A stretch of DNA of 64,000 bases, from assembly GCA_903834145.1 (NCBI GenBank), contig CAILHY010000010.1:62001-126000 (forward strand), written 5' to 3'. The position numbers and the translations under genes are program-made. Source of the stretch: an uncultured Actinomycetes bacterium (lineage in GTDB: Bacteria > Actinomycetota > Actinomycetes > Nanopelagicales > Nanopelagicaceae). Of this stretch, positions 1 through 64,000 are shown piece by piece (positions within the stretch are counted from its first letter, which is position 1; each line of letters opens with the position of its first letter). Below the pieces are notes generated by a model. That model was given only the letters and a program-made list of their open reading frames with translations. It searched no databases and was not told the DNA's origin.

Positions 1-56
1 AGTGGCGCCGCAATTTCCGAAAAGTACTTCCGAAAAAGTTGCGCAAGTATTTCTAG

Positions 57-1175
57 TTAGGTCGCATCAGAGCGTGGAAATACCACCTCTTCGAGAATCA
101 GAATGACGGCCGCGGCAAGAGGAACTGCAAGAAGTGCGCCAACCAATCCCAGCAATGAAGAACCTAGTAGCGCGGCGATGATAGTGACCGCACCTGGCAC
201 TGATAGAGACTTCTTCATAATCTTGGGAGTAATCACGTAGTTTTCAATTTGAACGTAGAGCACGTAAGCCAAAAAGGCGATGAGTCCTGTAGGGATGGAT
301 TGTGTCAAAGCGATAATCGTGACAATCGAACAACCAATGAAATGTCCTATTAGCGGGATAAGGCCGCAAACAAGAATGATCATCGCGAGGGCGATCGGTG
401 AAGGAAGTCCAAGGAGAGATCCAAGAATTAGAACAAAAATACTGGCGAGGAACGAAATTGTGATTTGGCTGCCAACGAACGCGCCGATTCGCGCGATGAT
501 CGCGTAAGCAAGGCGTGAGACACGATCGCGTCGCGTAGCAGGTACTAGTCGCAACCCAAGTTCGGTCATAGTGGGAAGTGAGATGAGGAAGTAGAGAGTG
601 AGGACCAAGACGGTGAGCGATGAGAAAGTTCCAGAGAGAACGGTTTTACCGACTCCGACTACGCCACCAAAGGCAGAAACAATTAACGTTCCATCTTTTG
701 TTATGGCACGGAGTTTGACTTGAAGCGTGTCAACGATTCCGTAATGAGTGTTAAGGGAGGCGATCGTGGAATTATGTTTGAGATCGTTGAGCAGCGAAGG
801 TGCGCGATTAATAAGTTCAGCCCCCTGTGTGACAACAGGTGGAATTACAAGCCACGCGAATAGTCCGACGAAAATAATTACAAGCATGAATATGGTGGTT
901 ACCGCTTTACCTCTATTGAGTCCTCTTGATCGCAGCGCTTCCACTGCTGGATTGAGTCCCATCGCAAGAAAGAGCGCAATAATGATGAGAACAAATGTTT
1001 GGCTGGCGGCTGCAAGAGATCGCATGACTACGAGAGCTAGTAAGCCACCTGCTGTTGCAAGGAAGCCAAAATAGAAGGGGTGAGAATGATTGATGGGATC
1101 CCCTGGTAATCCGTAATCGACCGGGACCTCCTCCTTCTTGACTGTGCTCTTCTTGAATCGCTCTGAGAGTGCCAT
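57..1175 (-). CDS. AI-2E family transporter (PerM/UPF0118-like membrane protein)
   Basis: A polytopic membrane protein of 372 residues. It has a hydrophilic N-terminus with several lysines, a first pair of membrane helices, a long soluble stretch of about 100 residues, then five or six closely spaced helices ending in a short tail. This is the layout of the AI-2E transporter (PerM/TqsA) family, whose substrates are mostly unknown. The reading frame stays open to 1259, but the ATG at 1175 is preferred because TACACT lies exactly 6 nt upstream, as expected for a leaderless message, and the extra 28 residues look unlike the family. It is divergent from the gene at 1262. The substrate cannot be told from sequence. 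Confidence 0.85.
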   Translation of the reverse strand: MALSERFKKSTVKKEEVPVDYGLPGDPINHSHPFYFGFLATAGGLLALVVMRSLAAASQTFVLIIIALFLAMGLNPAVEALRSRGLNRGKAVTTIFMLVIIFVGLFAWLVIPPVVTQGAELINRAPSLLNDLKHNSTIASLNTHYGIVDTLQVKLRAITKDGTLIVSAFGGVVGVGKTVLSGTFSSLTVLVLTLYFLISLPTMTELGLRLVPATRRDRVSRLAYAIIARIGAFVGSQITISFLASIFVLILGSLLGLPSPIALAMIILVCGLIPLIGHFIGCSIVTIIALTQSIPTGLIAFLAYVLYVQIENYVITPKIMKKSLSVPGAVTIIAALLGSSLLGLVGALLAVPLAAAVILILEEVVFPRSDAT

Positions 1176-1261
1176 GTATTGAGTGTAAACGGTGGCCTCA
1201 ATCACCTGAGAGACGCCTCTCTGTTTACATTCGGTTAACCTGAGTAAGAGAGAATGCACTC

Positions 1262-2485
1262 ATGTCATTAGCGATAACGGGACTGGGCGAGGAAATCGCT
1301 GCTGTTGCCAGTTTGCCCTGGGATCGCCCGCTGGAGGAATGGCCCGAGGATCCATCCTTGGCCGAAAAACGGGGAATTTCTCGGCACGTTGTTCGCCTCG
1401 TGCGAGCACAGGATTCTCCCGATAGCGAGATCTACGCCGTAAAGGAGACCGTTTCCGAGTTTGCCAATCGTGAATACCGATTGCTGCGTGAACTTTCGCA
1501 TTTAGGGGCTCCTAGTGTGGATCCCATTGCCGTTGTAGAAGGAAGAAAAGATTCCAATGGTGAGGAGTTGCCGTGTGCGTTGGCAACACGATTCTTACCC
1601 TTTTCATTGCCCTATCGAGTTCTGCTATCGGGGGATGTTACCGCTCATGATGTGATGACCATGGCAAACGCGTTGGCATTGCTCTTGGTGCGATTGCATC
1701 TTCTCGGTTTTTGGTGGGGTGACTGTTCTCTTTCTAACACTCTCTTTAGAAGAGATGCCGAAGGATTTGCCGCGTACTTAGTGGATGCCGAAACAGGTGA
1801 ATTCCAAAAAACACTCAGTGATGGCCAACGCGAACATGATCTGGATATTGTTCATTTCAACGTTGCGGCAGAGTTAGAAGACTTGGCAATATCCGGCGTA
1901 CTTTATCCAGGCATGGATCCCATTCGTGCAAGTGATGGAGTCATTCGTCGTTATAAAAGATTATGGAAAGCACTCAAGGAACCTCAGGTACTTGATGCAT
2001 CTGATCGTCATGCAGTAGAGCGCGCTATGCGTGAACTTCATGATTTAGGTTTTGCCGTGGAGGAAGTTTCAGTTTCACTCGATGGCGATAGCCAAGCTCT
2101 CTCCTTCCAACCCAAACTTGTTTCTGCTGGCTACCACCAGCAACGTCTGCGCGAATTAACCGGACTCGAAACAGAAGAGCTTCAAGCTAAGCGACTTTTG
2201 GCATCTTTCGATCGCTATCGCGGTCGTGAAGTGAAACCGCGTGGACCTATCGAGGCAAGTGCGCAGCGATGGCTCCGCGAAGTATTTGAGCCGGTCACCG
2301 GCCTTGTTCCACATCCATTGCAAGGGCGTATTGAACCTGCACAGTTCTTTCACGAAGCACTTGAGCATCGTTGGTATCTAAGCGAGAAAGCGGGATATGA
2401 CGTGGGGTTAGATTTCGCGGCAAAGTCCTATATTTCTGAGATTTTGCCATTCCGAAGAGATTCGGGAGTTGAAATCAGGGCATGA
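1262..2485 (+). CDS. DUF4032 protein with kinase-like N-terminal domain
   Basis: A 407-residue soluble protein with an atypical (RIO/LPS-kinase-like) kinase fold at the N-terminus. K61 sits in a VAIK-like AVKE, E71 in a following helix, WGDCSLSN (D154, N159) forms the catalytic loop and VDAE (D175) the metal-binding DFG equivalent. The C-terminal part, after about residue 190, matches the actinobacterial DUF4032 region. The kinase residues are intact, so catalytic activity is plausible but the target is unknown. The ATG is preceded by GAGAAT with a 6-nt gap, which suggests a leaderless transcript. The next gene starts in or just after its stop codon, so they are probably cotranscribed. Confidence 0.82.
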   Translation: MSLAITGLGEEIAAVASLPWDRPLEEWPEDPSLAEKRGISRHVVRLVRAQDSPDSEIYAVKETVSEFANREYRLLRELSHLGAPSVDPIAVVEGRKDSNGEELPCALATRFLPFSLPYRVLLSGDVTAHDVMTMANALALLLVRLHLLGFWWGDCSLSNTLFRRDAEGFAAYLVDAETGEFQKTLSDGQREHDLDIVHFNVAAELEDLAISGVLYPGMDPIRASDGVIRRYKRLWKALKEPQVLDASDRHAVERAMRELHDLGFAVEEVSVSLDGDSQALSFQPKLVSAGYHQQRLRELTGLETEELQAKRLLASFDRYRGREVKPRGPIEASAQRWLREVFEPVTGLVPHPLQGRIEPAQFFHEALEHRWYLSEKAGYDVGLDFAAKSYISEILPFRRDSGVEIRA

Positions 2486-2492
2486 TAGGACA

Positions 2493-3362
2493 GTGACTCT
2501 CCCTCCTAACTTTGGCCGAGCTATCGATCTCAGCGGGCTAGGTAAAGCCCCCGCTGCAGTCTCCACAAATGCGGCAGTTGCTCAAGTGACGGCCGGTAAT
2601 ATCGCTTCGGAATTTCTCACCCTTTCACGCACGAAACCAGTCGTTGTAGCGTGTTGGTCTCCGCGCAGCCAAGAATCTATGGCGGTCGTAGATGTTCTGG
2701 CTAAGTTGGCGGCGATGGACGAAGAGCGCTGGGTATTGGGTTCGCTTAACGTTGATATCGAACCTGAAGTTGCTCAAGCACTTCAAGTGCGCACGGTTCC
2801 TTATGCAATTGCCCTCGTGAACGAACAGATCGTGCCGCTCTTTGAACAAAGTTATCCCGAGGCACAAATTCGTATGGTCATCGACAAAGTTCTCTCACTG
2901 GCCTTTGAACAAGGTATCGGCGGAACAGGTGAACCGGCAGAAGCGCCGATGGAACCTGAAGAGGAGGAAGCTTTGAACGCGCTGGAGGCTGGCGAGTTCT
3001 TAGTTGCCGAGGCGGCATACAAGAAATTGTTGTCACGCAAACCGCAAGACACTTTCGCCAAACTTGGATTGGCCCAAACTCAACTCCTTATTCGAACGGC
3101 AGGTTTGGACGCTGATGTAATCACGGCAGCAGCCGATGCCGATCCACAGAATGTAGAACTTCAGATGAAGTGCGCTGATCTTGAGATTTCACGAGGCGAT
3201 GTGGAGTTAGCTTTCGCACGATTGCTTAAATGTGTGCGCGGATTTAAAGGGCCAGAACAAACACTCGCAAAGAATCATCTCATCGAAATCTTTTCACTTG
3301 TGGATCCATCCGATCCTCGTTTGGTAAAGGCGCGATCGGCGCTGGCAAGCGCTTTGTACTAA
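2493..3362 (+). CDS. YbbN/CnoX-like thioredoxin-TPR protein
   Basis: A 289-residue cytosolic protein. The N-terminal half has a thioredoxin fold (TKPVVVACWSPRSQES) in which the CXXC active site is missing: only the first cysteine remains. The second half, after an acidic linker (EPEEEEALNALEAGE), has tetratricopeptide-type helices. This is the arrangement of YbbN/CnoX, a holdase co-chaperone rather than an oxidoreductase. The GTG at 2493 follows an AGGA; a TTG at 2469 overlapping the upstream gene is an alternative start. The stop codon overlaps the start of the MFS gene by one base (TAATG), so the three genes form an operon. Confidence 0.8.
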   Translation: MTLPPNFGRAIDLSGLGKAPAAVSTNAAVAQVTAGNIASEFLTLSRTKPVVVACWSPRSQESMAVVDVLAKLAAMDEERWVLGSLNVDIEPEVAQALQVRTVPYAIALVNEQIVPLFEQSYPEAQIRMVIDKVLSLAFEQGIGGTGEPAEAPMEPEEEEALNALEAGEFLVAEAAYKKLLSRKPQDTFAKLGLAQTQLLIRTAGLDADVITAAADADPQNVELQMKCADLEISRGDVELAFARLLKCVRGFKGPEQTLAKNHLIEIFSLVDPSDPRLVKARSALASALY

Positions 3363-4540
3363 TGAACACACGTTCCAGACGAGCATTGGGAGCGGTCTTC
3401 TTCTTTTACGCAGTTGCACTTATTTCCTGGATCCCTCGTTATCCCGAAGTCAAACACAATCTCCACATCAGCAATGGAGAGTTCGGAACATTATTAAGTC
3501 TTGGGGCTCTAGGTTCTCTTGTTAGTTTGCTCATGGTGGGCCACCTTGTCCATCGTTACGGCAGCAGAAAGGCGATCACCGCCAGCGCGACAATTCTCTT
3601 TCTATCAATTGGCTACGTTGTCCACGTCACTAACTCGTTTCTCTTCTTTATCTGCATTGTTTTAATTGGCGCCGGTTCCTCCGGAGTTCATATTGCTGTT
3701 AATAGCCAGGGTTTCTACGAACAAGAACGAACCGGTGAAAATCTCATTCCTCGCTTGCATGGGTTTTGGTCGGCTGGTGCTCTCAGCACGGCAATTCTTT
3801 CGGGATTTCTTACTGGGAGAGTTTCTTTGGTAGCGCACGTGGATACTTTGTGCGTAATTGCCTACCTTTTGGTTCTTTACTTCCTGAAAGTAATAGGTCC
3901 CGACGCATTGCCTGGCGTCATCGATGAGGAGACGAGTTCCCCACTTAAAAGTTTCTTTTCTTCCTTTTCCATTGATTGGAATCTCACTTGGGCAATCACT
4001 TTTGCCACGATGGTTGAATTTTCCATTGGCGACTGGGGCGCGATTTTTAGTAAAGAGGAGCTCCATATGAGCGCGGGAGTGGCAACCATTCCTTACATCA
4101 TTTGTGCCTTGGCAATGATTGGCGGCCGCCTCAATGTTCATCGCATCACCAAATACATCGGGATAGGTGATCTCGTCAAGCGATGCGTAATATTTGGCGG
4201 AATCGGCTTCATGGTTCTCATGAGCTTTGGAAAGTTTGTATCAAAAACTCAACCACAGGTGGGATTTCTCATCTTTCTCGTCGGGGTATTCATCGGGGCA
4301 CTCGGGGGTTCATTCCTTGCACCAACTATTTTGGATGCAGCCAATAAGCGATCGAAATTTCCGGGAAGTGTTGTCATAGCGCAAATCGGCGCGGTCAATA
4401 CCATTCTAGTTTTGATGAGTAAAACGGTTATTGCCTGGACGGCTCAACTCACAAGTATTTCTGTAGCATTAATAATTCCATCTTTCGGATTGATGGCGGT
4501 CGCATTCTCTGCGCGAGCAATTAAAGAGGCAAACGCTTAA
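3362..4540 (+). CDS. Major facilitator superfamily transporter
   Basis: A 392-residue integral membrane protein with about 12 predicted helices. The MFS loop-2/3 motif reads GHLVHRYGSRKA around residues 60-72. The overall look resembles the FucP/YbjJ-type group of MFS carriers, which move sugars or other small molecules by proton coupling or efflux. The substrate is not evident. It is translationally coupled to the upstream YbbN-like gene through a TAATG overlap. It meets the reverse-strand glgB tail to tail with a 4-nt overlap, leaving no room for a separate terminator. Confidence 0.85.
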   Translation: MNTRSRRALGAVFFFYAVALISWIPRYPEVKHNLHISNGEFGTLLSLGALGSLVSLLMVGHLVHRYGSRKAITASATILFLSIGYVVHVTNSFLFFICIVLIGAGSSGVHIAVNSQGFYEQERTGENLIPRLHGFWSAGALSTAILSGFLTGRVSLVAHVDTLCVIAYLLVLYFLKVIGPDALPGVIDEETSSPLKSFFSSFSIDWNLTWAITFATMVEFSIGDWGAIFSKEELHMSAGVATIPYIICALAMIGGRLNVHRITKYIGIGDLVKRCVIFGGIGFMVLMSFGKFVSKTQPQVGFLIFLVGVFIGALGGSFLAPTILDAANKRSKFPGSVVIAQIGAVNTILVLMSKTVIAWTAQLTSISVALIIPSFGLMAVAFSARAIKEANA

Positions 4541-6408
4541 ATTTGTTGCAGCCAGATCGTTGCTAGCGGTGGAACCCGTAAAGATACGCGATTTGCATGT
4601 GTTGCTTCGGAAACTATTTCACCGTTATTAATGCCTGTTCCACCCAACGCCATCTCATCAGTGTTGATGACCTCGCGCCAAACACCTGAAAGCGGCATTG
4701 GCAGTGTGTAATGTTCATGAGGAGTCGGCGAAAAATTCGTGATGCATACCAAAGGCCTACGCGACTCATCCCATCGAGCGAAGGCCAAAATATTACTTGC
4801 GGCATCGGCCCCAACTAGCCAAGTGAATCCTTCAGGAGATGTGTCCTTCTCCCACAACGCTTGGATGTCTCTGTATTGGGTGTTGAGCTTCGCGATTGTT
4901 TGAGAAATCCCTTTATGTTCACCGTATTGAGTGAGATCCCATTGGAGCCCTTGGCCATCACTCCACTCTTCATTTTGTCCGAATTCGCAGCCCATGAAGA
5001 GCAATTTCTTACCTGGATGCGCCCACATGAATCCATAGAGGGCTCGTAGCGTTGCCAACTTCTGCCAGCGATCTCCAGGAAACTTATTTACAAGGGCACC
5101 TTTGCCATGGACTACTTCATCATGGGAGATGGGCAGTACGTAATTTTCACTCCACGCATAAAGAATCGAGAAAGTAATTTCGTTATGGTGATGGACGCGA
5201 TGAATCGGCTCGCGCTGTAAATACGAGAGAGTGTCATGCATCCATCCCATATTCCATTTGAAGCCAAACCCGAGTCCATCTGAATCTGTTCCGCGCGTGA
5301 CTCCCGACCACGCCGTAGATTCCTCGGCGATCATCATGATTCCGGGATGCGTACGGTAAGCAGTAGCCGTTGCTTCCTTCAGAAGTTGCACTGCTTCAAG
5401 ATTTTCTCGGCCTCCATTTTTGTTGGGAAGCCATTCGCCCTCTTTGCGCGAATAATCCAAATAAAGCATCGATGCCACGGCATCTACTCTCAAACCATCA
5501 ATATGAAATTCTGTAAGCCAGTACAAAGCGCTGGCAACAAGAAAATTGCGGACCTCGTTGCGGCCAAAATTAAAGATCAGAGTTCCCCAGTCAGGATGTT
5601 CACCTAGGCGTGGGTCGGCATGTTCAAATAGTGCGGTTCCATCAAATTTCGCTAACGCCCATTCGTCTTTCGGAAAATGTGCTGGAACCCAATCAAGGAT
5701 CACTCCGATGTGTGCTTTATGCAATTGATCTACAAGAAATCTAAATTCGTCGGGAGTACCAAAACGTGATGTTGGAGCAAAGAAAGAGGTGACTTGGTAG
5801 CCCCATGAAGGTCCATATGGGTGCTCCATGACAGGGAGGAATTCAACGTGGGTAAACCCATGATCTTTGATGTATGCAATAAGTTCTGTCGCTAATTCGA
5901 TATAACTTAAACCAATACGCCAAGATCCAAGATGAACTTCATATGTCGAAACCGCACTTTTCCAGGATTGAAAATTTGTACGTTGCTCCATCCAAACTTG
6001 ATCACTCCAAGCAAAGAAACTTTCGTTAACAACGGATGCCGTAAGAGGAGGGATTTCAGTTTCGCGGGCTAGTGGATCTGCGTGGTCAACCCAGCGCCCA
6101 TCATTTTGATGAATGGCAAATTTATAACGTTCACCCCCGGCAACATCAGGAATGAATATCTCCCAGATGCCACTACTTCCGATTCGAACCATCTTGTGCG
6201 TTGCACGATCCCAGTAATTGAAGTCACAGACCAGACTGACTGCTTGGGCGTTTGGTGCCCACACGGAAAATGCTGTTCCGATGGCTTGTTCAGCTTCATC
6301 ACGTACGACATGAGCGCCTAGGGCTTGCCAAAGTTTCTCGTGTCGCCCTTCGCCAATCAGAAAAAGATCGAGTTCACCCAATGTGGAATGTGGATTAAGA
6401 AAACTCAT
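4537..6408 (-). CDS. glgB: 1,4-alpha-glucan branching enzyme
   Basis: GlgB transfers alpha-1,4 segments to form alpha-1,6 branches in cytosolic glycogen-like glucan. At 623 residues it has one N-terminal CBM48 domain (about 40-130) and a GH13 barrel. The catalytic triad is visible as D309 in DGLRVDA, E362 in AEES and D430 in SHDE, and the C-terminal beta domain is complete. It is about 100 residues shorter than the E. coli enzyme because the extra N1 domain is absent, which is common. Its ATG shares one base with the stop codon of glgE (TAATG), so expression is coupled to glgE and aceE upstream. Confidence 0.97.
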   Translation of the reverse strand: MSFLNPHSTLGELDLFLIGEGRHEKLWQALGAHVVRDEAEQAIGTAFSVWAPNAQAVSLVCDFNYWDRATHKMVRIGSSGIWEIFIPDVAGGERYKFAIHQNDGRWVDHADPLARETEIPPLTASVVNESFFAWSDQVWMEQRTNFQSWKSAVSTYEVHLGSWRIGLSYIELATELIAYIKDHGFTHVEFLPVMEHPYGPSWGYQVTSFFAPTSRFGTPDEFRFLVDQLHKAHIGVILDWVPAHFPKDEWALAKFDGTALFEHADPRLGEHPDWGTLIFNFGRNEVRNFLVASALYWLTEFHIDGLRVDAVASMLYLDYSRKEGEWLPNKNGGRENLEAVQLLKEATATAYRTHPGIMMIAEESTAWSGVTRGTDSDGLGFGFKWNMGWMHDTLSYLQREPIHRVHHHNEITFSILYAWSENYVLPISHDEVVHGKGALVNKFPGDRWQKLATLRALYGFMWAHPGKKLLFMGCEFGQNEEWSDGQGLQWDLTQYGEHKGISQTIAKLNTQYRDIQALWEKDTSPEGFTWLVGADAASNILAFARWDESRRPLVCITNFSPTPHEHYTLPMPLSGVWREVINTDEMALGGTGINNGEIVSEATHANRVSLRVPPLATIWLQQI

Positions 6409-8132
6409 TACGCCAATTTCACATGAGCTATGTGGGCAACTTTTCCCGAAGGACGTGAAGGATCTAGGCGGATGAATGTATGTGAAGACCAGGAAAACGT
6501 TGATCCATCAAGTAAATCTGTAGCAGTGAAAGAATCTTCAGAGATGCCGAGTGCTCCCATATCCCAGTGCACGGTGGTTTCTTGAGCGTATGTGGGATCA
6601 AGGTTGACGACAACAAGAATGAGATCCGAGTCTGTCTTCTTTGAATAGGCAACGATGGCATCAGAGCCGGTGCTATGAAAAACGAGATTGCGCAAGCGTT
6701 GAAGTGCTACGTGATCGCGACGGATGCCATTGAGTTGAGTGATGAAAGGGGCAAGAGTTATTCCTTTCTTAGCGGCGCCATCCCAATCGCGGATTCGAAT
6801 CTGGTACTTCTCGGAGTCTGCATATTCTTCGCCGCCTTCGTGCAAGGCGCGGTGTTCGTACAGTTCGTAACCGGCATACATTCCCCACGAGGGAGAGAGA
6901 GTGGAAGCAAGCACCGCTCGCAAGGCGAACATCGCAGGATTTCCACTTTGAAGATGCATCGGCAAAATATCGGGAGTATTGACCCAGAAATTTGGGCGAA
7001 AGAATGCGCTGGTTTCTCGAGAAACCTCATTGCCATAGGAAACTAATTCTTGTTTGCTAGTGCGCCACGTGAAGTATGTATAAGACTGATGAAAGCCTGC
7101 CTTACCAAGAGCGTGCATCATCGCAGGTTTTGTGAAAGCTTCAGCGAGAAAGATAATTTCGGGAGATTCTTTGTAGATAATCGCCAAGATGTCTTGCCAA
7201 AAATGAACCGGTTTCGTGTGCGGATTATCAACACGGAAAAGCGTTACCCCTTTGCTTATCCAAAGTCGGATGATTCGCAAGATTTCATTGAGAAGCCCTT
7301 GGTAGTCATTATCAAAATTAAGTGGATAGATATCTTGATATTTTTTAGGCGGGTTTTCTGCGTAGGCAATAGATCCATCTGCACGTTTGGAGAACCACTC
7401 AACATGCGTCTTTACCCAAGGGTGATTGGGGGAGGTTTGCAACGCCAGGTCCATGGCAATTTCCAAGCCATTCTTTTTCGCTACCTTCACGAAAGATTCG
7501 AAATCATCCATGGTTCCAAGATCTGGATTAATCGCATCGTGCCCACCCGCGTTGCCGCCAATTGCCCATGGAACACCAGGGTCAGAAGCGCCGGCAGTCA
7601 GCGAATTATTGGGTCCCTTACGATGATCAATTCCGATGGGATGCACAGGGGGAAGGTAGAGAACATCAAAGCCCATCGCCGCAACAGCGGGTAACCGTTT
7701 TGCCGCAGTGGCAAATGTTCCGGCTGATTTTTCAGTGGCTCCCTCACTGCGTGGGAAGAATTCATACCAAGAGCCAACTAGTGCCCTGTCGCGATCGGCT
7801 CGAATGGGGAATCGATCCGATTCGGTGAGAAGTTTGCGCGCAGGAGTGAGATCAAAAGCTTCGATTGAGAAAGAGAAATCTCCGGATATTGGGGGAGTGA
7901 GAACTGTTTCAAAGCGATCAGTACCGGGCCAAACTTCCTTCATGGCGTTGCGTTGAATTTCTTTGCCAGCGAAATCCCGCAACACCGCATCAGCGCCAAA
8001 AGGATCATGGCCTTCGCGAATTACTGTGGCTGAGATTGTTATTGCTTCATGAGGTATTGCCTTTACAGCAACAAATTCTCCCCCAAAATAAATACTGGGG
8101 GAGATATCTGTGATTGGGATTCGACCGATCAA
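6408..8132 (-). CDS. glgE: Alpha-1,4-glucan:maltose-1-phosphate maltosyltransferase
   Basis: GlgE elongates alpha-glucan from maltose 1-phosphate, a pathway typical of actinobacteria. The protein has an N-terminal Ig-like domain and then a GH13_3 barrel. The nucleophile is D302 (FRVDNPHTK), the general acid E331 (LAEAF) and the third acid D388 (NTPD). At 574 residues it is shorter than the roughly 660-700 residues usual for the family, with a reduced N-terminal segment. The start is a TTG at 8132 preceded by GAGGG, and it overlaps the aceE stop as TTGA. With glgB it makes a glucan-synthesis pair. No treS or pep2 is present in this window. Confidence 0.95.
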
Positions 8133-10849
8133 CCCGAGCCCTCAGTGTTGCCTGGATCAGCAGCAGAGATATCGAATATCCGATAGCGATCAATGGCCTT
8201 TTGTACAACGCTTTCCTTGACTTCGCCGCTCTTGGCAAGTTGGGTCAGCACTGCAATGGTGATGGATTCGGCATCGACTTTGAAGTGTCGACGAAGCGCA
8301 CCACGTGTATCCGACAGACCAAACCCATCGGTACCCAAAGATAAGAATGGTTGCTCGACCCATGGTGCGACTTGATCTTGCACCGCGCGCATGAAGTCAC
8401 TCACTGCAACGACAGGTCCCTTCGCACCAGCAAGTTTCTGCGTGATGTAGGCCCGATATTGATCATCAGGATGCAAGAGGTTATGACGATTCACGCGCAG
8501 ACCATCACGACGTAATTCGTTCCATGAAGTTACTGACCAGACTGATGCAGATACGCCCCAGTCTTCCTCCAACAATCGCTGTGCCTTGAGAGCCCAGTTA
8601 ACGCCAACACCTGATGCCAAGATCTGTGCAGGTTTCTTGGCACGACCTCTTGCTGGTGAATAGCAATAAATTCCGCGCAACAAGCCTTCAACATCTAAGT
8701 TCTCTGGCTCGGCAGGTTGCGCATATGGCTCGTTATATACAGTGAGGTAGTAATAAATATTCTTGCTGTTTTCACCGTACATGCGATGGAGTCCATCTTT
8801 AACAATGTGACCGAGTTCGAATCCGAAGGCAGGGTCATAGGCAACAACAGCGGGGTTGGTGGAAGCCAACAAGAGTGAATGCCCATCTTCGTGTTGGAGG
8901 CCTTCACCATTGAGTGTTGTGCGTCCGGCGGTTGCACCTAAAACAAAACCGCGAGTTAGCTGATCACTCGCAGCCCAGAATGCGTCACCGGTACGTTGGA
9001 ATCCAAACATGGAATAGAAGATGTAGACAGGAATCATTGGTTCATCATGAGTGGAATAGGAAGTTCCAACGGCGGTGAAAGATGCAACAGATCCTGCCTC
9101 ATTGATACCTTCATGCAAGATCACACCAGAAGTGGATTCCTTATAGGAAAGCATGAGTTCGCGATCCACAGAGGTATATGTCTGACCTTTGGATGAATAA
9201 ATCTTCAGGCTAGGAAAGAGTGAATCCATACCAAAAGTGCGAGCTTCATCAGGAATGATGGGCACAAAGCGAGCGCCGATGCCGGGATCCTTTATGAGAT
9301 CTTTGAGCATACGAACGAATGCCATTGTTGTTGCAATTTCTTGTTTACCAGAGCCACGCTTGACGGACTCGTAGACCGATTCATCTGGAGCAGGTAGAGG
9401 TTTAGAAATTGCACGACGGCGAGGAATAGATCCTCCAAGTTCGCGGCGACGCTCCATAAGGTATTTCACTTCTTCAGAGTCATCAGCTGGACGGAAATAC
9501 GGAGGCAATTTCGCATCGAGTTTGTCATCTGTGATGGGAATATCAAGGCGATCGCGGAAAGTCGTGAGATCGGCAAGGGTCATCTTCTTCATCTGGTGTG
9601 TCGAGTTGCGACCCTCAAATGTTGATCCGAGCGTCCAACCTTTAATGGTTTTTGCAAGGATCACAGTTGGACGACCCGTGTGTTGTGTTGCAGCGCTGTA
9701 GGCGGCAAATAGCTTGTGATAATCATGACCGCCGCGCTTGAGACCCCAAATCTGATCATCGCTCCAACTAGAAACCATGGCAGCGGTACGAGGATCACGG
9801 CCAAAGAAATTATCTCGCACGTACGCGCCATTTTCTGCTTTAAATGTTTGGTAATCACCATCTGGTGTTTGGTTCATCAAGTTCACAAGTGCGCCTTCGC
9901 GATCTTGGGCAAGCAGAGGATCCCATTCGCGACCCCATACAACCTTGAGTACATTCCATCCTGCGCCACCAAAAATCGATTCGAGTTCTTGAATAATCTT
10001 TCCGTTACCGCGAACAGGACCATCAAGACGTTGTAAGTTGCAGTTAATGACGAAGGTGAGGTTATCTAAACCTTCACGTGCGGCAAGACTAATTGCGCCA
10101 ACACTTTCTGGCTCATCCATTTCACCATCACCCAAAAATGCCCACACGCGTTGATCGCTCGTATCTTTAATGTTGCGGTTGTGCAGATAACGATTGAAGC
10201 GGGCTTGATAAATGGCATTCAGTGGTCCAAGGCCCATAGATACAGTTGGGAATTGCCAAAACTCGGGCATCAAACGTGGGTGAGGATAAGAAGAGAGTCC
10301 GCCACCCTCATGAGAGATTTCCTGACGGAAACCATCAAGCTGGTGTTCGCTTAAACGACCTTCCATAAATGCACGCGCATACATTCCGGGACTTGCATGA
10401 CCTTGGAAATAAATCTGATCTCCGCCACCTGGGTGATCTTGGCCGCGGAAGAAGTGGTTAAAACCAACTTCATATAAGGAAGCCGAAGACGCATAGGAAG
10501 ATATGTGTCCGCCAACTCCTACGCCAGGACGTTGTGCACGGTGGACCAACATTGCGGCATTCCAGCGCATGTATCGGCGAATACGACGCTCTATTACTTC
10601 ATCGCCAGGAAATTCAGGCTCGCGCTCTGGAGGAATCGAGTTGATGTAATCAGTGGTGCGAAGGTAAGGAAGATCGACGTTGCGCTCGCGTGCTCTCTTG
10701 AGCAAACTCAACATTAAGTACCGAGCTCGGACCGGTCCGGCGTTCTTAAGAACGGCATCGAAAGATTCGTGCCACTCTGAACTCTCTTGCGGATCCGTGT
10801 CCACGAGCTGGTCAATGATCTGATCGGGCGTCTTAAACGTTTCGCTCAT
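8129..10849 (-). CDS. aceE: Pyruvate dehydrogenase E1 component, homodimeric type
   Basis: The thiamine-diphosphate-dependent E1 subunit decarboxylates pyruvate and acetylates the lipoyl group of E2. It has 906 residues, the usual size for the homodimeric AceE. The ThDP-binding motif runs from GDGEMDE at residues 240-246 to NCN at 269-271, followed by [10 protein letters not shown]. The start is placed at the ATG at 10849 (MSETFK); the frame extends 23 codons further, but that extension lacks family similarity. GAGAAT ends 6 nt before this ATG. The gene overlaps glgE by the TTGA junction, so central carbon metabolism and glucan synthesis share one transcript. Confidence 0.97.
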
Positions 10850-10977
10850 TGGCCTATTCTCGCTGGTAAAACCCGATACGTCACATCCAGAAGGCGTCCT
10901 CACGCGCAAACCCCCCAAAATTACTGCGGAAAAGGCTTGCGTTCGCGCCTAGATTTCGATGGACTAGTACATCAGCG

Positions 10978-11013
10978 CTGATACCGGCACAGATACTGGC
11001 GCTGATACTGGCA
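10978..11013. repeat. Three 12-bp tandem repeats in the aceE/DUF3052 intergenic region
   Basis: Three head-to-tail copies of a 12-mer of the form C(T/A)GATAC(C/T)GGC(A/G) occupy 10978-10989, 10990-11001 and 11002-11013. The first copy also overlaps a 12-bp palindrome, ATCAGCGCTGAT. They lie between the divergent aceE and DUF3052 starts and could be regulator sites, or simply a slippage-prone repeat. Confidence 0.7.
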
Positions 11014-11055
11014 GGTAGAGATCAATGGGCGATAGCGAGAAAAGGAGCAGAGTTT

Positions 11056-11469
11056 GTGACAACCCCCATGGGGTCAATGGCAACACGGATGGGCTTTGAA
11101 TCTGGAGATCTGATTCTTGAGGTCGGGTTTCGTGATGACTGCGATCTCGCATTACGGCAGGAACTAATTTCATTCACAGGCAATGAACTTCTCGATGGCG
11201 ATGTGCAAGAAGTTGTCGATGGAGTGATTCTTTGGTGGAGAGATGATGATGGCGATCTCATCGATGAATTAGTTGACGCACTGACCTATCTCTCGGAAAG
11301 CGGACCAATCTGGGTTCTTACACCGAAGGTCGGGCGCCCCGGTCATGTTCACCCAAGTGATATTCAGGATGCAGCGCCCACGGCTGGTTTGAGTCAAACG
11401 TCATCGTTATCGGTTGCCCCTGATTGGAGCGCGACGCGCTTAGTGGCGAGAAAGTCGGCTAAGAGATAG
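11056..11469 (+). CDS. DUF3052 domain-containing protein
   Basis: A 137-residue acidic cytosolic protein. It contains the pattern GFESGDLILEVGFRDDCD, then EVVDGVILWWRDDDGDL and a closing PKVGRPGHV segment, all features of the actinobacterial DUF3052 family. Its function is unknown. In mycobacteria, as I recall, a homologue also sits next to aceE, and that neighbourhood is kept here in divergent orientation. The GTG start has a good AAGGAG 8 nt upstream. The peroxiredoxin gene begins 10 bp after its stop. Confidence 0.85.
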   Translation: MTTPMGSMATRMGFESGDLILEVGFRDDCDLALRQELISFTGNELLDGDVQEVVDGVILWWRDDDGDLIDELVDALTYLSESGPIWVLTPKVGRPGHVHPSDIQDAAPTAGLSQTSSLSVAPDWSATRLVARKSAKR

Positions 11470-11479
11470 GTTTCTCGCC

Positions 11480-11938
11480 ATGTCATTAACTATCGGAACA
11501 CCAGCCCCGTTATTTGAACTCACAGACCAAAATGGCGTGAGCTTTTCTTCTGCAACTCTCATAGGTCAGAAGAATCTCGTTGTCCTCTTTTACCCTTTTG
11601 CGTTCACGGGTACATGTACTGGTGAACTATGTGCGATTCGAGATGATCTCAATTCTTTTCAAAATGACAACGTTCAACTGGTCGCAATATCCTGCGATTC
11701 ACGACATACGCAACGTGCATTCTCAGAAGCAGAGGGATACAAGTTCCCCGTGCTCTCTGACTTTTGGCCACATGGCGCCGTTGCTACAGCATTCGGAATT
11801 TTTGATGAGGCTCGAGGGTGCGCCGTCCGCGGAACATTCATCATCGATAAAGAGGGCATTGTCCGCTGGCAGATCGTGAACGGTCTCGGCGATGCCCGCA
11901 ATAATGGTGATTACAAGGCTGCAATAGCTGCGCTATAA
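11480..11938 (+). CDS. Peroxiredoxin, AhpE/Bcp-like
   Basis: A 152-residue thiol peroxidase that reduces peroxides in the cytosol. The active-site motif is PFAFTGTC with peroxidatic C46, followed by GELC with a second cysteine C51. The rest of the sequence resembles mycobacterial AhpE, a 1-Cys enzyme. A cysteine five residues after the peroxidatic one is instead the spacing of the resolving cysteine in PrxQ/Bcp, so an internal disulfide is possible. It follows DUF3052 by 10 bp. TAGGTT lies 7 nt before the ATG and may provide an extra leaderless start. Confidence 0.9.
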   Translation: MSLTIGTPAPLFELTDQNGVSFSSATLIGQKNLVVLFYPFAFTGTCTGELCAIRDDLNSFQNDNVQLVAISCDSRHTQRAFSEAEGYKFPVLSDFWPHGAVATAFGIFDEARGCAVRGTFIIDKEGIVRWQIVNGLGDARNNGDYKAAIAAL

Positions 11939-12000
11939 GCGTGTAATTCGTTCTATCTCGCTGATTCCACTAGAATTCGCGGAGCCTAGTGACGAAGCTA

Positions 12001-12075
12001 GGGTGCTTAGCTCAGTGGTAGAGCGCCTCGTTTACACCGAGGATGTCGGGGGTTCGAAACCCTCAGCGCCCACCA
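12001..12075 (+). tRNA. tRNA-Val (anticodon UAC)
   Basis: A complete cloverleaf. The acceptor stem GGGTGCT pairs with AGCGCCC (one G-T pair). The D arm is GCTCAGTGGTAGAGC and the anticodon arm CCTCG-TTTACAC-CGAGG carries anticodon TAC. The T arm is GGGGG-TTCGAAA-CCCTC, and CCA is encoded at 12073-12075. A TAGAAT box about 30 nt upstream at 11971 is a likely -10 element. Confidence 0.98.
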
Positions 12076-12103
12076 ACATCGATCAGAAGGGGTTGGAATC
12101 ATC

Positions 12104-12832
12104 ATGAAAGCCACCCCCAGCGATCAGCTCCAAATCCTTGATGTCCAACGCATGGACTTTCATGTTGCAACTCTCACAAACAAAGCCGCAGCGCTTCCTG
12201 AAATTGCTGAACTTCTAACAACAACTAATCGTTTACAAGTTGTGCGCGATCTCTGCATTGCAGCACAAACTCAAATTAGCGACATCAAGCGCGAACTTTC
12301 TCGATCAGAAGGCGATGTAGAGCAAGTTGTGACACGCCTAGAACGTGATGAAAAGCGTCTCAATGATGGCTCCACCGCGGCAAAAGATCTTGAACGCTTG
12401 CAGCATGAGGTAGCAACTCTGGCAGGCCGTCGCGCAGAGCTTGAAGAAATCGAACTTGAAATCATGATGCGAATTGACTCAGTTAAAGAACGCCTTGAAG
12501 AATTACGGGCAGAAGAAACTATTTTAGTTGCGCAAGCAGAAGAAATCGGCGCTCGCAAGGATGCAGCGCTTGGGGTTATAACTGCAGATATTGCTGCAAC
12601 ATCAGCCGAGCGTTTGGCAACAGTTCAGGGCATTGATGGCGCACTCGTTGACCTTTACGAGAAGATTCGTAGCAACGGCGGAAATGGCGCAGCTGCTTTT
12701 CGAGGAGGAACTTGCGAAGGTTGTCATCTTCCTGTGAATAGCGTTGAAATTGGAAGAATCAAGACGGCCCCATCCGATGAAGTTGTCCGGTGCGAGGAAT
12801 GCCGTTGCATCTTGGTGCGCGGAGCGCAGTAG
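12104..12832 (+). CDS. CT398-like coiled-coil zinc-ribbon protein
   Basis: A 242-residue protein. Residues 30-160 are long charged heptad-rich helices that should form an antiparallel coiled coil. The C-terminus is a four-cysteine zinc ribbon with C204-x2-C207 and C230-x2-C233. This matches the conserved CT398/Rv2229c-type family, which has no settled function; nucleic-acid or secretion-related roles have been suggested. It has a clear Shine-Dalgarno (AAGGGG) and its stop codon shares a base with the next GTG start (TAGTG). It is therefore coupled to the RNase H fusion, as in other actinobacteria. Confidence 0.85.
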   Translation: MKATPSDQLQILDVQRMDFHVATLTNKAAALPEIAELLTTTNRLQVVRDLCIAAQTQISDIKRELSRSEGDVEQVVTRLERDEKRLNDGSTAAKDLERLQHEVATLAGRRAELEEIELEIMMRIDSVKERLEELRAEETILVAQAEEIGARKDAALGVITADIAATSAERLATVQGIDGALVDLYEKIRSNGGNGAAAFRGGTCEGCHLPVNSVEIGRIKTAPSDEVVRCEECRCILVRGAQ

Positions 12833-13905
12833 TGGCTCGTCATTTTTTACTCACCGCCGATGGCGGCTCTCGCGGCAATCCCGGACCTGCGGGGTATGGA
12901 GCTGTAGTTCATGAGGGACATGTCGTCGTTGCAGAACTTTATGATTTTCTGGGAATCGCAACCAATAACGTTGCCGAATACAGCGGACTGGTGGCTGGAT
13001 TAGAAGCCATCCATGCTCTGGATCCGCAAGCCGAAGTTGATGTTCGCATGGATAGCAAGTTAGTTGTCGAACAAATGTCTGGTCGCTGGCAGATCAAACA
13101 TGCAGGGATGCGTGAATTAGCGCAGAAAGCGCGCGAGGCACATTCACCCGCACTAGTTTCCTATGGGTGGATTCCTCGTGAAGAAAATGCACACGCCGAT
13201 CGTTTGGCCAATAAAGCAATGGATGAGCTGGGCGGATTTGTTCCTAGGCAACTGAACCTTCTCACGGAACGTCTACGGATGGATGAAATTCCAACGACTA
13301 TTTACTTCATTCGTCACGGTGAAACAATCCTTACCCCGGATCGCAAATTCTCTGGATGCGGTCCAATAAATCCTGCATTAACTGAAACAGGATTATCCCA
13401 GGCGAAATTAGTTGCTCAAGAAGTTGGCAAACTCAATCCAGAGATCTTGATTGCGTCACCGCTGCAACGAACAACGCAAACAGCCAATGAAGTTGCTGCA
13501 GTGATTAATTTGCCGATCATCTTTGATGAAGCGTGGTTCGAATGTGACTTTGGTGTGTGGGACGGTCTCTCTATTGATGAAGTAAAGAGTCAACATCCCA
13601 AGGAATACCAAGCCTGGGTCTCATCTTCTGCTTATGCCCCACCAGGGGGCGAGTCATACGATGCGCTTGGCTGGCGAGTGGATGAAGCGATCGATAAGTT
13701 AGTGGCAACATACCCTGGTAAACGAGTTGCGGTGGTTGCTCACAACGGAGTTATTAAGCAAGCAATTCGATTAGCAACGGGTGGCTCACCATCGAGTATT
13801 TTTCATATCGATGTTTCACCATGCTCGATTTCCACGATCATGATTTGGCCAAGTGATGGCCTTCGCGCACTTCGCGGTGCTAACGAGCAAGGACATCTTC
13901 GCTAG
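12832..13905 (+). CDS. Bifunctional RNase H / histidine phosphatase fusion
   Basis: A 357-residue two-domain enzyme like mycobacterial Rv2228c. Residues 1-130 form a type I RNase H domain with all four acidic catalytic residues (D10, E49, D74, D123), which would cut RNA in RNA-DNA hybrids. Residues about 155-355 form a phosphoglycerate-mutase-like acid phosphatase with the RHGE signature (H162) and a second histidine in VAHNG. In mycobacteria the phosphatase domain has been linked to cobalamin CobC-type activity. The GTG at 12832 is chosen because the protein then begins MARHFLLTADGG at the first strand of RNase H. Confidence 0.93.
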   Translation: MARHFLLTADGGSRGNPGPAGYGAVVHEGHVVVAELYDFLGIATNNVAEYSGLVAGLEAIHALDPQAEVDVRMDSKLVVEQMSGRWQIKHAGMRELAQKAREAHSPALVSYGWIPREENAHADRLANKAMDELGGFVPRQLNLLTERLRMDEIPTTIYFIRHGETILTPDRKFSGCGPINPALTETGLSQAKLVAQEVGKLNPEILIASPLQRTTQTANEVAAVINLPIIFDEAWFECDFGVWDGLSIDEVKSQHPKEYQAWVSSSAYAPPGGESYDALGWRVDEAIDKLVATYPGKRVAVVAHNGVIKQAIRLATGGSPSSIFHIDVSPCSISTIMIWPSDGLRALRGANEQGHLR

Positions 13906-13959
13906 AAATTGTTAAAGATTTAGATGAAGTGTGGGCGAAAGGCAAGGTATTCTCAACTC

Positions 13960-15630
13960 ATGAGCGATTCATCTTTCTCTACCCGAGTCTTGCATGCCGC
14001 AACTGGTTCAACAAAGAGTGCCTTGGGTTGGGGGCAAGAAGCCGCAATCCGGATGCTTCACAACAACCTGGATCCTGCTGTGGCTGAACACCCAGAAAGA
14101 CTTGTTGTTTATGGGGGCACAGGTAAAGCCGCTCGTGATTGGCCATCCTTTGATGCGATCGTTCGTACCTTAACGAAACTCAAAGATGATGAGACTCTAC
14201 TTGTTCAATCAGGTAAACCTGTCGGTGTTTTTCAAACGCATGAATGGGCACCGCGCGTATTAATCGCAAACTCAAATCTTGTTGGAGATTGGGCTAACTG
14301 GCCAGAATTTCGCCGCTTAGAACATATGGGCTTGACCATGTATGGCCAAATGACTGCAGGATCGTGGATCTACATCGGCACTCAAGGAATTTTGCAAGGC
14401 ACCTATGAAACTTTTGCAGCGATTGCGCATAAGCGCTTCAACGGAACACTTCAAGGAACTCTCACACTTACTGCCGGATGTGGAGGAATGGGTGGCGCAC
14501 AACCGCTTGCCGTCACCATGAATGGTGGAGTCTGTCTGATTATTGACATTGATAAATCTCGTTTAGAAAAGCGAATCGAATCTCGTTACTTGGATGAGAT
14601 CGCCAATGATTTGAACGATGCAATTGATCGCGTTCGGACTGCTAAATCCAAAGGTGTTCCACTTTCCGTTGGCTTAGTGGGAAATGCTGCAGTCTTGTTC
14701 CCTCAACTTCTCACGATGGACATCGGCATAGACATTGTCACGGATCAAACTTCAGCGCACGATCCGCTTTCCTACATTCCTATCGGCGTGGATATTAATG
14801 ACGCTGCGCAGTTAGCCAAAGACGACCCCGAAGATTTCACAAAACGCTCACGCGAAGCAATGGCAAAACATGTTGAAGCCATGGTCGGCTTTATGGATAT
14901 TGGGGCAGAGGTTTTTGATTACGGCAATTCCATTCGCGATGAAGCGCGCCAAGGTGGTTACAGTCGTGCATTCGCGTTTCCTGGTTTCGTTCCTGCCTAT
15001 ATCCGCCCCCTCTTTTGCGAAGGTAAAGGACCATTTCGCTGGGTTGCACTCTCTGGGGATCCCAAAGATATTTATCGCACCGATAAAGCAGTCCTGGATC
15101 TCTTCCCTGACAATGAAGGCCTGCATCGTTGGATCACGATGGCACAAGAGAAAGTTGCTTTCCAAGGGTTACCAGCTCGCATTTGCTGGTTGGGTTACGG
15201 CGAGCGCGATAAAGCCGGCTTAGCTTTTAACGATCTTGTTGCTCGCGGTGAGGTTTCAGCCCCGATTGTTATTGGGCGCGATCATTTAGATTGCGGCTCT
15301 GTTGCCTCTCCTTATCGCGAGACAGAATCCATGATGGATGGTTCTGATGCCATTGCTGACTGGCCACTTTTGAACGCAATGGTAAATATTTCATCGGGTG
15401 CCTCATGGGTATCTATTCACCACGGTGGCGGCGTCGGCATTGGTAGGTCTATCCACGCAGGTCAGGTTTCTGTTGCAGATGGCACCAAGTTAGCCGCGCA
15501 AAAACTTGAACGAGTACTGACTAATGACCCCGGGATGGGAGTCATTCGTCATGCTGATGCAGGTTATGACGGCGCACTCTCTACTGCGCGGGAAAAGCAT
15601 GTTCATGTTCCGATGCTGGATATTGAATAG
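13960..15630 (+). CDS. hutU: Urocanate hydratase
   Basis: The NAD-dependent urocanase, second step of histidine degradation, makes 4-imidazolone-5-propionate from urocanate. The 556-residue protein has the expected length. It contains the conserved segments [32 protein letters not shown] and the [13 protein letters not shown] signature near the C-terminus. The ATG at 13960 follows TATTCT by 6 nt, so the hut message appears leaderless. An upstream in-frame ATG at 13924 is less likely. hutI starts 2 nt after its stop codon and hutH overlaps hutI, so the three form one operon. Confidence 0.97.
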
Positions 15631-15632
15631 AG

Positions 15633-16808
15633 ATGTCACGCACCCTCGTCGATAACATCGGCTTGCTAGTTACAAATGATGTATCCGTGGATGGAAGCCC
15701 ACTTGGGGTTATTGAGAATGCAGCATTCCTGATTGAAGATGAAATCATTTCTTGGACTGGCGCGTCGGGCGATGTATCGCGCAACGACGTGAGTAACAGT
15801 ATTGATGCGCACGGGCGCTGTGTGATCCCGGGTTTCGTTGACAGTCATACTCACTTGGTCTTTGCGGGGGATCGAAGCGCAGAGTTTCGCGCGCGCATGC
15901 AGGGCGAGGCTTATGCAGCAGGGGGAATCAATTACACCGTCGAACTTACTCGCGCTGCAACCAACGGGGATCTCCTGGCAAGTGCCCGCAAATTATTTGC
16001 CGAGGCGACAACTTCAGGAACGACCACCATGGAAACTAAGTCCGGTTATGGATTAACGGTGGATGACGAGGCGCGCAGTCTTGCAGTTGCAAAACAAATC
16101 ACAGCGGAGACTACTTTTCTTGGCGCACACATTGTTCCTAAGGAATACAAAGATTCACCTGAGGATTATGTTGATCTTGTCTGTGGCCCCATGTTGGATG
16201 CTGCTCTGCCGAACGCGAAATGGATTGATGTATTCTGCGACAAAGGTGCATTTACACCTGAACAAGCGCGCCGTATTTTGCAAGCGGGTATCGCTAAAGG
16301 GTTACTTCCTCGTTTGCATGCTAATCAACTAGAGCCCGGTGAAGGTGTTCAACTGGGTGTAGAACTTGACGCGGCATCAGTGGATCACGTGAGCCATTTA
16401 TCTGATGCCGATATTGCCTCACTTTCACATTCCAACACTGTTGCGACCTTGTTGCCTGGCGCCGAATTTTCTACACGTTCTGTATATCCAGATGCTCGAA
16501 AACTCTTTGAAGCAAGCGTGAGCGTTGCACTTGCCTCTGACTGCAATCCAGGAAGTTCTTACACAACGAGTATGCCTTTTGTGATTGCTGTAGCAGTGCG
16601 CGATATGCATTTCTCGCCTGAACAGGCTCTCTGGTCTGCCACGCAAGGCGGTGCTCAAGCGCTACGTCGCACTGATGTTGGTCATTTAGGGAAAGGTGCT
16701 AACGCGGACTTTTCAATCCTCGGTACACACACATATATGCACTTGGCTTATCGTCCAGGTGTCCAATTAATAGATGAGGTATGGCGCCATGGTGTCCGAG
16801 TCAAATAA
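15633..16808 (+). CDS. hutI: Imidazolonepropionase
   Basis: An amidohydrolase-superfamily enzyme that opens imidazolonepropionate to N-formimidoyl-L-glutamate, the third step of histidine degradation. It has 391 residues. The metal-binding HxH is H72/H74 in FVDSHTHLVFAGDR, the characteristic KSGYGL motif follows in the middle, and the later metal-ligand region is ASDCNPGSSYT. Only 2 nt separate it from hutU, and its 3' end overlaps the start of hutH, which indicates translational coupling. Confidence 0.97.
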   Translation: MSRTLVDNIGLLVTNDVSVDGSPLGVIENAAFLIEDEIISWTGASGDVSRNDVSNSIDAHGRCVIPGFVDSHTHLVFAGDRSAEFRARMQGEAYAAGGINYTVELTRAATNGDLLASARKLFAEATTSGTTTMETKSGYGLTVDDEARSLAVAKQITAETTFLGAHIVPKEYKDSPEDYVDLVCGPMLDAALPNAKWIDVFCDKGAFTPEQARRILQAGIAKGLLPRLHANQLEPGEGVQLGVELDAASVDHVSHLSDADIASLSHSNTVATLLPGAEFSTRSVYPDARKLFEASVSVALASDCNPGSSYTTSMPFVIAVAVRDMHFSPEQALWSATQGGAQALRRTDVGHLGKGANADFSILGTHTYMHLAYRPGVQLIDEVWRHGVRVK

Positions 16809-18342
16809 AACAGTAAACCTTGGAATCAGCGGGATCAGCTTTGAAGACGTCATCAACGTTGCTCGACGCAATGCAAAAGTTGTCATAACACCGCAAGCAA
16901 TTGCCGCTATTGCCAAGACTCGTACCTACATTGACGAATATGCAGCCGGGGGAGTTCCTGTTTATGGTGTGTCAACGGGTTTCGGCGCGTTAGCTAATCG
17001 CCACATCGATGTAAAAGATCGCACCCAACTTCAGAAATCATTGATTCGCTCACACGCTGCAGGCGTTGGCCCAGCGGTCGAGCGCGAAGTTGTACGTGCT
17101 CTCTTGTTCTTGCGCCTTCGCACCATGACCTCAGGGCGCACGGGTGTTCGCGTCGAAGTTGCACAAATTTATGCAGACTTCTTGAATGCTGGCATTACCC
17201 CCGTTGTTCCTGAATTTGGTTCACTCGGTTGCAGTGGGGATCTTGCACCTCTTTCTCATTGTGCACTTGCCATGATGGGTGAAGGCGTTGTTCATGATTC
17301 ATCTGGCAAAGAGATGCCATCTCTGGATGCCATGAAGGCAGCTGGCATTACACCGATTGAGCTGGAAGCCAAAGAAGGTCTTGCACTCATTAACGGCACT
17401 GATGGAATGCTTGGAATGTTGATTATGGCATGTGCCGATCTCTATGCACTGTGCACCGTTGCCGACATTACTGCCGCTATGAGCATCGAAGGTTTACTTG
17501 GCACAGATCGCGTCTTTGCACCTGACCTACATATGCCGCTTCGACCACAGATTGGTCAAGCAGTGAGCGCGGCCAATATTTACGCAATGTTGAATGGCTC
17601 AGGAATCGTTGCCTCTCACCTAGAAAATGATTCGCGCGTGCAAGATGCCTACTCACTGCGTTGTGCACCACAAGTTGCTGGTGCAGTACGTGACACCGTT
17701 GATTACGCGTCAACAATTGCTTCGCGTGAACTACAGAGTTCTATCGATAATCCTGTGGTCCTGCCCGATGGCCGTGTGGAATCCAACGGCAATTTTCATG
17801 GTGCTCCCGTTGCCTATGTCCTGGACTTCCTTGCGATTGCGGCAGCAGATCTAGGTTCAATTTCCGAACGTCGGACCGACCGTATGTTGGATCAACACAG
17901 ATCCTCTGGCCTGCCACCCTTCCTTGCGCATGACCCAGGAGTGGACTCTGGCCTCATGATTGCTCAATACACACAGGCAGGATTAGTGAGCGAAAACAAG
18001 CGCCTTGCCACACCTGCCAGCGTTGATTCCATTCCTAGTTCGGCAATGCAAGAAGATCATGTATCCATGGGTTGGAGCGCGGCGCGTAAATTACGTAAAG
18101 TAGTTGAAAACCTTTCTCGTATTCTTGCAATCGAACTTGTAACTTCGGCACGTGCTATTGAATTCCGCAAGGAATTCACGCCAGCACCTGCCACAGCAAG
18201 TGTCGTTAGCGAGCTTCGCAAAGTTGTTGGAGGAGTCGGACCGGATCGTTTTCTTTCGCCAGAACTTGAATCGGCAGTGACATTGGTGCAGTCAGGAAAA
18301 GTTGTTGCAGCAGCTAAAGAAGTAGTGAAAGAACTTCGTTAG
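16789..18342 (+). CDS. hutH: Histidine ammonia-lyase
   Basis: This enzyme removes ammonia from L-histidine to give urocanate, the entry step of the pathway, through the self-formed MIO cofactor. The 517-residue protein has catalytic Y59 (VYGVSTGFG) and the MIO tripeptide at residues 148-150. Here the tripeptide is Cys-Ser-Gly rather than the more common Ala-Ser-Gly; I recall the cysteine form from Streptomyces enzymes. The chosen ATG at 16789 has GAGG upstream; an ATG at 16774 and a GTG at 16792 are alternatives. It overlaps hutI by 20 nt and ends tail to tail on hutG with a 3-4 nt overlap. Confidence 0.97.
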   Translation: MVSESNKTVNLGISGISFEDVINVARRNAKVVITPQAIAAIAKTRTYIDEYAAGGVPVYGVSTGFGALANRHIDVKDRTQLQKSLIRSHAAGVGPAVEREVVRALLFLRLRTMTSGRTGVRVEVAQIYADFLNAGITPVVPEFGSLGCSGDLAPLSHCALAMMGEGVVHDSSGKEMPSLDAMKAAGITPIELEAKEGLALINGTDGMLGMLIMACADLYALCTVADITAAMSIEGLLGTDRVFAPDLHMPLRPQIGQAVSAANIYAMLNGSGIVASHLENDSRVQDAYSLRCAPQVAGAVRDTVDYASTIASRELQSSIDNPVVLPDGRVESNGNFHGAPVAYVLDFLAIAAADLGSISERRTDRMLDQHRSSGLPPFLAHDPGVDSGLMIAQYTQAGLVSENKRLATPASVDSIPSSAMQEDHVSMGWSAARKLRKVVENLSRILAIELVTSARAIEFRKEFTPAPATASVVSELRKVVGGVGPDRFLSPELESAVTLVQSGKVVAAAKEVVKELR

Positions 18343-19244
18343 TTTTTACGTGAAGCAACACCGCTTGCGGATTCTAAAACCAACAAAGCGGCTAATCTGA
18401 TCGTTCGTTGATCTGGCGTATCTAAGGTTGCATCAATTTCCGTAATATCAATCGCGCGCACTCGCGAGTCTGCCCCTGCCAAGAATGCAGCCTGTCGCAA
18501 TTCATCTGCACTAATTCCACCCGGTACTGATGCAGGACAAGCGGGTACAACCGCCCGATCGCAGACATCAACATCTAGGTCCACATATATTTCACGCCCA
18601 TCCGAGCCAGCAATTTCCAACGCTTCAGCCATAACATCTGACATGGGACGCTTTCGCAGTACATCCCGCGAAACAACATGAATGCCTTCATCCTTAGCGC
18701 GTTGTGAATACTCACGACTATTGGCAAAATCAGAAATTCCTATTTGCACAATGTTTTTGCCCGACAAACCCGCTTGAATCAATCGCCACACTGGGGATCC
18801 GTTGGAAACCCCATCCCTTAAATCATGATGAGCATCCAGAGTAATCAAACCGATTTTGGATAAGTCAGGCCACATTCCCGCAGCGACTGAATATGTAATG
18901 GAATTATCTCCGCCTAAAGCAATTAGTAGTTTGTGATTGGTTCGCACATTTGCAACAGCCGAAGCAACACTCTTCTCGCCTGACTCGTGATCCGGTGATT
19001 CGACATTTCCTAGGTCGCAAACTCCGATGTCGCGCAGATCAATGTCATGCGCACTGGAATAGGTGGAATACCGAGCAAGTGCCTCGCGAATCGCACCAGG
19101 TGTTTTATGTGCAGAGGTGGGCGAAAGCGAAACTTCATGTGCGGGGATACCTATGAACGCTACATCGGCGCCTTCGCGCGCACCAGAAAAAATAGTATTT
19201 GCCCGCGTCCATTTGGGATCATGAGACAAGTGCACGCTGGTCAT
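18339..19244 (-). CDS. hutG: Ureohydrolase family protein, probable formimidoylglutamase
   Basis: An arginase/agmatinase-fold Mn enzyme of 301 residues. The metal motifs are GGDN (110s), DAHHD (D137, H139, D141) and DLDVDVCD (D224, D226). The first histidine ligand of the usual GGDHS is replaced by N114. An Asn at this position is, to my memory, characteristic of formiminoglutamases. Together with its place after hutUIH, this points to hydrolysis of formiminoglutamate to glutamate and formamide. Agmatinase or another guanidino hydrolase cannot be excluded. The ATG at 19244 follows TACGAT by 7 nt, and upstream in-frame starts look spurious. It is convergent with hutH rather than part of that operon. 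Confidence 0.82.
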   Translation of the reverse strand: MTSVHLSHDPKWTRANTIFSGAREGADVAFIGIPAHEVSLSPTSAHKTPGAIREALARYSTYSSAHDIDLRDIGVCDLGNVESPDHESGEKSVASAVANVRTNHKLLIALGGDNSITYSVAAGMWPDLSKIGLITLDAHHDLRDGVSNGSPVWRLIQAGLSGKNIVQIGISDFANSREYSQRAKDEGIHVVSRDVLRKRPMSDVMAEALEIAGSDGREIYVDLDVDVCDRAVVPACPASVPGGISADELRQAAFLAGADSRVRAIDITEIDATLDTPDQRTIRLAALLVLESASGVASRKN

Positions 19245-19359
19245 GAAGGTCATCGTACGCGAACGGTCTATATCTACGGCAATAGGGTGATGATTCACGC
19301 GTATTTAATGGATATTAATACGTTTCGCTCTACCTATGCGCGAAGGTATCCTTACCCAC

Positions 19360-19711
19360 GAAGAGTCGCCCGGATCACCGCGTTACGAAAGTACCGAGGA
19401 AAGTCCGGACTCCAGAGAGCAAGGTGGTGGGTAACGCCCACCCGGAGCAATCCGCGGGATCAGTGCCACAGAAAATAAACCGCTCATGCAAATGAGTAAG
19501 GGTGAAACGGTGGTGTAAGAGACCACCAGCATTTACGGCAACGTACATGGCTAGGTAAACCCCACTTGGAGCAAGACCAGACAGATAGCGCTTGAGAACT
19601 GCTCGTTCGAGCTATTGGGTAGGTCGCTTGATCACGTAAGTAATTGCGTGACTAGATGGATGGTGATCCGTTCGCAAGAACGACAGGATCCGGCTTATAG
19701 GGCGACTCTTC
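19360..19711 (+). ncRNA. rnpB: RNase P RNA
   Basis: The catalytic RNA of RNase P, bacterial type A layout. The 5' arm of P1 (GAAGAGTCGCC, from 19360) pairs with GGCGACTCTTC ending at 19711. Between them are the conserved core elements GAGGAAAGTCCGGACTCC, ACAGAAA, AGGGTGAAACGGTGG and the 3' GGCTTATAGGGCGACTC segment. The gene ends 3 bp before the stop codon of the convergent OYE gene. A 26-nt stretch at its 3' end recurs at 22873-22898. Confidence 0.97.
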
Positions 19712-19714
19712 TTT
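19689..19714 (+). repeat. Left copy of a 26-nt direct repeat, inside the rnpB 3' end (candidate attL)
   Basis: These bases run from TCCGGCTTATAG through the 3' arm of P1 and the following T-run. They match 22873-22898 at 24 of 26 positions in direct orientation. Direct repeats of an RNA gene's 3' end flanking a short accessory segment are typical of site-specific integration. The assignment as an attachment site is inference. Confidence 0.65.
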
Positions 19715-20784
19715 TAGTTCAGTGTTGGATAATCTGTGTAGCCCTTTTCATTGCCACCATAAAACCTTGAACCATCTGTGGCGTTATACGGTCCATCAGT
19801 CTTAAGTCTTTCAACTAAATCTGGATTCGAAATGAAGAGTTGACCAAGTGAAACCAAATCAGCAGCGCCAGATTCGATGTACTCCAAATCCGACTTTCCC
19901 TTAACCTTTTCGCCAACAAAAGTGTTTACGATCAAAGTATTAGGCCACCACGTACGAACCTTCGTTAGAAGTCCATTTTGCATTGGGTTCTCCATGAAGT
20001 GGAGGTAAGCCAGATCTAGGCTTGCCAACTCTTTGATGAGTGCTTCATATGTAGCTTCAAAACCTTCTTCAACTATTCCATTGAAGGGGTTTGCAGGAGA
20101 GATTCTGATGCCAACTTTTGATGAGCCAATCTTTAATGAGACTGCCTTCGCAACTTCTACAGCAAACTCGATTCTTCCGGCCACTGAGCCACCCCACTTA
20201 TCAGTGCGGAGATTTACATTTGTAGATATAAATTGGTGGACTAAGTAGCCGTTAGCACCATGGATTTCAACGCCATCAAAGCCAGCCGCAATCGCATTTT
20301 CCGCAGCGCTAGCGAAATCGTTAATGGTCTGCAGAATGTCCGCTTCAGTCATTTCCTTAGGAGTTTCAAATGCCTGTGGGCCTTTTGCGGTGTAAACCTG
20401 GCCTTCGGCGATGACTGCTGAAGGAGCAACGGGCACAAGTCCTTCTGGAAGCAGATCCTTATGACCGATACGACCTGTGTGCATTAGTTGAGCAAATATG
20501 ACGCCACCTTTTGCGTGGACGGCGCTTGTTACCTTCTTCCATGATTCAACTTGTTCTGCCGAATGCAATCCCGGAGTACTTGGATAGCCCTGTCCAACGA
20601 TGGAAGGCTGTGTACCCTCAGTGATGATTAGTCCTGCCGAAACTCGTTGTGCGTAGTAAGTGGCTATCAAATCTGTGGCAAGGGCACCAGGATTTCCGGC
20701 ACGGCTACGTGTCATGGGCGCCATCACAATGCGGTTCTGAAGATGTTTTCCTGCAAGGTCGTATGAACTAAAAGCTTTTTCCAT
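19714..20784 (-). CDS. Old Yellow Enzyme family alkene reductase
   Basis: An FMN-dependent ene-reductase of 356 residues that would reduce activated C=C bonds of electrophiles or nitro compounds with NAD(P)H. It has the N-terminal FMN motif RIVMAPMTRSRA, the substrate-binding HGANGYL (His/Asn pair and following Tyr), and QLMHTGRIGH. The physiological substrate is unknown. It is the second gene after the MarR regulator (6 nt gap). This is a common arrangement for electrophile-responsive reductases. It lies inside the segment flanked by the rnpB repeats. Confidence 0.93.
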   Translation of the reverse strand: MEKAFSSYDLAGKHLQNRIVMAPMTRSRAGNPGALATDLIATYYAQRVSAGLIITEGTQPSIVGQGYPSTPGLHSAEQVESWKKVTSAVHAKGGVIFAQLMHTGRIGHKDLLPEGLVPVAPSAVIAEGQVYTAKGPQAFETPKEMTEADILQTINDFASAAENAIAAGFDGVEIHGANGYLVHQFISTNVNLRTDKWGGSVAGRIEFAVEVAKAVSLKIGSSKVGIRISPANPFNGIVEEGFEATYEALIKELASLDLAYLHFMENPMQNGLLTKVRTWWPNTLIVNTFVGEKVKGKSDLEYIESGAADLVSLGQLFISNPDLVERLKTDGPYNATDGSRFYGGNEKGYTDYPTLN

Positions 20785-20790
20785 GGTTTT

Positions 20791-21285
20791 TTAACTTGCT
20801 TTCTGAGTTGTGTTTCGCTGATTAACGGGGTGGTGTTCTTCTAGGTGAGTAGAGATCACACTAGAAATTTCGATAAGTGCCTGCATTTGAGATTTCGTTA
20901 AAATGTCACTGAAACAATGGTTAATTTCAAGGGATTGAAGAGGAACTGCTTCAATAATTCGATTTTTACCTACTGCGGTTAGGCCCACATCGAAACATCG
21001 AGAATCTGAATTGCTCTTGGTTTTCTTAAGTAGCCCACTTTCATGCATGCGAGTCACTTGATGCGACATTCTGCTGATCTCCCACCCGAGCTGGGCAGCC
21101 AAAGTATTTACATTCAGAGCCGCTTCGTTTGACTCATAAATAGCGAGAAGGACAACATATTCAGCGGCACTTAATCCCGAGTGATTCATAATCTGGCGAC
21201 CCAAGTGGGGAATCAATTGTTGGCCAATTTTATGGAAGGCACGCCAAGCCTTGGAATCAAGCTCCTTCATTCCTTTTTGCGCCAT
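20791..21285 (-). CDS. MarR family transcriptional regulator
   Basis: A 164-residue winged-helix repressor type protein. The recognition region LAAQLGWEISRMSHQVTRMHESGLL is followed by the wing KTKSNSDSRCFDVGLTAVG. These are the hallmarks of MarR proteins, which release DNA on binding small electrophiles or phenolics. It probably controls itself and the downstream OYE gene. A 16-bp interrupted palindrome overlaps the TTGACA -35 box of its own promoter at 21306-21321. A cysteine in the wing (SRCF) might be redox-sensitive, but that is speculation. Confidence 0.92.
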   Translation of the reverse strand: MAQKGMKELDSKAWRAFHKIGQQLIPHLGRQIMNHSGLSAAEYVVLLAIYESNEAALNVNTLAAQLGWEISRMSHQVTRMHESGLLKKTKSNSDSRCFDVGLTAVGKNRIIEAVPLQSLEINHCFSDILTKSQMQALIEISSVISTHLEEHHPVNQRNTTQKAS

Positions 21286-21305
21286 GGATGAATTAGATCA
21301 GATAT

Positions 21306-21321
21306 ACTTGATATGTCAAGT
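21306..21321. promoter_or_regulatory. Interrupted palindrome, probable MarR operator
   Basis: ACTTGA-TATG-TCAAGT is a 6-4-6 inverted repeat located 20 bp upstream of the marR start. On the reverse strand it contains TTGACA, which fits a -35 box with TAATTC or TGATCT as possible -10. The same interval would also affect the divergent small gene at 21339. The core TTGA-N4-TCAA recurs upstream of yceI. Confidence 0.7.
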
Positions 21322-21338
21322 AAAAAATATCTGAAGAA

Positions 21339-21626
21339 ATGAGCTTCCTAATGAATAGTTACATGGTGGTTGCCACCTTTAAAGAAGGCGTTACACAAGA
21401 GGAAATTCGAGCACTCATTCCAGCAGAGCAGGTGCAGGCCAAATTATTAGAAGAGCAAGGTTTGTTGGGGAGCATCAAAGTTGCGATGCCTAAGCGCACG
21501 GTGTTTCTTGAAGCATTCGGTCAAGACGATCAAAGAGTCTTAGAAACCATCCTTTCCCTCCCGCTAGCCGCTCTTTGGGATATCGAAGTCCTTCCCACGA
21601 CGCCACCAGCAGGATCCAGCGTATAA
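21339..21626 (+). CDS. Small protein, possible muconolactone-isomerase-like ferredoxin-fold
   Basis: A 95-residue soluble protein divergent from marR. The strand-helix-helix-strand pattern and the ending with FLEAFGQDD, then LPLAALWDIEVLPTTPP, resemble dimeric alpha/beta-barrel proteins such as muconolactone isomerase-like or YciI-like families. No catalytic residue can be assigned. The first ATG has only a weak GAAG; the ATG at 21351 is an alternative start. Its position suggests control by the MarR protein. Confidence 0.6.
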   Translation: MSFLMNSYMVVATFKEGVTQEEIRALIPAEQVQAKLLEEQGLLGSIKVAMPKRTVFLEAFGQDDQRVLETILSLPLAALWDIEVLPTTPPAGSSV

Positions 21627-21722
21627 AAATTCCTAAAAGTATTTGCAAGCATTTACGGGACAAAGTACGGGATATCCGCGCGCTGCAAAGAATTCTGCGC
21701 AGCAACGCAATAATATTTTCTT

Positions 21723-22298
21723 ATGTCTAATGCGCGAGTATCTGCCCACCTCAAGAAGTTCAGCCCCGACCAGAAGAAGATTCTTACGGATTTGCGCAAT
21801 CACATAGCTTCTAAACTTCCAAAATCAGAACAAATAATTAAATACGGTATACCAACATTTCTGATTGAGGATGTACCAGTAATTGGCTTTGATGGTTACA
21901 AGTCTCACAACAGCGTATTTCCTTATAGCGGGTCATTTAACTCTCGGCTTAAAAAGGAGTTAGAGCAATATGTGCAAACAAAAGGATCCATTCACTTTGA
22001 GGGTGGAAAAAGTATTCCGAAGCTGCTCATCAATCAAATTCTTACTGAAAGAATTCAACAGATTAATGATGCGTATCCTAAGAAGACAGGTGAGTACCTA
22101 GAGTTCTACACAAATGGAGTATTGAAGGCCAAAGGTAAATACAAGGCGGGCAACATCCATGGCGACTGGAAATGGTTTCGGAAAACTGGGGTAATCATGC
22201 GTTCAGGTAGTTTTAAAAATGGTGTACAAGTTGGAATATGGATTACTTATGATGCGAAGGGAAAAGTCTACAAAAAAGCTATTAAAACGGAGTCGTAA
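21723..22298 (+). CDS. DUF1801 domain protein with C-terminal MORN-type repeats
   Basis: A 191-residue protein with two parts. Residues 1-115 match the DUF1801 (YdhG-like) fold: KYGIPTF, VIGFDGYKSHNSVFP and IHFEGGKSIP. Residues about 122-190 contain repeats of the type YxNGxLKAKGKYKxGxxHGxW and FKNGVQVGxWITYDxKGK. These are MORN-2/YwqK-like repeats usually found in separate proteins. TAATAT ends 6 nt before the ATG. Function unknown. The base composition is AT-rich compared with flanking metabolic genes, which fits its place in the putative rnpB island. Confidence 0.78.
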   Translation: MSNARVSAHLKKFSPDQKKILTDLRNHIASKLPKSEQIIKYGIPTFLIEDVPVIGFDGYKSHNSVFPYSGSFNSRLKKELEQYVQTKGSIHFEGGKSIPKLLINQILTERIQQINDAYPKKTGEYLEFYTNGVLKAKGKYKAGNIHGDWKWFRKTGVIMRSGSFKNGVQVGIWITYDAKGKVYKKAIKTES

Positions 22299-22306
22299 AG
22301 AGATAC

Positions 22307-22735
22307 TTAGTTCAAGAATGCGATGATTGCACCAGCGACAGTTAAGTTGAGCGCATCGTTAGTGGTTTCAATGAGCCAGACCTTGATATTTTCTCCACCG
22401 AAGAGTCGATGCGAAAGGGATGCGAATGCCGCAATTCCCACACCAAGCGCGAAGCCAATTCCTGCTCCGTCAGTGATACCGATATCCGTACCAGCGTGCT
22501 GGAGTGAATTGATGATCAGACCCAGAGTAAGAGTCTGAATAAGAACACCGAGGATTGTGCCGCCGAAGAGGAGCACTGGCTTGTTCTGGTTTGAATTTAA
22601 CTGGCCAGTTGCAATACCACGTTCTTTCATCCAGATTGGATAGAAGGTCTTAGGCCCAAACCATATTGCGCCACTTACGAATGAGAATCCGAAAGCCACG
22701 AGAATGCCTATGAAGTTAAATCCTGTGAATGTCAT
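22307..22735 (-). CDS. DUF1761 family membrane protein
   Basis: A 142-residue protein with four predicted membrane helices and the DUF1761 hallmark AIWFGPKTFYPIWMKERG after the first helix. The family is of unknown function. TATTAT lies 7 nt before the ATG, suggesting a leaderless start. It is convergent with the DUF1801-MORN gene (8 bp between stops) and is the last gene before the right rnpB-like repeat. Confidence 0.82.
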   Translation of the reverse strand: MTFTGFNFIGILVAFGFSFVSGAIWFGPKTFYPIWMKERGIATGQLNSNQNKPVLLFGGTILGVLIQTLTLGLIINSLQHAGTDIGITDGAGIGFALGVGIAAFASLSHRLFGGENIKVWLIETTNDALNLTVAGAIIAFLN

Positions 22736-22872
22736 GGCGGAAATAATACCAGAACTCTGCCTCTGACCCTTGGAATGACCTTTCTACATCTTGGTTATCT
22801 CTGTAATTGTTCGGGGCAATATTGACCGCAGTTGTTATCTTTGAACGCGAGCGCGTGCTCAACAATGTCGTC

Positions 22873-22898
22873 TCCGGCTCATAGGGCGCCTCTTCTTT
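22873..22898 (+). repeat. Right copy of the rnpB 3'-end repeat (candidate attR)
   Basis: This matches rnpB 19689-19714 with two substitutions in 26 nt (T to C at position 8, A to C at position 17). Sequence just upstream of 22871 shows no further rnpB similarity, so this is a short isolated fragment, not a duplicated gene. It is followed by A/T-rich sequence and the DUF2200 promoter. Confidence 0.65.
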
Positions 22899-22930
22899 AA
22901 TTACGCTGAAAAAGGGCTTACGATTTAGAC

Positions 22931-23290
22931 ATGACAGAAAAGCTGGAAAAGTTGTTCAACATGCCTGTCAGTGGCGTCTATCAGGCTTATCTGAAGAAAG
23001 TTGAACGCAAGGGTGCGAGTGAATCAGATCTCGTGAAGGTAATCGGCTGGCTCACGGGGTTTGATTCGAAAACTTTGAAAAAGCATGTCAAAGACGGGAC
23101 ATCTCTTAAGAATTTCTTCAAGAGTGCAAAGTTGAATCCCAAGGCAAAACTGATCACAGGAACAATATGTGGTGTCAAGATACAAGAAATCGAGGACCCT
23201 TTGATGCTGAAGATCCGATATCTGGACAAATTGGTTGATGAACTTGCCAAAGGTCGCCCGATGGAAAAGATCTTGCGCTCCGAAATATAG
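22931..23290 (+). CDS. DUF2200 family protein
   Basis: A 119-residue basic protein matching DUF2200: VYQAYLKKVERKGASESDLVKVIGWLTG, followed by FFKSAKLNPKAKLITG and a C-terminal KIRYLDKLVDELAKGRPMEKIL. The family is small, widespread and uncharacterised. TACGAT ends 6 nt upstream of the ATG. It begins just after the right rnpB-like repeat, so it probably belongs to the original chromosome rather than the inserted segment. Confidence 0.83.
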   Translation: MTEKLEKLFNMPVSGVYQAYLKKVERKGASESDLVKVIGWLTGFDSKTLKKHVKDGTSLKNFFKSAKLNPKAKLITGTICGVKIQEIEDPLMLKIRYLDKLVDELAKGRPMEKILRSEI

Positions 23291-23313
23291 GGCATTTCTT
23301 TTATACTTCAATT

Positions 23314-23646
23314 ATGAGCAAGAAGTTCATAATTTTTGTCATTGATGACCTAAGCGGATCTGGCACACCTGAAGAGATGGTTGCTATTGATGCATTCAAT
23401 GATCAATTGCGCGCAAACGACCAATGGATTTTTGCAGGGGGTTTAGCGGCACCATCTCGTTCCACGGTCATCGACAATCGGGGGAGTGCAAATATCGAAA
23501 CTGGTCAGCCACTATTTCCGAATCCCGAGCAGTTCAGTGGATTCTGGTTGATACAAGTGCCCGATCTTGAGACCGCTCGCAACCTTGCCTTTGAAGGATC
23601 CAAGGCCTGCAACCGTAAGGTTGAGTTGCGACCTCTACTTGGTTGA
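23314..23646 (+). CDS. YCII-related domain protein
   Basis: A 110-residue ferredoxin-like protein of the YCII/DGPF group: FIIFVIDDLSG, then a middle segment with WIFAGGL, and a C-terminal GFWLIQVPDLETARNLAFEGSKACNRKVELRPLL. Members are small dimeric proteins of uncertain enzymatic function, some linked to sigma-70 (SigJ-like) operons; no sigma gene is present here. TATACT ends 6 nt upstream of the ATG, one of the clearest leaderless promoters in the window. Confidence 0.82.
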   Translation: MSKKFIIFVIDDLSGSGTPEEMVAIDAFNDQLRANDQWIFAGGLAAPSRSTVIDNRGSANIETGQPLFPNPEQFSGFWLIQVPDLETARNLAFEGSKACNRKVELRPLLG

Positions 23647-23688
23647 GTTCTCTCACAAGGCGCAAATCTTTGACGATCGCTTAAGAGG

Positions 23689-23856
23689 TTAGAAACGTTT
23701 GAAAAATCTCCAATAGAAAGCCGCGTAGACCAGCACGATGCCCACATTTACGGCTAATCGTTCTGCAGCGTGATGTCTAAAGAAGATCACATCTGCTGCG
23801 ACAATAGTGACAATCACAGCCGCTGCAAAAATGGCGCCTATTTGAGTCTTTCCCAT
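23689..23856 (-). CDS. Small membrane protein, 55 residues, uncharacterised
   Basis: A short open frame beginning MGKTQIGAIFAAAVIVTIVA and ending WRFFKRF before a TAA. It has two predicted membrane helices separated by a charged loop (FFRHHAAERL) and a basic C-terminus, a plausible topology for a real small inner-membrane protein. It is the only sensible coding content of the 330-bp space between the YCII gene and the ABC operon terminator. I do not recognise the family. TATTAC lies 6 nt before the ATG, a weak leaderless -10. Confidence 0.6.
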   Translation of the reverse strand: MGKTQIGAIFAAAVIVTIVAADVIFFRHHAAERLAVNVGIVLVYAAFYWRFFKRF

Positions 23857-23933
23857 GGCTCAGTAATAACACGATTGCAAAGAAGTAGCAACGCTAGCGC
23901 TCTCTTCATTGCAGTAAGCAATTCGGAGGCAAT

Positions 23934-23969
23934 AAAAACCCCTGGCCACTTATGCAGCCAGGGGTTTTT
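23934..23969. terminator. Bidirectional rho-independent terminator
   Basis: A 13-bp perfect stem, AAAAACCCCTGGC paired with GCCAGGGGTTTTT, with a 10-nt loop. T-runs are present on both strands. It sits 10 bp past the stop of the substrate-binding protein gene (reverse strand) and ends that ABC operon. Confidence 0.93.
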
Positions 23970-23978
23970 ATATGGAGA

Positions 23979-25094
23979 TTAGGCCTTTAATGCACCCTTA
24001 CCTGTACTGAAGTAGTTAGGAATTGCTGCAGCCTTGGCGATGTCTCCCTTGGAGTGAAGTACGTAATAATCCGTGTACGTAGCTCTTAAGTCAACATTCT
24101 TCATGTCAGCTGCCGACCAGTTTCCTGAGGCAAACTTTCCGCGACCATCGATAGCAAGAACGCTACGTGGGCCAGAGGTAGGCATCAATCCTGTTGGGTT
24201 ATACATAACCTTCTCATTGTCGAGTGCCTTTTCCCAAACTGCGATTCCAGTTCCTGCGTAGTAGTCAGCTGGAATCTTTGCAGCGATTTCAGCGGAAGTA
24301 TGACTTTCGATGAAGGCAGTTGTATCCATCATCGCATCCACGACGCGCTGTGTGAGATCTTTGTGCTTTGCAACCCAGTCTTCACGACCGTAGACGCATG
24401 TTGCTGGGTATGGTCCGCCGAGCGCGGCCTTGGTCAAATCACCGTAGCGCATGTCAGTAAGAACATATCCAAGACCAGAATCAAGGACCTGGCTGATTGT
24501 TGGTTCAGTAGTCATACCGCAGTCAATGGCTTTGTTCTTCATTGCAGCGATGAATGTTGTTCCCGCTCCGGCAACGAATGAGTGCATTGAAGTTTGTGGA
24601 ACACCAGCATGAGCACCAAGTGAAAGCGTCAAGAAGTTTGTTGAGGAACCAAGTCCAGTTACTCCGAGACTAACTCCACCCTTAACTTTCGCCCAGTCAG
24701 CAACAGAGGTAATGGTGCCCTTGAGATCTGAGCGGCACAGTTCAACTTCTCCAGGAGACTGTAGAAGTGTTGCAACGTTGACGGTGTTCTTTCCGTGGAT
24801 ACGGAGGTCGATGTTATGGTCATAGAAGCCAAGAACGAAGTCAACTGAACCAGTCAACATGTCATCTTCAGCACTTGCGCCGGCAGCTTCATCTGTGAGA
24901 ACTACGTTAATGCCGTACTTCTTGTAGTAGCCCAATGACTCTGCAAGTTTGGCATGCATGTAAATCTGCTTTGAAAGTCCGCCGACTTCAATACGTACTG
25001 TGGGAATAGCTGCTTGTGCAGATGTTCCAACAAGTACTGAAAAACAGAGCGCCAGCGCAGATGCGACGGCGACTCTTGAATATACCTTTCTCAT
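23979..25094 (-). CDS. ABC transporter substrate-binding protein, NitT/TauT (NMT1-like) type
   Basis: A 371-residue exported binding protein. The signal peptide has a basic start, a hydrophobic core and cleaves near SAQA-A. The mature part has the NMT1/SsuA pattern: YYKKYGINVVLTDEAAGA, GSVDFVLGFYDHN and GVTGLGSSTNFLTL. Such proteins bind nitrate, taurine, sulfonates, thiamine precursors or aromatic acids; the ligand cannot be told here. It is the last gene of the operon ATPase-permease-binding protein and is followed by a strong terminator. Confidence 0.92.
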   Translation of the reverse strand: MRKVYSRVAVASALALCFSVLVGTSAQAAIPTVRIEVGGLSKQIYMHAKLAESLGYYKKYGINVVLTDEAAGASAEDDMLTGSVDFVLGFYDHNIDLRIHGKNTVNVATLLQSPGEVELCRSDLKGTITSVADWAKVKGGVSLGVTGLGSSTNFLTLSLGAHAGVPQTSMHSFVAGAGTTFIAAMKNKAIDCGMTTEPTISQVLDSGLGYVLTDMRYGDLTKAALGGPYPATCVYGREDWVAKHKDLTQRVVDAMMDTTAFIESHTSAEIAAKIPADYYAGTGIAVWEKALDNEKVMYNPTGLMPTSGPRSVLAIDGRGKFASGNWSAADMKNVDLRATYTDYYVLHSKGDIAKAAAIPNYFSTGKGALKA

Positions 25095-25116
25095 CTTTCC
25101 TCTTTTCTCTGGATTG

Positions 25117-25953
25117 TTAGTGTTCAGTTCCAGAAACCTGTGTTGGCCTCCATTTAAGAAGGCGATCTTCCAATTTGGTAATGAGCCATTCGGCAGTCAG
25201 AGCCATGATTGCAATGAGCAACATTGCTGCATACACGCCATTTGGGTTGAAGTTTCCTTGGGCGGTGGCAATGAGAAGTCCAAGTCCGCGTTGCGCTCCA
25301 AGGAACTCGCCAACAATTGCACCGATGAGCGCAAAGCCAAAGCTCACATGCATGGAAGCAGTAATCCAAGAAAGCGCCGAAGGGAAAACAATTTTTGTCG
25401 TTACCTGGCGTTTTGATGCCCCCAGTAGCCTGGCATTCGCGATCAACTTGTTATCCGCTTCTCTTGTGCCTTGGAAGGCATTAAAGAAAACAGGGAAGAA
25501 AACAAGAACAAATGCCAGAGCAACCTTAGAAATTGAACCCAAGCCAAGCCATAGAACGAATATCGAGCCTAAGACAACTCGGGGGATGGAGTTGGAAACC
25601 TTGATGTAAGGGGCAAATATTTCAGCGGCAGTAGGGTTGCGAGCTAAAAAGACCCCGAAAATGATTCCAAGAATGACGCCGGCAAGAAATCCATATGTTG
25701 CTTCGTAAAGAGTGACCCAAGCATTAACCCAGATAGAACCTATGGAAGTTCCGTGTTGAATCCAGACGCCAAGTTGATGCATTACACCGCTTGGACGTCC
25801 ATAAAAGAATGGATCCAGAATTTTTTTATCAGCGAGTATTTGCCAACTTCCAAGAAGAGCAACCGCAACGGCAAGTTGAAGAGAATGCACATTAATTCTG
25901 TGTTTAGTCTGCTTACGCTTGATTTCCGCATCGGAAAGAAAATCTTCAGCCAT
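25117..25953 (-). CDS. ABC transporter permease, NitT/TauT type
   Basis: A 278-residue membrane protein with six predicted helices and the BPD-transport inner-membrane signature EADNKLIANARLLGASKRQVTTKIVFPSALSWI, the loop that contacts the ATPase. It belongs with the ATPase 14 bp upstream and the binding protein 22 bp downstream. The closest general group is SsuC/TauC-like permeases. Confidence 0.93.
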   Translation of the reverse strand: MAEDFLSDAEIKRKQTKHRINVHSLQLAVAVALLGSWQILADKKILDPFFYGRPSGVMHQLGVWIQHGTSIGSIWVNAWVTLYEATYGFLAGVILGIIFGVFLARNPTAAEIFAPYIKVSNSIPRVVLGSIFVLWLGLGSISKVALAFVLVFFPVFFNAFQGTREADNKLIANARLLGASKRQVTTKIVFPSALSWITASMHVSFGFALIGAIVGEFLGAQRGLGLLIATAQGNFNPNGVYAAMLLIAIMALTAEWLITKLEDRLLKWRPTQVSGTEH

Positions 25954-25967
25954 TTATATTTCCTCCC

Positions 25968-26783
25968 CTACTTCTCTGATGGTGCAATAAGTTGACGTTG
26001 GTATGCGATATCAACCTCATCGCGAAGTACTTCCCAAATGTTCTGATAAATCTTGAGAAATTCTTCTGTGAAGCGAATTTCACGAGCTTTACGTGGGCGC
26101 GCGAGTTCAATCTTGAAATCTGCCTTCACTTGGGCGGGACCAGCGGTAAGAACGATGACCCTGTCAGCAAGTGCAATCGCTTCTTCCAGATCGTGAGTAA
26201 CGAAAAGAACGGTTGATCCAGTGGTCTCCCACAACGTCATTAATTCATCGGTCATAATGCTGCGAGTCTGTACATCGAGCGCGCTGAAAGGTTCATCCAT
26301 CAGAAGAAGCTGTGGTTCATTGATTAGAGCCTGCGCTAGGGCAACACGCTTTTTCATTCCGCCGCTGAGTTGATGGGGGTAGTGTTTTTCAAATCCCACT
26401 AATCCAACTTTTGCAATCCATTTCTGAACAAGTGGGCGATATTCTTTTGGATCAAGCCCGCGAAACTTTGGACCTGCTCCTACGTTGTTCGCAACACTCA
26501 TCCATGGGAAGGTGGCATCGTGCTGGAAGACAAATCCTGTCCGGATATCAATGTCTTTGACTGCTGTTCCATCAACACTCACTTCGCCAATGCTTGATTG
26601 TTCCAATCCTGCAAGCAATGTAAGCGCCGTCGATTTACCGCATCCTGTAGGGCCAACTAGTGCAACAAACTCGCCTGGTTGAATTTCGAAATTCAACTCT
26701 TTCAGGGCTTGATACCAGTCACCTTTAGGTGTGCGGAATCGTTTTGAGACATTCGAGAACTTAACGTGTACGCCTTTGGACAT
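25968..26783 (-). CDS. ABC transporter ATP-binding protein, NitT/TauT type
   Basis: A 271-residue ATPase with Walker A GPTGCGKST, the Q-loop QHDATFPWMSV, signature LSGGMKKR, Walker B LLLMDEPFSALD and the H-loop FVTHDLEEA. It energises uptake by the permease encoded next. The start at 26783 has TATTGT exactly 6 nt upstream and TTGGAT 16 nt before that, a complete leaderless promoter. It is divergent from the two-component sensor gene, with about 140 bp of shared regulatory DNA. Confidence 0.94.
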   Translation of the reverse strand: MSKGVHVKFSNVSKRFRTPKGDWYQALKELNFEIQPGEFVALVGPTGCGKSTALTLLAGLEQSSIGEVSVDGTAVKDIDIRTGFVFQHDATFPWMSVANNVGAGPKFRGLDPKEYRPLVQKWIAKVGLVGFEKHYPHQLSGGMKKRVALAQALINEPQLLLMDEPFSALDVQTRSIMTDELMTLWETTGSTVLFVTHDLEEAIALADRVIVLTAGPAQVKADFKIELARPRKAREIRFTEEFLKIYQNIWEVLRDEVDIAYQRQLIAPSEK

Positions 26784-26921
26784 GGAGGGACAATATGAGT
26801 TCGCTCCTGAAATCCAAGGTTTTTGCTCACCGATTCTCTTTTTACTTCTTTTCCAGCATTTTGCTCATTGTGCTCAGGGTGAGGGCTTATCAAAAGAAGG
26901 GAGTTGGAGCACAATGCTCTA

Positions 26922-28517
26922 ATGCATAAGTGGCGAAGTACGGCTCTGAAAGTCGTCACGAATCGCACACTGATAGTTCTTTTGGCCGCCGTCGTGGGAA
27001 TGGTTCTGACCTTCAATGTTTCACGCCATGTTCAGGACAATCAATTTAGAGAACGAGCCTTAACGCTGGCAGAAACCGTGGCCGCAGTTCCTCAGGTAGC
27101 AACATTGATCGAGGAAGGTGACCCGCAAGGGCTGCTACAACCATTGGCTGCAAAGATTGCAAAAGAAACAGGTGCGGCATACGTAGTTATCGCAGACAAT
27201 AAAGGAATTCGCCTTACTCACCCTAACCCAGCAAATATTGGATTACGAATCGATGGGCCCTTGCTCGCCCTACAAGGCAAGTCATACACCACACTCAACA
27301 ATGGATCACTTGGCCGGTCGGCTAACGGCAAGACTCCTATTTACAATTCCAACCGAGTGATAGTTGGACTCGTTTCGGCGGGATTCCTGACGAGTAAATT
27401 CACTGGAGAAACGAGTTATCTTCGCGAGGCTTTCTTACTTTACGGAATTGGCTTGATAATTCTTGGCTTGTTTTTGGCCGAATTCCTTTCTCGACGATTC
27501 AGAGACAAGAGAATTGATGCGGAATTACAAAGCACTCGGGTTAAGTATCAAGAGCGCGAAGCAATGCTTCATGCAATTAATGAAGGAGTAATCACTCTTA
27601 CTCCACAGAAGAAAGTCCTTTTGATAAATGATGAGGCAATGCGCCTTCTTCGAGTGACGGATGCCGTAGTGGGCAAATCCATTGATGAAGTCCTGCCCCA
27701 GGGACGTCTCCTTGATTTACTAGAAGGTGAAACCCGACAAGGAGATGACGAGAGTGTCCTTACTGAAAATTTCTCGTTGCGAGTAAATTATCGTCCAGTC
27801 CGGCAAATGGGCCGGGAAATTGGCGCCGTTATTACTCTTCGTGACCGCACTGAACATGTGGGTTTAATGCGCGAACTGGACAGCGTGAAAAATCTTACTG
27901 ATGCTTTGCGCGCACAGCAGCATGAATATGCAAATCGAATTCACACTTTGAATGGGCTACTCGAACTCAAAAGATATGACGAAGCATCAGATTATCTTGG
28001 AGAGATCTCGGAGTTAGATGCGGATCTTGCAGAACATCTAAGCGACAAGATTGCAAACCCAACGATTACTGCCCTGCTTTTAGCAAAGGTGGTTATTGCG
28101 CGAGAGAAAGGAGTTGCTCTGTCGATAGATGCTCAGGTCTCTCTAGATGACCTGGCACTGGATGGGAATGCACAAGTGACGGTCGTCGGAAACCTGATCG
28201 ATAATGCCATCGATGCAACCGCAGGAACATCGAAAGCTGCGGTAACGATTTCATTTACACATGGACGTCCAGGTTATAAATTGATTCGCGTTGAAGATTC
28301 AGGTACGGGATTGCCCGAACCCAACCCGGAGGTGGTTTTTGAGGATGGATTCTCTACCAAGCAGGCAACTTCGGGGGTTCATAGGGGATTGGGATTGGCA
28401 ATAGTTTCACGATTGGTTCGGCAAGTTGATGGCTCAATTTCATGTTTCAATCGAGACGGTGCGGTATTTGTCGTAGACATCCCCACAACACCTACCAGCA
28501 ACGCTGAAAGCGCATGA
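26922..28517 (+). CDS. CitA/DcuS-like sensor histidine kinase
   Basis: A 531-residue membrane sensor. It has a helix at about 15-33, an extracytoplasmic PAS-like domain to about 165 with a THPNPANIG ligand motif typical of carboxylate sensors, and a second helix at about 171-189. A cytoplasmic PAS follows (residues 212-312), then a short dimerisation box with phosphoacceptor H334 (QQHEYANRIHTLNG). The HATPase contains NLIDNAIDA and GLGLAIVSRL. The family senses citrate, malate, fumarate and similar acids. The frame begins at a TTG at 26904, but the ATG at 26922 with CACAAT 6 nt upstream is preferred. Being divergent from the ABC operon, it may regulate it. Confidence 0.9.
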   Translation: MHKWRSTALKVVTNRTLIVLLAAVVGMVLTFNVSRHVQDNQFRERALTLAETVAAVPQVATLIEEGDPQGLLQPLAAKIAKETGAAYVVIADNKGIRLTHPNPANIGLRIDGPLLALQGKSYTTLNNGSLGRSANGKTPIYNSNRVIVGLVSAGFLTSKFTGETSYLREAFLLYGIGLIILGLFLAEFLSRRFRDKRIDAELQSTRVKYQEREAMLHAINEGVITLTPQKKVLLINDEAMRLLRVTDAVVGKSIDEVLPQGRLLDLLEGETRQGDDESVLTENFSLRVNYRPVRQMGREIGAVITLRDRTEHVGLMRELDSVKNLTDALRAQQHEYANRIHTLNGLLELKRYDEASDYLGEISELDADLAEHLSDKIANPTITALLLAKVVIAREKGVALSIDAQVSLDDLALDGNAQVTVVGNLIDNAIDATAGTSKAAVTISFTHGRPGYKLIRVEDSGTGLPEPNPEVVFEDGFSTKQATSGVHRGLGLAIVSRLVRQVDGSISCFNRDGAVFVVDIPTTPTSNAESA

Positions 28518-28521
28518 AGCG

Positions 28522-29214
28522 ATGATCAGAACCTTCATTATTGAGGATGATTTCCGCGTTGCTGATATTCATTCTGCTTATGTGTCTAAAGTGCCCGGCT
28601 TTGAAGTTATTGGCAAGGCTCATACTGCCGCTGCTGCATATGAAGCAGTTCTTGAGTTGCAACCTGATTTAGTCCTGCTCGATTTATACCTTCCGGATCA
28701 ACATGGTTTAGAACTCTTCGCTAAGTTACAACAACTTCCTCGGGGACAGAAGATCGATGTATTTGTTATCAGCGCCGCAAGAGATTCAGCCAGCGTGAAA
28801 GAAGCTCTCCAATTGGGCGCAGCTAACTACATTGTTAAACCTTTCAGCCAAGTACAACTTGCAGACCGCCTCATTGCATATAAGGAGGCATTCCAGCGAT
28901 TAGCTGAAAAGACCGATGTATCTCAGGCCGATGTAGACCGTGTAGCTGCGCTCATGCGTGGGAGCAAAGTGGAGTCGATGGAAACAGGTAGCGCGAAGAA
29001 TCCAACTGTAGAGGCGATTCGCACCTACCTCGCAAAGACAACCGATGCTCTCAGCGCAAGTGAAGTTGCCGAAGGTTTAGGGATTAGTCGAGCAACTGCT
29101 CAGCGCTATCTTTCTCAAATGGTAGATCGAAAGTTATTGCATCTTGAATTGCAGTACGGAACTGCTGGGCGCCCCATTAATAAGTATCGAAATCATCGTC
29201 ATTCTTCGATATGA
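28522..29214 (+). CDS. CitB/DcuR-like response regulator
   Basis: A 230-residue regulator with an N-terminal receiver domain (acidic pocket EDD at 8-10, phosphoacceptor D54 in LLDLYLP, K in YIVKPF). The C-terminal helix-turn-helix is of the CitB type (ALSASEVAEGLGISRATAQRYLSQMVDRKLL). It is 5 bp downstream of its cognate kinase. It likely controls uptake genes for a small acid or related ligand; the divergent ABC transporter is the obvious candidate. Its final codons overlap an inverted repeat that belongs to the next transcription unit. Confidence 0.92.
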   Translation: MIRTFIIEDDFRVADIHSAYVSKVPGFEVIGKAHTAAAAYEAVLELQPDLVLLDLYLPDQHGLELFAKLQQLPRGQKIDVFVISAARDSASVKEALQLGAANYIVKPFSQVQLADRLIAYKEAFQRLAEKTDVSQADVDRVAALMRGSKVESMETGSAKNPTVEAIRTYLAKTTDALSASEVAEGLGISRATAQRYLSQMVDRKLLHLELQYGTAGRPINKYRNHRHSSI

Positions 29215-29240
29215 GAGTAGCCTGGTCATATCGATATACT
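29206..29240 (+). promoter_or_regulatory. Inverted repeat plus -10 box upstream of the Cys-rich peptide operon
   Basis: TCGATATGA (29206-29214) and TCATATCGA (29226-29234) form a perfect 9-bp inverted repeat with an 11-nt spacer, directly abutting TATACT (29235-29240). No good -35 is present, so the operon may be repressor-controlled or activated by an ArsR/MerR-type regulator. No such regulator gene is intact nearby. Confidence 0.6.
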
Positions 29241-29259
29241 TCGATTTAAGGAGAAACTA

Positions 29260-29394
29260 ATGGCTGATGTGAAGATTGAAACTAAAGAAGCTTGCTGTGC
29301 CACAACAGAGACAGATCAAGCGTGTTGCTCTACGGATTCAAAGGAGAGCGCCTGCGGGTGTGCAACGTCTAGTGCCTCCAAAGCCTGCTGCTAG
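29260..29394 (+). CDS. Cysteine-rich 44-residue peptide, metallothionein-like
   Basis: A small open frame with an excellent Shine-Dalgarno (TTAAGGAG, 7-8 nt before the ATG) and a TAG stop. The product has eight cysteines in four pairs: three CC doublets (within EACCA, QACCS, KACC at the end) and one CGC. It has no aromatic residues and many Ser/Thr/Glu/Lys. That is the composition of a metal-binding peptide. It is followed after 9 bp by a COG0701-type permease and then a mini-thioredoxin. This suggests soft-metal or arsenic/organoarsenical handling. I do not recognise a named family. Confidence 0.75.
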   Translation: MADVKIETKEACCATTETDQACCSTDSKESACGCATSSASKACC

Positions 29395-29403
29395 TAGGCC
29401 GTT

Positions 29404-30473
29404 ATGTCTATTTCTTTGACACTCAGCAAGAGAGAAAAGAAAAGTAGAAGCGTAGCCAAAATCATGGCCATTGCCGGCGCTTGGTTTGTTCTTTACTGGG
29501 GTAATGAGAGATTTTGGAACACACTTCTATTTAAAGTTTTCGGCCTGCACGAAAATAGTAAGTTCGGGCAAGCAGCCGTATTCTTCTTCGCAGATTCGGT
29601 AAAGATCACTCTCTTGTTGGTAGGCATCACTTTCGTCGTGACAATGATTCGTTCGTTTATTACTATCGAGCGGACACGAGCATTCCTAGGCGGTAAGCGT
29701 CAAGGTGTGGGAAACGTAATGGCAGCTTCGGCTGGCGTAGTCACTCCCTTTTGCTCGTGCAGTGCAGTGCCGGTATTCATCGGATTTCTTTCATCGGATT
29801 TCTTTCATCGGGAGTACCGATTGGCGTGACATTGAGCTTCCTCATTGCAAGCCCTTTGATTAATGAGATTGCTGTAGGACTTCTCTTTACGATGTTTGGC
29901 TTGAAGATTGCTGCTATTTATCTATTTTCTGGATTAACAATCGCGATCACAGCGGGCATGGTTCTCGGAAAACTTAAAGTAGAACGCTGGGTGGAGCCAT
30001 TTGTATATGCCAATCAAATGAATGCCCAGGGTGAATTTGCCTCTCCTCACTACACGCTTCAAGACCGAACACGAATGGGTCGAGAAGAAGCCGTATCCAT
30101 CTTCAAAAAGATCTGGCTCTATCTCTTGGCCGGAATTGCCGTTGGGGCGCTTATCCATGGATGGGCACCTACCGAATTCTTTGCCAAGTACGCTGGGGCA
30201 GGTAACCCCTTTGCTGTTCTTATCGCAGTACTTATCGGAATACCCCTCTACTCAAATGCGGCTGGCGTAATGCCAATAGTTCAAGCTCTCCATGACAAAG
30301 GCTTACCGATGGGAACGCTTTTGGCGTTCATGATGGCAGTCGTTGCTTTGAGCTTGCCCGAAATGATTTTGCTTCGAAGAGTACTCAAACCAAAATTACT
30401 CGCAACGTACTTCGCAATCGTTGGAAGCGGAATCATTTTTGTTGGTTATCTATTCAATGCAATTCTTAAATAG
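29404..30473 (+). pseudogene. COG0701 (DUF318/ArsP-like) permease, frameshifted by a 14-bp tandem duplication
   Basis: The first frame (29404-29829) encodes four helices up to the family motif TPFCSCSAVPVFIGFLSS and then goes off frame. A second frame running to 30473 resumes with SSGVPIGVTLSFLIASPLINE and completes the permease (GIPLYSNAAGVMPIVQAL, C-terminal helices). Bases 29776-29803 contain two adjacent copies of TTCATCGGATTTCT. Deleting one copy restores a single frame through the motif, giving a protein of about 351 residues. The family moves (organo)arsenicals or other toxic solutes. As read, the gene is broken; it could be a reversible slip or a population variant. Confidence 0.85.
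29776..29811 (+). repeat. 14-bp tandem duplication (2.6 copies) inside the permease gene
   Basis: The unit TTCATCGGATTTCT occupies 29776-29789 and 29790-29803, followed by the first eight bases of a third copy. Since 14 is not a multiple of 3, the extra copy shifts the frame and brings a stop at 29829. Perfect copies of this kind arise and collapse by replication slippage. Confidence 0.95.
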
Positions 30474-30484
30474 GAAGTGAAAAT

Positions 30485-30736
30485 ATGGAGATCAAAGTAC
30501 TTGGCCCAGGATGCAAGAATTGCGTTACCCTCGATAAAATTGCGCATGAAGTGATCGCTGAAATGGGAATTAGCGCCACTTTCGAAAAAGTGGAGGATTA
30601 CGCTGCCATTGCTTCCTTTGGAGTGATGAGTACTCCGGCACTGGTAGTTAATGGCAAAGTCGTTTTATCCGGACGAGTCCCAACTCCGCGGCACCTTAAA
30701 GAGATGATTGAAGCGGAGATTGCGGCGAGCAGATAA
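30485..30736 (+). CDS. Mini-thioredoxin (redox-active disulfide protein)
   Basis: An 83-residue thioredoxin-fold protein with the active site CKNC (residues 10-13), cis-proline STPALVVNGKVV, and the truncated length typical of the MTH895-like group. Such genes are frequently paired with COG0701 permeases, as here (11 bp after the permease stop). It probably supplies thiol reduction for the transport or detoxification pathway. Confidence 0.9.
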   Translation: MEIKVLGPGCKNCVTLDKIAHEVIAEMGISATFEKVEDYAAIASFGVMSTPALVVNGKVVLSGRVPTPRHLKEMIEAEIAASR

Positions 30737-30739
30737 ATT

Positions 30740-30951
30740 TCACATATGAGCGAGAACTGCTTTTTGTGCTTCAGATGAATCAACCGGCAAACTATTGCCG
30801 AAAGCAGTAACAAAGAGTTCGACGGCACTTTCTTGGTCTACTTTTGCCGCTTCGAAATCCGCGTGAGTGTATTTCGATGTTCGAGCCTTGGATTGGCGAA
30901 AGGCCTCAGTATCGCCCACCGCTCTTGGGCTTCTTCTTCGTACTCATGCAT
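30740..30951 (-). pseudogene. Remnant of a TipA-type MerR regulator (TipAS domain fragment)
   Basis: On the reverse strand a stretch beginning HEYEEEAQERW, then after a one-base deletion DTEAFRQSKARTSKYTHADF and ending VDSSEAQKAVLAHM before a TGA, closely follows the TipAS antibiotic-binding domain. The N-terminal MerR DNA-binding part and the last third of TipAS are missing. One lost G in a run of Gs (TGGGCGAT instead of TGGGGCGAT) breaks the frame. The fragment is only 3 bp from the thioredoxin stop. It is decayed and not expected to be functional. Confidence 0.8.
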
Positions 30952-30975
30952 GAAAGAAGTCTCCCTTCGGGCAAA

Positions 30976-31011
30976 GGGAAAGGCCCCGCGATTTCTCACG
31001 GGGCCTTTCCC
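30976..31011. terminator. Stem-loop terminator downstream of yceI
   Basis: A perfect 13-bp stem, GGGAAAGGCCCCG with CGGGGCCTTTCCC, and a 10-nt loop. It lies 17 bp past the yceI stop codon, on the side opposite the TipA remnant. The T-run is weak, but the stem is very stable. Confidence 0.8.
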
Positions 31012-31027
31012 TCTTGACTAATCAGAT

Positions 31028-31582
31028 TTAGGCAAGGGCTGGAACTGAAGCGATTGCTGAGATTTCGAACTCAAGCTTGATGTTTTCGGAGACGATAACG
31101 CCGCCAGTTTCTAGGACTGCATTCCATACCAAACCGAAATCCTTACGGTTGATCTCTGAAGCACCTTCGAAACCAAAACGCGCATTGCCGTATGGGTCTG
31201 TTGCTGTGCCTGTGTATTCGAATTCGATCGAGATTGACTTAGTAACATCTTTGATTGTGAGTTCGCCTTCTACAACAACCTTATCGGCGCCTGCATCTTT
31301 GACTGATGTGGAAACGAAAGTGATCTTTGGGAATGCGGCTGCATCAAAGAAATCACCGGACTGTAGGTGACCATCGCGGTCTGCGTTGCGTGTATCGATT
31401 GAGGCCGCAGAGATATCAACGTTCAAAGTTGCAACGCCGTCTACAACAGTTCCTGAACCAGTAAATTCATTGAACGCGCCACGGACTTTGGTGACCATTG
31501 CGTGACGTGCGCTGAAGCCGATGCGGCTGTGTGATGGATCGATGTTGAATGTTCCTGCTGGTAACGATGAAAGAACCGACAT
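31028..31582 (-). CDS. YceI family protein
   Basis: A 184-residue lipocalin-like beta-barrel protein of the YceI/polyisoprenoid-binding family: FNIDPSHSRIGFSARHAMVTKVRG at the start, LQSGDFFDAAAFPKITF in the middle and EINRKDFGLVWN near the end. No signal peptide is present, so it should be cytosolic, as in many actinobacteria. The ATG at 31582 has AAAGGAAA upstream; the frame extends 22 codons further without similarity. The promoter and a 24-bp palindrome lie 50-90 bp upstream. Confidence 0.92.
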   Translation of the reverse strand: MSVLSSLPAGTFNIDPSHSRIGFSARHAMVTKVRGAFNEFTGSGTVVDGVATLNVDISAASIDTRNADRDGHLQSGDFFDAAAFPKITFVSTSVKDAGADKVVVEGELTIKDVTKSISIEFEYTGTATDPYGNARFGFEGASEINRKDFGLVWNAVLETGGVIVSENIKLEFEISAIASVPALA

Positions 31583-31636
31583 GTTTATTTCCTTTGCTAA
31601 GAGTGTTGGTGGAACCGCTATCAGCGGTACAGGATT

Positions 31637-31671
31637 AGTGTAGGGCAAATTAGTTGAAAGTTCAACTAATT
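31637..31671 (-). promoter_or_regulatory. yceI promoter with a 24-bp palindromic operator
   Basis: On the reverse strand TTGAAC (31660-31665) and TACACT (31637-31642) are separated by 17 nt, a near-ideal promoter. The -35 box lies inside an 11-2-11 palindrome (31648-31671, arms AATTAGTTGAA and TTCAACTAATT). This is a typical MarR-family operator arrangement, and repression should be by blocking RNA polymerase. Confidence 0.85.
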
Positions 31672-31790
31672 AGATATGGCCCGCTGATGAACTAGGTGCT
31701 AACAACTCGCACATGCAAAGAAATGCTTAATTTTCCCTGAGAACTAGGCGCAAAATACTGATTATTTAGGTATTAGTGCATCATGTGACA

Positions 31791-32300
31791 ATGCCAGTTG
31801 AGGTTGTAGTCACGCAATTGCCGATAGAACAGTGGCAACGCCTGCGGGATTTACGGCTCCGATCGTTGAAGGAAAACCCAGAAGCATTTGGCGGGGTTTT
31901 CGAAATCGAAGAAGTGAAGACCGAAACCGAGTGGCGATCTAAGTTTGAAAAGTTGGTTTATTTGGCAGCCTCGATCGATGGAAATGATGTGGGGCTCATG
32001 TCTATCGAAGTTCTCGATGGCGATCATGGCGCAACTTGTTGGGTGGGCGGATGCTGGACGGATTCACGATTTCGAGGCCAGGGAGTGCTTAGGGCGCTCT
32101 TTGGTTTCGTGGATCTTCATGCCAATGACAATGGCTGGCAACGTCAGGGGCTTGGGGTCTGGGCCGATAATTTCACCGCGATTGCTGCCTATGAAGCACT
32201 TGGCTTTGCTGCCACAGGGGAGCAAAAAGCTAGCGATCGACAGCCTGGTCGCTTTTATATTCATATGGTGAGAGACGCGACCGCGCAAATTAATCGCTAA
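31791..32300 (+). CDS. GNAT family N-acetyltransferase
   Basis: A 169-residue acetyltransferase. The acetyl-CoA pyrophosphate loop is GGCWTDSRFRGQGVLRALF (RGQGV), followed by the C-terminal NFTAIAAYEALGFAATGEQ typical of GNAT enzymes. It probably acetylates an amine of a small molecule or protein; the substrate is unknown. The frame opens with a GTG at 31776; the ATG at 31791 gives the more usual length, with CATCAT 6 nt upstream. Confidence 0.85.
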   Translation: MPVEVVVTQLPIEQWQRLRDLRLRSLKENPEAFGGVFEIEEVKTETEWRSKFEKLVYLAASIDGNDVGLMSIEVLDGDHGATCWVGGCWTDSRFRGQGVLRALFGFVDLHANDNGWQRQGLGVWADNFTAIAAYEALGFAATGEQKASDRQPGRFYIHMVRDATAQINR

Positions 32301-32350
32301 TAAATCGCTAATTAATCGATAGGTAATTAGGTAACTAGTAATCTTCACGA

Positions 32351-33733
32351 ATGATCCTTGAAGATGCCGTTGCGGTCGCAACACAAGAACTTGACGCTAT
32401 TCGAATTGAAAAAGAAATTCCCGGCATCGCATGTGGGTTGATGAAGGAAGGAAAACTTGTATATTCCTTCGGTCTTGGTGAGACCCTTTTGGGAAATCAG
32501 AGCCCTCCCACGGCCGATTCGATCTTTCGCATCGCTTCGATGTCGAAGAGTTTTACCGCCCAGGCCATTCTGCTTTTGCGTGATCGCGGGGCGTTAAAAC
32601 TCGAAGACCTCATCACTTCCTACCTACCTTGGACGGGAACGATTGGCCTTCCTGCCGATTCGGCGCCCATAACCATTCGCGATCTCTTAACGATGGGCGC
32701 GGGCCTGCCGACCGATGACCCATGGGGTGATCGCCAAGAATATTTACCATTGCCCGATTTTGACGCCCTTGTTGGCGCGGGCCTTACCTTTAATAGAAAG
32801 GTAAATACGGGATTCGAGTACTCCAACCTCGGTTATGCCCTTCTTGGCCGCATCATTTCTGCAGTTTCTGGGCAACCGTATGAAACGTTTATGAAGCGAG
32901 AAATTCAAGATCCACTGGGCATGACAACTTCCACTTATTTTTCTGATTTGGTCCCGGAGAGTTTGAGGGCACATGGCTACGCAAAGTTTGAATCTGGAGT
33001 CGTGCCAGAACCAACAACTAGCAATGGTGCCTTTACTCCCATGGGCGGTCTACATAGCAGCGTCAAGGAGTTAGCTTTATGGGTTTCGATGTTTCAGACT
33101 GGGAAATCAGAAGCACAGAATCCTTATCGGTTGGTTCAATCAGTGTTGGCAAAAGAACAAGGTGAAATTGCAGAACGAATTATCACCTCAAGTTATGGGT
33201 ACGGTCTTTATATCGATGAGGACGCAACGCTTGGTCGTTTTGTTTCTCATAGTGGCGGTTATCCAGGGTTTGGATCACATATGCGTTGGCATCGCGAATC
33301 TGGTTGGGGGATTATCGGTCTTGCTAATTTGACGTATGCCCCGATGGTTCCAACGTGTTCTAAGATTATGAACCAGATCGTTCACCTCTATAAGAAATCC
33401 AACAAGCCAAAGGTCATACTTGGCCACGCAACTCAAGAAGCTTTCGCCGTTGTTAATGGTTTATTCAATACTTGGAATAACGAAATTTGTGATCGCTGGT
33501 TTACTGAAAATATGGACCTAGATCAACCCAGACAAGAGCGCAGTTCTGCACTGGAGAAGATCACTTCAGGGTTAACAGGATGGACTGTGCTTGCCGATTC
33601 CCTCACCGCGCCGACTTTATCTTTCGCAAAATGGAAAGTACAAAGCGGCGAAGTGATGATCGAGGTGGAGATGCTGATGAGTCCTGAAAAGAGCCCTCGA
33701 ATTCAGAAATTAACCTTCAAAACTTCGACGTGA
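32351..33733 (+). CDS. Serine hydrolase of the beta-lactamase (class C/PBP4*-like) family
   Basis: A 460-residue protein with the penicillin-binding fold. The nucleophile motif is S63-M-S-K66, the second is Y157-S-N159 (YSNLGYALLG), and the third is HSGGYPG at about residue 305. An additional C-terminal domain of about 110 residues follows. No signal peptide is visible, so it is likely a cytosolic esterase, D-peptidase or amide hydrolase rather than a resistance enzyme. TAATCT ends 6 nt upstream of the ATG. Confidence 0.88.
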   Translation: MILEDAVAVATQELDAIRIEKEIPGIACGLMKEGKLVYSFGLGETLLGNQSPPTADSIFRIASMSKSFTAQAILLLRDRGALKLEDLITSYLPWTGTIGLPADSAPITIRDLLTMGAGLPTDDPWGDRQEYLPLPDFDALVGAGLTFNRKVNTGFEYSNLGYALLGRIISAVSGQPYETFMKREIQDPLGMTTSTYFSDLVPESLRAHGYAKFESGVVPEPTTSNGAFTPMGGLHSSVKELALWVSMFQTGKSEAQNPYRLVQSVLAKEQGEIAERIITSSYGYGLYIDEDATLGRFVSHSGGYPGFGSHMRWHRESGWGIIGLANLTYAPMVPTCSKIMNQIVHLYKKSNKPKVILGHATQEAFAVVNGLFNTWNNEICDRWFTENMDLDQPRQERSSALEKITSGLTGWTVLADSLTAPTLSFAKWKVQSGEVMIEVEMLMSPEKSPRIQKLTFKTST

Positions 33734-33812
33734 TCTGACAGTACTTCGTCTTTTGCATACATGAAAAGTCAATGAATACAGGGCAAATGTGAGGAAAACG
33801 TGTGTATGTAGC

Positions 33813-33860
33813 GTCACAAATACACGGGGTGTAACCCGCAATTACAACGCTAATTGTGAC
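33813..33860. other. Nested inverted repeats in the 280-bp gap before the secreted-protein genes
   Basis: GTCACAA (33813-33819) and TTGTGAC (33854-33860) enclose two mutually exclusive small hairpins: TACAC-GGG-GTGTA (33821-33833) and GGGT-GTA-ACCC (33827-33837). No coding sequence is supported between 33734 and 34015. The element could be a regulatory leader or a protein site. I cannot match it to a known riboswitch. Confidence 0.4.
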
Positions 33861-34015
33861 CTAGGCAATAGCAATTCACGTATACCTCATACGATGTGAT
33901 TAAGGGAATAGCGCACTAAGGGCTAGTCCTCAATCAATCCAGGTTTCTGAGAGCTTCCAGTGTAATGATTCCCCCGTAAGCACCAAGAAGTAACTCATGG
34001 AGAGTGGGGATTGAA

Positions 34016-34681
34016 ATGAAATCAACAAACACATCAAGACTGCTGAAAGCAATGATTATTGTGACTGCTTTTGGAGTCATGACAGCAAATGCCAACATTG
34101 CCAATGCTGCAACAAAAACCATCACTTGCTACAAGGGAACAGTGGTCAAGAAAGTAACAACTGCTAAATGCCCAACAGGTTATTCAACAAAGAAGCCTGT
34201 AGCACCTGTTGCAACGAAGGCAGCCGTTAAGCCATCTACGCCAGCAGCGCCAGCATCAAGTAAGTCTGTTCCCTACAACGCAACATTCACGGGTACGGTC
34301 GCAGGTTCAGTCACGGCATCTGATTTGCAAGTCACTGTTAAGGGCGATGGCAAAGGTGATGTAGCCGGTCTGGATACTTTGGCAGGATCTGGTTCAGCTA
34401 GTGGTTGCGATTCATTTGCTGACTCAGGAACTCTCAGCGGCGCAGGCAACTCACTTAAATTCGAAGTCAAGTCAACATCCAAGGCCTGCGGTGACGCAAC
34501 AGCTGGTGACAACATGGCCCTTACTGGAGATCTCATTATCACTGGTGGAACTGGCAAATATGTTGGCGCCACAGGAACTCTTAAAGTAAAAGGTGCTTTT
34601 GTTTTGAAATCCACCACTGAGGGTTCAAATTTCACAAGTAACTTCACTGCAACAATCACAGGCACGATCACTACCAAATAG
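34016..34681 (+). CDS. Secreted protein with a two-cysteine N-terminal motif, function unknown
   Basis: A 221-residue exported protein. It has a signal peptide (basic start, hydrophobic LLKAMIIVTAFGV, cleavage near ANA-A), then a short motif TCYKGTVVKKVTTAKCPTGY with two cysteines. I recall that motif from many secreted proteins of freshwater actinobacteria. A Pro/Ala-rich linker follows, then about 130 residues of Gly/Thr/Ser-rich beta structure (TGTVAGSVTA, TGGTGKYVGATGTL) resembling allene-oxide-cyclase/DUF3224-type barrels. The ATG at 34016 has GGGGA upstream. It is the first of three adjacent genes for exported proteins. Confidence 0.8.
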   Translation: MKSTNTSRLLKAMIIVTAFGVMTANANIANAATKTITCYKGTVVKKVTTAKCPTGYSTKKPVAPVATKAAVKPSTPAAPASSKSVPYNATFTGTVAGSVTASDLQVTVKGDGKGDVAGLDTLAGSGSASGCDSFADSGTLSGAGNSLKFEVKSTSKACGDATAGDNMALTGDLIITGGTGKYVGATGTLKVKGAFVLKSTTEGSNFTSNFTATITGTITTK

Positions 34682-34721
34682 TTCTCACACACCCGCGTAA
34701 GAATAATAAGGAGAAAAGCAC

Positions 34722-35675
34722 ATGAAGAGATTCATCTCGGGCGTTGTCATCAGCGCCTTAGCAGTAGTCGGAGGAGCCGTTGTTGGTGGAACACCTGCAT
34801 ATGCAGCAACCACTTCAACAGTTGTTCTCACCGGTGGCAGCGGAGTTTTCGGACTTGATCCAGCGATCATCGTTGCAACTGCAAGTAGCGCAGGAACCGT
34901 TGCATTCAAAGCAGCCGGTGCAGTCATCGTAGGTTGCGAAGCAGTTGCAACTACAACCGTGACTCCATTCGTTGCCAAGTGCTCATGGGTTGCAAAGGCA
35001 GCCGGCACCACCGTTCTTGGCGCCACATTTACGCCTACAGATGCAGCAAACTTCACAACTGTTGATGCAGGCGCACTTACGGTCAAGGTCGGTGTTCCAG
35101 TTCAAGGTGGAGTTGTCTCACCAATTCACCTTTATGTAGACACAGTTCTTGCCAGTGGATCAACAGGCGTTCTTGCACCACGTTTTGGCGTGAGCTGCGC
35201 AATCACTAGCCAATTCATCGTGGGTCAGACAATTGTTTGGCGCATTTATGGCAACAACGAAAACCTTGGTGGTGCAGTGATGGATACATCCAACACCGTT
35301 AAGGGTTACATCGAAGTTGCAGGCGTGAAAGATCCAATTCCTCTTGCGTACGGCAACCACTCTGGCGTCGCATTCTGGACAGGAATCTTGAAGACCGGTA
35401 CAACAGCAGGTCTCTACAACACCCTTGGTGTTATCAGCTACAAGGTCACAATGATCGCTAAGGATCAAGACACCATGAAGGTTCTTTCAACTCGTTTGGT
35501 TCGCAAGACCGTGAATGGTGTTGCAGTCAAAGTTGATGGCGCGTATCAGTACGAGCGTGTGAGCGTTCTTAAGACTGTTTCTGTATCTCCTGCCCTTAAG
35601 GGTGCAGTCGGAACATTCCAGTCCAACTTCACAGCTTCTTCGCTTGTAACTCTGTACGCAGTACCAACTGCATAA
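34722..35675 (+). CDS. Secreted protein, function unknown
   Basis: A 317-residue exported protein with a clear signal peptide (MKRF..., VVGGAVVGG, cleavage near AYA-A). The first 90 residues after cleavage form an Ig-like beta module rich in Ala/Thr/Val. The rest (from about 110) contains VWRIYGNNE, GVAFWTGILKTGTT and a C-terminal strand-rich end. Only one Shine-Dalgarno-led start (AAGGAG) is present. A perfect hairpin follows the gene. It lies 40 bp from the preceding secreted-protein gene. Confidence 0.8.
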   Translation: MKRFISGVVISALAVVGGAVVGGTPAYAATTSTVVLTGGSGVFGLDPAIIVATASSAGTVAFKAAGAVIVGCEAVATTTVTPFVAKCSWVAKAAGTTVLGATFTPTDAANFTTVDAGALTVKVGVPVQGGVVSPIHLYVDTVLASGSTGVLAPRFGVSCAITSQFIVGQTIVWRIYGNNENLGGAVMDTSNTVKGYIEVAGVKDPIPLAYGNHSGVAFWTGILKTGTTAGLYNTLGVISYKVTMIAKDQDTMKVLSTRLVRKTVNGVAVKVDGAYQYERVSVLKTVSVSPALKGAVGTFQSNFTASSLVTLYAVPTA

Positions 35676-35694
35676 CTAAATATCACTTATAGAG

Positions 35695-35728
35695 CCGAGC
35701 CAGGAAACTTCATTGATTCCTGGCTCGG
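35695..35728 (+). terminator. Stem-loop between the second and third secreted-protein genes
   Basis: CCGAGCCAGGAA pairs perfectly with TTCCTGGCTCGG around a 10-nt loop, 20 bp after the stop at 35675. There is only a poor T-run (TCTCAT), so it may attenuate transcription or protect the 3' end instead of terminating fully. Confidence 0.7.
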
Positions 35729-35791
35729 TCTCATAAAAGGCACCAAAAATAAAACTAAAAGAAGTACAAGGAATCGGAGAGCAAAATAATT

Positions 35792-37483
35792 ATGAAAATT
35801 TCGTTTAATTCACACAGTAAGAAATCCCTCGCGATTAGAATCGCAGCGGCATCAGTTTTCACTGTTGCGATGGTTACCCCGGCGGTCGGTGCAGATAGCC
35901 TTCCACCAGCCCCCATTAAACTGATTGCACCAACTGCAATTCCAAATGTTGCACCACTCCCATTTACGGGAGTGAGAGCCGCAAAGTTCACTACATCTAC
36001 TACGATGCCTAACTTGCTGGTAAATCCAAGCACGGGTTATGTCGGAAATGCAGTAACAATTTCCGGTGCTGGGCTACCTGCAAATGTCACTCTGGACCTT
36101 ACGTGGTCCACCTTGAGCCCAACATGGGTTGCTGATATTCAACCAAATACTGTCAACTACATGGGTTATTCATTCGCTGATAAGTACAGCGTCACTATGA
36201 CTACGGTTACTACTGATGCAACGGGCGCTTTCACGTTTAAGACAAAGGTTCCTGAAGATTTTGGTGGAATTCACGACATCTATGCAATCCAATCTGGAGT
36301 CGCGATTGCACACGGCGGATTCCAAATGGGTCGTGGCTTCTCAATGTCACCAAAGAGTGGTCCAATCGGAACACCAATCACCGTTACTTATACGGGTATG
36401 GGTGGAAGTCTGTACACCGCAGGAGCTGCCGCTTATTGGGATAACCACTTTGCCGGTGAAATGCAATCTATGTGGACTCGTGGAACTGCAAAGGTAATCC
36501 TTCGAGCATCAGGTGCCGTCGGTGATCACGTTCTTGAAGTAAAGAATGCCTTGCAAACCGCCTACCTCAACGTCATTCAATCTCCAATCCCATATACAAA
36601 TAGTGGAACTGGGATTTTTAAGGTAACCAAGGATGCTGGACTTCTCCCCGCGAAGATTATTTATCCAACAGCCATGGATGCCACTGTTACAGCACGCACG
36701 ATGCTCACAACGGTTGGACTAGATCCTGCCTCAAAGGCTGTAGCCACCCTTTCAACATCTAGTGGCACAATCCTTACCAAGACAACGCTGAATGTCACGG
36801 GCTTATCGACCACAGGAACTCACCAAATCGTGTGGGCAACAGTTGTTGGTAACCGCGTTAACTGCACCGGCGTTTGCTGGGCATATGACGCGCTTCCCGT
36901 TGCAACTGTCGATGTCACCGGAACTTCATTCACCAAAGAGCTCACAATTCCTGACAACTTGGGTGGATGGCACGTTCTGCAGGTGAAGAAGGGCGACCTT
37001 ATTGAGGCTCAGATTCCTTTCTACCTCAAGCAAAGTATTCTTCCATTCCTTGATAAGGCCGGAAAAGTAATCGGCATGGGAATTGCAAAGGCAGACCTTT
37101 CCACTGCGCCAGATGTCATCGCACGCGGTCAATCAGGTGCAGCCAGCAATACCTTTAAAGCCGGAGAAGAATTCACGATCAGCCTAAAGGGTGTGGGCTG
37201 GACTCAATTCGATAATACGCAAGCCGTTACATACGACAACAGTTTCGTAGGCTATGGATGCGGATTTAACTCCAATGGATATGTTGTGATTCACCTACGA
37301 GCAACTGGTGCTCCAGGAACTCACATCATCGATCTCCACCCAGTGATGTACACAAACCAGCCATCATTTTCTGACACGCCTTACGGCATGATGCCGGTGT
37401 TGACATCTGATCGCGATTTCCCAGCGTTGGCACTTGGATATCAAATTCCTTCCTACCAATTCTCCATCACTGTAACAAAGTAA
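35792..37483 (+). CDS. Large secreted protein with repeated Ig/IPT-like modules
   Basis: A 563-residue exported protein with a signal peptide ending near VGA-D. At least two modules open with a similar pattern (LLVNPSTGYVGNAVTISGAGLP at about 70; FSMSPKSGPIGTPITVTYTGMG at about 185). They continue with FGGIHDIYAI or GDHVLEVKNA, and a later part repeats the theme (DNLGGWHVLQVKKG, APGTHIIDLHPV). This suggests a cell-surface or envelope protein built of beta-sandwich domains. No membrane anchor or sorting motif was seen. The second cysteine-poor half includes NCTGVCWAY. Function unknown. Confidence 0.8.
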   Translation: MKISFNSHSKKSLAIRIAAASVFTVAMVTPAVGADSLPPAPIKLIAPTAIPNVAPLPFTGVRAAKFTTSTTMPNLLVNPSTGYVGNAVTISGAGLPANVTLDLTWSTLSPTWVADIQPNTVNYMGYSFADKYSVTMTTVTTDATGAFTFKTKVPEDFGGIHDIYAIQSGVAIAHGGFQMGRGFSMSPKSGPIGTPITVTYTGMGGSLYTAGAAAYWDNHFAGEMQSMWTRGTAKVILRASGAVGDHVLEVKNALQTAYLNVIQSPIPYTNSGTGIFKVTKDAGLLPAKIIYPTAMDATVTARTMLTTVGLDPASKAVATLSTSSGTILTKTTLNVTGLSTTGTHQIVWATVVGNRVNCTGVCWAYDALPVATVDVTGTSFTKELTIPDNLGGWHVLQVKKGDLIEAQIPFYLKQSILPFLDKAGKVIGMGIAKADLSTAPDVIARGQSGAASNTFKAGEEFTISLKGVGWTQFDNTQAVTYDNSFVGYGCGFNSNGYVVIHLRATGAPGTHIIDLHPVMYTNQPSFSDTPYGMMPVLTSDRDFPALALGYQIPSYQFSITVTK

Positions 37484-37506
37484 TAAATACGTAAAAAAGA
37501 AGTCGA

Positions 37507-37549
37507 GTTAAAGCCTCGCCTCTCGTTCTTCGAGGGGTGAGGCTTTAAC
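37507..37549. terminator. Bidirectional terminator overlapping the MMPL stop codon
   Basis: GTTAAAGCCTC (37507-37517) pairs with GAGGCTTTAAC (37539-37549), with a further inner helix CTCG/CGAG. It serves the secreted-protein gene on the plus strand. On the reverse strand it contains the last codons and stop of the MMPL gene. Confidence 0.85.
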
Positions 37550-39667
37550 TTTTACTACTCGTGCAATAGATGCAGGTAGCCACCAATTCCAACGGCCGAG
37601 TAAAACCATCGTGCTGGGCAACAAAAGTCCGCGGATAATCGTGGCATCAATCATGATTCCAAATGCAAGACCGATACCAATCTCTTGCAAGCCAGCAAAG
37701 TGACCGTTCACTAAGCCCCCAAGTGCGCCTACCAAAATGATTGCCGCGGCCGTTACAACGCCGCCTGTGTGCGCAAGACCTTCAACGATTGCTTCGTTAT
37801 TGGATGCGCCATGAAGTTTTGCTTCGCGCATTCTGGAAACGATAAAGACCTCGTAGTCCATAGATAGTCCAAAGAGCACAGGAAAGAGAAAGACAAGGAC
37901 CCACGCTTCTATTTGATCTAGGCGATAAGTTCCTAGAATTGCCGAACCTAATCCAAACTTAAAAACAAGTACGAGTGAGCCATAAGCCACCGCAATGGAA
38001 GTGAGGTCCATCAAAATTGCTTTAAGCGGCAGGAAGACTGAGCGAAAAGCTCGCAATAAGACGATATAGGCCATGACGAGCGCTAATAAAACAATCCAGG
38101 GGAATGACTTCAATAGATGGTCTACGAGATCCACACCTTGAGCTGGTGCGCCACCCAGGTGCAGTGTGGTGTTACCTGGGAATGTTGCATGAGGCAGATA
38201 CTCCTCACGGATTTGGCGAACAAGATTCTGTGAAAGGGCGGCTCCAAAATCATGATGACCAACAACAAACATTCTTATGTATTGACCAGTCGGATCCACA
38301 TATGTGGAAGTTTCATCCGTTGAGACGATAAATACTTCGTGGTTTTTACCTATTGCAGAAGCAAGTGCAAGGCGTGCTTTTCTGACCTCTGGCGTTCTTG
38401 CCAAGTTAGGAGCGCCAAGATCAATGACAATTTCGTTCGGCGTAATTATTCCGTGGCCCGCTCTATCGGTAACGATGCTGAGCGCCTGTGCTGATTCAAG
38501 GTTTTGCGGAATCGCGGTGAGCGAACTCGGCGTGACGTGTAACCAGATCACCGAGGAAGCTATGAGTGCAAGGGCAGCAAGGGCAGTGAGAAGCACTGTT
38601 ACAGGTTTGCGAATGACAAAGTGGGCAATCTTGGCCCACATGCCTGACATGAGATCTTTGCGTGCCATTAAACCTTGGAATTTATAGGGCGTGACGCCTC
38701 GCCGGCCCAGAATAGAAAGGAGTGCAGGTTGCAGCGTTAGGGCTGCAAGGACGGAAACGATGGGAACAACTAAGCCAGCGGCGCCCAATGAATGGACAAA
38801 CGGCACAGGAACAAGGAGCAAAGTGGCAATACCGATAGAGACACTCAGACCCGACAAAATCACTGTATGCCCAGCAGTATCCATGGTTTTGGCAATGGCA
38901 TCATCAACAGAAAGATTTTCATCATTCATGAGCTCACGTCGAAAACGATGAACAATAAGTAAGGAGTAATCGATAGCCAGTCCCAGGCCGATAAGTTCAA
39001 TGATGTTGGGAATATAGAGAACCATCAACATCTTGTGGGCCATCAAGAAAATAATTCCCAAGGCTAAGGAGATGGAAGCACCAGCAAATATCAACGGAAC
39101 AAACATGGCCAGGCAGGCGCCCAAAACAAGTAGCAACAGGAGTAACGCCAGAACAATTGCAAGGATCTGCCCCCATCGCAGATCTGAATCCAGGATAGGT
39201 GCAACATCATGTTCAATCGCTGGCGGCCCCGTCACAAAGGCGGTGGACATGCCTTCTCTATCAAGAGCGCTACGTAGGATTTCAGTGTATTTGGCTGCTT
39301 CGATCAGTGGAAAAGATGTTCCAATGCTCGTGAAGAGAACTCCTACCAAAGCTTTTTGTTGTGCGATATGTGACCCCGGGATTACACGTGATGCCGCGAC
39401 TACACGATCTTTATAACTTTGAACTTGGGCATCCGTTGATTTCTTAAACTTGAAAAGCACAGTGAAAGTACCTTCGGTATTTTCATTGAAATGCTGAGCA
39501 AGCAGAGCATCGGCTTTTTCAGAGGCACTGCCTGGAATCGTCACCGATGTCGTTAAATGGCTATTGAGATTGAGTCCGGCTGCCACGCCCAGTAATGAAA
39601 CGACGAGCCAAACGCCAACGACAGGGATTCGATTGCGAACCACCGCCCGCGTCCACCTCAGAAGCAT
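37508..39667 (-). CDS. MMPL family (RND-type) transporter
   Basis: A 719-residue membrane protein with two halves. Each half has one helix, a large extracytoplasmic domain and a bundle of five or six helices. Signature stretches are IGLGLAIDYSLLIVHRFRREL in the first half and FGLSMDYEVFIVSRMREAKL in the second. Actinobacterial members export lipids or other hydrophobic compounds; the substrate is unknown. TAGACT lies 6 nt upstream of the ATG. It is divergent in function from neighbours, and the next gene upstream on the same strand is separated by 38 bp. Confidence 0.93.
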   Translation of the reverse strand: MLLRWTRAVVRNRIPVVGVWLVVSLLGVAAGLNLNSHLTTSVTIPGSASEKADALLAQHFNENTEGTFTVLFKFKKSTDAQVQSYKDRVVAASRVIPGSHIAQQKALVGVLFTSIGTSFPLIEAAKYTEILRSALDREGMSTAFVTGPPAIEHDVAPILDSDLRWGQILAIVLALLLLLLVLGACLAMFVPLIFAGASISLALGIIFLMAHKMLMVLYIPNIIELIGLGLAIDYSLLIVHRFRRELMNDENLSVDDAIAKTMDTAGHTVILSGLSVSIGIATLLLVPVPFVHSLGAAGLVVPIVSVLAALTLQPALLSILGRRGVTPYKFQGLMARKDLMSGMWAKIAHFVIRKPVTVLLTALAALALIASSVIWLHVTPSSLTAIPQNLESAQALSIVTDRAGHGIITPNEIVIDLGAPNLARTPEVRKARLALASAIGKNHEVFIVSTDETSTYVDPTGQYIRMFVVGHHDFGAALSQNLVRQIREEYLPHATFPGNTTLHLGGAPAQGVDLVDHLLKSFPWIVLLALVMAYIVLLRAFRSVFLPLKAILMDLTSIAVAYGSLVLVFKFGLGSAILGTYRLDQIEAWVLVFLFPVLFGLSMDYEVFIVSRMREAKLHGASNNEAIVEGLAHTGGVVTAAAIILVGALGGLVNGHFAGLQEIGIGLAFGIMIDATIIRGLLLPSTMVLLGRWNWWLPASIARVVKVKASPLEEREARL

Positions 39668-39705
39668 TTTGTAAGTCTAACGAGGAGAGGCAGGCTGTTA
39701 CTAAA

Positions 39706-40593
39706 TTAGGCCGCTACAGAATCGAGAAAATCGCAGACGATGCGTTTGAAAAGTGCAGGCTCTTCAATGTGAGGCATATGGGATGACTCGGGGAAAAGGT
39801 GCCACACCGATCCTGGAATGCGTTTGTGAATTTCAGCGACCATGTGAGGAGTCGCCTCGTCGTATTGGCCAGAAACCAGCAAGGTAGGAACATTGATGGC
39901 GGAAAGTTGGTCGGTGATATTCCAGGTTTTGAGAGAGCCAATTGTGTGGAATTCACTTGGGCCATTCATCGTGTAATAAACGGTTGGATCTACTTTGAGA
40001 AGATCAAATGATGCAACCACGCTGGGTGGCATAGGAACGCGACAGACGTGGCGTGAGTAGAAGATCTGCATAGCCTCTTCATATGCCGGATCATCAGTGG
40101 TGCCTTCACTTTCATGCTTGAGTAAAACTGCTTGATTCTCTGGTGGCAATTGGGCGCGCAATTTATTAGCTTCACTCACCCAGACCTCCATGCTGGATGG
40201 GGAATCAGCGACAACTAGGGCGGCTAATCCAGATGGGCGGCCAATTGCATATTGCATGCCGAGCATTCCGCCCCAAGATTGACCAAGAATCGCATAGTTT
40301 TTCTCAATGCCGAGTTCTTTTGTCAGCAAATCCAGTTCTTCCATAAACAATTCTGGAGTCCAGAATTCTTTTGGCGCTTCTGGAATCAGCGTTGAATTAC
40401 CGCAACCCAGTTGATCATAAAGAATGCAAGCACGGCCACTGAGAAGGATGAGATCTGCAGCTGCCTCTAAATAATTGTGACCAACCCCTGGGCCACCATG
40501 AAGCAAGACAACTGGTGTTTTCCCATTCTTGAGATCGCCCAGCACGCGATACCACGTGTGTCCGTGCTGCCATGTCATTGAAGATTCATACAT
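39706..40593 (-). CDS. Proline iminopeptidase-family alpha/beta hydrolase
   Basis: A 295-residue cytosolic hydrolase with the oxyanion motif HGGPGVGHNY (residues 32-41) and nucleophile S106 in GQSWGGM. The catalytic acid region is SGQYDEATP and the C-terminal His is in SSHMPH. This is the S33 layout of prolyl iminopeptidases/tricorn factor F1, which release N-terminal residues from short peptides. It sits 30 bp downstream of an FmdA paralogue and beside a dipeptide-type ABC system. That supports peptide or amide scavenging, although amino-acid amidase activity is an alternative. Confidence 0.9.
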   Translation of the reverse strand: MYESSMTWQHGHTWYRVLGDLKNGKTPVVLLHGGPGVGHNYLEAAADLILLSGRACILYDQLGCGNSTLIPEAPKEFWTPELFMEELDLLTKELGIEKNYAILGQSWGGMLGMQYAIGRPSGLAALVVADSPSSMEVWVSEANKLRAQLPPENQAVLLKHESEGTTDDPAYEEAMQIFYSRHVCRVPMPPSVVASFDLLKVDPTVYYTMNGPSEFHTIGSLKTWNITDQLSAINVPTLLVSGQYDEATPHMVAEIHKRIPGSVWHLFPESSHMPHIEEPALFKRIVCDFLDSVAA

Positions 40594-40623
40594 AAGTGAC
40601 CCCCATCTTGATTGGTTGATTAG

Positions 40624-41556
40624 TTAAGCAATATTAAAAGGTGTGGGACATGCTGAAATCTTCGGCACTGTCATCTTTGCAATGACTGTGCCCGTGCTTG
40701 GGTGAACCGCTTGTGCCAAGCCGAGATTTCCTTGAACAGAGAGAAAAATGAAAGCATCCTCGATTGTGAATCCCCACTGGCTTACCAACAAGCCAGCGGC
40801 TTCTTCACAGGCAATCTGCAGTGCAGCAGGAATATCTTCAACGGCCACGCCATGAGTGATCCACGCGCTCGCAGTTTCTGTTACGGGATATTCGGTTGCC
40901 TTGGCTTTGAGAAGATTGACGCGAATCAGTACATCACCGGCGATTTCAATACCGGTGCCACAAATTTCGCCATCACCCATGGAAGCGTGCATATCGCCCA
41001 TTGATAAGAGTGCCCCTTCATGTTTGATCGGCAAATAGATTGTGGAACCAATGCCATTCATATTGTTATCAAGATTTCCGCCATGTTTTCCGGCGGGAAG
41101 GGTGGAGATTTCCCCAGATTCAGGGGCTACTCCTATTACACCAAGCATGGGCGATGCTGGAAAGGAAACCTTTTCATTCATTGTGACAACGCCATCTTCA
41201 ACATCAAAGAAACGGGCATATTGCTTTTCAATTAAATGGTGAAGTTGTCCATTATCGGGATACGTTCGGGCAACCCCCCGAGGTCCGGTTCTGATATCAA
41301 TAAGCTCTACTAATAAAGTGTCACCAGGTTCGGCGCCAGTAATAAATATTGGTCCTGTTGCAGGGTTTATTTCAGAATCAGGAATAGTTGAAAGAGCATT
41401 TTCTGAGTTAGTGATGGCACCTCTATAGCAATCCCAGGTTTGCACGTGGATGAGATCACCAGGTGAGACGACCAGAGCGGGCGGATGCGCAGCACTAAAA
41501 GAGAAATAATGGTGGTCGCGAGAGAGGTAATGGTCGGCCTCGGTAAAGATCTCCAT
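40624..41556 (-). CDS. Acetamidase/formamidase family protein (copy 1)
   Basis: A 310-residue amide hydrolase of the FmdA/AmdA family. Conserved segments include TWDC, PATGPIFITGAEPGD, HGGNLDNNMNGIG, GDMHASMGDGEICGTG and EDAFIFLSVQGNLGLAQ. These zinc-type amidases release ammonia from formamide, acetamide or related short amides. The start is set at the ATG at 41556 by comparison with the paralogue at 47339; an ATG 18 bp further upstream is possible. It is divergent from the ABC substrate-binding gene. Confidence 0.9.
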   Translation of the reverse strand: MEIFTEADHYLSRDHHYFSFSAAHPPALVVSPGDLIHVQTWDCYRGAITNSENALSTIPDSEINPATGPIFITGAEPGDTLLVELIDIRTGPRGVARTYPDNGQLHHLIEKQYARFFDVEDGVVTMNEKVSFPASPMLGVIGVAPESGEISTLPAGKHGGNLDNNMNGIGSTIYLPIKHEGALLSMGDMHASMGDGEICGTGIEIAGDVLIRVNLLKAKATEYPVTETASAWITHGVAVEDIPAALQIACEEAAGLLVSQWGFTIEDAFIFLSVQGNLGLAQAVHPSTGTVIAKMTVPKISACPTPFNIA

Positions 41557-41660
41557 GTTACGTTCTTGTATCATTTTAAATATCCCCACACTTCCTAGTG
41601 CTAAAACTTCGAGATGGTGAGAGCATAAGCCTTTACAGTGAATCCTAATGGAGGTGTTCG

Positions 41661-43373
41661 GTGCATCGTCACACAAAAGTTCTTAGTTCAGTAATGGGAG
41701 TTGCAGCTCTTCTAGTTTCCGCACTTGTCGGAACTTCATCTGCATCAGCAGCATCTGGCGCGCTTGCGCCATATGATGCAAAGCATGCTGGTGGAACAGT
41801 TACCTTAGTTGCGCAAGCCGCAGCAGGAACTCTTGATCCTAAAGTGAACTACACCGCCGAATACTGGCAGTTGTATCAAGCCACCTATGACGGCCTCTTG
41901 ACATTTAGTTACGGAACTGGCGCAACAACTTTTCAAGTTGTTCCCGATCTTGCAGAAGCGCTTCCTACTTCAAGCAACGGCGGAAAGACGTTGACATTTA
42001 AACTTCGCACAGGAATTAAATTCTCTGACGGAAAGCCAGTAACGGTTGCAGATGTCAAAGCATCTTTCGAACGAATCTTCAAGGTCTCCTCTCCAACTGC
42101 TGGTTCTTTCTACAACGGAATCGTCGGAGCAGATGTATGCCTCAAGACTCCGACTACTTGTAAATTGGATAAAGGTGTTGTTGTTAATGCGGCGACAAAC
42201 TCAGTAGTAATCAATCTTGTAGCGGCTGATGAGACAATTCTTTCTAAGCTTGCTGTTCCACACGCAGTGATTAACCCAGCCTCTGCTCCATCGAAGGATG
42301 CCGGAACAACAATCATTCCAACGACTGGTGCCTATATGTACAAGTCCTATGATCCAAATAAGTCCCTAGTTATGGTGCGTAATCCTTATTACAAGGAGTG
42401 GTCACATGCTGCTCAACCTCAGGGATATCCAGATCAAATCTTGTACAAGTTTGGAATAACTCCAACTGCTCAGGTAACTGCCGTGGAAAATAATCAAGCA
42501 AACTGGGCATATGACCCAATTCCGGCAGATCGTTTGAATGAAATCGGAACCAAGTACGCATCACAGGTCCACGTCAATCCTTTGACGGCAATGTGGTACC
42601 TACCAATGAACGTCAACATCGCTCCTTTTAATAATCTCAAAGCACGCCAAGCTGTTAATTATGCAATTGATCGCGCTGCAATGGTGAAGATCTTTGGTGG
42701 TACTCAATTAGCAGGCCCTGTCTGCTCATTCTTGCCTCCAAATTTCCCCGGCCACGTGGATTACTGCGGTTATACCAAGGGAGCAACTCCCGCAAAGCCA
42801 GCAACAGCATGGGCTGCGCCAGATCTAGCACTTGCCAAGAGTTTGGTAAAAGCATCCGGTACCGCTGGTCAGGCTGTTGGAATTGTTGTTTCTGATGATG
42901 ATGTCAATAAGCAGATGGGTGTGTACTTGCAATCTGTTTTGACATCGATCGGATACAAGGCAACGGTGAAGCCAATTTCTGGAAATATCCAATTTACCTA
43001 TATCCAGAATTCAAAGAATAAGGTTCAGATCTCAGTGACCCAGTGGTACCAGGATTATCCTGCTGCCTCTGACTTCTTAGATGTACTCCTTGGCTGCGCT
43101 TCCTTCACGCCAAACTCTGATTCCTCCATCAACATGTCCGGCTATTGCAACAAGGCACTGGATGCGAAGATGGCAACGGCTAAGACACTTGGCCTTACCG
43201 ATCCAGCTGCAGCTAACAAGATGTGGGGAGCAATCGACCAGCAAGTTATGGCAGATGCTCCTGTTGCAGTCGTCTTTACGCCAAAGCAACTTGACTTCAT
43301 TTCATCTGGATCGAAGAATTATTTATTCTCGCTTCAGTACAAAATGTTCGTTGATCAACTTCAAGTTAAGTAG
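41661..43373 (+). CDS. ABC transporter substrate-binding protein, family 5 (peptide/nickel type)
   Basis: A 570-residue exported solute-binding protein. The signal peptide is MHRHTKV..., hydrophobic VAALLVSALVG, cleavage near ASA-A. The family-5 signature GKTLTFKLRTGIKFSDGKPVTVADVKASFERI lies at about residues 105-140 and KARQAVNYAIDRAAMVKI at about 320. The GTG start is preceded by GGAGGT with a 6-nt gap. Family-5 proteins bind oligopeptides, dipeptides, nickel chelates or other compounds. The flanking amidase genes suggest an amide-bearing ligand, which is inference. Confidence 0.93.
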   Translation: MHRHTKVLSSVMGVAALLVSALVGTSSASAASGALAPYDAKHAGGTVTLVAQAAAGTLDPKVNYTAEYWQLYQATYDGLLTFSYGTGATTFQVVPDLAEALPTSSNGGKTLTFKLRTGIKFSDGKPVTVADVKASFERIFKVSSPTAGSFYNGIVGADVCLKTPTTCKLDKGVVVNAATNSVVINLVAADETILSKLAVPHAVINPASAPSKDAGTTIIPTTGAYMYKSYDPNKSLVMVRNPYYKEWSHAAQPQGYPDQILYKFGITPTAQVTAVENNQANWAYDPIPADRLNEIGTKYASQVHVNPLTAMWYLPMNVNIAPFNNLKARQAVNYAIDRAAMVKIFGGTQLAGPVCSFLPPNFPGHVDYCGYTKGATPAKPATAWAAPDLALAKSLVKASGTAGQAVGIVVSDDDVNKQMGVYLQSVLTSIGYKATVKPISGNIQFTYIQNSKNKVQISVTQWYQDYPAASDFLDVLLGCASFTPNSDSSINMSGYCNKALDAKMATAKTLGLTDPAAANKMWGAIDQQVMADAPVAVVFTPKQLDFISSGSKNYLFSLQYKMFVDQLQVK

Positions 43374-43413
43374 CCCACTGGAAACTAGGTTCAAAGAGTA
43401 GGTAAAAAAGTAA

Positions 43414-44427
43414 GTGGCACTAAAAGATAGTAGCGAGGCGATCTTCTCCGAATCACCGGGGAAGATCGCTTTGCGCATCCTTCGTAAAGATAAACGCGCA
43501 AAGATTTCGCTATCGATTCTTGGCGTCATTATTTTTATGTCATTTATGGCGCCTGTGTATTCGCACTACGTAGCCGACTCCAATCCTTTTGAATCGAGCT
43601 TAAACGCCACGATCAATGTTCATGGTGTAGAAAAGCCCGTCCTTGAACCTTCCACAACTGGCTTGGGCTTGGGCGTCACACCGATAGGCCCCACGTGGAA
43701 TCCACGTAGTTACTTCCTCGGAGCCGATGGCCAAGGCCGCGATGTGATGGCGCGGCTTCTCTATGGAGGCCGAAGCACGCTACTTATCGGAACAACGGCG
43801 GGGTTGCTCTGCATTCTTTTCTCATTACTTATTGGAATTGTGGCGGGTTATCGTCGAGGGTGGGTGGACGCAGTTCTTTCGCGGATTTTGGACATCATTT
43901 GGGCCTTCCCTGTTTACCTCTTGGCGATCAGTCTCTCCGTTGTACTTCTTACCTCTGGTTTAACTATTGGCTTTATCCACCTGGGTCCGGGCTCATTCGC
44001 CTTGCCAATCCTGATTATTGGAGTCGTCTATATTCCTTATGTTGCAAGGCCTATTCGGGCGCAGGTATTGGCATTGCGTGAGCGCGAATTCGTTCGTGCG
44101 GCGATCGGAACTGGCGCAAAAACTTCCACGATAATATTTCGCGAAATCTTGCCGAACGTGATGCCTAGCGTCGTGGTCTTCATTCCCATCATCGTTTCAT
44201 TATCCATGCTGACGGAATCTGCGCTTTCATTCCTTTCTATTGGAGTTCAACCTCCAGCGGCATCCTGGGGAACAATCATTAATGATGGATTGGCTTTGCT
44301 ATACACCCGCCCAATGGTGGGTCTGGCTCCGGGAATCATGATCGTGTTAACTGCAGCGGCTCTAAATCTTTATGGCGATGCAGTACGCGATGCGTTGGAT
44401 CCTAAGTCACGCGCGAGAGGCGATTAA
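43414..44427 (+). CDS. ABC transporter permease, DppC/OppC type
   Basis: A 337-residue membrane protein with an OppC-type N-terminal helix (ISLSILGVIIFMSFMAPVYSHY), about 90 residues outside including the conserved LGADGQGRDVMARLLYGGR, and a five-helix core. The EAA loop is REREFVRAAIGTGAKTSTIIFREILPNVM. It begins with a GTG 40 bp after the binding-protein gene and ends with a TAATG overlap onto the second permease. The C-type permease comes before the B-type, the reverse of the usual dpp/opp order. Confidence 0.93.
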   Translation: MALKDSSEAIFSESPGKIALRILRKDKRAKISLSILGVIIFMSFMAPVYSHYVADSNPFESSLNATINVHGVEKPVLEPSTTGLGLGVTPIGPTWNPRSYFLGADGQGRDVMARLLYGGRSTLLIGTTAGLLCILFSLLIGIVAGYRRGWVDAVLSRILDIIWAFPVYLLAISLSVVLLTSGLTIGFIHLGPGSFALPILIIGVVYIPYVARPIRAQVLALREREFVRAAIGTGAKTSTIIFREILPNVMPSVVVFIPIIVSLSMLTESALSFLSIGVQPPAASWGTIINDGLALLYTRPMVGLAPGIMIVLTAAALNLYGDAVRDALDPKSRARGD

Positions 44428-45395
44428 TGTTTACATTTATCGCTCGACGCTTTGCTGCGATGATTTTTGTACTCACCTCAATTTCGATACTGGTTTTCTT
44501 TATCTTCTTTGCAACTCCAGGTGTAGATCCGGCCGCACGTATTGCCGGTCGTAACGCAGACCAACAAACCTTGTTGCAGGTGCGTCATTCCTTCGAACTC
44601 GATAAACCTCTTCCATTTAGATATATATCAATGATGCGCCACTTGTTTGTGGAGAGAGATCTGACGTCGTATGTAAATCGTGGCGCAAAGGTAATTCCGC
44701 AACTTTCTCAGGCGATCCCTGCCACCTTCTCTCTCGTTATTGGAGCTGCGATTTTATGGCTCTTCGCTGGAATTTTCTTTGGAGTTTTGGCTGCCAGCTC
44801 TAAACGCAAATGGATCGATCCGACTATTTCATTCTTGGGAATAGTGGGGATTTCTCTGCCCGTTTATTGGTTGGGCGAAGTTGTTAACTTGATTACTCAA
44901 TCCAAACTGCACCATTCTGTTTTCCGATGGGTTCCACCGCTGGGTTATGTAGGGCTCTCGGATAACCCCTGGCAATGGTTCCTGCATCTGATTTTTCCAT
45001 GGCTCACGTTGGCTGTGCTGTATGCCGGAATTTACGTGCGCGTCTTGCGCAACGAAATCATGGTTGTTATGGGTGAGGATTACATCAAAACCGAGCGAGC
45101 AAAGGGCGCAAGCGAAAAGAGAATTCTTTACAAACATGCAACCCGAATGAGTTTAATGACGATAGTTTCACTCTTCGGGCTAGATTTTGGCGCCCTAGTT
45201 GGTGGTTATGCCCTTTTGACTGAAGTTGTTTTCGGAATTCAGGGAGTCGGAAAACTCACCTTCGATTCACTTCAAAACTTTGACCTGCCGGTAATCATGG
45301 CCACGGTTATGTATTCATCATTTTTCGTCGTTTTCATGAACGCATTGGTAGATGTTCTCTATGCCGTACTAGATCCGCGGGTGCGACGTGCCTGA
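44427..45395 (+). CDS. ABC transporter permease, DppB/OppB type
   Basis: A 322-residue membrane protein starting MFTFIARRFAAMIFVL, as DppB proteins do, with six predicted helices. The EAA loop is GEDYIKTERAKGASEKRILYKHATRMSL and the ending [17 protein letters not shown] is conserved. It is fused translationally to its neighbours: TAATG with the upstream permease and an 8-bp overlap with the ATPase downstream. Confidence 0.94.
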   Translation: MFTFIARRFAAMIFVLTSISILVFFIFFATPGVDPAARIAGRNADQQTLLQVRHSFELDKPLPFRYISMMRHLFVERDLTSYVNRGAKVIPQLSQAIPATFSLVIGAAILWLFAGIFFGVLAASSKRKWIDPTISFLGIVGISLPVYWLGEVVNLITQSKLHHSVFRWVPPLGYVGLSDNPWQWFLHLIFPWLTLAVLYAGIYVRVLRNEIMVVMGEDYIKTERAKGASEKRILYKHATRMSLMTIVSLFGLDFGALVGGYALLTEVVFGIQGVGKLTFDSLQNFDLPVIMATVMYSSFFVVFMNALVDVLYAVLDPRVRRA

Positions 45396-46362
45396 AAAAC
45401 TACTCGAGGTTAGGAACCTTAACGTTACCTTTGAGACGCGCCGTGGCGATGTCCGCGCAGTCAACGACCTCTCATTCTCCCTAGGTAAAGGTGAAACTCT
45501 GGGCATTGTCGGCGAATCCGGTTCTGGTAAGTCTGTTTCGATGAACGCGGTTATGGGGCTACTGCGCGATAGCAATGTGAAAATTTCAGGAGAAGTTTTT
45601 TTTAATAGTCAGGATTTGTTGAAGCGAGATGACGAAGCAATGCGCTCCATTCGTGGCAAGGAGATTGCCATGGTCTTTCAAGATCCAATGACCGCCCTTA
45701 CTCCGGTGTATTCAGTCGGCTGGCATATTGTTGAGCAGATTCGTCTGCACACTCAACTCAGCAAGAAGCAGGCGCATAAGCGCGCCATTGAAATACTGGA
45801 TGAAGTTGGAATTCCTGATCCAGCTCGCCGAGTAAATCAATACCCTCATGAATTCTCTGGAGGTATGCGCCAGCGAGCAATTATTGCGATGGCTCTAGCG
45901 CTCAATCCATCCCTTCTCATTGCCGATGAACCAACTACCGCTTTAGATGTCACGATTCAGGCGCAGATACTGGATCTCCTTAAGCGTTTACAAAAGCAAC
46001 ACAATTCCTCAATCATCATCATTACTCACGACATGGGTGTTGTTTCTGAAATTGCTGATGAAGTATTGGTCATGTATGCCGGACGCCCGGTTGAACGTGC
46101 ATCCAAGAAAACACTTTTCGCCCACCCTCAACATCCTTACACGCAAGGACTTATGAATTCAGTGCCCAGAGTTGATCGACCACGATCTGAACATCTTGAG
46201 GCAATTCCCGGACAACCGGCTTCGCTTTTGAACTTACCCCAAGGTTGTGCATTTTCTATTCGTTGCTCGAAGGTGCACGATGCTTGCGCGCAAGTGCCTC
46301 TCTTTAAAGCTGATGATTCCGGTCATGGCACTGCGTGTTTCTTGGTGGGTGATCCTTCATGA
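45388..46362 (+). CDS. ABC transporter ATP-binding protein, DppD/OppD type
   Basis: A 324-residue ATPase with Walker [10 protein letters not shown], signature FSGGMRQR, Walker [13 protein letters not shown] and the H-loop IITHDMGVV. The C-terminal oligopeptide-transporter extension contains [16 protein letters not shown], a cysteine-rich segment seen in DppD proteins that may bind an Fe-S cluster. The start is a GTG inside the end of the permease gene, and the stop overlaps the next ATG (ATGA). Confidence 0.95.
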
Positions 46363-47327
46363 GTACCCAGAAAGTTATTCTCTCCGTAAATGCACTTTCT
46401 AAGAATTATGAATTGGGGTCGGCATTTTCTCGGGGCAAGGAAGTAGTCCATGCAGTCGAGAACATCAATCTTGAGATCGTTGAAGGTGAAACTCTAGGAA
46501 TTGTTGGTGAATCAGGATGCGGTAAATCTACGTTAGGTCGGATGATCGTTCGCCTGGAAGAGCCGACTGCCGGCGAAATCATTTTCGAGGGGGAGGATCT
46601 AGCAAAACTTTCCAACAAGAACCTTCGTAGTATGCGCAAACGTCTACAGATGATTTTTCAGGACCCTTACGCATCGCTCAATCCACGACGCCAAATCGGC
46701 AAGATCGTTGAAGAGCCTCTTCGCGTGCACGGAGTTGACAAAGCAGAACGCGAGAAAATCGCTAAGGACTTGCTCCGACGCGTGGGACTTGATCTTGAGG
46801 CCTATGAGAAATACCCTCATGAATTCTCTGGGGGTCAACGCCAACGTGTGGTTATTGCACGGGCGCTTGCCCTGAGCCCTCGCCTAGTCGTAGCGGATGA
46901 ACCAGTTTCCGCATTGGATGTTTCTATTCAAGCTCAAGTGCTCAATCTCTTTAAAGATTTGCAGAAGGAATTTAATCTGACTTACATTTTCATCGCGCAT
47001 GACCTTGGTGTTGTTCGCCATGTGTCTGATCGAATTGCGGTCATGTACCTCGGTAAATTAGTGGAGCTTGCACCCGCCGATGATCTTTATGAATCACCTG
47101 CGCATCCATATACAAAGGCACTTCTTTCGGCGAACCCTCGTATGAATTCTGATGACAAGACCGAACGCATTATTCTCAAGGGAGATATTCCTAATCCGAT
47201 TAATCGCCCAAGCGGATGCGTTTTCCACCCACGTTGTCCAAAGATGCAAGATCTCTGCAAGTCTGAAAGCCCAGCCCTTATTCAGATCGGTGACCGACAG
47301 GTTGCTTGTCATTTTCCAGAAAACTAA
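46359..47327 (+). CDS. ABC transporter ATP-binding protein, DppF/OppF type
   Basis: A 322-residue partner ATPase with Walker A GESGCGKST, signature FSGGQRQR, Walker B LVVADEPVSALD, and the C-terminal extension GCVFHPRCPKMQDLCKSE. It starts by an ATGA overlap with the DppD-type gene. The downstream FmdA paralogue begins 12 bp after its stop with an AAGGAG site, so it is part of the same operon. Confidence 0.95.
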   Translation: MSTQKVILSVNALSKNYELGSAFSRGKEVVHAVENINLEIVEGETLGIVGESGCGKSTLGRMIVRLEEPTAGEIIFEGEDLAKLSNKNLRSMRKRLQMIFQDPYASLNPRRQIGKIVEEPLRVHGVDKAEREKIAKDLLRRVGLDLEAYEKYPHEFSGGQRQRVVIARALALSPRLVVADEPVSALDVSIQAQVLNLFKDLQKEFNLTYIFIAHDLGVVRHVSDRIAVMYLGKLVELAPADDLYESPAHPYTKALLSANPRMNSDDKTERIILKGDIPNPINRPSGCVFHPRCPKMQDLCKSESPALIQIGDRQVACHFPEN

Positions 47328-47338
47328 GGAGACATCTC

Positions 47339-48259
47339 ATGGAGCAACCCACCGTTAAAATCAGCAAAGATCAACATATTTGGGCATACGAGGCAAATAT
47401 GGCTCCAGTTGTAAGCGTTGATCCCGGGACTGTTATTGAAATTGAAACGTGGGATTGTTTTACGGGCCAAGTACAAACTGAAAGCGACACCGTTGAAAAG
47501 TTAGATTTAGCACGAGTGAACAGTGCAACAGGTCCAATTGCTGTCAAAGGCGCAGAGCCAGGTGATTCACTTTCGGTGACACTTGTAGATATTCGTCCAG
47601 ATCGCAAAGGCGCTGGAATGTGTATCCCTGAATGGGGACAACTCATTCACAAAGTGAAGTCACCGACAACACGAATCTTTAGAGTTGAAGATGGCATTGT
47701 GCACATGAATGAAAATGTTTCATGGCCATCGCGTCCAATGTTTGGTGTGATCGGTGTAGCCCCAGCAAGTGGATCCATTCCGACCTTTGAAGCCAATCGT
47801 CATGGTGGAAATATGGATGACAATATGAATGGCATCGGCGCAACGATCCACCTTCCCGTTTTTCAACCGGGGGGACAATTAGCAATCGGCGACATGCATG
47901 CATCGATGGGCGATGGTGAAATTTCTGGTACTGGCGTAGAAATAGGCGGAAGCGCAATCATCAAGGTGGATCTCATCAAAGGCAAGGCCGGAGGATGGCC
48001 TATCACCGAGACTGCCGACTCATGGATCACTCACGGAACAACTGCTGACAGCATTGATCAGGCTCTTCAAAATGCATGCGAAGAAGCAGCGAAATTATTA
48101 GTCGATGAGTGGGGATTCACGATCGAAGACGCCTTCATCTTTCTCTCCGTTGCGGGAGATTTGGGGATTGCTCAATATTGCCATCCATCGCCAGGAAGCG
48201 TGATTGCAAAGATGAGGGTGCCAAAGACCTCGGCGACGCCTCACCCCTTCAAAAGGTAG
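47339..48259 (+). CDS. Acetamidase/formamidase family protein (copy 2)
   Basis: A 306-residue FmdA-family amide hydrolase, clearly paralogous to the reverse-strand gene at 40624-41556. Both share RHGGN/KHGGN-x-DDNMNGIG, GDMHASMGDGEI and DEWGFTIEDAFIFLSV-type segments. The start at 47339 has AAGGAG at a 6-8 nt distance. It is the last gene of the dipeptide-type ABC operon, so import and hydrolysis are expressed together. Substrate preference between formamide, acetamide and larger amides is not visible in sequence. Confidence 0.92.
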   Translation: MEQPTVKISKDQHIWAYEANMAPVVSVDPGTVIEIETWDCFTGQVQTESDTVEKLDLARVNSATGPIAVKGAEPGDSLSVTLVDIRPDRKGAGMCIPEWGQLIHKVKSPTTRIFRVEDGIVHMNENVSWPSRPMFGVIGVAPASGSIPTFEANRHGGNMDDNMNGIGATIHLPVFQPGGQLAIGDMHASMGDGEISGTGVEIGGSAIIKVDLIKGKAGGWPITETADSWITHGTTADSIDQALQNACEEAAKLLVDEWGFTIEDAFIFLSVAGDLGIAQYCHPSPGSVIAKMRVPKTSATPHPFKR

Positions 48260-48273
48260 TTTAGAATCTTGAA

Positions 48274-48756
48274 ATGAGCTCGCTTCCGATTCGATCCGAA
48301 ATTCTTGACACTGGCAATTTCGCGATTAAGTCTGCGCGCATTGTAGTCAATGCACCCGCAGCAAAGATCTTTGAGATTCTGACAAGTCCGAAACGACATC
48401 AAGAAATTGATGGATCAGAGACTATTCAAGCAAACTTCAGTGGCCCTGACCGACTTGTACTTGGATCTAAATTCGGGATGCAGATGCACCTCGTGATTGA
48501 CTACAAGATTCTAAATACGGTTGTGGAATTTGCGGAGAATGAACTCATTGCTTGGCGCCATATTGGAAGATGGCGTTGGCGCTACCAACTTAAATCACTG
48601 TCACCGACATCTACCGAAATCACTGAAACTTTCGATGCATCGGACATTCCTTGGATCTGCACGCTATGGCTGAAGGTTCGAAAGGCTTATCCGTGGACCC
48701 AGATGGCGATTGCTAAGTCGCTGGTGCGGCTTAAGGAAGTTGCTGAACGCTCATAA
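48274..48756 (+). CDS. SRPBCC (START/Bet v1-like) family protein
   Basis: A 160-residue protein with the helix-grip fold pattern. A strand comes first (SARIVVNAPAAKIFEILTSPKRHQEIDGS), then long strands with AWRHIGRWRWRYQLKSLSPTSTEITETFD, and a C-terminal helix (MAIAKSLVRLKEVAE). Members bind hydrophobic ligands or act as cyclases; no specific function is evident. It has its own TAGAAT box 6 nt before the ATG despite being only 14 bp after the amidase gene. Confidence 0.82.
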   Translation: MSSLPIRSEILDTGNFAIKSARIVVNAPAAKIFEILTSPKRHQEIDGSETIQANFSGPDRLVLGSKFGMQMHLVIDYKILNTVVEFAENELIAWRHIGRWRWRYQLKSLSPTSTEITETFDASDIPWICTLWLKVRKAYPWTQMAIAKSLVRLKEVAERS

Positions 48757-48821
48757 GTGCTCGGAATTAAAATTCTCGCAATCTTTCCTAACCTTGAGTC
48801 GTTTGACGTTAATATCCCTCC

Positions 48822-49940
48822 ATGAGTTCCTTCCCTCCATTCTTGAATCCCGATGCCCTGTCGTGGCGCTTTGTATCGAAAAGAAATTGGGCACCGGTCT
48901 TTCATGCATCCATTCCAGGATTCGCTCAAAGCCCGCTCATTTCTCTCCCTCTGCTTGCACAGGAATTGGGGGTCGGAAGTATTCACGTCAAGAACGAATC
49001 TTCTCGCCTTGATCTGCCTGCGTTCAAAATACTTGGAGCATCGTGGGCAATCGCTAGAGTCTATGGAGAGAAATTAGGAATTCCTGATTCAGAACTGACT
49101 TTCTCAAAGATCAAGGAGAAGGCACATCTCAGTGGTATTTCCTTGTTGGTTGCCGCTACCGATGGCAATCACGGAAGAGCGGTTGCACGAATGGCTATGT
49201 ATTTAGGTTGCAAGTCAGAGATATTCATTCCTTTTGGAGTAAGCCCGGAAGCAATTGCTGCGATCAAAAGCGAAGGCGCCGACGTTCATGCAACTAATTC
49301 ATCTTATGACTTTGCAGTTGATAGAGCCCGTGAGTTTGCAGAATCCATTCCAGGTGCTGTTCTCATTCAGGACACTTCATGGGAAGGCTATGAAGAAATC
49401 CCGCAATGGATTGTTGAGGGATATCAGACTCTCTGCGCCGAAATTGATGAGCAAATGGGCGAGCAATCGGTGGATCTGGCAGTGATCCCAGTAGGTGTGG
49501 GATCGCTAGCCCATGCCGTTGTAGCCCACTATCGGGGAGCATCTGCATCGCATCCGGTCCTGGTATCTGTGGAACCTACGGTTGCCGCCTGCCTACTTGA
49601 GTCTCTTCACAAGAATGTACGTACGAGCGTAGATACATCACCAACGATTATGGCTGGGCTTAACTGTGGAACACCTTCAGAGGCAGCGTGGCCATTACTG
49701 CGAGCCGGGATAAGCGCATCCGTGGCTGTTGATGATCAGGAATGCGCGCAATCGGTGAGGGAGCTGAACGCAAACGGCGTGGACTCAGGCCCATGCGGTG
49801 GTGCAACGCTTGCGGGGTTGCGAACACTTCTTTCTGATGAAGGCGCTCGTAAGCAATTGGGTATCAGTAGCACATCACATGTGGTGCTGATAAATACTGA
49901 AGGTTTCCAAGCAAATCCACTCCCGAAGGAATATTCATGA
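48822..49940 (+). CDS. PLP-dependent enzyme, diaminopropionate ammonia-lyase-like
   Basis: A 372-residue fold-type II PLP enzyme. The Schiff-base lysine is K69 in RLDLPAFKILGASWA and the cofactor phosphate/Asn motif is ATDGNHGRAVARMA. These two motifs are those of diaminopropionate ammonia-lyase rather than threonine deaminase. It would convert a 2,3-diamino acid, or Ser/Thr as side activity, to pyruvate plus ammonia. TAATAT lies 6 nt before the ATG. It overlaps the M20 peptidase gene downstream (ATGA), a pairing that suggests degradation of an imported acylated amino acid or peptide. Confidence 0.87.
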   Translation: MSSFPPFLNPDALSWRFVSKRNWAPVFHASIPGFAQSPLISLPLLAQELGVGSIHVKNESSRLDLPAFKILGASWAIARVYGEKLGIPDSELTFSKIKEKAHLSGISLLVAATDGNHGRAVARMAMYLGCKSEIFIPFGVSPEAIAAIKSEGADVHATNSSYDFAVDRAREFAESIPGAVLIQDTSWEGYEEIPQWIVEGYQTLCAEIDEQMGEQSVDLAVIPVGVGSLAHAVVAHYRGASASHPVLVSVEPTVAACLLESLHKNVRTSVDTSPTIMAGLNCGTPSEAAWPLLRAGISASVAVDDQECAQSVRELNANGVDSGPCGGATLAGLRTLLSDEGARKQLGISSTSHVVLINTEGFQANPLPKEYS

Positions 49941-51070
49941 GTGAAGTCGTAGATCTGCTTGCCGAATTAGTCAGTATCGATTCCTCGAATCCCGATCTTG
50001 TCTCTGGCGCGGCTGGTGAAGCCGCCATCGCGCATTTTATAGAGAAGTGGTTTGTTGCAAATGATTTTGAAGTACACCGCCTAGAAAGGCACCTTGGACG
50101 ACCTTCCATTGTGGGAATTTCTCGAGGTAGCGGTTTGGGAAAAAGCCTGATGCTCAACGGTCATATAGATACGGTCTCGCTGGGAAGTTATGAAGGAGAT
50201 GGTCTAGATCCCGTAATTACCGACGGGAAGATGTTTGGACGTGGAACTTTTGATATGAAAGGGGGCATTGCAGCAATGATGGTCGCTGCTAAAGCAGCGA
50301 AACTCGCCGGCCATCGCGGCGATCTCATTGTCGCCTGTGTTGCCGATGAAGAAGCTGCAAGTTTTGGTACTGAGGAAGTTCTCGAAAAGTTTCTCACCGA
50401 TGCTGGCTTAGTAATAGAGCCCTCGTATCTTCAAGTAACGATGTCGCATAAAGGTTTTGCTTGGTTTGATGTCGTCATACATGGACGAGCAGCACATGGA
50501 AGTAGACCAGAACTTGGTGTCGATGCGATAGCTAAAGCGGGACATTTTCTTGTTGCACTTGAAGAATACGCACGAAGACTTGCTAACAATCCAGATCCCA
50601 TACTTGGCCCCGGAACTGTTCATGCCTCCCTTATCGCCGGAGGCGAGGAAGCCTCAAGTTATCCGGCACAATGCACGATCACTTTGGAACGACGAACTGT
50701 TCCTGGCGAAAGTTCTCGCGTAGTTGAGAGTGAATTGAAAGAGATTCTTGATGCCCTCGCATCTTCCGTTAAAGATTTTTCTTACACTTTGATTCCGGGT
50801 CTGGCACGAGACTCGTTTAAAGCAGATCCCGAATCAGAAATTGCAAAGATAGCCGTACGTCACCTTGGGGATGCACTGGGTCATGCACCGGTAATTCGTG
50901 CTGAGCCTTTCTGGACTGATTGCGCATTGCTAGATCAAGCGGGGATCCCATGTCTACTATTTGGAGTTGATGGGGATGGCGCACACGCGGCGACTGAATG
51001 GGTCACGTTGGAATCTTTAGAAATAGTTACCCAAACATTGACGAAGATAGTGTTGGATTACTGCAAATGA
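49937..51070 (+). CDS. M20 family metallopeptidase (ArgE/DapE/acetylornithine deacetylase-like)
   Basis: A 377-residue di-zinc hydrolase. H76 and D78 lie in LNGHIDTVSLGSYEGD, the bridging Asp in GRGTFDMKGG, the catalytic Glu pair in VADEEAASFGTEE, and the lid/dimerisation domain in the middle. It removes acyl or peptidyl groups from amino acids. It is translationally coupled on both sides, to the PLP enzyme upstream and the acetyltransferase downstream. That supports a small catabolic operon for an N-substituted (di)amino acid. Confidence 0.92.
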   Translation: MSEVVDLLAELVSIDSSNPDLVSGAAGEAAIAHFIEKWFVANDFEVHRLERHLGRPSIVGISRGSGLGKSLMLNGHIDTVSLGSYEGDGLDPVITDGKMFGRGTFDMKGGIAAMMVAAKAAKLAGHRGDLIVACVADEEAASFGTEEVLEKFLTDAGLVIEPSYLQVTMSHKGFAWFDVVIHGRAAHGSRPELGVDAIAKAGHFLVALEEYARRLANNPDPILGPGTVHASLIAGGEEASSYPAQCTITLERRTVPGESSRVVESELKEILDALASSVKDFSYTLIPGLARDSFKADPESEIAKIAVRHLGDALGHAPVIRAEPFWTDCALLDQAGIPCLLFGVDGDGAHAATEWVTLESLEIVTQTLTKIVLDYCK

Positions 51071-51537
51071 TCATTCGCGAAGCAGTGCTTGGTGATGAGG
51101 GTGCGATCATGCACCTTATTCACGAGTTGGCCATTTATGAGAAAGCCCCTGAAGAAGTCTTTGCAACAGCGGAGGATATTCGTCATTCTCTCTTCCAAGA
51201 GCACCCCGTTGCTTTCTGTCATGTTGTCGAAGTTGATGGGCAGGTAGTAGGGATTGCGCTCTGGTTCTTGAACTACTCCACCTGGCTGGGCAAGCCCGGG
51301 CTCTATCTCGAGGATCTGTTTGTCTTAGAAGATCACCGTGGACACGGGTACGGGATGGCGCTGCTAAAGAAATTGGCCGCGATCGCAGTAGATCGTGGCT
51401 ATGACAGGTTCCAATGGTGGGTATTGGATTGGAATCAACCATCCATTGATCTATATAAAAGAATGGGTGCCGAGCCTATGGATGAATGGACCACATTTCG
51501 TTTGAGCGGGGATGCACTTCGAAAGTTCGCGCAATAA
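51067..51537 (+). CDS. GNAT acetyltransferase, diamine/thialysine (SSAT-like) type
   Basis: A 156-residue acetyltransferase resembling spermidine/spermine or thialysine N-acetyltransferases. Diagnostic stretches are FLNYSTWLGKPGLYLEDLFVLEDHRGHGYG (substrate loop plus acetyl-CoA motif) and WVLDWNQPSIDLYKRMGAEPMDEW near the end. The ATG at 51067 overlaps the M20 stop as ATGA; the frame extends upstream but lies inside the M20 gene. A diamine-type substrate would fit the diamino-acid enzymes upstream. Confidence 0.88.
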   Translation: MIIREAVLGDEGAIMHLIHELAIYEKAPEEVFATAEDIRHSLFQEHPVAFCHVVEVDGQVVGIALWFLNYSTWLGKPGLYLEDLFVLEDHRGHGYGMALLKKLAAIAVDRGYDRFQWWVLDWNQPSIDLYKRMGAEPMDEWTTFRLSGDALRKFAQ

Positions 51538-51551
51538 GGAATGATGGAGAT

Positions 51552-52046
51552 ATGCCAGAAGCCCAGCCCTTGGTCATATTGCGACCATACCAAGAGAATG
51601 AATTCGAGCAAGCTTGTGTAATTCGTGAAATTACCAATCCAGAAAAGAGAGAAAAGTTTCGAGATCGTTTCATGCTCTCGGGCAAATGGTTTGATCACTA
51701 CTTGCATTTGGCAATTGAGGCGGATGGAGTTTTGGTAGGGGATATGCAACTTCGTCATTGTGATTTCACAATGCCCCCAGGAGCACTTCATATGGGGCTT
51801 GAATTAGCAGAAGATTCGCGCAAGCATGGAATTGGAACCCAAGCCCTAAAGGCGGTGGCTCACTATGCTTTTAGCGAAGGGCATCACCGCCTTGAAGGTT
51901 CAACCGCACAGGAGAATGTGGGGATGCGGAAAGCATTTGAAAAAGCCGGATGGAAGTTCGAGGGAATTCTTCATGATCTCTTTGTGGAGGATGAAAAGCC
52001 GGTCGATTACTATTCCTACGCAATCACCAAGTTTGATACTAATTAG
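51552..52046 (+). CDS. GNAT acetyltransferase, RimJ/RimL-like
   Basis: A 164-residue acetyltransferase. It has the beta-bulge and CoA-binding region LHMGLELAEDSRKHGIGTQALKAVAHYAFSEGHHRLEGSTAQENVGMRKAFEKAGWKFEGIL, as in RimJ/RimL-type proteins and many small-molecule acetylases. The ATG at 51552 has GGAG immediately upstream and lies 14 bp after the preceding GNAT stop. The substrate is unknown. Confidence 0.85.
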   Translation: MPEAQPLVILRPYQENEFEQACVIREITNPEKREKFRDRFMLSGKWFDHYLHLAIEADGVLVGDMQLRHCDFTMPPGALHMGLELAEDSRKHGIGTQALKAVAHYAFSEGHHRLEGSTAQENVGMRKAFEKAGWKFEGILHDLFVEDEKPVDYYSYAITKFDTN

Positions 52047-52048
52047 AC

Positions 52049-52612
52049 ATGGAATTGTCAGATTACATTGAACCAATAATCTTTGGTGAAAGAATTGAGC
52101 TACATCATATTTCACCGCTTCGTTTGGTCACTTTATTAGAATCCCCAGAAGAACAATCAATCTATGATAATCGAACCTATACGAACCCTTACAGGGTTCT
52201 GATCGATGACAAGGGCCCTTTGGCGTGGAGAGTTCCCCAAGTAATGGCTGATGAGTCCTCAAATAAATGGTTTATGCGCTGGATAGTCTTACAAGAAAAC
52301 CAAAAAATTATCGGCAGCACGAGTTTTCACCGGGTACCTGATGAAAATGGAATGATTGAAATCGGACTAGGCATCGATGAGCGCTTCCACAATAAGGGTT
52401 TTGGATATGAAGCAGTAAAAGGTATGTGGGAGTGGGTCAGCAAAGACCCCTTAGTAAAGATACTTCGATATACGGTTAGTCCAACAAATCTTGCCTCTAT
52501 CGCACTCATCAATAAATTTGATTTTCCCAAGATCGGTCAACAGATAGATGAAGAAGATGGGCCAGAAGATATTTATGAATTGAGCGTTAACGAATTTCTA
52601 GACAAGTTGTGA
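52049..52612 (+). CDS. GNAT acetyltransferase, RimJ/RimL-like
   Basis: A 187-residue acetyltransferase, third in a row. The core is IIGSTSFHRVPDENGMIEIGLGIDERFHNKGFGYEAVKGMWEWV (acetyl-CoA loop NKGFGYEA), then SPTNLASIALINKFDF. It starts 2 bp after the previous stop. Its base composition is noticeably more AT-rich than its two neighbours, which may mean separate acquisition. Substrate unknown. Confidence 0.83.
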   Translation: MELSDYIEPIIFGERIELHHISPLRLVTLLESPEEQSIYDNRTYTNPYRVLIDDKGPLAWRVPQVMADESSNKWFMRWIVLQENQKIIGSTSFHRVPDENGMIEIGLGIDERFHNKGFGYEAVKGMWEWVSKDPLVKILRYTVSPTNLASIALINKFDFPKIGQQIDEEDGPEDIYELSVNEFLDKL

Positions 52613-52765
52613 CGATGAATGAGGGATCACTCTCACCGTAATGTCTTGCAGGTCACTAATTACACGCTCGTAGTATGCATTTTTCGCACTGAGACGAGGG
52701 TCATGGCAAATCGACCTCACTTGATAACCACTCGAGAGTAGAGTGAAAAATGTCAAGGAGGACAG

Positions 52766-54037
52766 ATGAGAAACTTACTCATACTCGGTGGCGGCACAGC
52801 TGGAACTATGGTTGCTACTAAATTGCGGAGAAATCTTAAGAAACAAGACTGGACGATCACAATCGTTGATCGCGATACCCAACATATTTATCAGCCAGGG
52901 TTGCTTTTTCTGCCCTTTGGCGGATACACCCCAGAGCAGATCACCAAAGACCGCAGGAGGTATTTACCTGCGGGCGTTGATTTCGTGATGGCCGACATCG
53001 ACAAAGTTGAACCAGAAGCAAATCGTGTACTCCTTAGCGATGGACGCATCTTGCTCTATGACTATTTGGTTATGGCCTCAGGTACAACACCTCGTCCTGA
53101 TCAAACTACTGGCATGGATGACCCCAAGACTTGGTATAAGAGTGTTTTTGATTTCTACACTCTGGAGGGGTCCAAAGCTCTTCGCGGCGCTCTGAAAGAT
53201 TTCAAGGGTGGTCGTTTGGTAATTCACATTACGGAAATGCCTATTAAATGCCCTGTCGCCCCACTTGAATTCGCTTTTCTTGCAGATGCCTACTTTGAAG
53301 ACAAAGGTATGCGCGACAAAGTGGAAATTATCTATGTGACTCCATTGGAGGGGCCATTCACAAAGCCTGTATGTTCCAAGGAACTTGGGTTCATGCTCAC
53401 GGATAGAAAAATCAAATTAGAACCCGATTTCGTCATCGAACACATTGATCCAGACACAAAGACAATGGTCTCCATGGATGAACGCGAAATTCCATTCGAT
53501 CTACTAGTGACGGTGCCACTCAATATGGGCGCGGATTATGTTGGTCGATCCGGAATGGGCGATGAATTGAATTACATCCCCGTGGACAAGGAGACCTTCC
53601 TTTCTAAGAAATATAAGAATGTTTTTGCGGTGGGGGATGGTTCTGATATCCCTGCCTCCAAAGCTGGTTCTGTGGCTCACTTTGCGATCGATCTCTTCTC
53701 GGAGAATTTCGTGGATTACGTTGAAGGTCGTCCTATGACACACAATTTCGACGGTCACGCTAATTGTTTTATTGAGTCTGGCCATGGAAAAGGATTGCTG
53801 ATTGATTTCAATTACACGACGGAACCTCTCAAAGGAAAGTTCCCTTTACCTGTGATTGGACCGATGCCGCTACTGGCAGAAAGTCGACTCAATCACATGG
53901 GTAAATTAGCTTTTCGTTGGATCTATTGGAACATGTTGATGAAGGGCCGATGGATTCCCATCCCTGCCTTGATGTCGATGAAAGGAAAGATTCAAATACC
54001 AATTACGGAGAAAGTTGAAGAACATGCCAGTCATTGA
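52766..54037 (+). CDS. Sulfide:quinone oxidoreductase-like FAD enzyme
   Basis: A 423-residue flavoprotein with the N-terminal FAD motif GGGTAGTM (residues 8-15), the second FAD motif NVFAVGDGSDIPASKAGSVAHFAIDL, and the redox cysteines C162 (MPIKCPVAPLEF) and C334 (HANCFIE). This pattern is that of SQR, which oxidises sulfide and passes electrons to the quinone pool at the membrane. A strong AAGGAGG precedes the ATG. It is followed by a DsrC/TusE-like and a DsrE-like gene in one operon, which supports a sulfur role over a plain NADH dehydrogenase. Confidence 0.9.
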   Translation: MRNLLILGGGTAGTMVATKLRRNLKKQDWTITIVDRDTQHIYQPGLLFLPFGGYTPEQITKDRRRYLPAGVDFVMADIDKVEPEANRVLLSDGRILLYDYLVMASGTTPRPDQTTGMDDPKTWYKSVFDFYTLEGSKALRGALKDFKGGRLVIHITEMPIKCPVAPLEFAFLADAYFEDKGMRDKVEIIYVTPLEGPFTKPVCSKELGFMLTDRKIKLEPDFVIEHIDPDTKTMVSMDEREIPFDLLVTVPLNMGADYVGRSGMGDELNYIPVDKETFLSKKYKNVFAVGDGSDIPASKAGSVAHFAIDLFSENFVDYVEGRPMTHNFDGHANCFIESGHGKGLLIDFNYTTEPLKGKFPLPVIGPMPLLAESRLNHMGKLAFRWIYWNMLMKGRWIPIPALMSMKGKIQIPITEKVEEHASH

Positions 54038-54338
54038 AATAGCAGGAAAGCAGATCAACGTTAACGAAGAAGGATTCCTTACGAAGTACGAGGAATGGGA
54101 TGAAGAAGTTGCGAAGACTCTCGCAATGCAAATCGAAGTGGAGATGACTCCGAAACATTGGGAAATCATCAAGTTTCTTCGAGAAGATTTCAAAGTCCAG
54201 GGCGAGACCGCCACATCACGGCGAGTACAAACCGTTGGTGGGGTCCCCGTTAAAGAGCAATTTGAACTTTTCCCTAAGAAACCAGCAAAGAAAATGGCGT
54301 ACATCGCCGGATTACCAAAACCTAAAGGCTGCGTGTGA
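54024..54338 (+). CDS. DsrC/TusE family sulfur carrier protein
   Basis: A 104-residue protein of the DsrC/TusE family: IEIAGKQINVNEEGFLTKYEEWDEEVAK, LTPKHWEIIKFLREDF-like core, and the flexible C-terminal arm ending GLPKPKGCV. The penultimate cysteine (CysA) is present, but the second arm cysteine of true DsrC (CysB, 11 residues earlier) is Ala. By that criterion it is a TusE-type persulfide carrier, although the arm sequence otherwise looks DsrC-like. It overlaps the SQR gene by 14 bp. Confidence 0.9.
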   Translation: MPVIEIAGKQINVNEEGFLTKYEEWDEEVAKTLAMQIEVEMTPKHWEIIKFLREDFKVQGETATSRRVQTVGGVPVKEQFELFPKKPAKKMAYIAGLPKPKGCV

Positions 54339-54349
54339 AGGAGCCCATG

Positions 54350-54874
54350 ATGACTACATCACCATCAATTGTCCCCAACTTCGGTTCCGACAGTTCAGAT
54401 CGAAAACTTGCAATCATTTGCTCTAAAGGAAATCTTGATATGGCCTATCCCGGCTTAATCCTTGCCAATGCAGCGCTCGGTGAAGGCGTCGACACAATGA
54501 TTTTCTTCACCTTCTGGGGTTTTGACATGATCACCAAATCGCGAATGAATGATCTGCAATTTAGTCCGGCGGGAAATACAGCCATGCATTTGCCGGGAAG
54601 CGATATGCATATTCCTCAGTCGATGATGCCTGCCCCTGGAATGACAGCAATTGCAACAAAAATGCTGAAGAAACAGATTGCAGATCTTGATGTTCCAGAA
54701 GTTCCAGATTTCTTAGATCAGATTGTGGCCGCGGGCGGTCACCTGTGGGCGTGTCGCATGTCTGCCGACATGAACAAGCTGACCATGGATGAATTACGCG
54801 ATGATGTTGAAGGAATCATTAGCGCTTCTGATTTCATTGAGATGACAGAGGGCGCACAACTTCTCTTTATTTAG
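54350..54874 (+). CDS. DsrE/DsrF-like protein (DsrE2 type)
   Basis: A 174-residue protein with the DsrE-like pattern. [26 protein letters not shown] is followed by a [13 protein letters not shown] hydrophobic strand, and [21 protein letters not shown] carries the candidate sulfur-binding cysteine. DsrE2 proteins relay persulfide sulfur, often with rhodaneses, TusA or DsrC, and are partly membrane-associated. The ATG at 54350 is 6 nt after AAGGAG; a GTG at 54335 is possible. It converges with trhO, overlapping by 4 bp. Confidence 0.88.
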
Positions 54875-55779
54875 CCGATCAATTCGGCGTTGTTGTAGCG
54901 GGTTCGCGTGTGTCCGCATCCTTTACTGACATCAAGTTTTGCGCACGACTCACATAGAAGTACCAATTTGTGGCAGGCCTTATTAGCGCAGTTATAGAAC
55001 TGGTTAGTGGGGGAGGAGCATTTCTCGCATTCACCAATAACTTTCGCCTTCTTGGTGAAGTCAACATGCATGCGATCATCAAAGATAAAGAGGGACCCAT
55101 CCCATAAGCCATCATCGCCAAATTTGTCTCCGTAACGAACGATTCCACCCTTAATTTGGTAGACCTCTTCGAAGCCGCGCTTCTTCATGACTGCTGAGAG
55201 AACTTCACACCTGATTCCACCTGTGCAATATGTAACGATTGGTTTGGATTTCAGGTGGTCGTACTTTCCACTTTCAATTTCGCCGACAAAGTCGCGTGAG
55301 GTCTCAACATCGGGGACTATCGCATTGCGGAACTTGCCAATCTTTGCTTCAAAAGCATTACGTCCGTCGAAGAACACGACTTCATCGCCACGAGAAGCAA
55401 CAAGTTCGTTCACTTGTTCTGGGCGAAGATGAACACCGCCACCAACTACGCCATTCTCATCAACTTCAAGTTCGCCTGGATTTCCAAAAGCCACTAACTC
55501 ATCACGAATACGGATGGCCAATCGTGGGAAATCATTTCCTTCGCTGGATGACCATTTAAAGTCAATCTTCTTGAATCCAGGGTACTTCTTCGTCTCTCGT
55601 ACATACTTGCGAAGGGCATCAATGTCTCCGCCGAGGGTTCCGTTTATTCCGTGCTTAGAAATAAGGATGCGCCCTTTAAGTCCTAAAGATTCGCAGAGGG
55701 TTCGCTGCCACAGCTTCAACGCATCAGGATCGCTAATTGGCGTAAAGCCGTAATAAAGGATGACCTTCTGCAGTTCCAT
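54871..55779 (-). CDS. trhO: tRNA uridine-5-hydroxylase, rhodanese family
   Basis: A 302-residue UPF0176/TrhO protein. It has an N-terminal ferredoxin-like domain ([17 protein letters not shown]) and a rhodanese domain with active-site C185 and C191 in [11 protein letters not shown]-terminal segment carries eight cysteines in CxxC-like pairs (CEKC, CANKAC, CESCA) that probably bind zinc. The family hydroxylates wobble uridine for 5-methoxyuridine-type modifications. TAAGAT ends 6 nt before the ATG. Confidence 0.93.
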
Positions 55780-55792
55780 AGTGCGATCTTAA

Positions 55793-56599
55793 CTAAATTC
55801 GCTCACTTAATAACAATGGAGTGAGCTCTTCTGGCCCAATGGATGCGGGCCAGTGAGGGTTATCACGACCAAGTCCAACAGCAATCACGAATGAAGCTTT
55901 CTCTTGAGGGCTATCTCCGCCGTGTCCTCCCTCATCAACGTGTCCATGATCGGTAGTGATAACCAAGAGCCACGGATCTCCAGTAGAAGCGATTTGGGTC
56001 TTTATCGCCGCATGTAAACGTTCGACGTAATCATCGATGCGCGCAATAGCGTTCAGATATTGCGCGCCTAGGATGCCGTACGCGTGCGCGGCTTCATCGG
56101 CCCCACAGAAATATATAAAACTTACATCTGGAGCAAATTTTTCAATCGCATAGCAACTTGCATCGGCAATCTCGGCATCGATTTTTTCATATCCATATGT
56201 TTCGCCATCTCGGACGATGACTCTATGTTTATAGGCAAGTTGTTGTTCGCGTCGTTCATGAATAATTGGCCCCAATCCCGAGGGGTCAACAATGGGCGGC
56301 CAGCCTGCAGCAGCAAATGTTCGAGTGGATTGGTCTTGGTAAAACGCCAGGCTCAGTAAATCTGGGCGATGGAGTAACGCGTGTCCGATAAAACGATTAT
56401 CAGTTACTTGGTGTTCGGCATGAGTGGAGCCCGTTAACAACGTTGACCAACCAGGACCAGAGTATGTAGGTGCATCTACAGTCAGCTCCGAAAAATAGCC
56501 CTGCTCTTTGAGTGAGTTAAGTGCAGGAGCTCTGCCTGACTCGAGTGCAATTTTAAGGAGGAGTCCATCTATTCCTACAAGGAGAATCTTTGTCTTCAC
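55793..56599 (-). CDS. Alkaline phosphatase-superfamily phosphodiesterase/nucleotide pyrophosphatase
   Basis: A 268-residue metal-dependent hydrolase. The metal site and nucleophile region are VGIDGLLLK and APTYSGPGWSTLLTGSTHAEH (Ser/Thr nucleophile in the GWST stretch). The second metal motif is TTDHGHVDEGGHGGDSP. It belongs to the type I phosphodiesterase/nucleotide pyrophosphatase group. No signal peptide is seen, so it is likely cytosolic. A GTG start at 56599 has TAATGT exactly 6 nt upstream. Confidence 0.87.
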   Translation of the reverse strand: MKTKILLVGIDGLLLKIALESGRAPALNSLKEQGYFSELTVDAPTYSGPGWSTLLTGSTHAEHQVTDNRFIGHALLHRPDLLSLAFYQDQSTRTFAAAGWPPIVDPSGLGPIIHERREQQLAYKHRVIVRDGETYGYEKIDAEIADASCYAIEKFAPDVSFIYFCGADEAAHAYGILGAQYLNAIARIDDYVERLHAAIKTQIASTGDPWLLVITTDHGHVDEGGHGGDSPQEKASFVIAVGLGRDNPHWPASIGPEELTPLLLSERI

Positions 56600-56653
56600 G
56601 CGGGCACATTACTGATCGGGCAAAACAGTGTCAATGACGGGTAAACTGATGAC

Positions 56654-57286
56654 ATGATTATTGACGTCTGGTCTGATGTGGTTTGCCCGTGGTGCTTCAT
56701 AGGCAAGAGACGCTTAGAGAAGGCTCTTTCAATTTTCGAACATCGGGACGAGGTAACTATTCGCCACCACGCATTTCAGCTTCAACCAGATATCACGACA
56801 ACCATCTCAACCACCACGCTTTTGTCCGAGAAATACAACCTGAAGCCTGCTGCGGTAAAAGAGATGCAGGCAAATGTATGTGCTATTGCAGATGGCGAAG
56901 GACTTTGTTACGACCTGGATGACACTTTGTCGGGAAATACTTTTGATGCCCATCGACTCCTCTTGTGGTCAGCAACGGTAAATAAGCAATCCGAATTGCT
57001 TGAAGCTATGTACTCGGCATATTTTGAGAAATCGAAACCGCTATTTTCCCACACAGACTTGGTGAGCGTTGCTTTGTCGGTGGATATAGATGCTGATGTT
57101 GTTGAAGATATTTTGCTATCGACGAAGTTTACCGACGAAGTAATTGCTGATCGCAATCTAGCAACTCAATTAGGTGCAACAGGAGTTCCATTTTTTGTTA
57201 TTGATATGAAGTATGGAATATCAGGAGCCCAACCACTCGAGGCTTTTACAAAAACTCTAGAAGAGGCTTACCTAACTAGAACGTAA
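56654..57286 (+). CDS. FrnE-like DsbA family oxidoreductase
   Basis: A 210-residue thioredoxin-fold protein with an inserted helical domain. The active site C11-P-W-C14 lies in WSDVVCPWCFIGKRRLEKAL, and the C-terminal cis-Pro motif is TGVPFFVIDMKYGISGAQP. It is a cytosolic disulfide isomerase-type protein related to FrnE and 2-hydroxychromene-2-carboxylate isomerase; the partner is unknown. TAAACT ends 6 nt before the ATG. Its 3' end overlaps the convergent copper-chaperone-like gene by 19 bp. Confidence 0.92.
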   Translation: MIIDVWSDVVCPWCFIGKRRLEKALSIFEHRDEVTIRHHAFQLQPDITTTISTTTLLSEKYNLKPAAVKEMQANVCAIADGEGLCYDLDDTLSGNTFDAHRLLLWSATVNKQSELLEAMYSAYFEKSKPLFSHTDLVSVALSVDIDADVVEDILLSTKFTDEVIADRNLATQLGATGVPFFVIDMKYGISGAQPLEAFTKTLEEAYLTRT

Positions 57287-57486
57287 TTGCCTGCAGAACG
57301 TAGAGCTCCAAAAACTTCATCGGCAGAGAGTTCGCGCTCGGCGACTGTCACAATCTGACTTGCTTCATTGGGCTTCACTTCAATTGCAACCGAGGTGACG
57401 CCAGCAAGCGCCGAGAGGTTCTTTGTGACGGATTGAGAGCAGTGATCACAGGTCAATCCAGTGGCGCTCCATTGTTGTTGGCTCAT
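57268..57486 (-). CDS. Heavy-metal-associated (HMA) domain protein, CopZ-like
   Basis: A 72-residue ferredoxin-like HMA domain with the metal site C13-D-H-C16 in GLTCDHCSQSV and the conserved SALAGVTSVAIEV strand. It likely carries Cu(I) or a similar ion. No CopA ATPase is in the window. The ATG at 57486 has AAAGG nearby; an ATG six codons upstream is also possible. It overlaps the end of the FrnE gene on the opposite strand. Confidence 0.9.
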   Translation of the reverse strand: MSQQQWSATGLTCDHCSQSVTKNLSALAGVTSVAIEVKPNEASQIVTVAERELSADEVFGALRSAGNYVLVR

Positions 57487-57606
57487 ATTAGTTTTGCCTT
57501 TCATGAATGTTTCGTTGAAGGGATTTTACCTCTGATTTGCTCAGCCGAAGTTCAATTTCGGGTCTACAGTGAAGCCTGACACAGTTACTAGCTAAGGAAA
57601 TCATCG

Positions 57607-58650
57607 ATGCTGGCTCTCTATAAAGCTTTCGCAGGTGCTGGACTTGAGTTAACGCAACGGCCTGAACCAAATCCAGGGGAAAGTGATGTAAAAATCCGAG
57701 TTTTGCGAACCGGGCTGTGCGGAACTGATTTACATATTGAATCTTGGGATCCGTGGGCTGCCAGCACGATTAATGCGCCAATGATTCCTGGGCACGAATT
57801 TTATGGAGAAGTCGTTGAAATTGGTTCGAGGGTACGTGATGTAAAAGTTGGAGCGAGAGTTTCTGGCGAAGGGCACATCGTCTGTGGCACATGCAGAAAT
57901 TGTCGAGCAGGACGACGTCATATGTGCATTCGCACTTCTAGCGTTGGCGTGAATCGTGATGGAGCGTTTGCTGAATTCGTGGTCATTCCTGAATCTAATG
58001 TGTGGGTCCATCACGAAGGAATTGATCCTGATCTAGGCGCCCTCTTTGATCCATTTGGAAATGCTGTTCATACGGCGCTGACTTTCCCGCTCGTTGGAGA
58101 AGATGTTCTAATTTCAGGAGCTGGCCCGATCGGTCTGATGGCAGCTGCCATTGCTCGCCATGTAGGCGCCCGATACATCCTCGTGACAGATGTCTCTGAA
58201 CCTCGTTTAGAACTTGCCCGAGGAATGGGAGCGGATTTAGCGATCAATGTGTCAACAAATCGCATTGCGCAAGCACAGCGCAATCTAGGAATGCAAGAAG
58301 GTTTTGATGTCGGATTTGAAATGTCTGGGCACCCAAGTGCGTTGCCCGAAATGATTCTCAATATGAATCACGGTGGTCGAGTAGCAATGTTGGGACTTCC
58401 AAGTCAGAGTATCGAACTTGATTGGGCGAAACTCGTCACCCATATGATCACTATAAAAGGAATTTATGGCCGCGAAATGTATGAAACATGGGCGGCTATG
58501 AGCGCCATGCTTTCCAGTAGCAAATGGCTACGCGAAACAGTCGCTTCGGTCATCACGGATCGACTTCCGGCAACGAAATGGCAAGAGGGATTTGATATTG
58601 CTCGCAAAGGCACGGGTGGCAAAGTGATTTTGGATTGGAGCACGCTATGA
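57607..58650 (+). CDS. tdh: L-threonine 3-dehydrogenase
   Basis: A 347-residue zinc-dependent medium-chain dehydrogenase that oxidises L-threonine to 2-amino-3-ketobutyrate with NAD. The catalytic zinc ligands are C38 and H63-E64 (GHEF). The structural zinc cysteines are C93, C96, C99 and C107. The NAD-binding motif is [10 protein letters not shown]. It is coupled to kbl by an ATGA overlap, the classic tdh-kbl order. An AAGGAAA lies upstream of the ATG. Confidence 0.95.
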
Positions 58651-59813
58651 ATGAGACATTTAAGAGTCAGATCACCACTACTCTGGATGAAATTAGGGAT
58701 GCAGGACTTTATAAACAAGAGCGATCGATTTCGAGCGCACAGTCCTCACATATTTCGAGTGGTGGCAAAAAAGTCCTAAATTTTTGTGCAAATAATTACT
58801 TGGGGCTTGCCAATCACCCGAAGATCATCTTTTCTGCCAAGAAGGCAATGGACACTTGGGGTTTTGGGTTAGCCAGCGTGCGTTTTATTTGTGGAACGCA
58901 AGATCTGCACCTTGAGCTCGAGGCAAAACTTTCAAATTTTCTGGGAATGGAAGATTCCATTCTCTTTTCCTCATGTTTTGATGCGAACGGTGGAGTTTTT
59001 GAAGCTCTCTTTTCTGCCGAGGATGCGATCATTTCTGATTCACTCAATCATGCATCGATCATTGACGGAATTCGTCTGTGTAAATCGCAGCGATATCGAT
59101 TTGAGAATCGCAATATGGCAGATCTCGAGCATCAATTGATTGCAGCTAAAGATGCGCGCCAGAGAATCATCGTGACTGATGGAGTTTTCTCTATGGACGG
59201 GTATTTCGCGCCGCTTCAGGAGATTTGCGATCTGGCAGATAAATATGGCGCACTCGTAATGGTGGATGATTCGCATGCCGTTGGATTCATAGGAGAGGGC
59301 GGTAGAGGCACCCCTGAACGCGCCGGCGTACAAGATCGCGTTGATATAGTCACGGGAACATTTGGGAAAGCACTCGGTGGCGCATCAGGGGGATATGTGA
59401 GTGCCTCGAAAGAAATCATTGAACTCTTGCGACAGCGGGCTAGACCTTACTTATTTTCAAATTCAATCGCACCGGCAATGATCGCTGGAACGCTCACCGC
59501 TTTAGATTTAGTTGAGAATGGTCACGTGTTACGCCGAACTTTGGCAGAAAATGCTTCTCATTTTCGAGGTCGCATGATGGAGGAGGGATTTAGCCTCCTG
59601 GAGGGATCGCACCCAATAGTTCCTGTGATGTTTGGCGATGCCGTAGAGGCATCGAGGATTGCCTCAAATATGCTCGACAACGGAGTATTTGTGAGCGCAT
59701 TTAGTTATCCCGTCGTACCCCAGGGGAAAGCGCGAATACGTGTCCAGTTATCTGCATCTCACACGAGCGATGATATTGAAAAATGCGTGAAAGCCTTCGT
59801 AGCTTCGCAGTAG
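58647..59813 (+). CDS. kbl: Glycine C-acetyltransferase (2-amino-3-ketobutyrate CoA ligase)
   Basis: A 388-residue PLP enzyme of the alpha-oxoamine synthase family that cleaves 2-amino-3-ketobutyrate with CoA to glycine and acetyl-CoA. K241 in [12 protein letters not shown] binds [25 protein letters not shown] and [12 protein letters not shown] are conserved. It starts at the ATG within the tdh stop (ATGA). With tdh it converts threonine to glycine plus acetyl-CoA. Confidence 0.96.
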
Positions 59814-59843
59814 GCTAACAGTAAGAAATTAGGAGCTAAATCG

Positions 59844-61577
59844 GTGCTAACAGCAGTATTGAAGACTTACCTGCGTCCATATCGCAGAAATGTTGTCATT
59901 GTTCTTGTCTTGTTGCTTATTCAATCCATCACAAACCTTTATCTACCCACTTTGAACGCTGACCTCATTAACAATGGCGTTGCAAAAGGCGATATCAACT
60001 ACATCTGGAAAATTGGCGCCATCATGTTGGCAGCGTCTGCTCTCATTATGGGCGCCTCGGTTTTGCTCGCATTCCTAAGCTCTCGTGTCTCAATGGCCTT
60101 CGGGCGCGACCTACGCGGGGCAGTCTTCTCTGCCGTTGAAGGTTTCTCCGCTCGTGAACTTAATCAATTTGGCGCACCATCGTTAATCACTCGCAATACA
60201 AACGATGTTCAGCAAGTGCAGATGGTCTTATTTATGGGGCTCACGATGATGTTAGGTGCCCCAATAACGGGGATCGGTGCAGTCATCATGGCACTTCGCA
60301 CTAATGTGAAACTTTCTGGTTTATTGCTGATCGCAGTTCCGATTATGGGTGTATTGATTTGGACGTTGCTTCGCCGAATCGTTCCGCTTTTTAGAGTGAT
60401 GCAACAGAAGATTGACAGAATTAACTTAGTACTTCGCGAACAGATCAGTGGCGTCCGGGTTATTCGGGCATTTGTTAAGACTCGCTTTGAAGAAGCACGT
60501 TTTGCTGAAACTAGCGAAGATTTAATGCAAACAACCCTTGGTGTCACTCGCACCTTCGCAGTCATGTTCCCTGTGCTCATGTTGATTCTTAACTTATCGA
60601 GCGTTGCTGTTATCTGGTTCGGCGGGAAACTCGTCGATAGCGGTCAGATGCCAATTGGAAATCTCACTGCGTTCCTTGCCTACATTATGCAAATTCTTGG
60701 CTCGGTCATGATGGCAGTCATGATGTCGTTGATGATCCCTCGCGCAGCGGCAAGCGCCGAGCGTATTAAGGAAGTTCTTGATACTCCTTCTTCCGTTGTT
60801 GACACATCGACTCCGAAATCCCCTGCGACAAAGACTGGATTATTGGAATTTAGAGATGTTGAATTTCGTTACCCAGGTGCCGAACACCCCGTGCTCTCTG
60901 ACATTTCGTTCACTGCCCAACCTGGCAAAGTAACAGCAATCGTGGGAAGTACTGGAAGCGGCAAAAGTACTCTCTTGAATTTAGTTCCGCGTTTTATTGA
61001 CGTAACCTCAGGTGAAGTGCTTCTCGATGGGCTCAATGTGCAAGAACAATCCCTTGAAGGCATCTGGTCGGACATTGGCCTTGTGCCACAACGATCCTTT
61101 CTTTTTGGCGGTACTATCGCCGAGAATCTTCGATACGGAGATCCGCAAGCAACCGATGATCAACTCTGGGCAGCGCTCACGATTGCTCAAGCCACCGATT
61201 TCGTGAGTGAATTACCGGAAAAACTTGAAGCGCGTGTAGCGCAAGGCGGAACAAATTTCTCAGGCGGTCAAAGACAACGGCTCTCCATCGCACGCGCGAT
61301 CGTGAAGAATCCAAGGCTCTACATTTTGGATGATAGTTTCTCAGCGCTGGACTACACCACTGACTCAAATTTGCGAGCTGCTCTGGCAGAGGCATCCAGC
61401 AATGCCACGGTAATTATCGTCGCCCAAAGAGTAAGCACAATCCTTGGCGCGGATCAGATCATTGTTCTAGATGCAGGAAAGATTGTTGGAATTGGTAGGC
61501 ACCACGAACTCATGACCTCGTGCCAAACCTACAAAGAAATTGTCTTATCTCAGTTGAGTCCCGAGGAGGCAGCATGA
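59844..61577 (+). CDS. ABC exporter half-transporter, subunit with degenerate Walker B
   Basis: A 577-residue membrane-ATPase with six helices and a nucleotide-binding domain. Walker A (GSTGSGKST) begins at about residue 368 and the signature FSGGQ contains S473. Walker B ends in LDD: the catalytic Glu position is D497. This marks the non-catalytic site of heterodimeric exporters. The GTG start has AGGAG upstream. Its stop overlaps the ATG of the partner subunit. Confidence 0.92.
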   Translation: MLTAVLKTYLRPYRRNVVIVLVLLLIQSITNLYLPTLNADLINNGVAKGDINYIWKIGAIMLAASALIMGASVLLAFLSSRVSMAFGRDLRGAVFSAVEGFSARELNQFGAPSLITRNTNDVQQVQMVLFMGLTMMLGAPITGIGAVIMALRTNVKLSGLLLIAVPIMGVLIWTLLRRIVPLFRVMQQKIDRINLVLREQISGVRVIRAFVKTRFEEARFAETSEDLMQTTLGVTRTFAVMFPVLMLILNLSSVAVIWFGGKLVDSGQMPIGNLTAFLAYIMQILGSVMMAVMMSLMIPRAAASAERIKEVLDTPSSVVDTSTPKSPATKTGLLEFRDVEFRYPGAEHPVLSDISFTAQPGKVTAIVGSTGSGKSTLLNLVPRFIDVTSGEVLLDGLNVQEQSLEGIWSDIGLVPQRSFLFGGTIAENLRYGDPQATDDQLWAALTIAQATDFVSELPEKLEARVAQGGTNFSGGQRQRLSIARAIVKNPRLYILDDSFSALDYTTDSNLRAALAEASSNATVIIVAQRVSTILGADQIIVLDAGKIVGIGRHHELMTSCQTYKEIVLSQLSPEEAA

Positions 61578-63505
61578 GCGCCCAACGTCCGATGGCGCGC
61601 GGGCCGATGGGCGCAATGATGGGTGCGCCTCCATCTAAGTCAAAAGATTTCAAAGGGTCCCTTCGCAAACTTCTCAAGGAGTTGCACCCAGAGCGCAAGA
61701 CCTTGGCTCTCGTTCTTTCACTTATTACCACCAGCGTCATCATTGGATCATTTGGTCCAAAGATTCTTGGCCGTGCTACAAACTATATTTTCTACGGATT
61801 CCTTGGAAGACGAATGCCTGCCGGAGTGACTAAGGCACAGGCAATTGCAGCTCTTCGCGCAAAAGGTGAAGGTCGCCTAGCCGACATGCTCAATAAGAGT
61901 TCTGTTGTGCCTGGCCAAGGCATTGATTTCCATGCAATCGCGCTTTTGCTTTATTTAGCGATTGCTCTCTACGTGGTCTCATCCTTATTCATGTGGATTC
62001 AGGGATATTTGATGGCAGGCGTTACTCAGCGCACCGTTTATCGCTTGCGTCGTTTAGCGGAGGAGAAGATTGGCCGACTGCCGCTAAGTTATTTCGATAC
62101 TCAATCTCGTGGAGATCTACTCAGTCGCGTTACAAATGACATCGATAACATTTCCAATTCACTTCAGCAGGGTCTTTCACAGATCCTTAACTCGATTCTG
62201 ACTGTCCTCTCTGTTCTGGTGATGATGGTCTGGATCAGCCCTGAACTTGCCTTGGTTTCTCTTATCGCCATTCCCTTGAGCATGTTTGTATCGATTCGCA
62301 TTGCTAAGTACTCACAGAAACAGTTCATTGCGCAATGGGACTGGACGGGCAAACTCAATGGACATGTTGAGGAAATGCACACCGGTCATGCGTTAGTAAA
62401 AGTTTTTGGCCGCCGAAAGCAAGCGATTGCAGACTTTGAGACTCTCAACGGAAATCTTTATGAATCCAGCTTTAAAGCACAATTTGTTTCGGGCCTTATT
62501 CAACCCGCAACTGCGCTGATTTCGAACCTGATTTATGTTGCAATTGCAGTGTTGGGTGGCTACCGCGTCGCAACAGGAAGCATGTCCCTGGGTGATGTGC
62601 AGGCATTTATTCAATATTCGCGCCAATTCGGAATGCCCCTGGCTCAAATTGCTGGACTCATGAACACCATTCAGTCAGGTGTGGCATCAACAGAGCGCCT
62701 CTTTGAATTACTTGAGGCACCTGAAGAATCCGCGGATCCCGTTGACGCAGTGACTCTCTCTCGTGCAGTTGGAGAGATACATTTTGAGAACGTTTTCTTT
62801 AAGTACGTGGCTGATCAACCATTGATTGAGAACTTCAATCTCAGTGTTAAACCCGGTGAAACGGTAGCCATTGTCGGGCCAACAGGGGCGGGTAAAACGA
62901 CGCTCGTTAATCTATTGATGCGTTTTTATGACATAGATTCAGGAATTATCACCGTAGATGGAATCGATATTCGTTCATTGACGAGAGATGATCTACGCCG
63001 TCAATTCGGGATGGTACTGCAAGATACATGGCTATTTACTGGCACCATGAGCGAGAACATTGCTTTTGGAAGTCTGGATCCTTCTCACGAACGTGTGGTC
63101 GAAGCTGCAAAAGCGGCAAACATCGATCACTTCTTGCGCTCATTACCTAAAGGCTATGACTCAATGTTGACGGATGATAACTCCACGGTCTCCAATGGCG
63201 AACGGCAGTTGCTCACCATCGCTCGTGCTTTTATGGCCGATCCCGCCATTCTTATTCTTGATGAAGCAACGAGTTCGGTAGATACGCGTACCGAAGTTTT
63301 GGTTCAACAGGCGATGTCTAAACTTCGTTCTGGTCGTACAAGTTTTGTGATTGCTCACAGACTTTCAACCATTCGCGATGCCGACACAATCTTGGTGATG
63401 GATAAAGGTCAATTGATTGAACAGGGGAGTCATGCGCAATTGATGGCGAAGAAAGGTTTCTATTTCGATCTCTACGCCAGTCAATTCTCCGCAGCCATCG
63501 AATAA
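61574..63505 (+). CDS. ABC exporter half-transporter, catalytic partner subunit
   Basis: A 643-residue half-transporter with an extended N-terminus, about 45 extra residues between the first helices, and a complete nucleotide-binding domain. Walker A is GPTGAGKTT and Walker B LILDEATSSVD, with E564 as the catalytic Glu. Its own signature is altered to SNGER (540-544), complementing the partner's canonical SGGQ. The asymmetric pair would form a heterodimeric multidrug or lipid exporter. It is coupled to the previous gene by ATGA. Confidence 0.92.
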   Translation: MSAQRPMARGPMGAMMGAPPSKSKDFKGSLRKLLKELHPERKTLALVLSLITTSVIIGSFGPKILGRATNYIFYGFLGRRMPAGVTKAQAIAALRAKGEGRLADMLNKSSVVPGQGIDFHAIALLLYLAIALYVVSSLFMWIQGYLMAGVTQRTVYRLRRLAEEKIGRLPLSYFDTQSRGDLLSRVTNDIDNISNSLQQGLSQILNSILTVLSVLVMMVWISPELALVSLIAIPLSMFVSIRIAKYSQKQFIAQWDWTGKLNGHVEEMHTGHALVKVFGRRKQAIADFETLNGNLYESSFKAQFVSGLIQPATALISNLIYVAIAVLGGYRVATGSMSLGDVQAFIQYSRQFGMPLAQIAGLMNTIQSGVASTERLFELLEAPEESADPVDAVTLSRAVGEIHFENVFFKYVADQPLIENFNLSVKPGETVAIVGPTGAGKTTLVNLLMRFYDIDSGIITVDGIDIRSLTRDDLRRQFGMVLQDTWLFTGTMSENIAFGSLDPSHERVVEAAKAANIDHFLRSLPKGYDSMLTDDNSTVSNGERQLLTIARAFMADPAILILDEATSSVDTRTEVLVQQAMSKLRSGRTSFVIAHRLSTIRDADTILVMDKGQLIEQGSHAQLMAKKGFYFDLYASQFSAAIE

Positions 63506-63527
63506 ATGGAATAGGCGGACTTGCTTG

Positions 63528-64000
63528 TTAAGGGTTACGCCAACAATCTGCTGAAAGTAATTCTGCAATAAATGATTCGGTGAAGTATCGAACAGCAGGA
63601 TTGTCATCACCCAGATAGCGCAGCGCATAGGTCGATCCAGCAATTTCTGCGCCGACGGAAACAACAGTGGAAGCTCTCTCGGTGCACCACTTCATTAAGT
63701 TGGTTTCCCAGATCGATCCCGCAAAGAGCGCCATTCGGTAATCGATCGTTTTAGTGAGGTATACATCAACGTGTGACCAGTCTCCGGTCTCACATCCCAC
63801 TGCTTGCTTTCTTGGTCCTTCTCGCACCATTAGGGCAGATTGTTGGGCGTTGCAAAATCGTTCAGCAGGCGCTACAAAGTAGGACCCTTGCGGGCCGATC
63901 ATTGTTTCGCGAAAACGCGGTAACCATAAATCTAACGTTTCCAATAACTTCTCCATGGCAAGTGAAGAGTGCTCTAGGTGTGAGGCAAGTAATGAAACTC
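63528..64000 (-). CDS. SIS-domain-like protein, 5' end outside the window
   Basis: The frame is open to the right edge of the window, so the N-terminal part is missing or the gene starts at the ATG at 63956. The visible 142 residues from that ATG contain FVAPAERFCNAQQSALMVREGPRKQAVGCETGDWSHVDVYL and WETNLMKWC. I see a resemblance to the second half of sugar-isomerase (SIS) domain proteins, but the assignment is tentative. It converges with the ABC exporter operon, leaving 22 bp between stops. Confidence 0.5.
   Translation of the reverse strand, partial: VSLLASHLEHSSLAMEKLLETLDLWLPRFRETMIGPQGSYFVAPAERFCNAQQSALMVREGPRKQAVGCETGDWSHVDVYLTKTIDYRMALFAGSIWETNLMKWCTERASTVVSVGAEIAGSTYALRYLGDDNPAVRYFTESFIAELLSADCWRNP

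What the first reader, a model, noticed from the sequence alone, without database searches (positions are those of the whole stretch)
19689..22898. A 3.2-kb accessory segment flanked by direct repeats of the rnpB 3' end
Seen: 24 of 26 bases at 22873-22898 match the RNase P RNA 3' end (19689-19714) in direct orientation, and the similarity stops abruptly on the upstream side. Between the copies lie genes typical of accessory DNA: OYE reductase, MarR, a small ferredoxin-fold protein, a DUF1801-MORN fusion and a DUF1761 protein. Known: integrases often use the 3' end of tRNA or tmRNA genes and leave such a displaced end. Inference: rnpB acted as the integration site, a rarely noted target, and the integrase has since been lost. 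The displaced original end would be the right copy.
Basis: partly seen in the sequence, partly recalled or inferred. Interest (0 to 1): 0.75.

Follow-up and report, generated by a model that had tools for sequence, protein, structure and literature searches.

The report
Gene-cassette array at RNase P RNA gene
In the tiny, abundant freshwater bacteria of the family Nanopelagicaceae, small mobile pieces of DNA are slotted one after another behind the gene for the RNase P RNA, each bounded by a copy of that gene's last 26 bases, so this essential RNA gene serves as a docking site through which these bacteria exchange genes.

Summary
The repeat is real (24/26 bases; chance expectation 0). It is not one old insertion but a piece of a family-wide cassette array. 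In 201 Nanopelagicaceae genomes the rnpB 3' end recurs downstream of rnpB: 87 genomes hold at least 2 copies at up to 1 mismatch, and 15 of 17 single-contig genomes at up to 5. The repeats bound units of 0.16-8 kb (median 0.8 kb, mostly one gene). Units move. A 4.1-kb unit is 99.95% identical between two genera whose rnpB genes are 80% identical, with identity starting and stopping at the repeats. Within one genus it is a precise insertion between rnpB and the next unit. A tyrosine integrase subfamily lies beside the repeat in 6 of 296 genomes; relatives in other Actinomycetes families (about 30% identical) also lie beside rnpB 3' ends. The window's genome lacks this integrase, so most cassettes are probably non-autonomous and moved in trans (inferred). 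The window's segment is a composite of at least two decayed cassettes; a DUF2200 cassette follows it, with a degenerate third repeat at 23279. This works like tandem CIME accretion or the 'additive' islands known at tRNA genes. I found no published report of rnpB as a target.

The parts
19362..19713 (+). rnpB, class A RNase P RNA; its 3' end is the attachment site
   Evidence: RF00010, 310 bits
19689..19714 (+). left repeat = rnpB 3' end (3' strand of helix P1, 12 of 12 pairs with 5' strand)
19715..22872 (.). composite cassette, at least two fused ancestral cassettes
   Evidence: parts recur separately in relatives
19714..20784 (-). OYE-type NADH:flavin oxidoreductase; stop codon abuts the repeat
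   Evidence: PF00724 E 2e-74; alone in G283
20791..21285 (-). MarR regulator
   Evidence: PF12802/PF01047; paired with the next gene in G005, G118, G119
21339..21626 (+). muconolactone-isomerase-like ferredoxin-fold protein
   Evidence: PF02426 E 6e-4, below cut-off; homologue pair ends at a repeat in G119 (L353:5181)
21627..21692 (.). presumed decayed internal cassette boundary (no repeat left to recognise)
   Evidence: the 90% identical block of same-genus G054 begins exactly at a repeat (L349:9461) at the place matching 21692
21723..22298 (+). DUF1801 + MORN_2 protein
   Evidence: PF08818, PF07661
22307..22735 (-). DUF1761 membrane protein
   Evidence: PF08570; recurs in many family genomes
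22810..22872 (+). recurrent cassette right-end sequence
   Evidence: 76% to L350 63-158; AACAATGTCGTCT in others
22873..22898 (+). right repeat, 2 mismatches to the left copy
22931..23290 (+). DUF2200; second cassette of the array
   Evidence: PF09966; homologue is a 481-bp stand-alone cassette in L056
23279..23305 (+). degenerate third repeat
   Evidence: PSSM 7.4 against shuffle maximum 5.5; weak alone, but at the expected place
23314..23646 (+). YCII-like gene that closes the array in many relatives
   Evidence: PF03795, below cut-off; homologues in 10 of 17 single-contig genomes near the array end

Best explanation
The 3' end of rnpB is a chromosomal attachment site (attB) for a subfamily of tyrosine integrases found in Actinomycetes. 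Integration of a circle whose attP equals the last ~26 bases of rnpB keeps the ribozyme intact, because the arriving copy restores helix P1, and leaves a repeat at the far end of the insert. In Nanopelagicaceae repeated integration has built arrays of small cassettes, mostly one gene without recombinase. Rare autonomous elements with an integrase and HTH excisionase-like genes share the same site and probably move the cassettes in trans or by accretion. The window holds a decayed array: a composite OYE/MarR + DUF1801/DUF1761 unit, then a DUF2200 unit. Shown: repeats, array, transfer of repeat-bounded units, precise insertion, integrase beside the site. Inferred: catalysis by that integrase, trans mobilisation, and the route between cells.
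For: Repeat arrays in 87 of 201 genomes, reversed control pattern 0. Cassette 99.95% identical over 4127 bp between genera with rnpB 79.9% identical, limits at the repeats. Precise 4104-bp insertion in G018 against G001. Integrase family beside the repeat, six of seven places within ~320 bp of a recognised copy. Relatives in two other families and two viral-collection contigs beside rnpB 3' ends; perfect 26-bp repeats at rnpB in G494 and G501. Tree: 14 of 15 rnpB-type integrases in one group, support 90/84.
Against: The window's own genome and all 17 single-contig genomes lack this integrase. No excised circle was seen. G017 has only a doubtful right repeat. A second, unrelated integrase (L177) also sits at a repeat, so this subfamily may not be the only enzyme. 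The window's third repeat is weak.
Confidence: 0.82

Rival explanations
1. Tandem accretion of whole integrative elements followed by deletion: each cassette is the shrunken remnant (CIME) of an autonomous element, and cassettes do not move alone.
For: Autonomous elements exist at the same site; arrays decay; CIME accretion is described (PMC5704250).
Against: Single repeat-bounded cassettes of 0.18-5.5 kb without integrase are near-identical in distant genomes with different neighbours, so integrase-free units do travel.
Confidence: 0.3
2. Homologous recombination in flanking conserved DNA (rnpB on one side, host genes on the other) swaps the island content; the repeats are by-products.
For: Some units carry longer rnpB 3' parts or a whole second rnpB.
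Against: Identity begins and ends in a 26-bp repeat while rnpB next to it stays 20% divergent; internal cassettes are exchanged (G111/G105); integrases sit at the site.
Confidence: 0.08
3. XerC/XerD move the cassettes, as for pdif modules.
For: XerC- and XerD-sized recombinases are the only strong tyrosine recombinases common to the single-contig genomes.
Against: By eye the repeat lacks the two 11-bp arms of a dif site and is the end of an RNA gene; a dedicated integrase lies beside it in some genomes. The family's own dif was not searched for.
Confidence: 0.05
4. The right copy is a small-RNA terminator or a chance similarity.
For: Hairpins are enriched just after repeats (21% with z below -2 against 5%).
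Against: The 26-mer itself folds no better than shuffles (z -1.5); hairpins lie outside it and differ between cassettes; repeats bound transferred units; chance expectation 0.
Confidence: 0.01

Closest known systems
Additive flexible genomic islands with tRNA-fragment direct repeats (Ca. Actinomarinales, PMC7771536)
   Same: Small gene cassettes inserted at an RNA gene, with a direct repeat of part of that gene at the cassette end; exchange between genera
   Different: There the targets are tRNA genes; here the target is rnpB, arrays are longer and an integrase at the site is identified
CIMEs and tandem accretion of ICE/IME (review PMC5704250)
   Same: Units with att sites at both ends but no integrase, in tandem at one attachment site with elements that do carry one
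   Different: Units here are mostly single genes, and integrase-free units are near-identical in distant genomes
Integrons and integrase-less attC clusters (CALIN; own knowledge)
   Same: Array of mostly one-gene cassettes separated by a common short recombination sequence, genes mostly in one direction, integrase often absent
   Different: No folded attC-like site and no integron integrase above its cut-off; the repeat is the end of an essential RNA gene
Actinomycete integrative and conjugative elements, AICEs (PMC3218068)
   Same: rnpB-type integrases outside the family sit in AICE-looking elements (L322: FtsK-like translocase, probable replication protein, excisionase-like and integrase genes) with 26-bp perfect repeats
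   Different: Published AICEs with tyrosine integrases use tRNA genes except the pSLS sub-family, whose site is not named in the passages read; the acI elements carry no transfer genes that I could recognise
pdif modules (XerCD; own knowledge)
   Same: Small gene modules between short recombination sites
   Different: Site unlike dif; a dedicated integrase is found

Membership tests
Site-specific integrative element at an RNA gene 3' end | Direct repeat of the gene's 3' end at both element borders | tested here: met
   26 bp
Site-specific integrative element at an RNA gene 3' end | Filled and empty sites in relatives | tested here: met
   G018 against G001, 4104 bp, (not for the window's own cassette)
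Site-specific integrative element at an RNA gene 3' end | Integrase gene beside the att site | tested here: met
   In the rare autonomous elements; not in the window
CIME (cis-mobilizable element) | attL and attR kept, integration and transfer genes absent | tested here: met
   Window cassette and most cassettes
CIME (cis-mobilizable element) | Derived by deletion from an autonomous element and moved in cis | tested here: inconclusive
   No remnants of such an element recognised; integrase-free units occur alone in distant genomes
Integron / CALIN | Integron integrase IntI | tested here: not met
   TIGR02249 at 45-63 bits against cut-off 265
Integron / CALIN | attC sites that fold into hairpins as single strands | tested here: not met
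   Repeat and flanks fold no better than shuffles (z -1.5 to 1.5)
AICE | FtsK/SpoIIIE-type Tra, Rep and integrase | tested here: not met
   Not found in the acI elements by Pfam; apparently present in the f17 element by reading ORFs, not domain-scanned
pdif module (XerCD) | 28-bp dif-like site with XerC and XerD arms | not tested
   Judged by eye only; the family's dif was not located
Tyrosine recombinase | Catalytic R-K-H-R-H-Y | tested here: met
   Invariant R196, K235, H302, R305, H328, Y338 in alignment A1

The most novel reading that the evidence does not exclude
A new integron-like platform: rnpB serves as a universal docking site, an integrase supplied in trans from rare elements loads and swaps single-gene cassettes, and cassettes carry terminator-like hairpins at their left end that stop rnpB read-through. 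It would be a main gene-exchange route of some of the most abundant freshwater bacteria.
Probability: 0.35. Interest if true: 0.88.

Novelty: new variant of a known kind. Interest (0 to 1): 0.74.

Why it matters
acI (Nanopelagicaceae) bacteria are very abundant in lakes, have streamlined genomes and are thought poor in mobile elements. A cassette array anchored at an essential ribozyme gene gives them a defined, searchable place of gene exchange. It also offers a reason why so many assemblies break at rnpB, adds rnpB to the RNA genes used as integration sites, and provides an integrase subfamily with a predicted site that can be tested directly and might serve as a tool for delivering DNA to actinobacteria.

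Tried and rejected
Exact repeat in IMG/VR viral contigs: none. rnpB region against annotated phages: only distant rnpB-like matches. DUF2200 as a conserved neighbour in the genus: absent from the other 20 genomes, so it is accessory, not a border gene. Serine recombinases: 1 of 19 genomes. Non-Xer integrases of single-contig genomes: several beside tRNA genes, none with the rnpB motif. Defence as main cargo: of 8 proteins from autonomous elements only the type III restriction-modification pair in L326 hits PADLOC. pSLS as a named rnpB element: integrase searches gave no close plasmid. Papers on rnpB as an integration site: none found in the held library; subscription papers are not covered. 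Chance repeat and terminator readings rejected.

Full report
OBSERVATION. Rfam places class A RNase P RNA at 19362-19713. Its last 26 bases recur at 22873-22898 with two differences; no other match lies in the 64-kb window and 100 shuffles gave none.

THE REPEAT IS A FAMILY-WIDE FEATURE. The window lies in a 1.75-Mb MAG. A scan of named genomes for the 24-mer returned mostly acI / Nanopelagicaceae records. In 201 family genomes the pattern (up to 1 mismatch) occurs 321 times; 134 genomes have it, 87 at least twice, 58 at least three times (rnpB's own copy included), and the reversed control pattern was never found in the table. With up to 5 mismatches 15 of 17 single-contig genomes have two or more copies behind rnpB in direct orientation. 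Seventy-seven non-rnpB copies define a sharp unit, T-CCGGCTTATAGGGCGACTCTTCT-TT, with no conservation just 5' of it.

CASSETTES. Ninety repeat-to-repeat units were cut out. They are 163-7963 bp long, median 820; 42 have one ORF of at least 80 aa and 15 have none. Of 170 such ORFs 123 lie on the rnpB strand (65 of 95 protein clusters, p = 0.0004). Content, judged from the sequences by eye: acetyltransferases, SnoaL-like, MNT/HepT and RelE-type toxin-antitoxin pairs, DoxX-like, MarR, DUF305-like, NlpC/P60-like, abhydrolase and others.

MOVEMENT. G018 and G061 belong to different genera. Their rnpB genes are 79.9% identical and nothing else upstream aligns in the stretch held, yet the first cassette is 99.95% identical over 4127 bp and the second 97%; identity starts and ends at the repeats. 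G051/G079 share a 5.5-kb cassette at 98% with rnpB at 80.7%. G111/G105 share a 1138-bp cassette at 99.7% between different neighbours. In the same genus as G018, G001 is 96% identical up to rnpB and 92% colinear beyond, and lacks exactly the 4104-bp cassette.

THE ENZYME. The single-contig genomes share only two strong tyrosine recombinases each, of XerC/XerD size and far from rnpB, and serine recombinases are nearly absent. Searching all fetched loci revealed a different integrase of about 375 aa lying against the repeat. Examples: L158 (rnpB 5062-5421 -, integrase 303-1424 -, right repeat 245), L116 (rnpB 7451-7800 -, integrase 916-2058 -, right repeat 891), L144/L149 and L180. A profile of five (A1) finds seven places in six of 296 family genomes; six of the seven have a recognised repeat within about 320 bp after the integrase stop. 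The seventh, G017, has the integrase behind rnpB but only a doubtful right repeat. Pfam gives Phage_integrase plus Phage_int_SAM_3. Autonomous elements also carry HTH_17 (excisionase-like) genes and cargo such as DUF4379/CapR-like proteins or type III restriction-modification.

INDEPENDENT SUPPORT FOR THE SITE. In 395 genomes across the class the only relatives at E below 1e-60 outside the family are four, and all lie next to a rnpB 3'-end motif. In G494 and G501 rnpB itself is adjacent, with perfect 26-bp repeats about 10.6-18.6 kb apart in tandem. The G501 element looks like an AICE from its ORFs (by reading, not by a domain scan). Two viral-collection contigs show the same motif beside the integrase. 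In a 54-row tree 14 of the 15 rnpB-type integrases fall into one group (90/84) with one unlabelled long branch; the acI group is 100/100, and L177 is a second, separate origin.

THE WINDOW AGAIN. The window's unit has no single counterpart. OYE alone recurs in G283. MarR plus the isomerase-like gene recurs in G005 with a DoxX-like gene in place of OYE, and in G119 it ends at a repeat. DUF1801-MORN plus DUF1761 is 90% identical in G054, where it begins exactly at a repeat. So 19715-22872 is at least two fused cassettes whose internal repeat has decayed. DUF2200 is a stand-alone cassette in G166 (L056), so a second cassette follows the right copy, ending at a degenerate repeat at 23279-23305 that is weak alone but in the expected place. 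The YCII-like gene after it lies near the array end in many relatives. The window's genome has no integrase of this type.

HOW IT MOST LIKELY WORKS. attB is the 3' strand of P1 and its approach. An incoming circle with the same sequence recombines there, rnpB is regenerated (P1 12/12 pairs on the left copy, 11/12 on the right), and the repeat now ends the cassette. The next arrival pushes older cassettes away, and old repeats decay. Many cassettes begin with a strong hairpin just after the repeat (21% with z below -2, control 5%), which may replace the terminator of rnpB; this is inference. Some units end in a longer rnpB 3' part, or even a full second rnpB (G015, 84% identical), pointing to variants that carry more of rnpB.

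KNOWN AND NEW. It works like CIME accretion (PMC5704250) and like additive islands at tRNA genes in Ca. Actinomarinales (PMC7771536). It resembles integrons in layout but fails both integron tests. I found no report of rnpB as target in the open library; AICE integrases of the pSLS sub-family are noted as not using tRNA genes (PMC3218068), with no site named in the passages read. New variant of a known kind.

LIMITS. Most genomes are MAGs and contigs break at rnpB, so array counts are lower bounds. Catalysis, trans mobilisation and the way between cells are not shown. Contigs with the repeat in bins of other phyla are probably misbinned, but this was not tested.

Noticed in passing
L321 1-19901 with L332; L322 8700-19500 with L333 (genomes G494, G501, another family of the class): AICE-looking elements of 10-18 kb in tandem at rnpB, with perfect 26-bp repeats of the rnpB 3' end and an integrase beside each repeat.
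   Followed up: partly
L082:9456-9530 (381-bp cassette), L079:8906-8977: tRNA-like genes inside ORF-less cassettes (ARAGORN calls Gly with anticodon ACC in L082).
   Followed up: no
L050 1178-1529 and 9350-9705 (G015); L041 8971-9220: Second rnpB copies behind rnpB: a full one 84% identical 8 kb away, and copies in which only the 3' half is recognisable, at the ends of cassettes.
   Followed up: partly
L089 (SCGC AAA028-A23) 867-6601: Repeats in both orientations around one rnpB in a single-cell genome: inversion between repeats or an amplification chimera.
   Followed up: no
L177 3652-4913: A second, unrelated tyrosine integrase (apparently frameshifted, kin to tRNA-Leu integrases) next to the same repeat, in a bin labelled Pseudobdellovibrionaceae.
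   Followed up: partly
L154/L188, L183, L184, L186, L190, L098: The repeat in contigs of bins labelled Phycisphaerae, Chloroflexi, Dehalococcoidia, Ilumatobacteraceae; probably misbinned acI contigs, else transfer across phyla.
   Followed up: no
L050, L069, L073, L074, L078, L079, L082, L085 (first ~180 bp of cassettes): A shared ~180-bp cassette leader beginning with a strong hairpin (GGTGGGCGCAG...CTGCGCTCACC), once occurring as a whole 180-bp cassette (L050, L089).
   Followed up: partly
many family genomes, e.g. G003:C2 and C3, G019:C17, G025:C5: Metagenome contigs end at or just behind rnpB very often, as expected at a variable repeat array.
   Followed up: no
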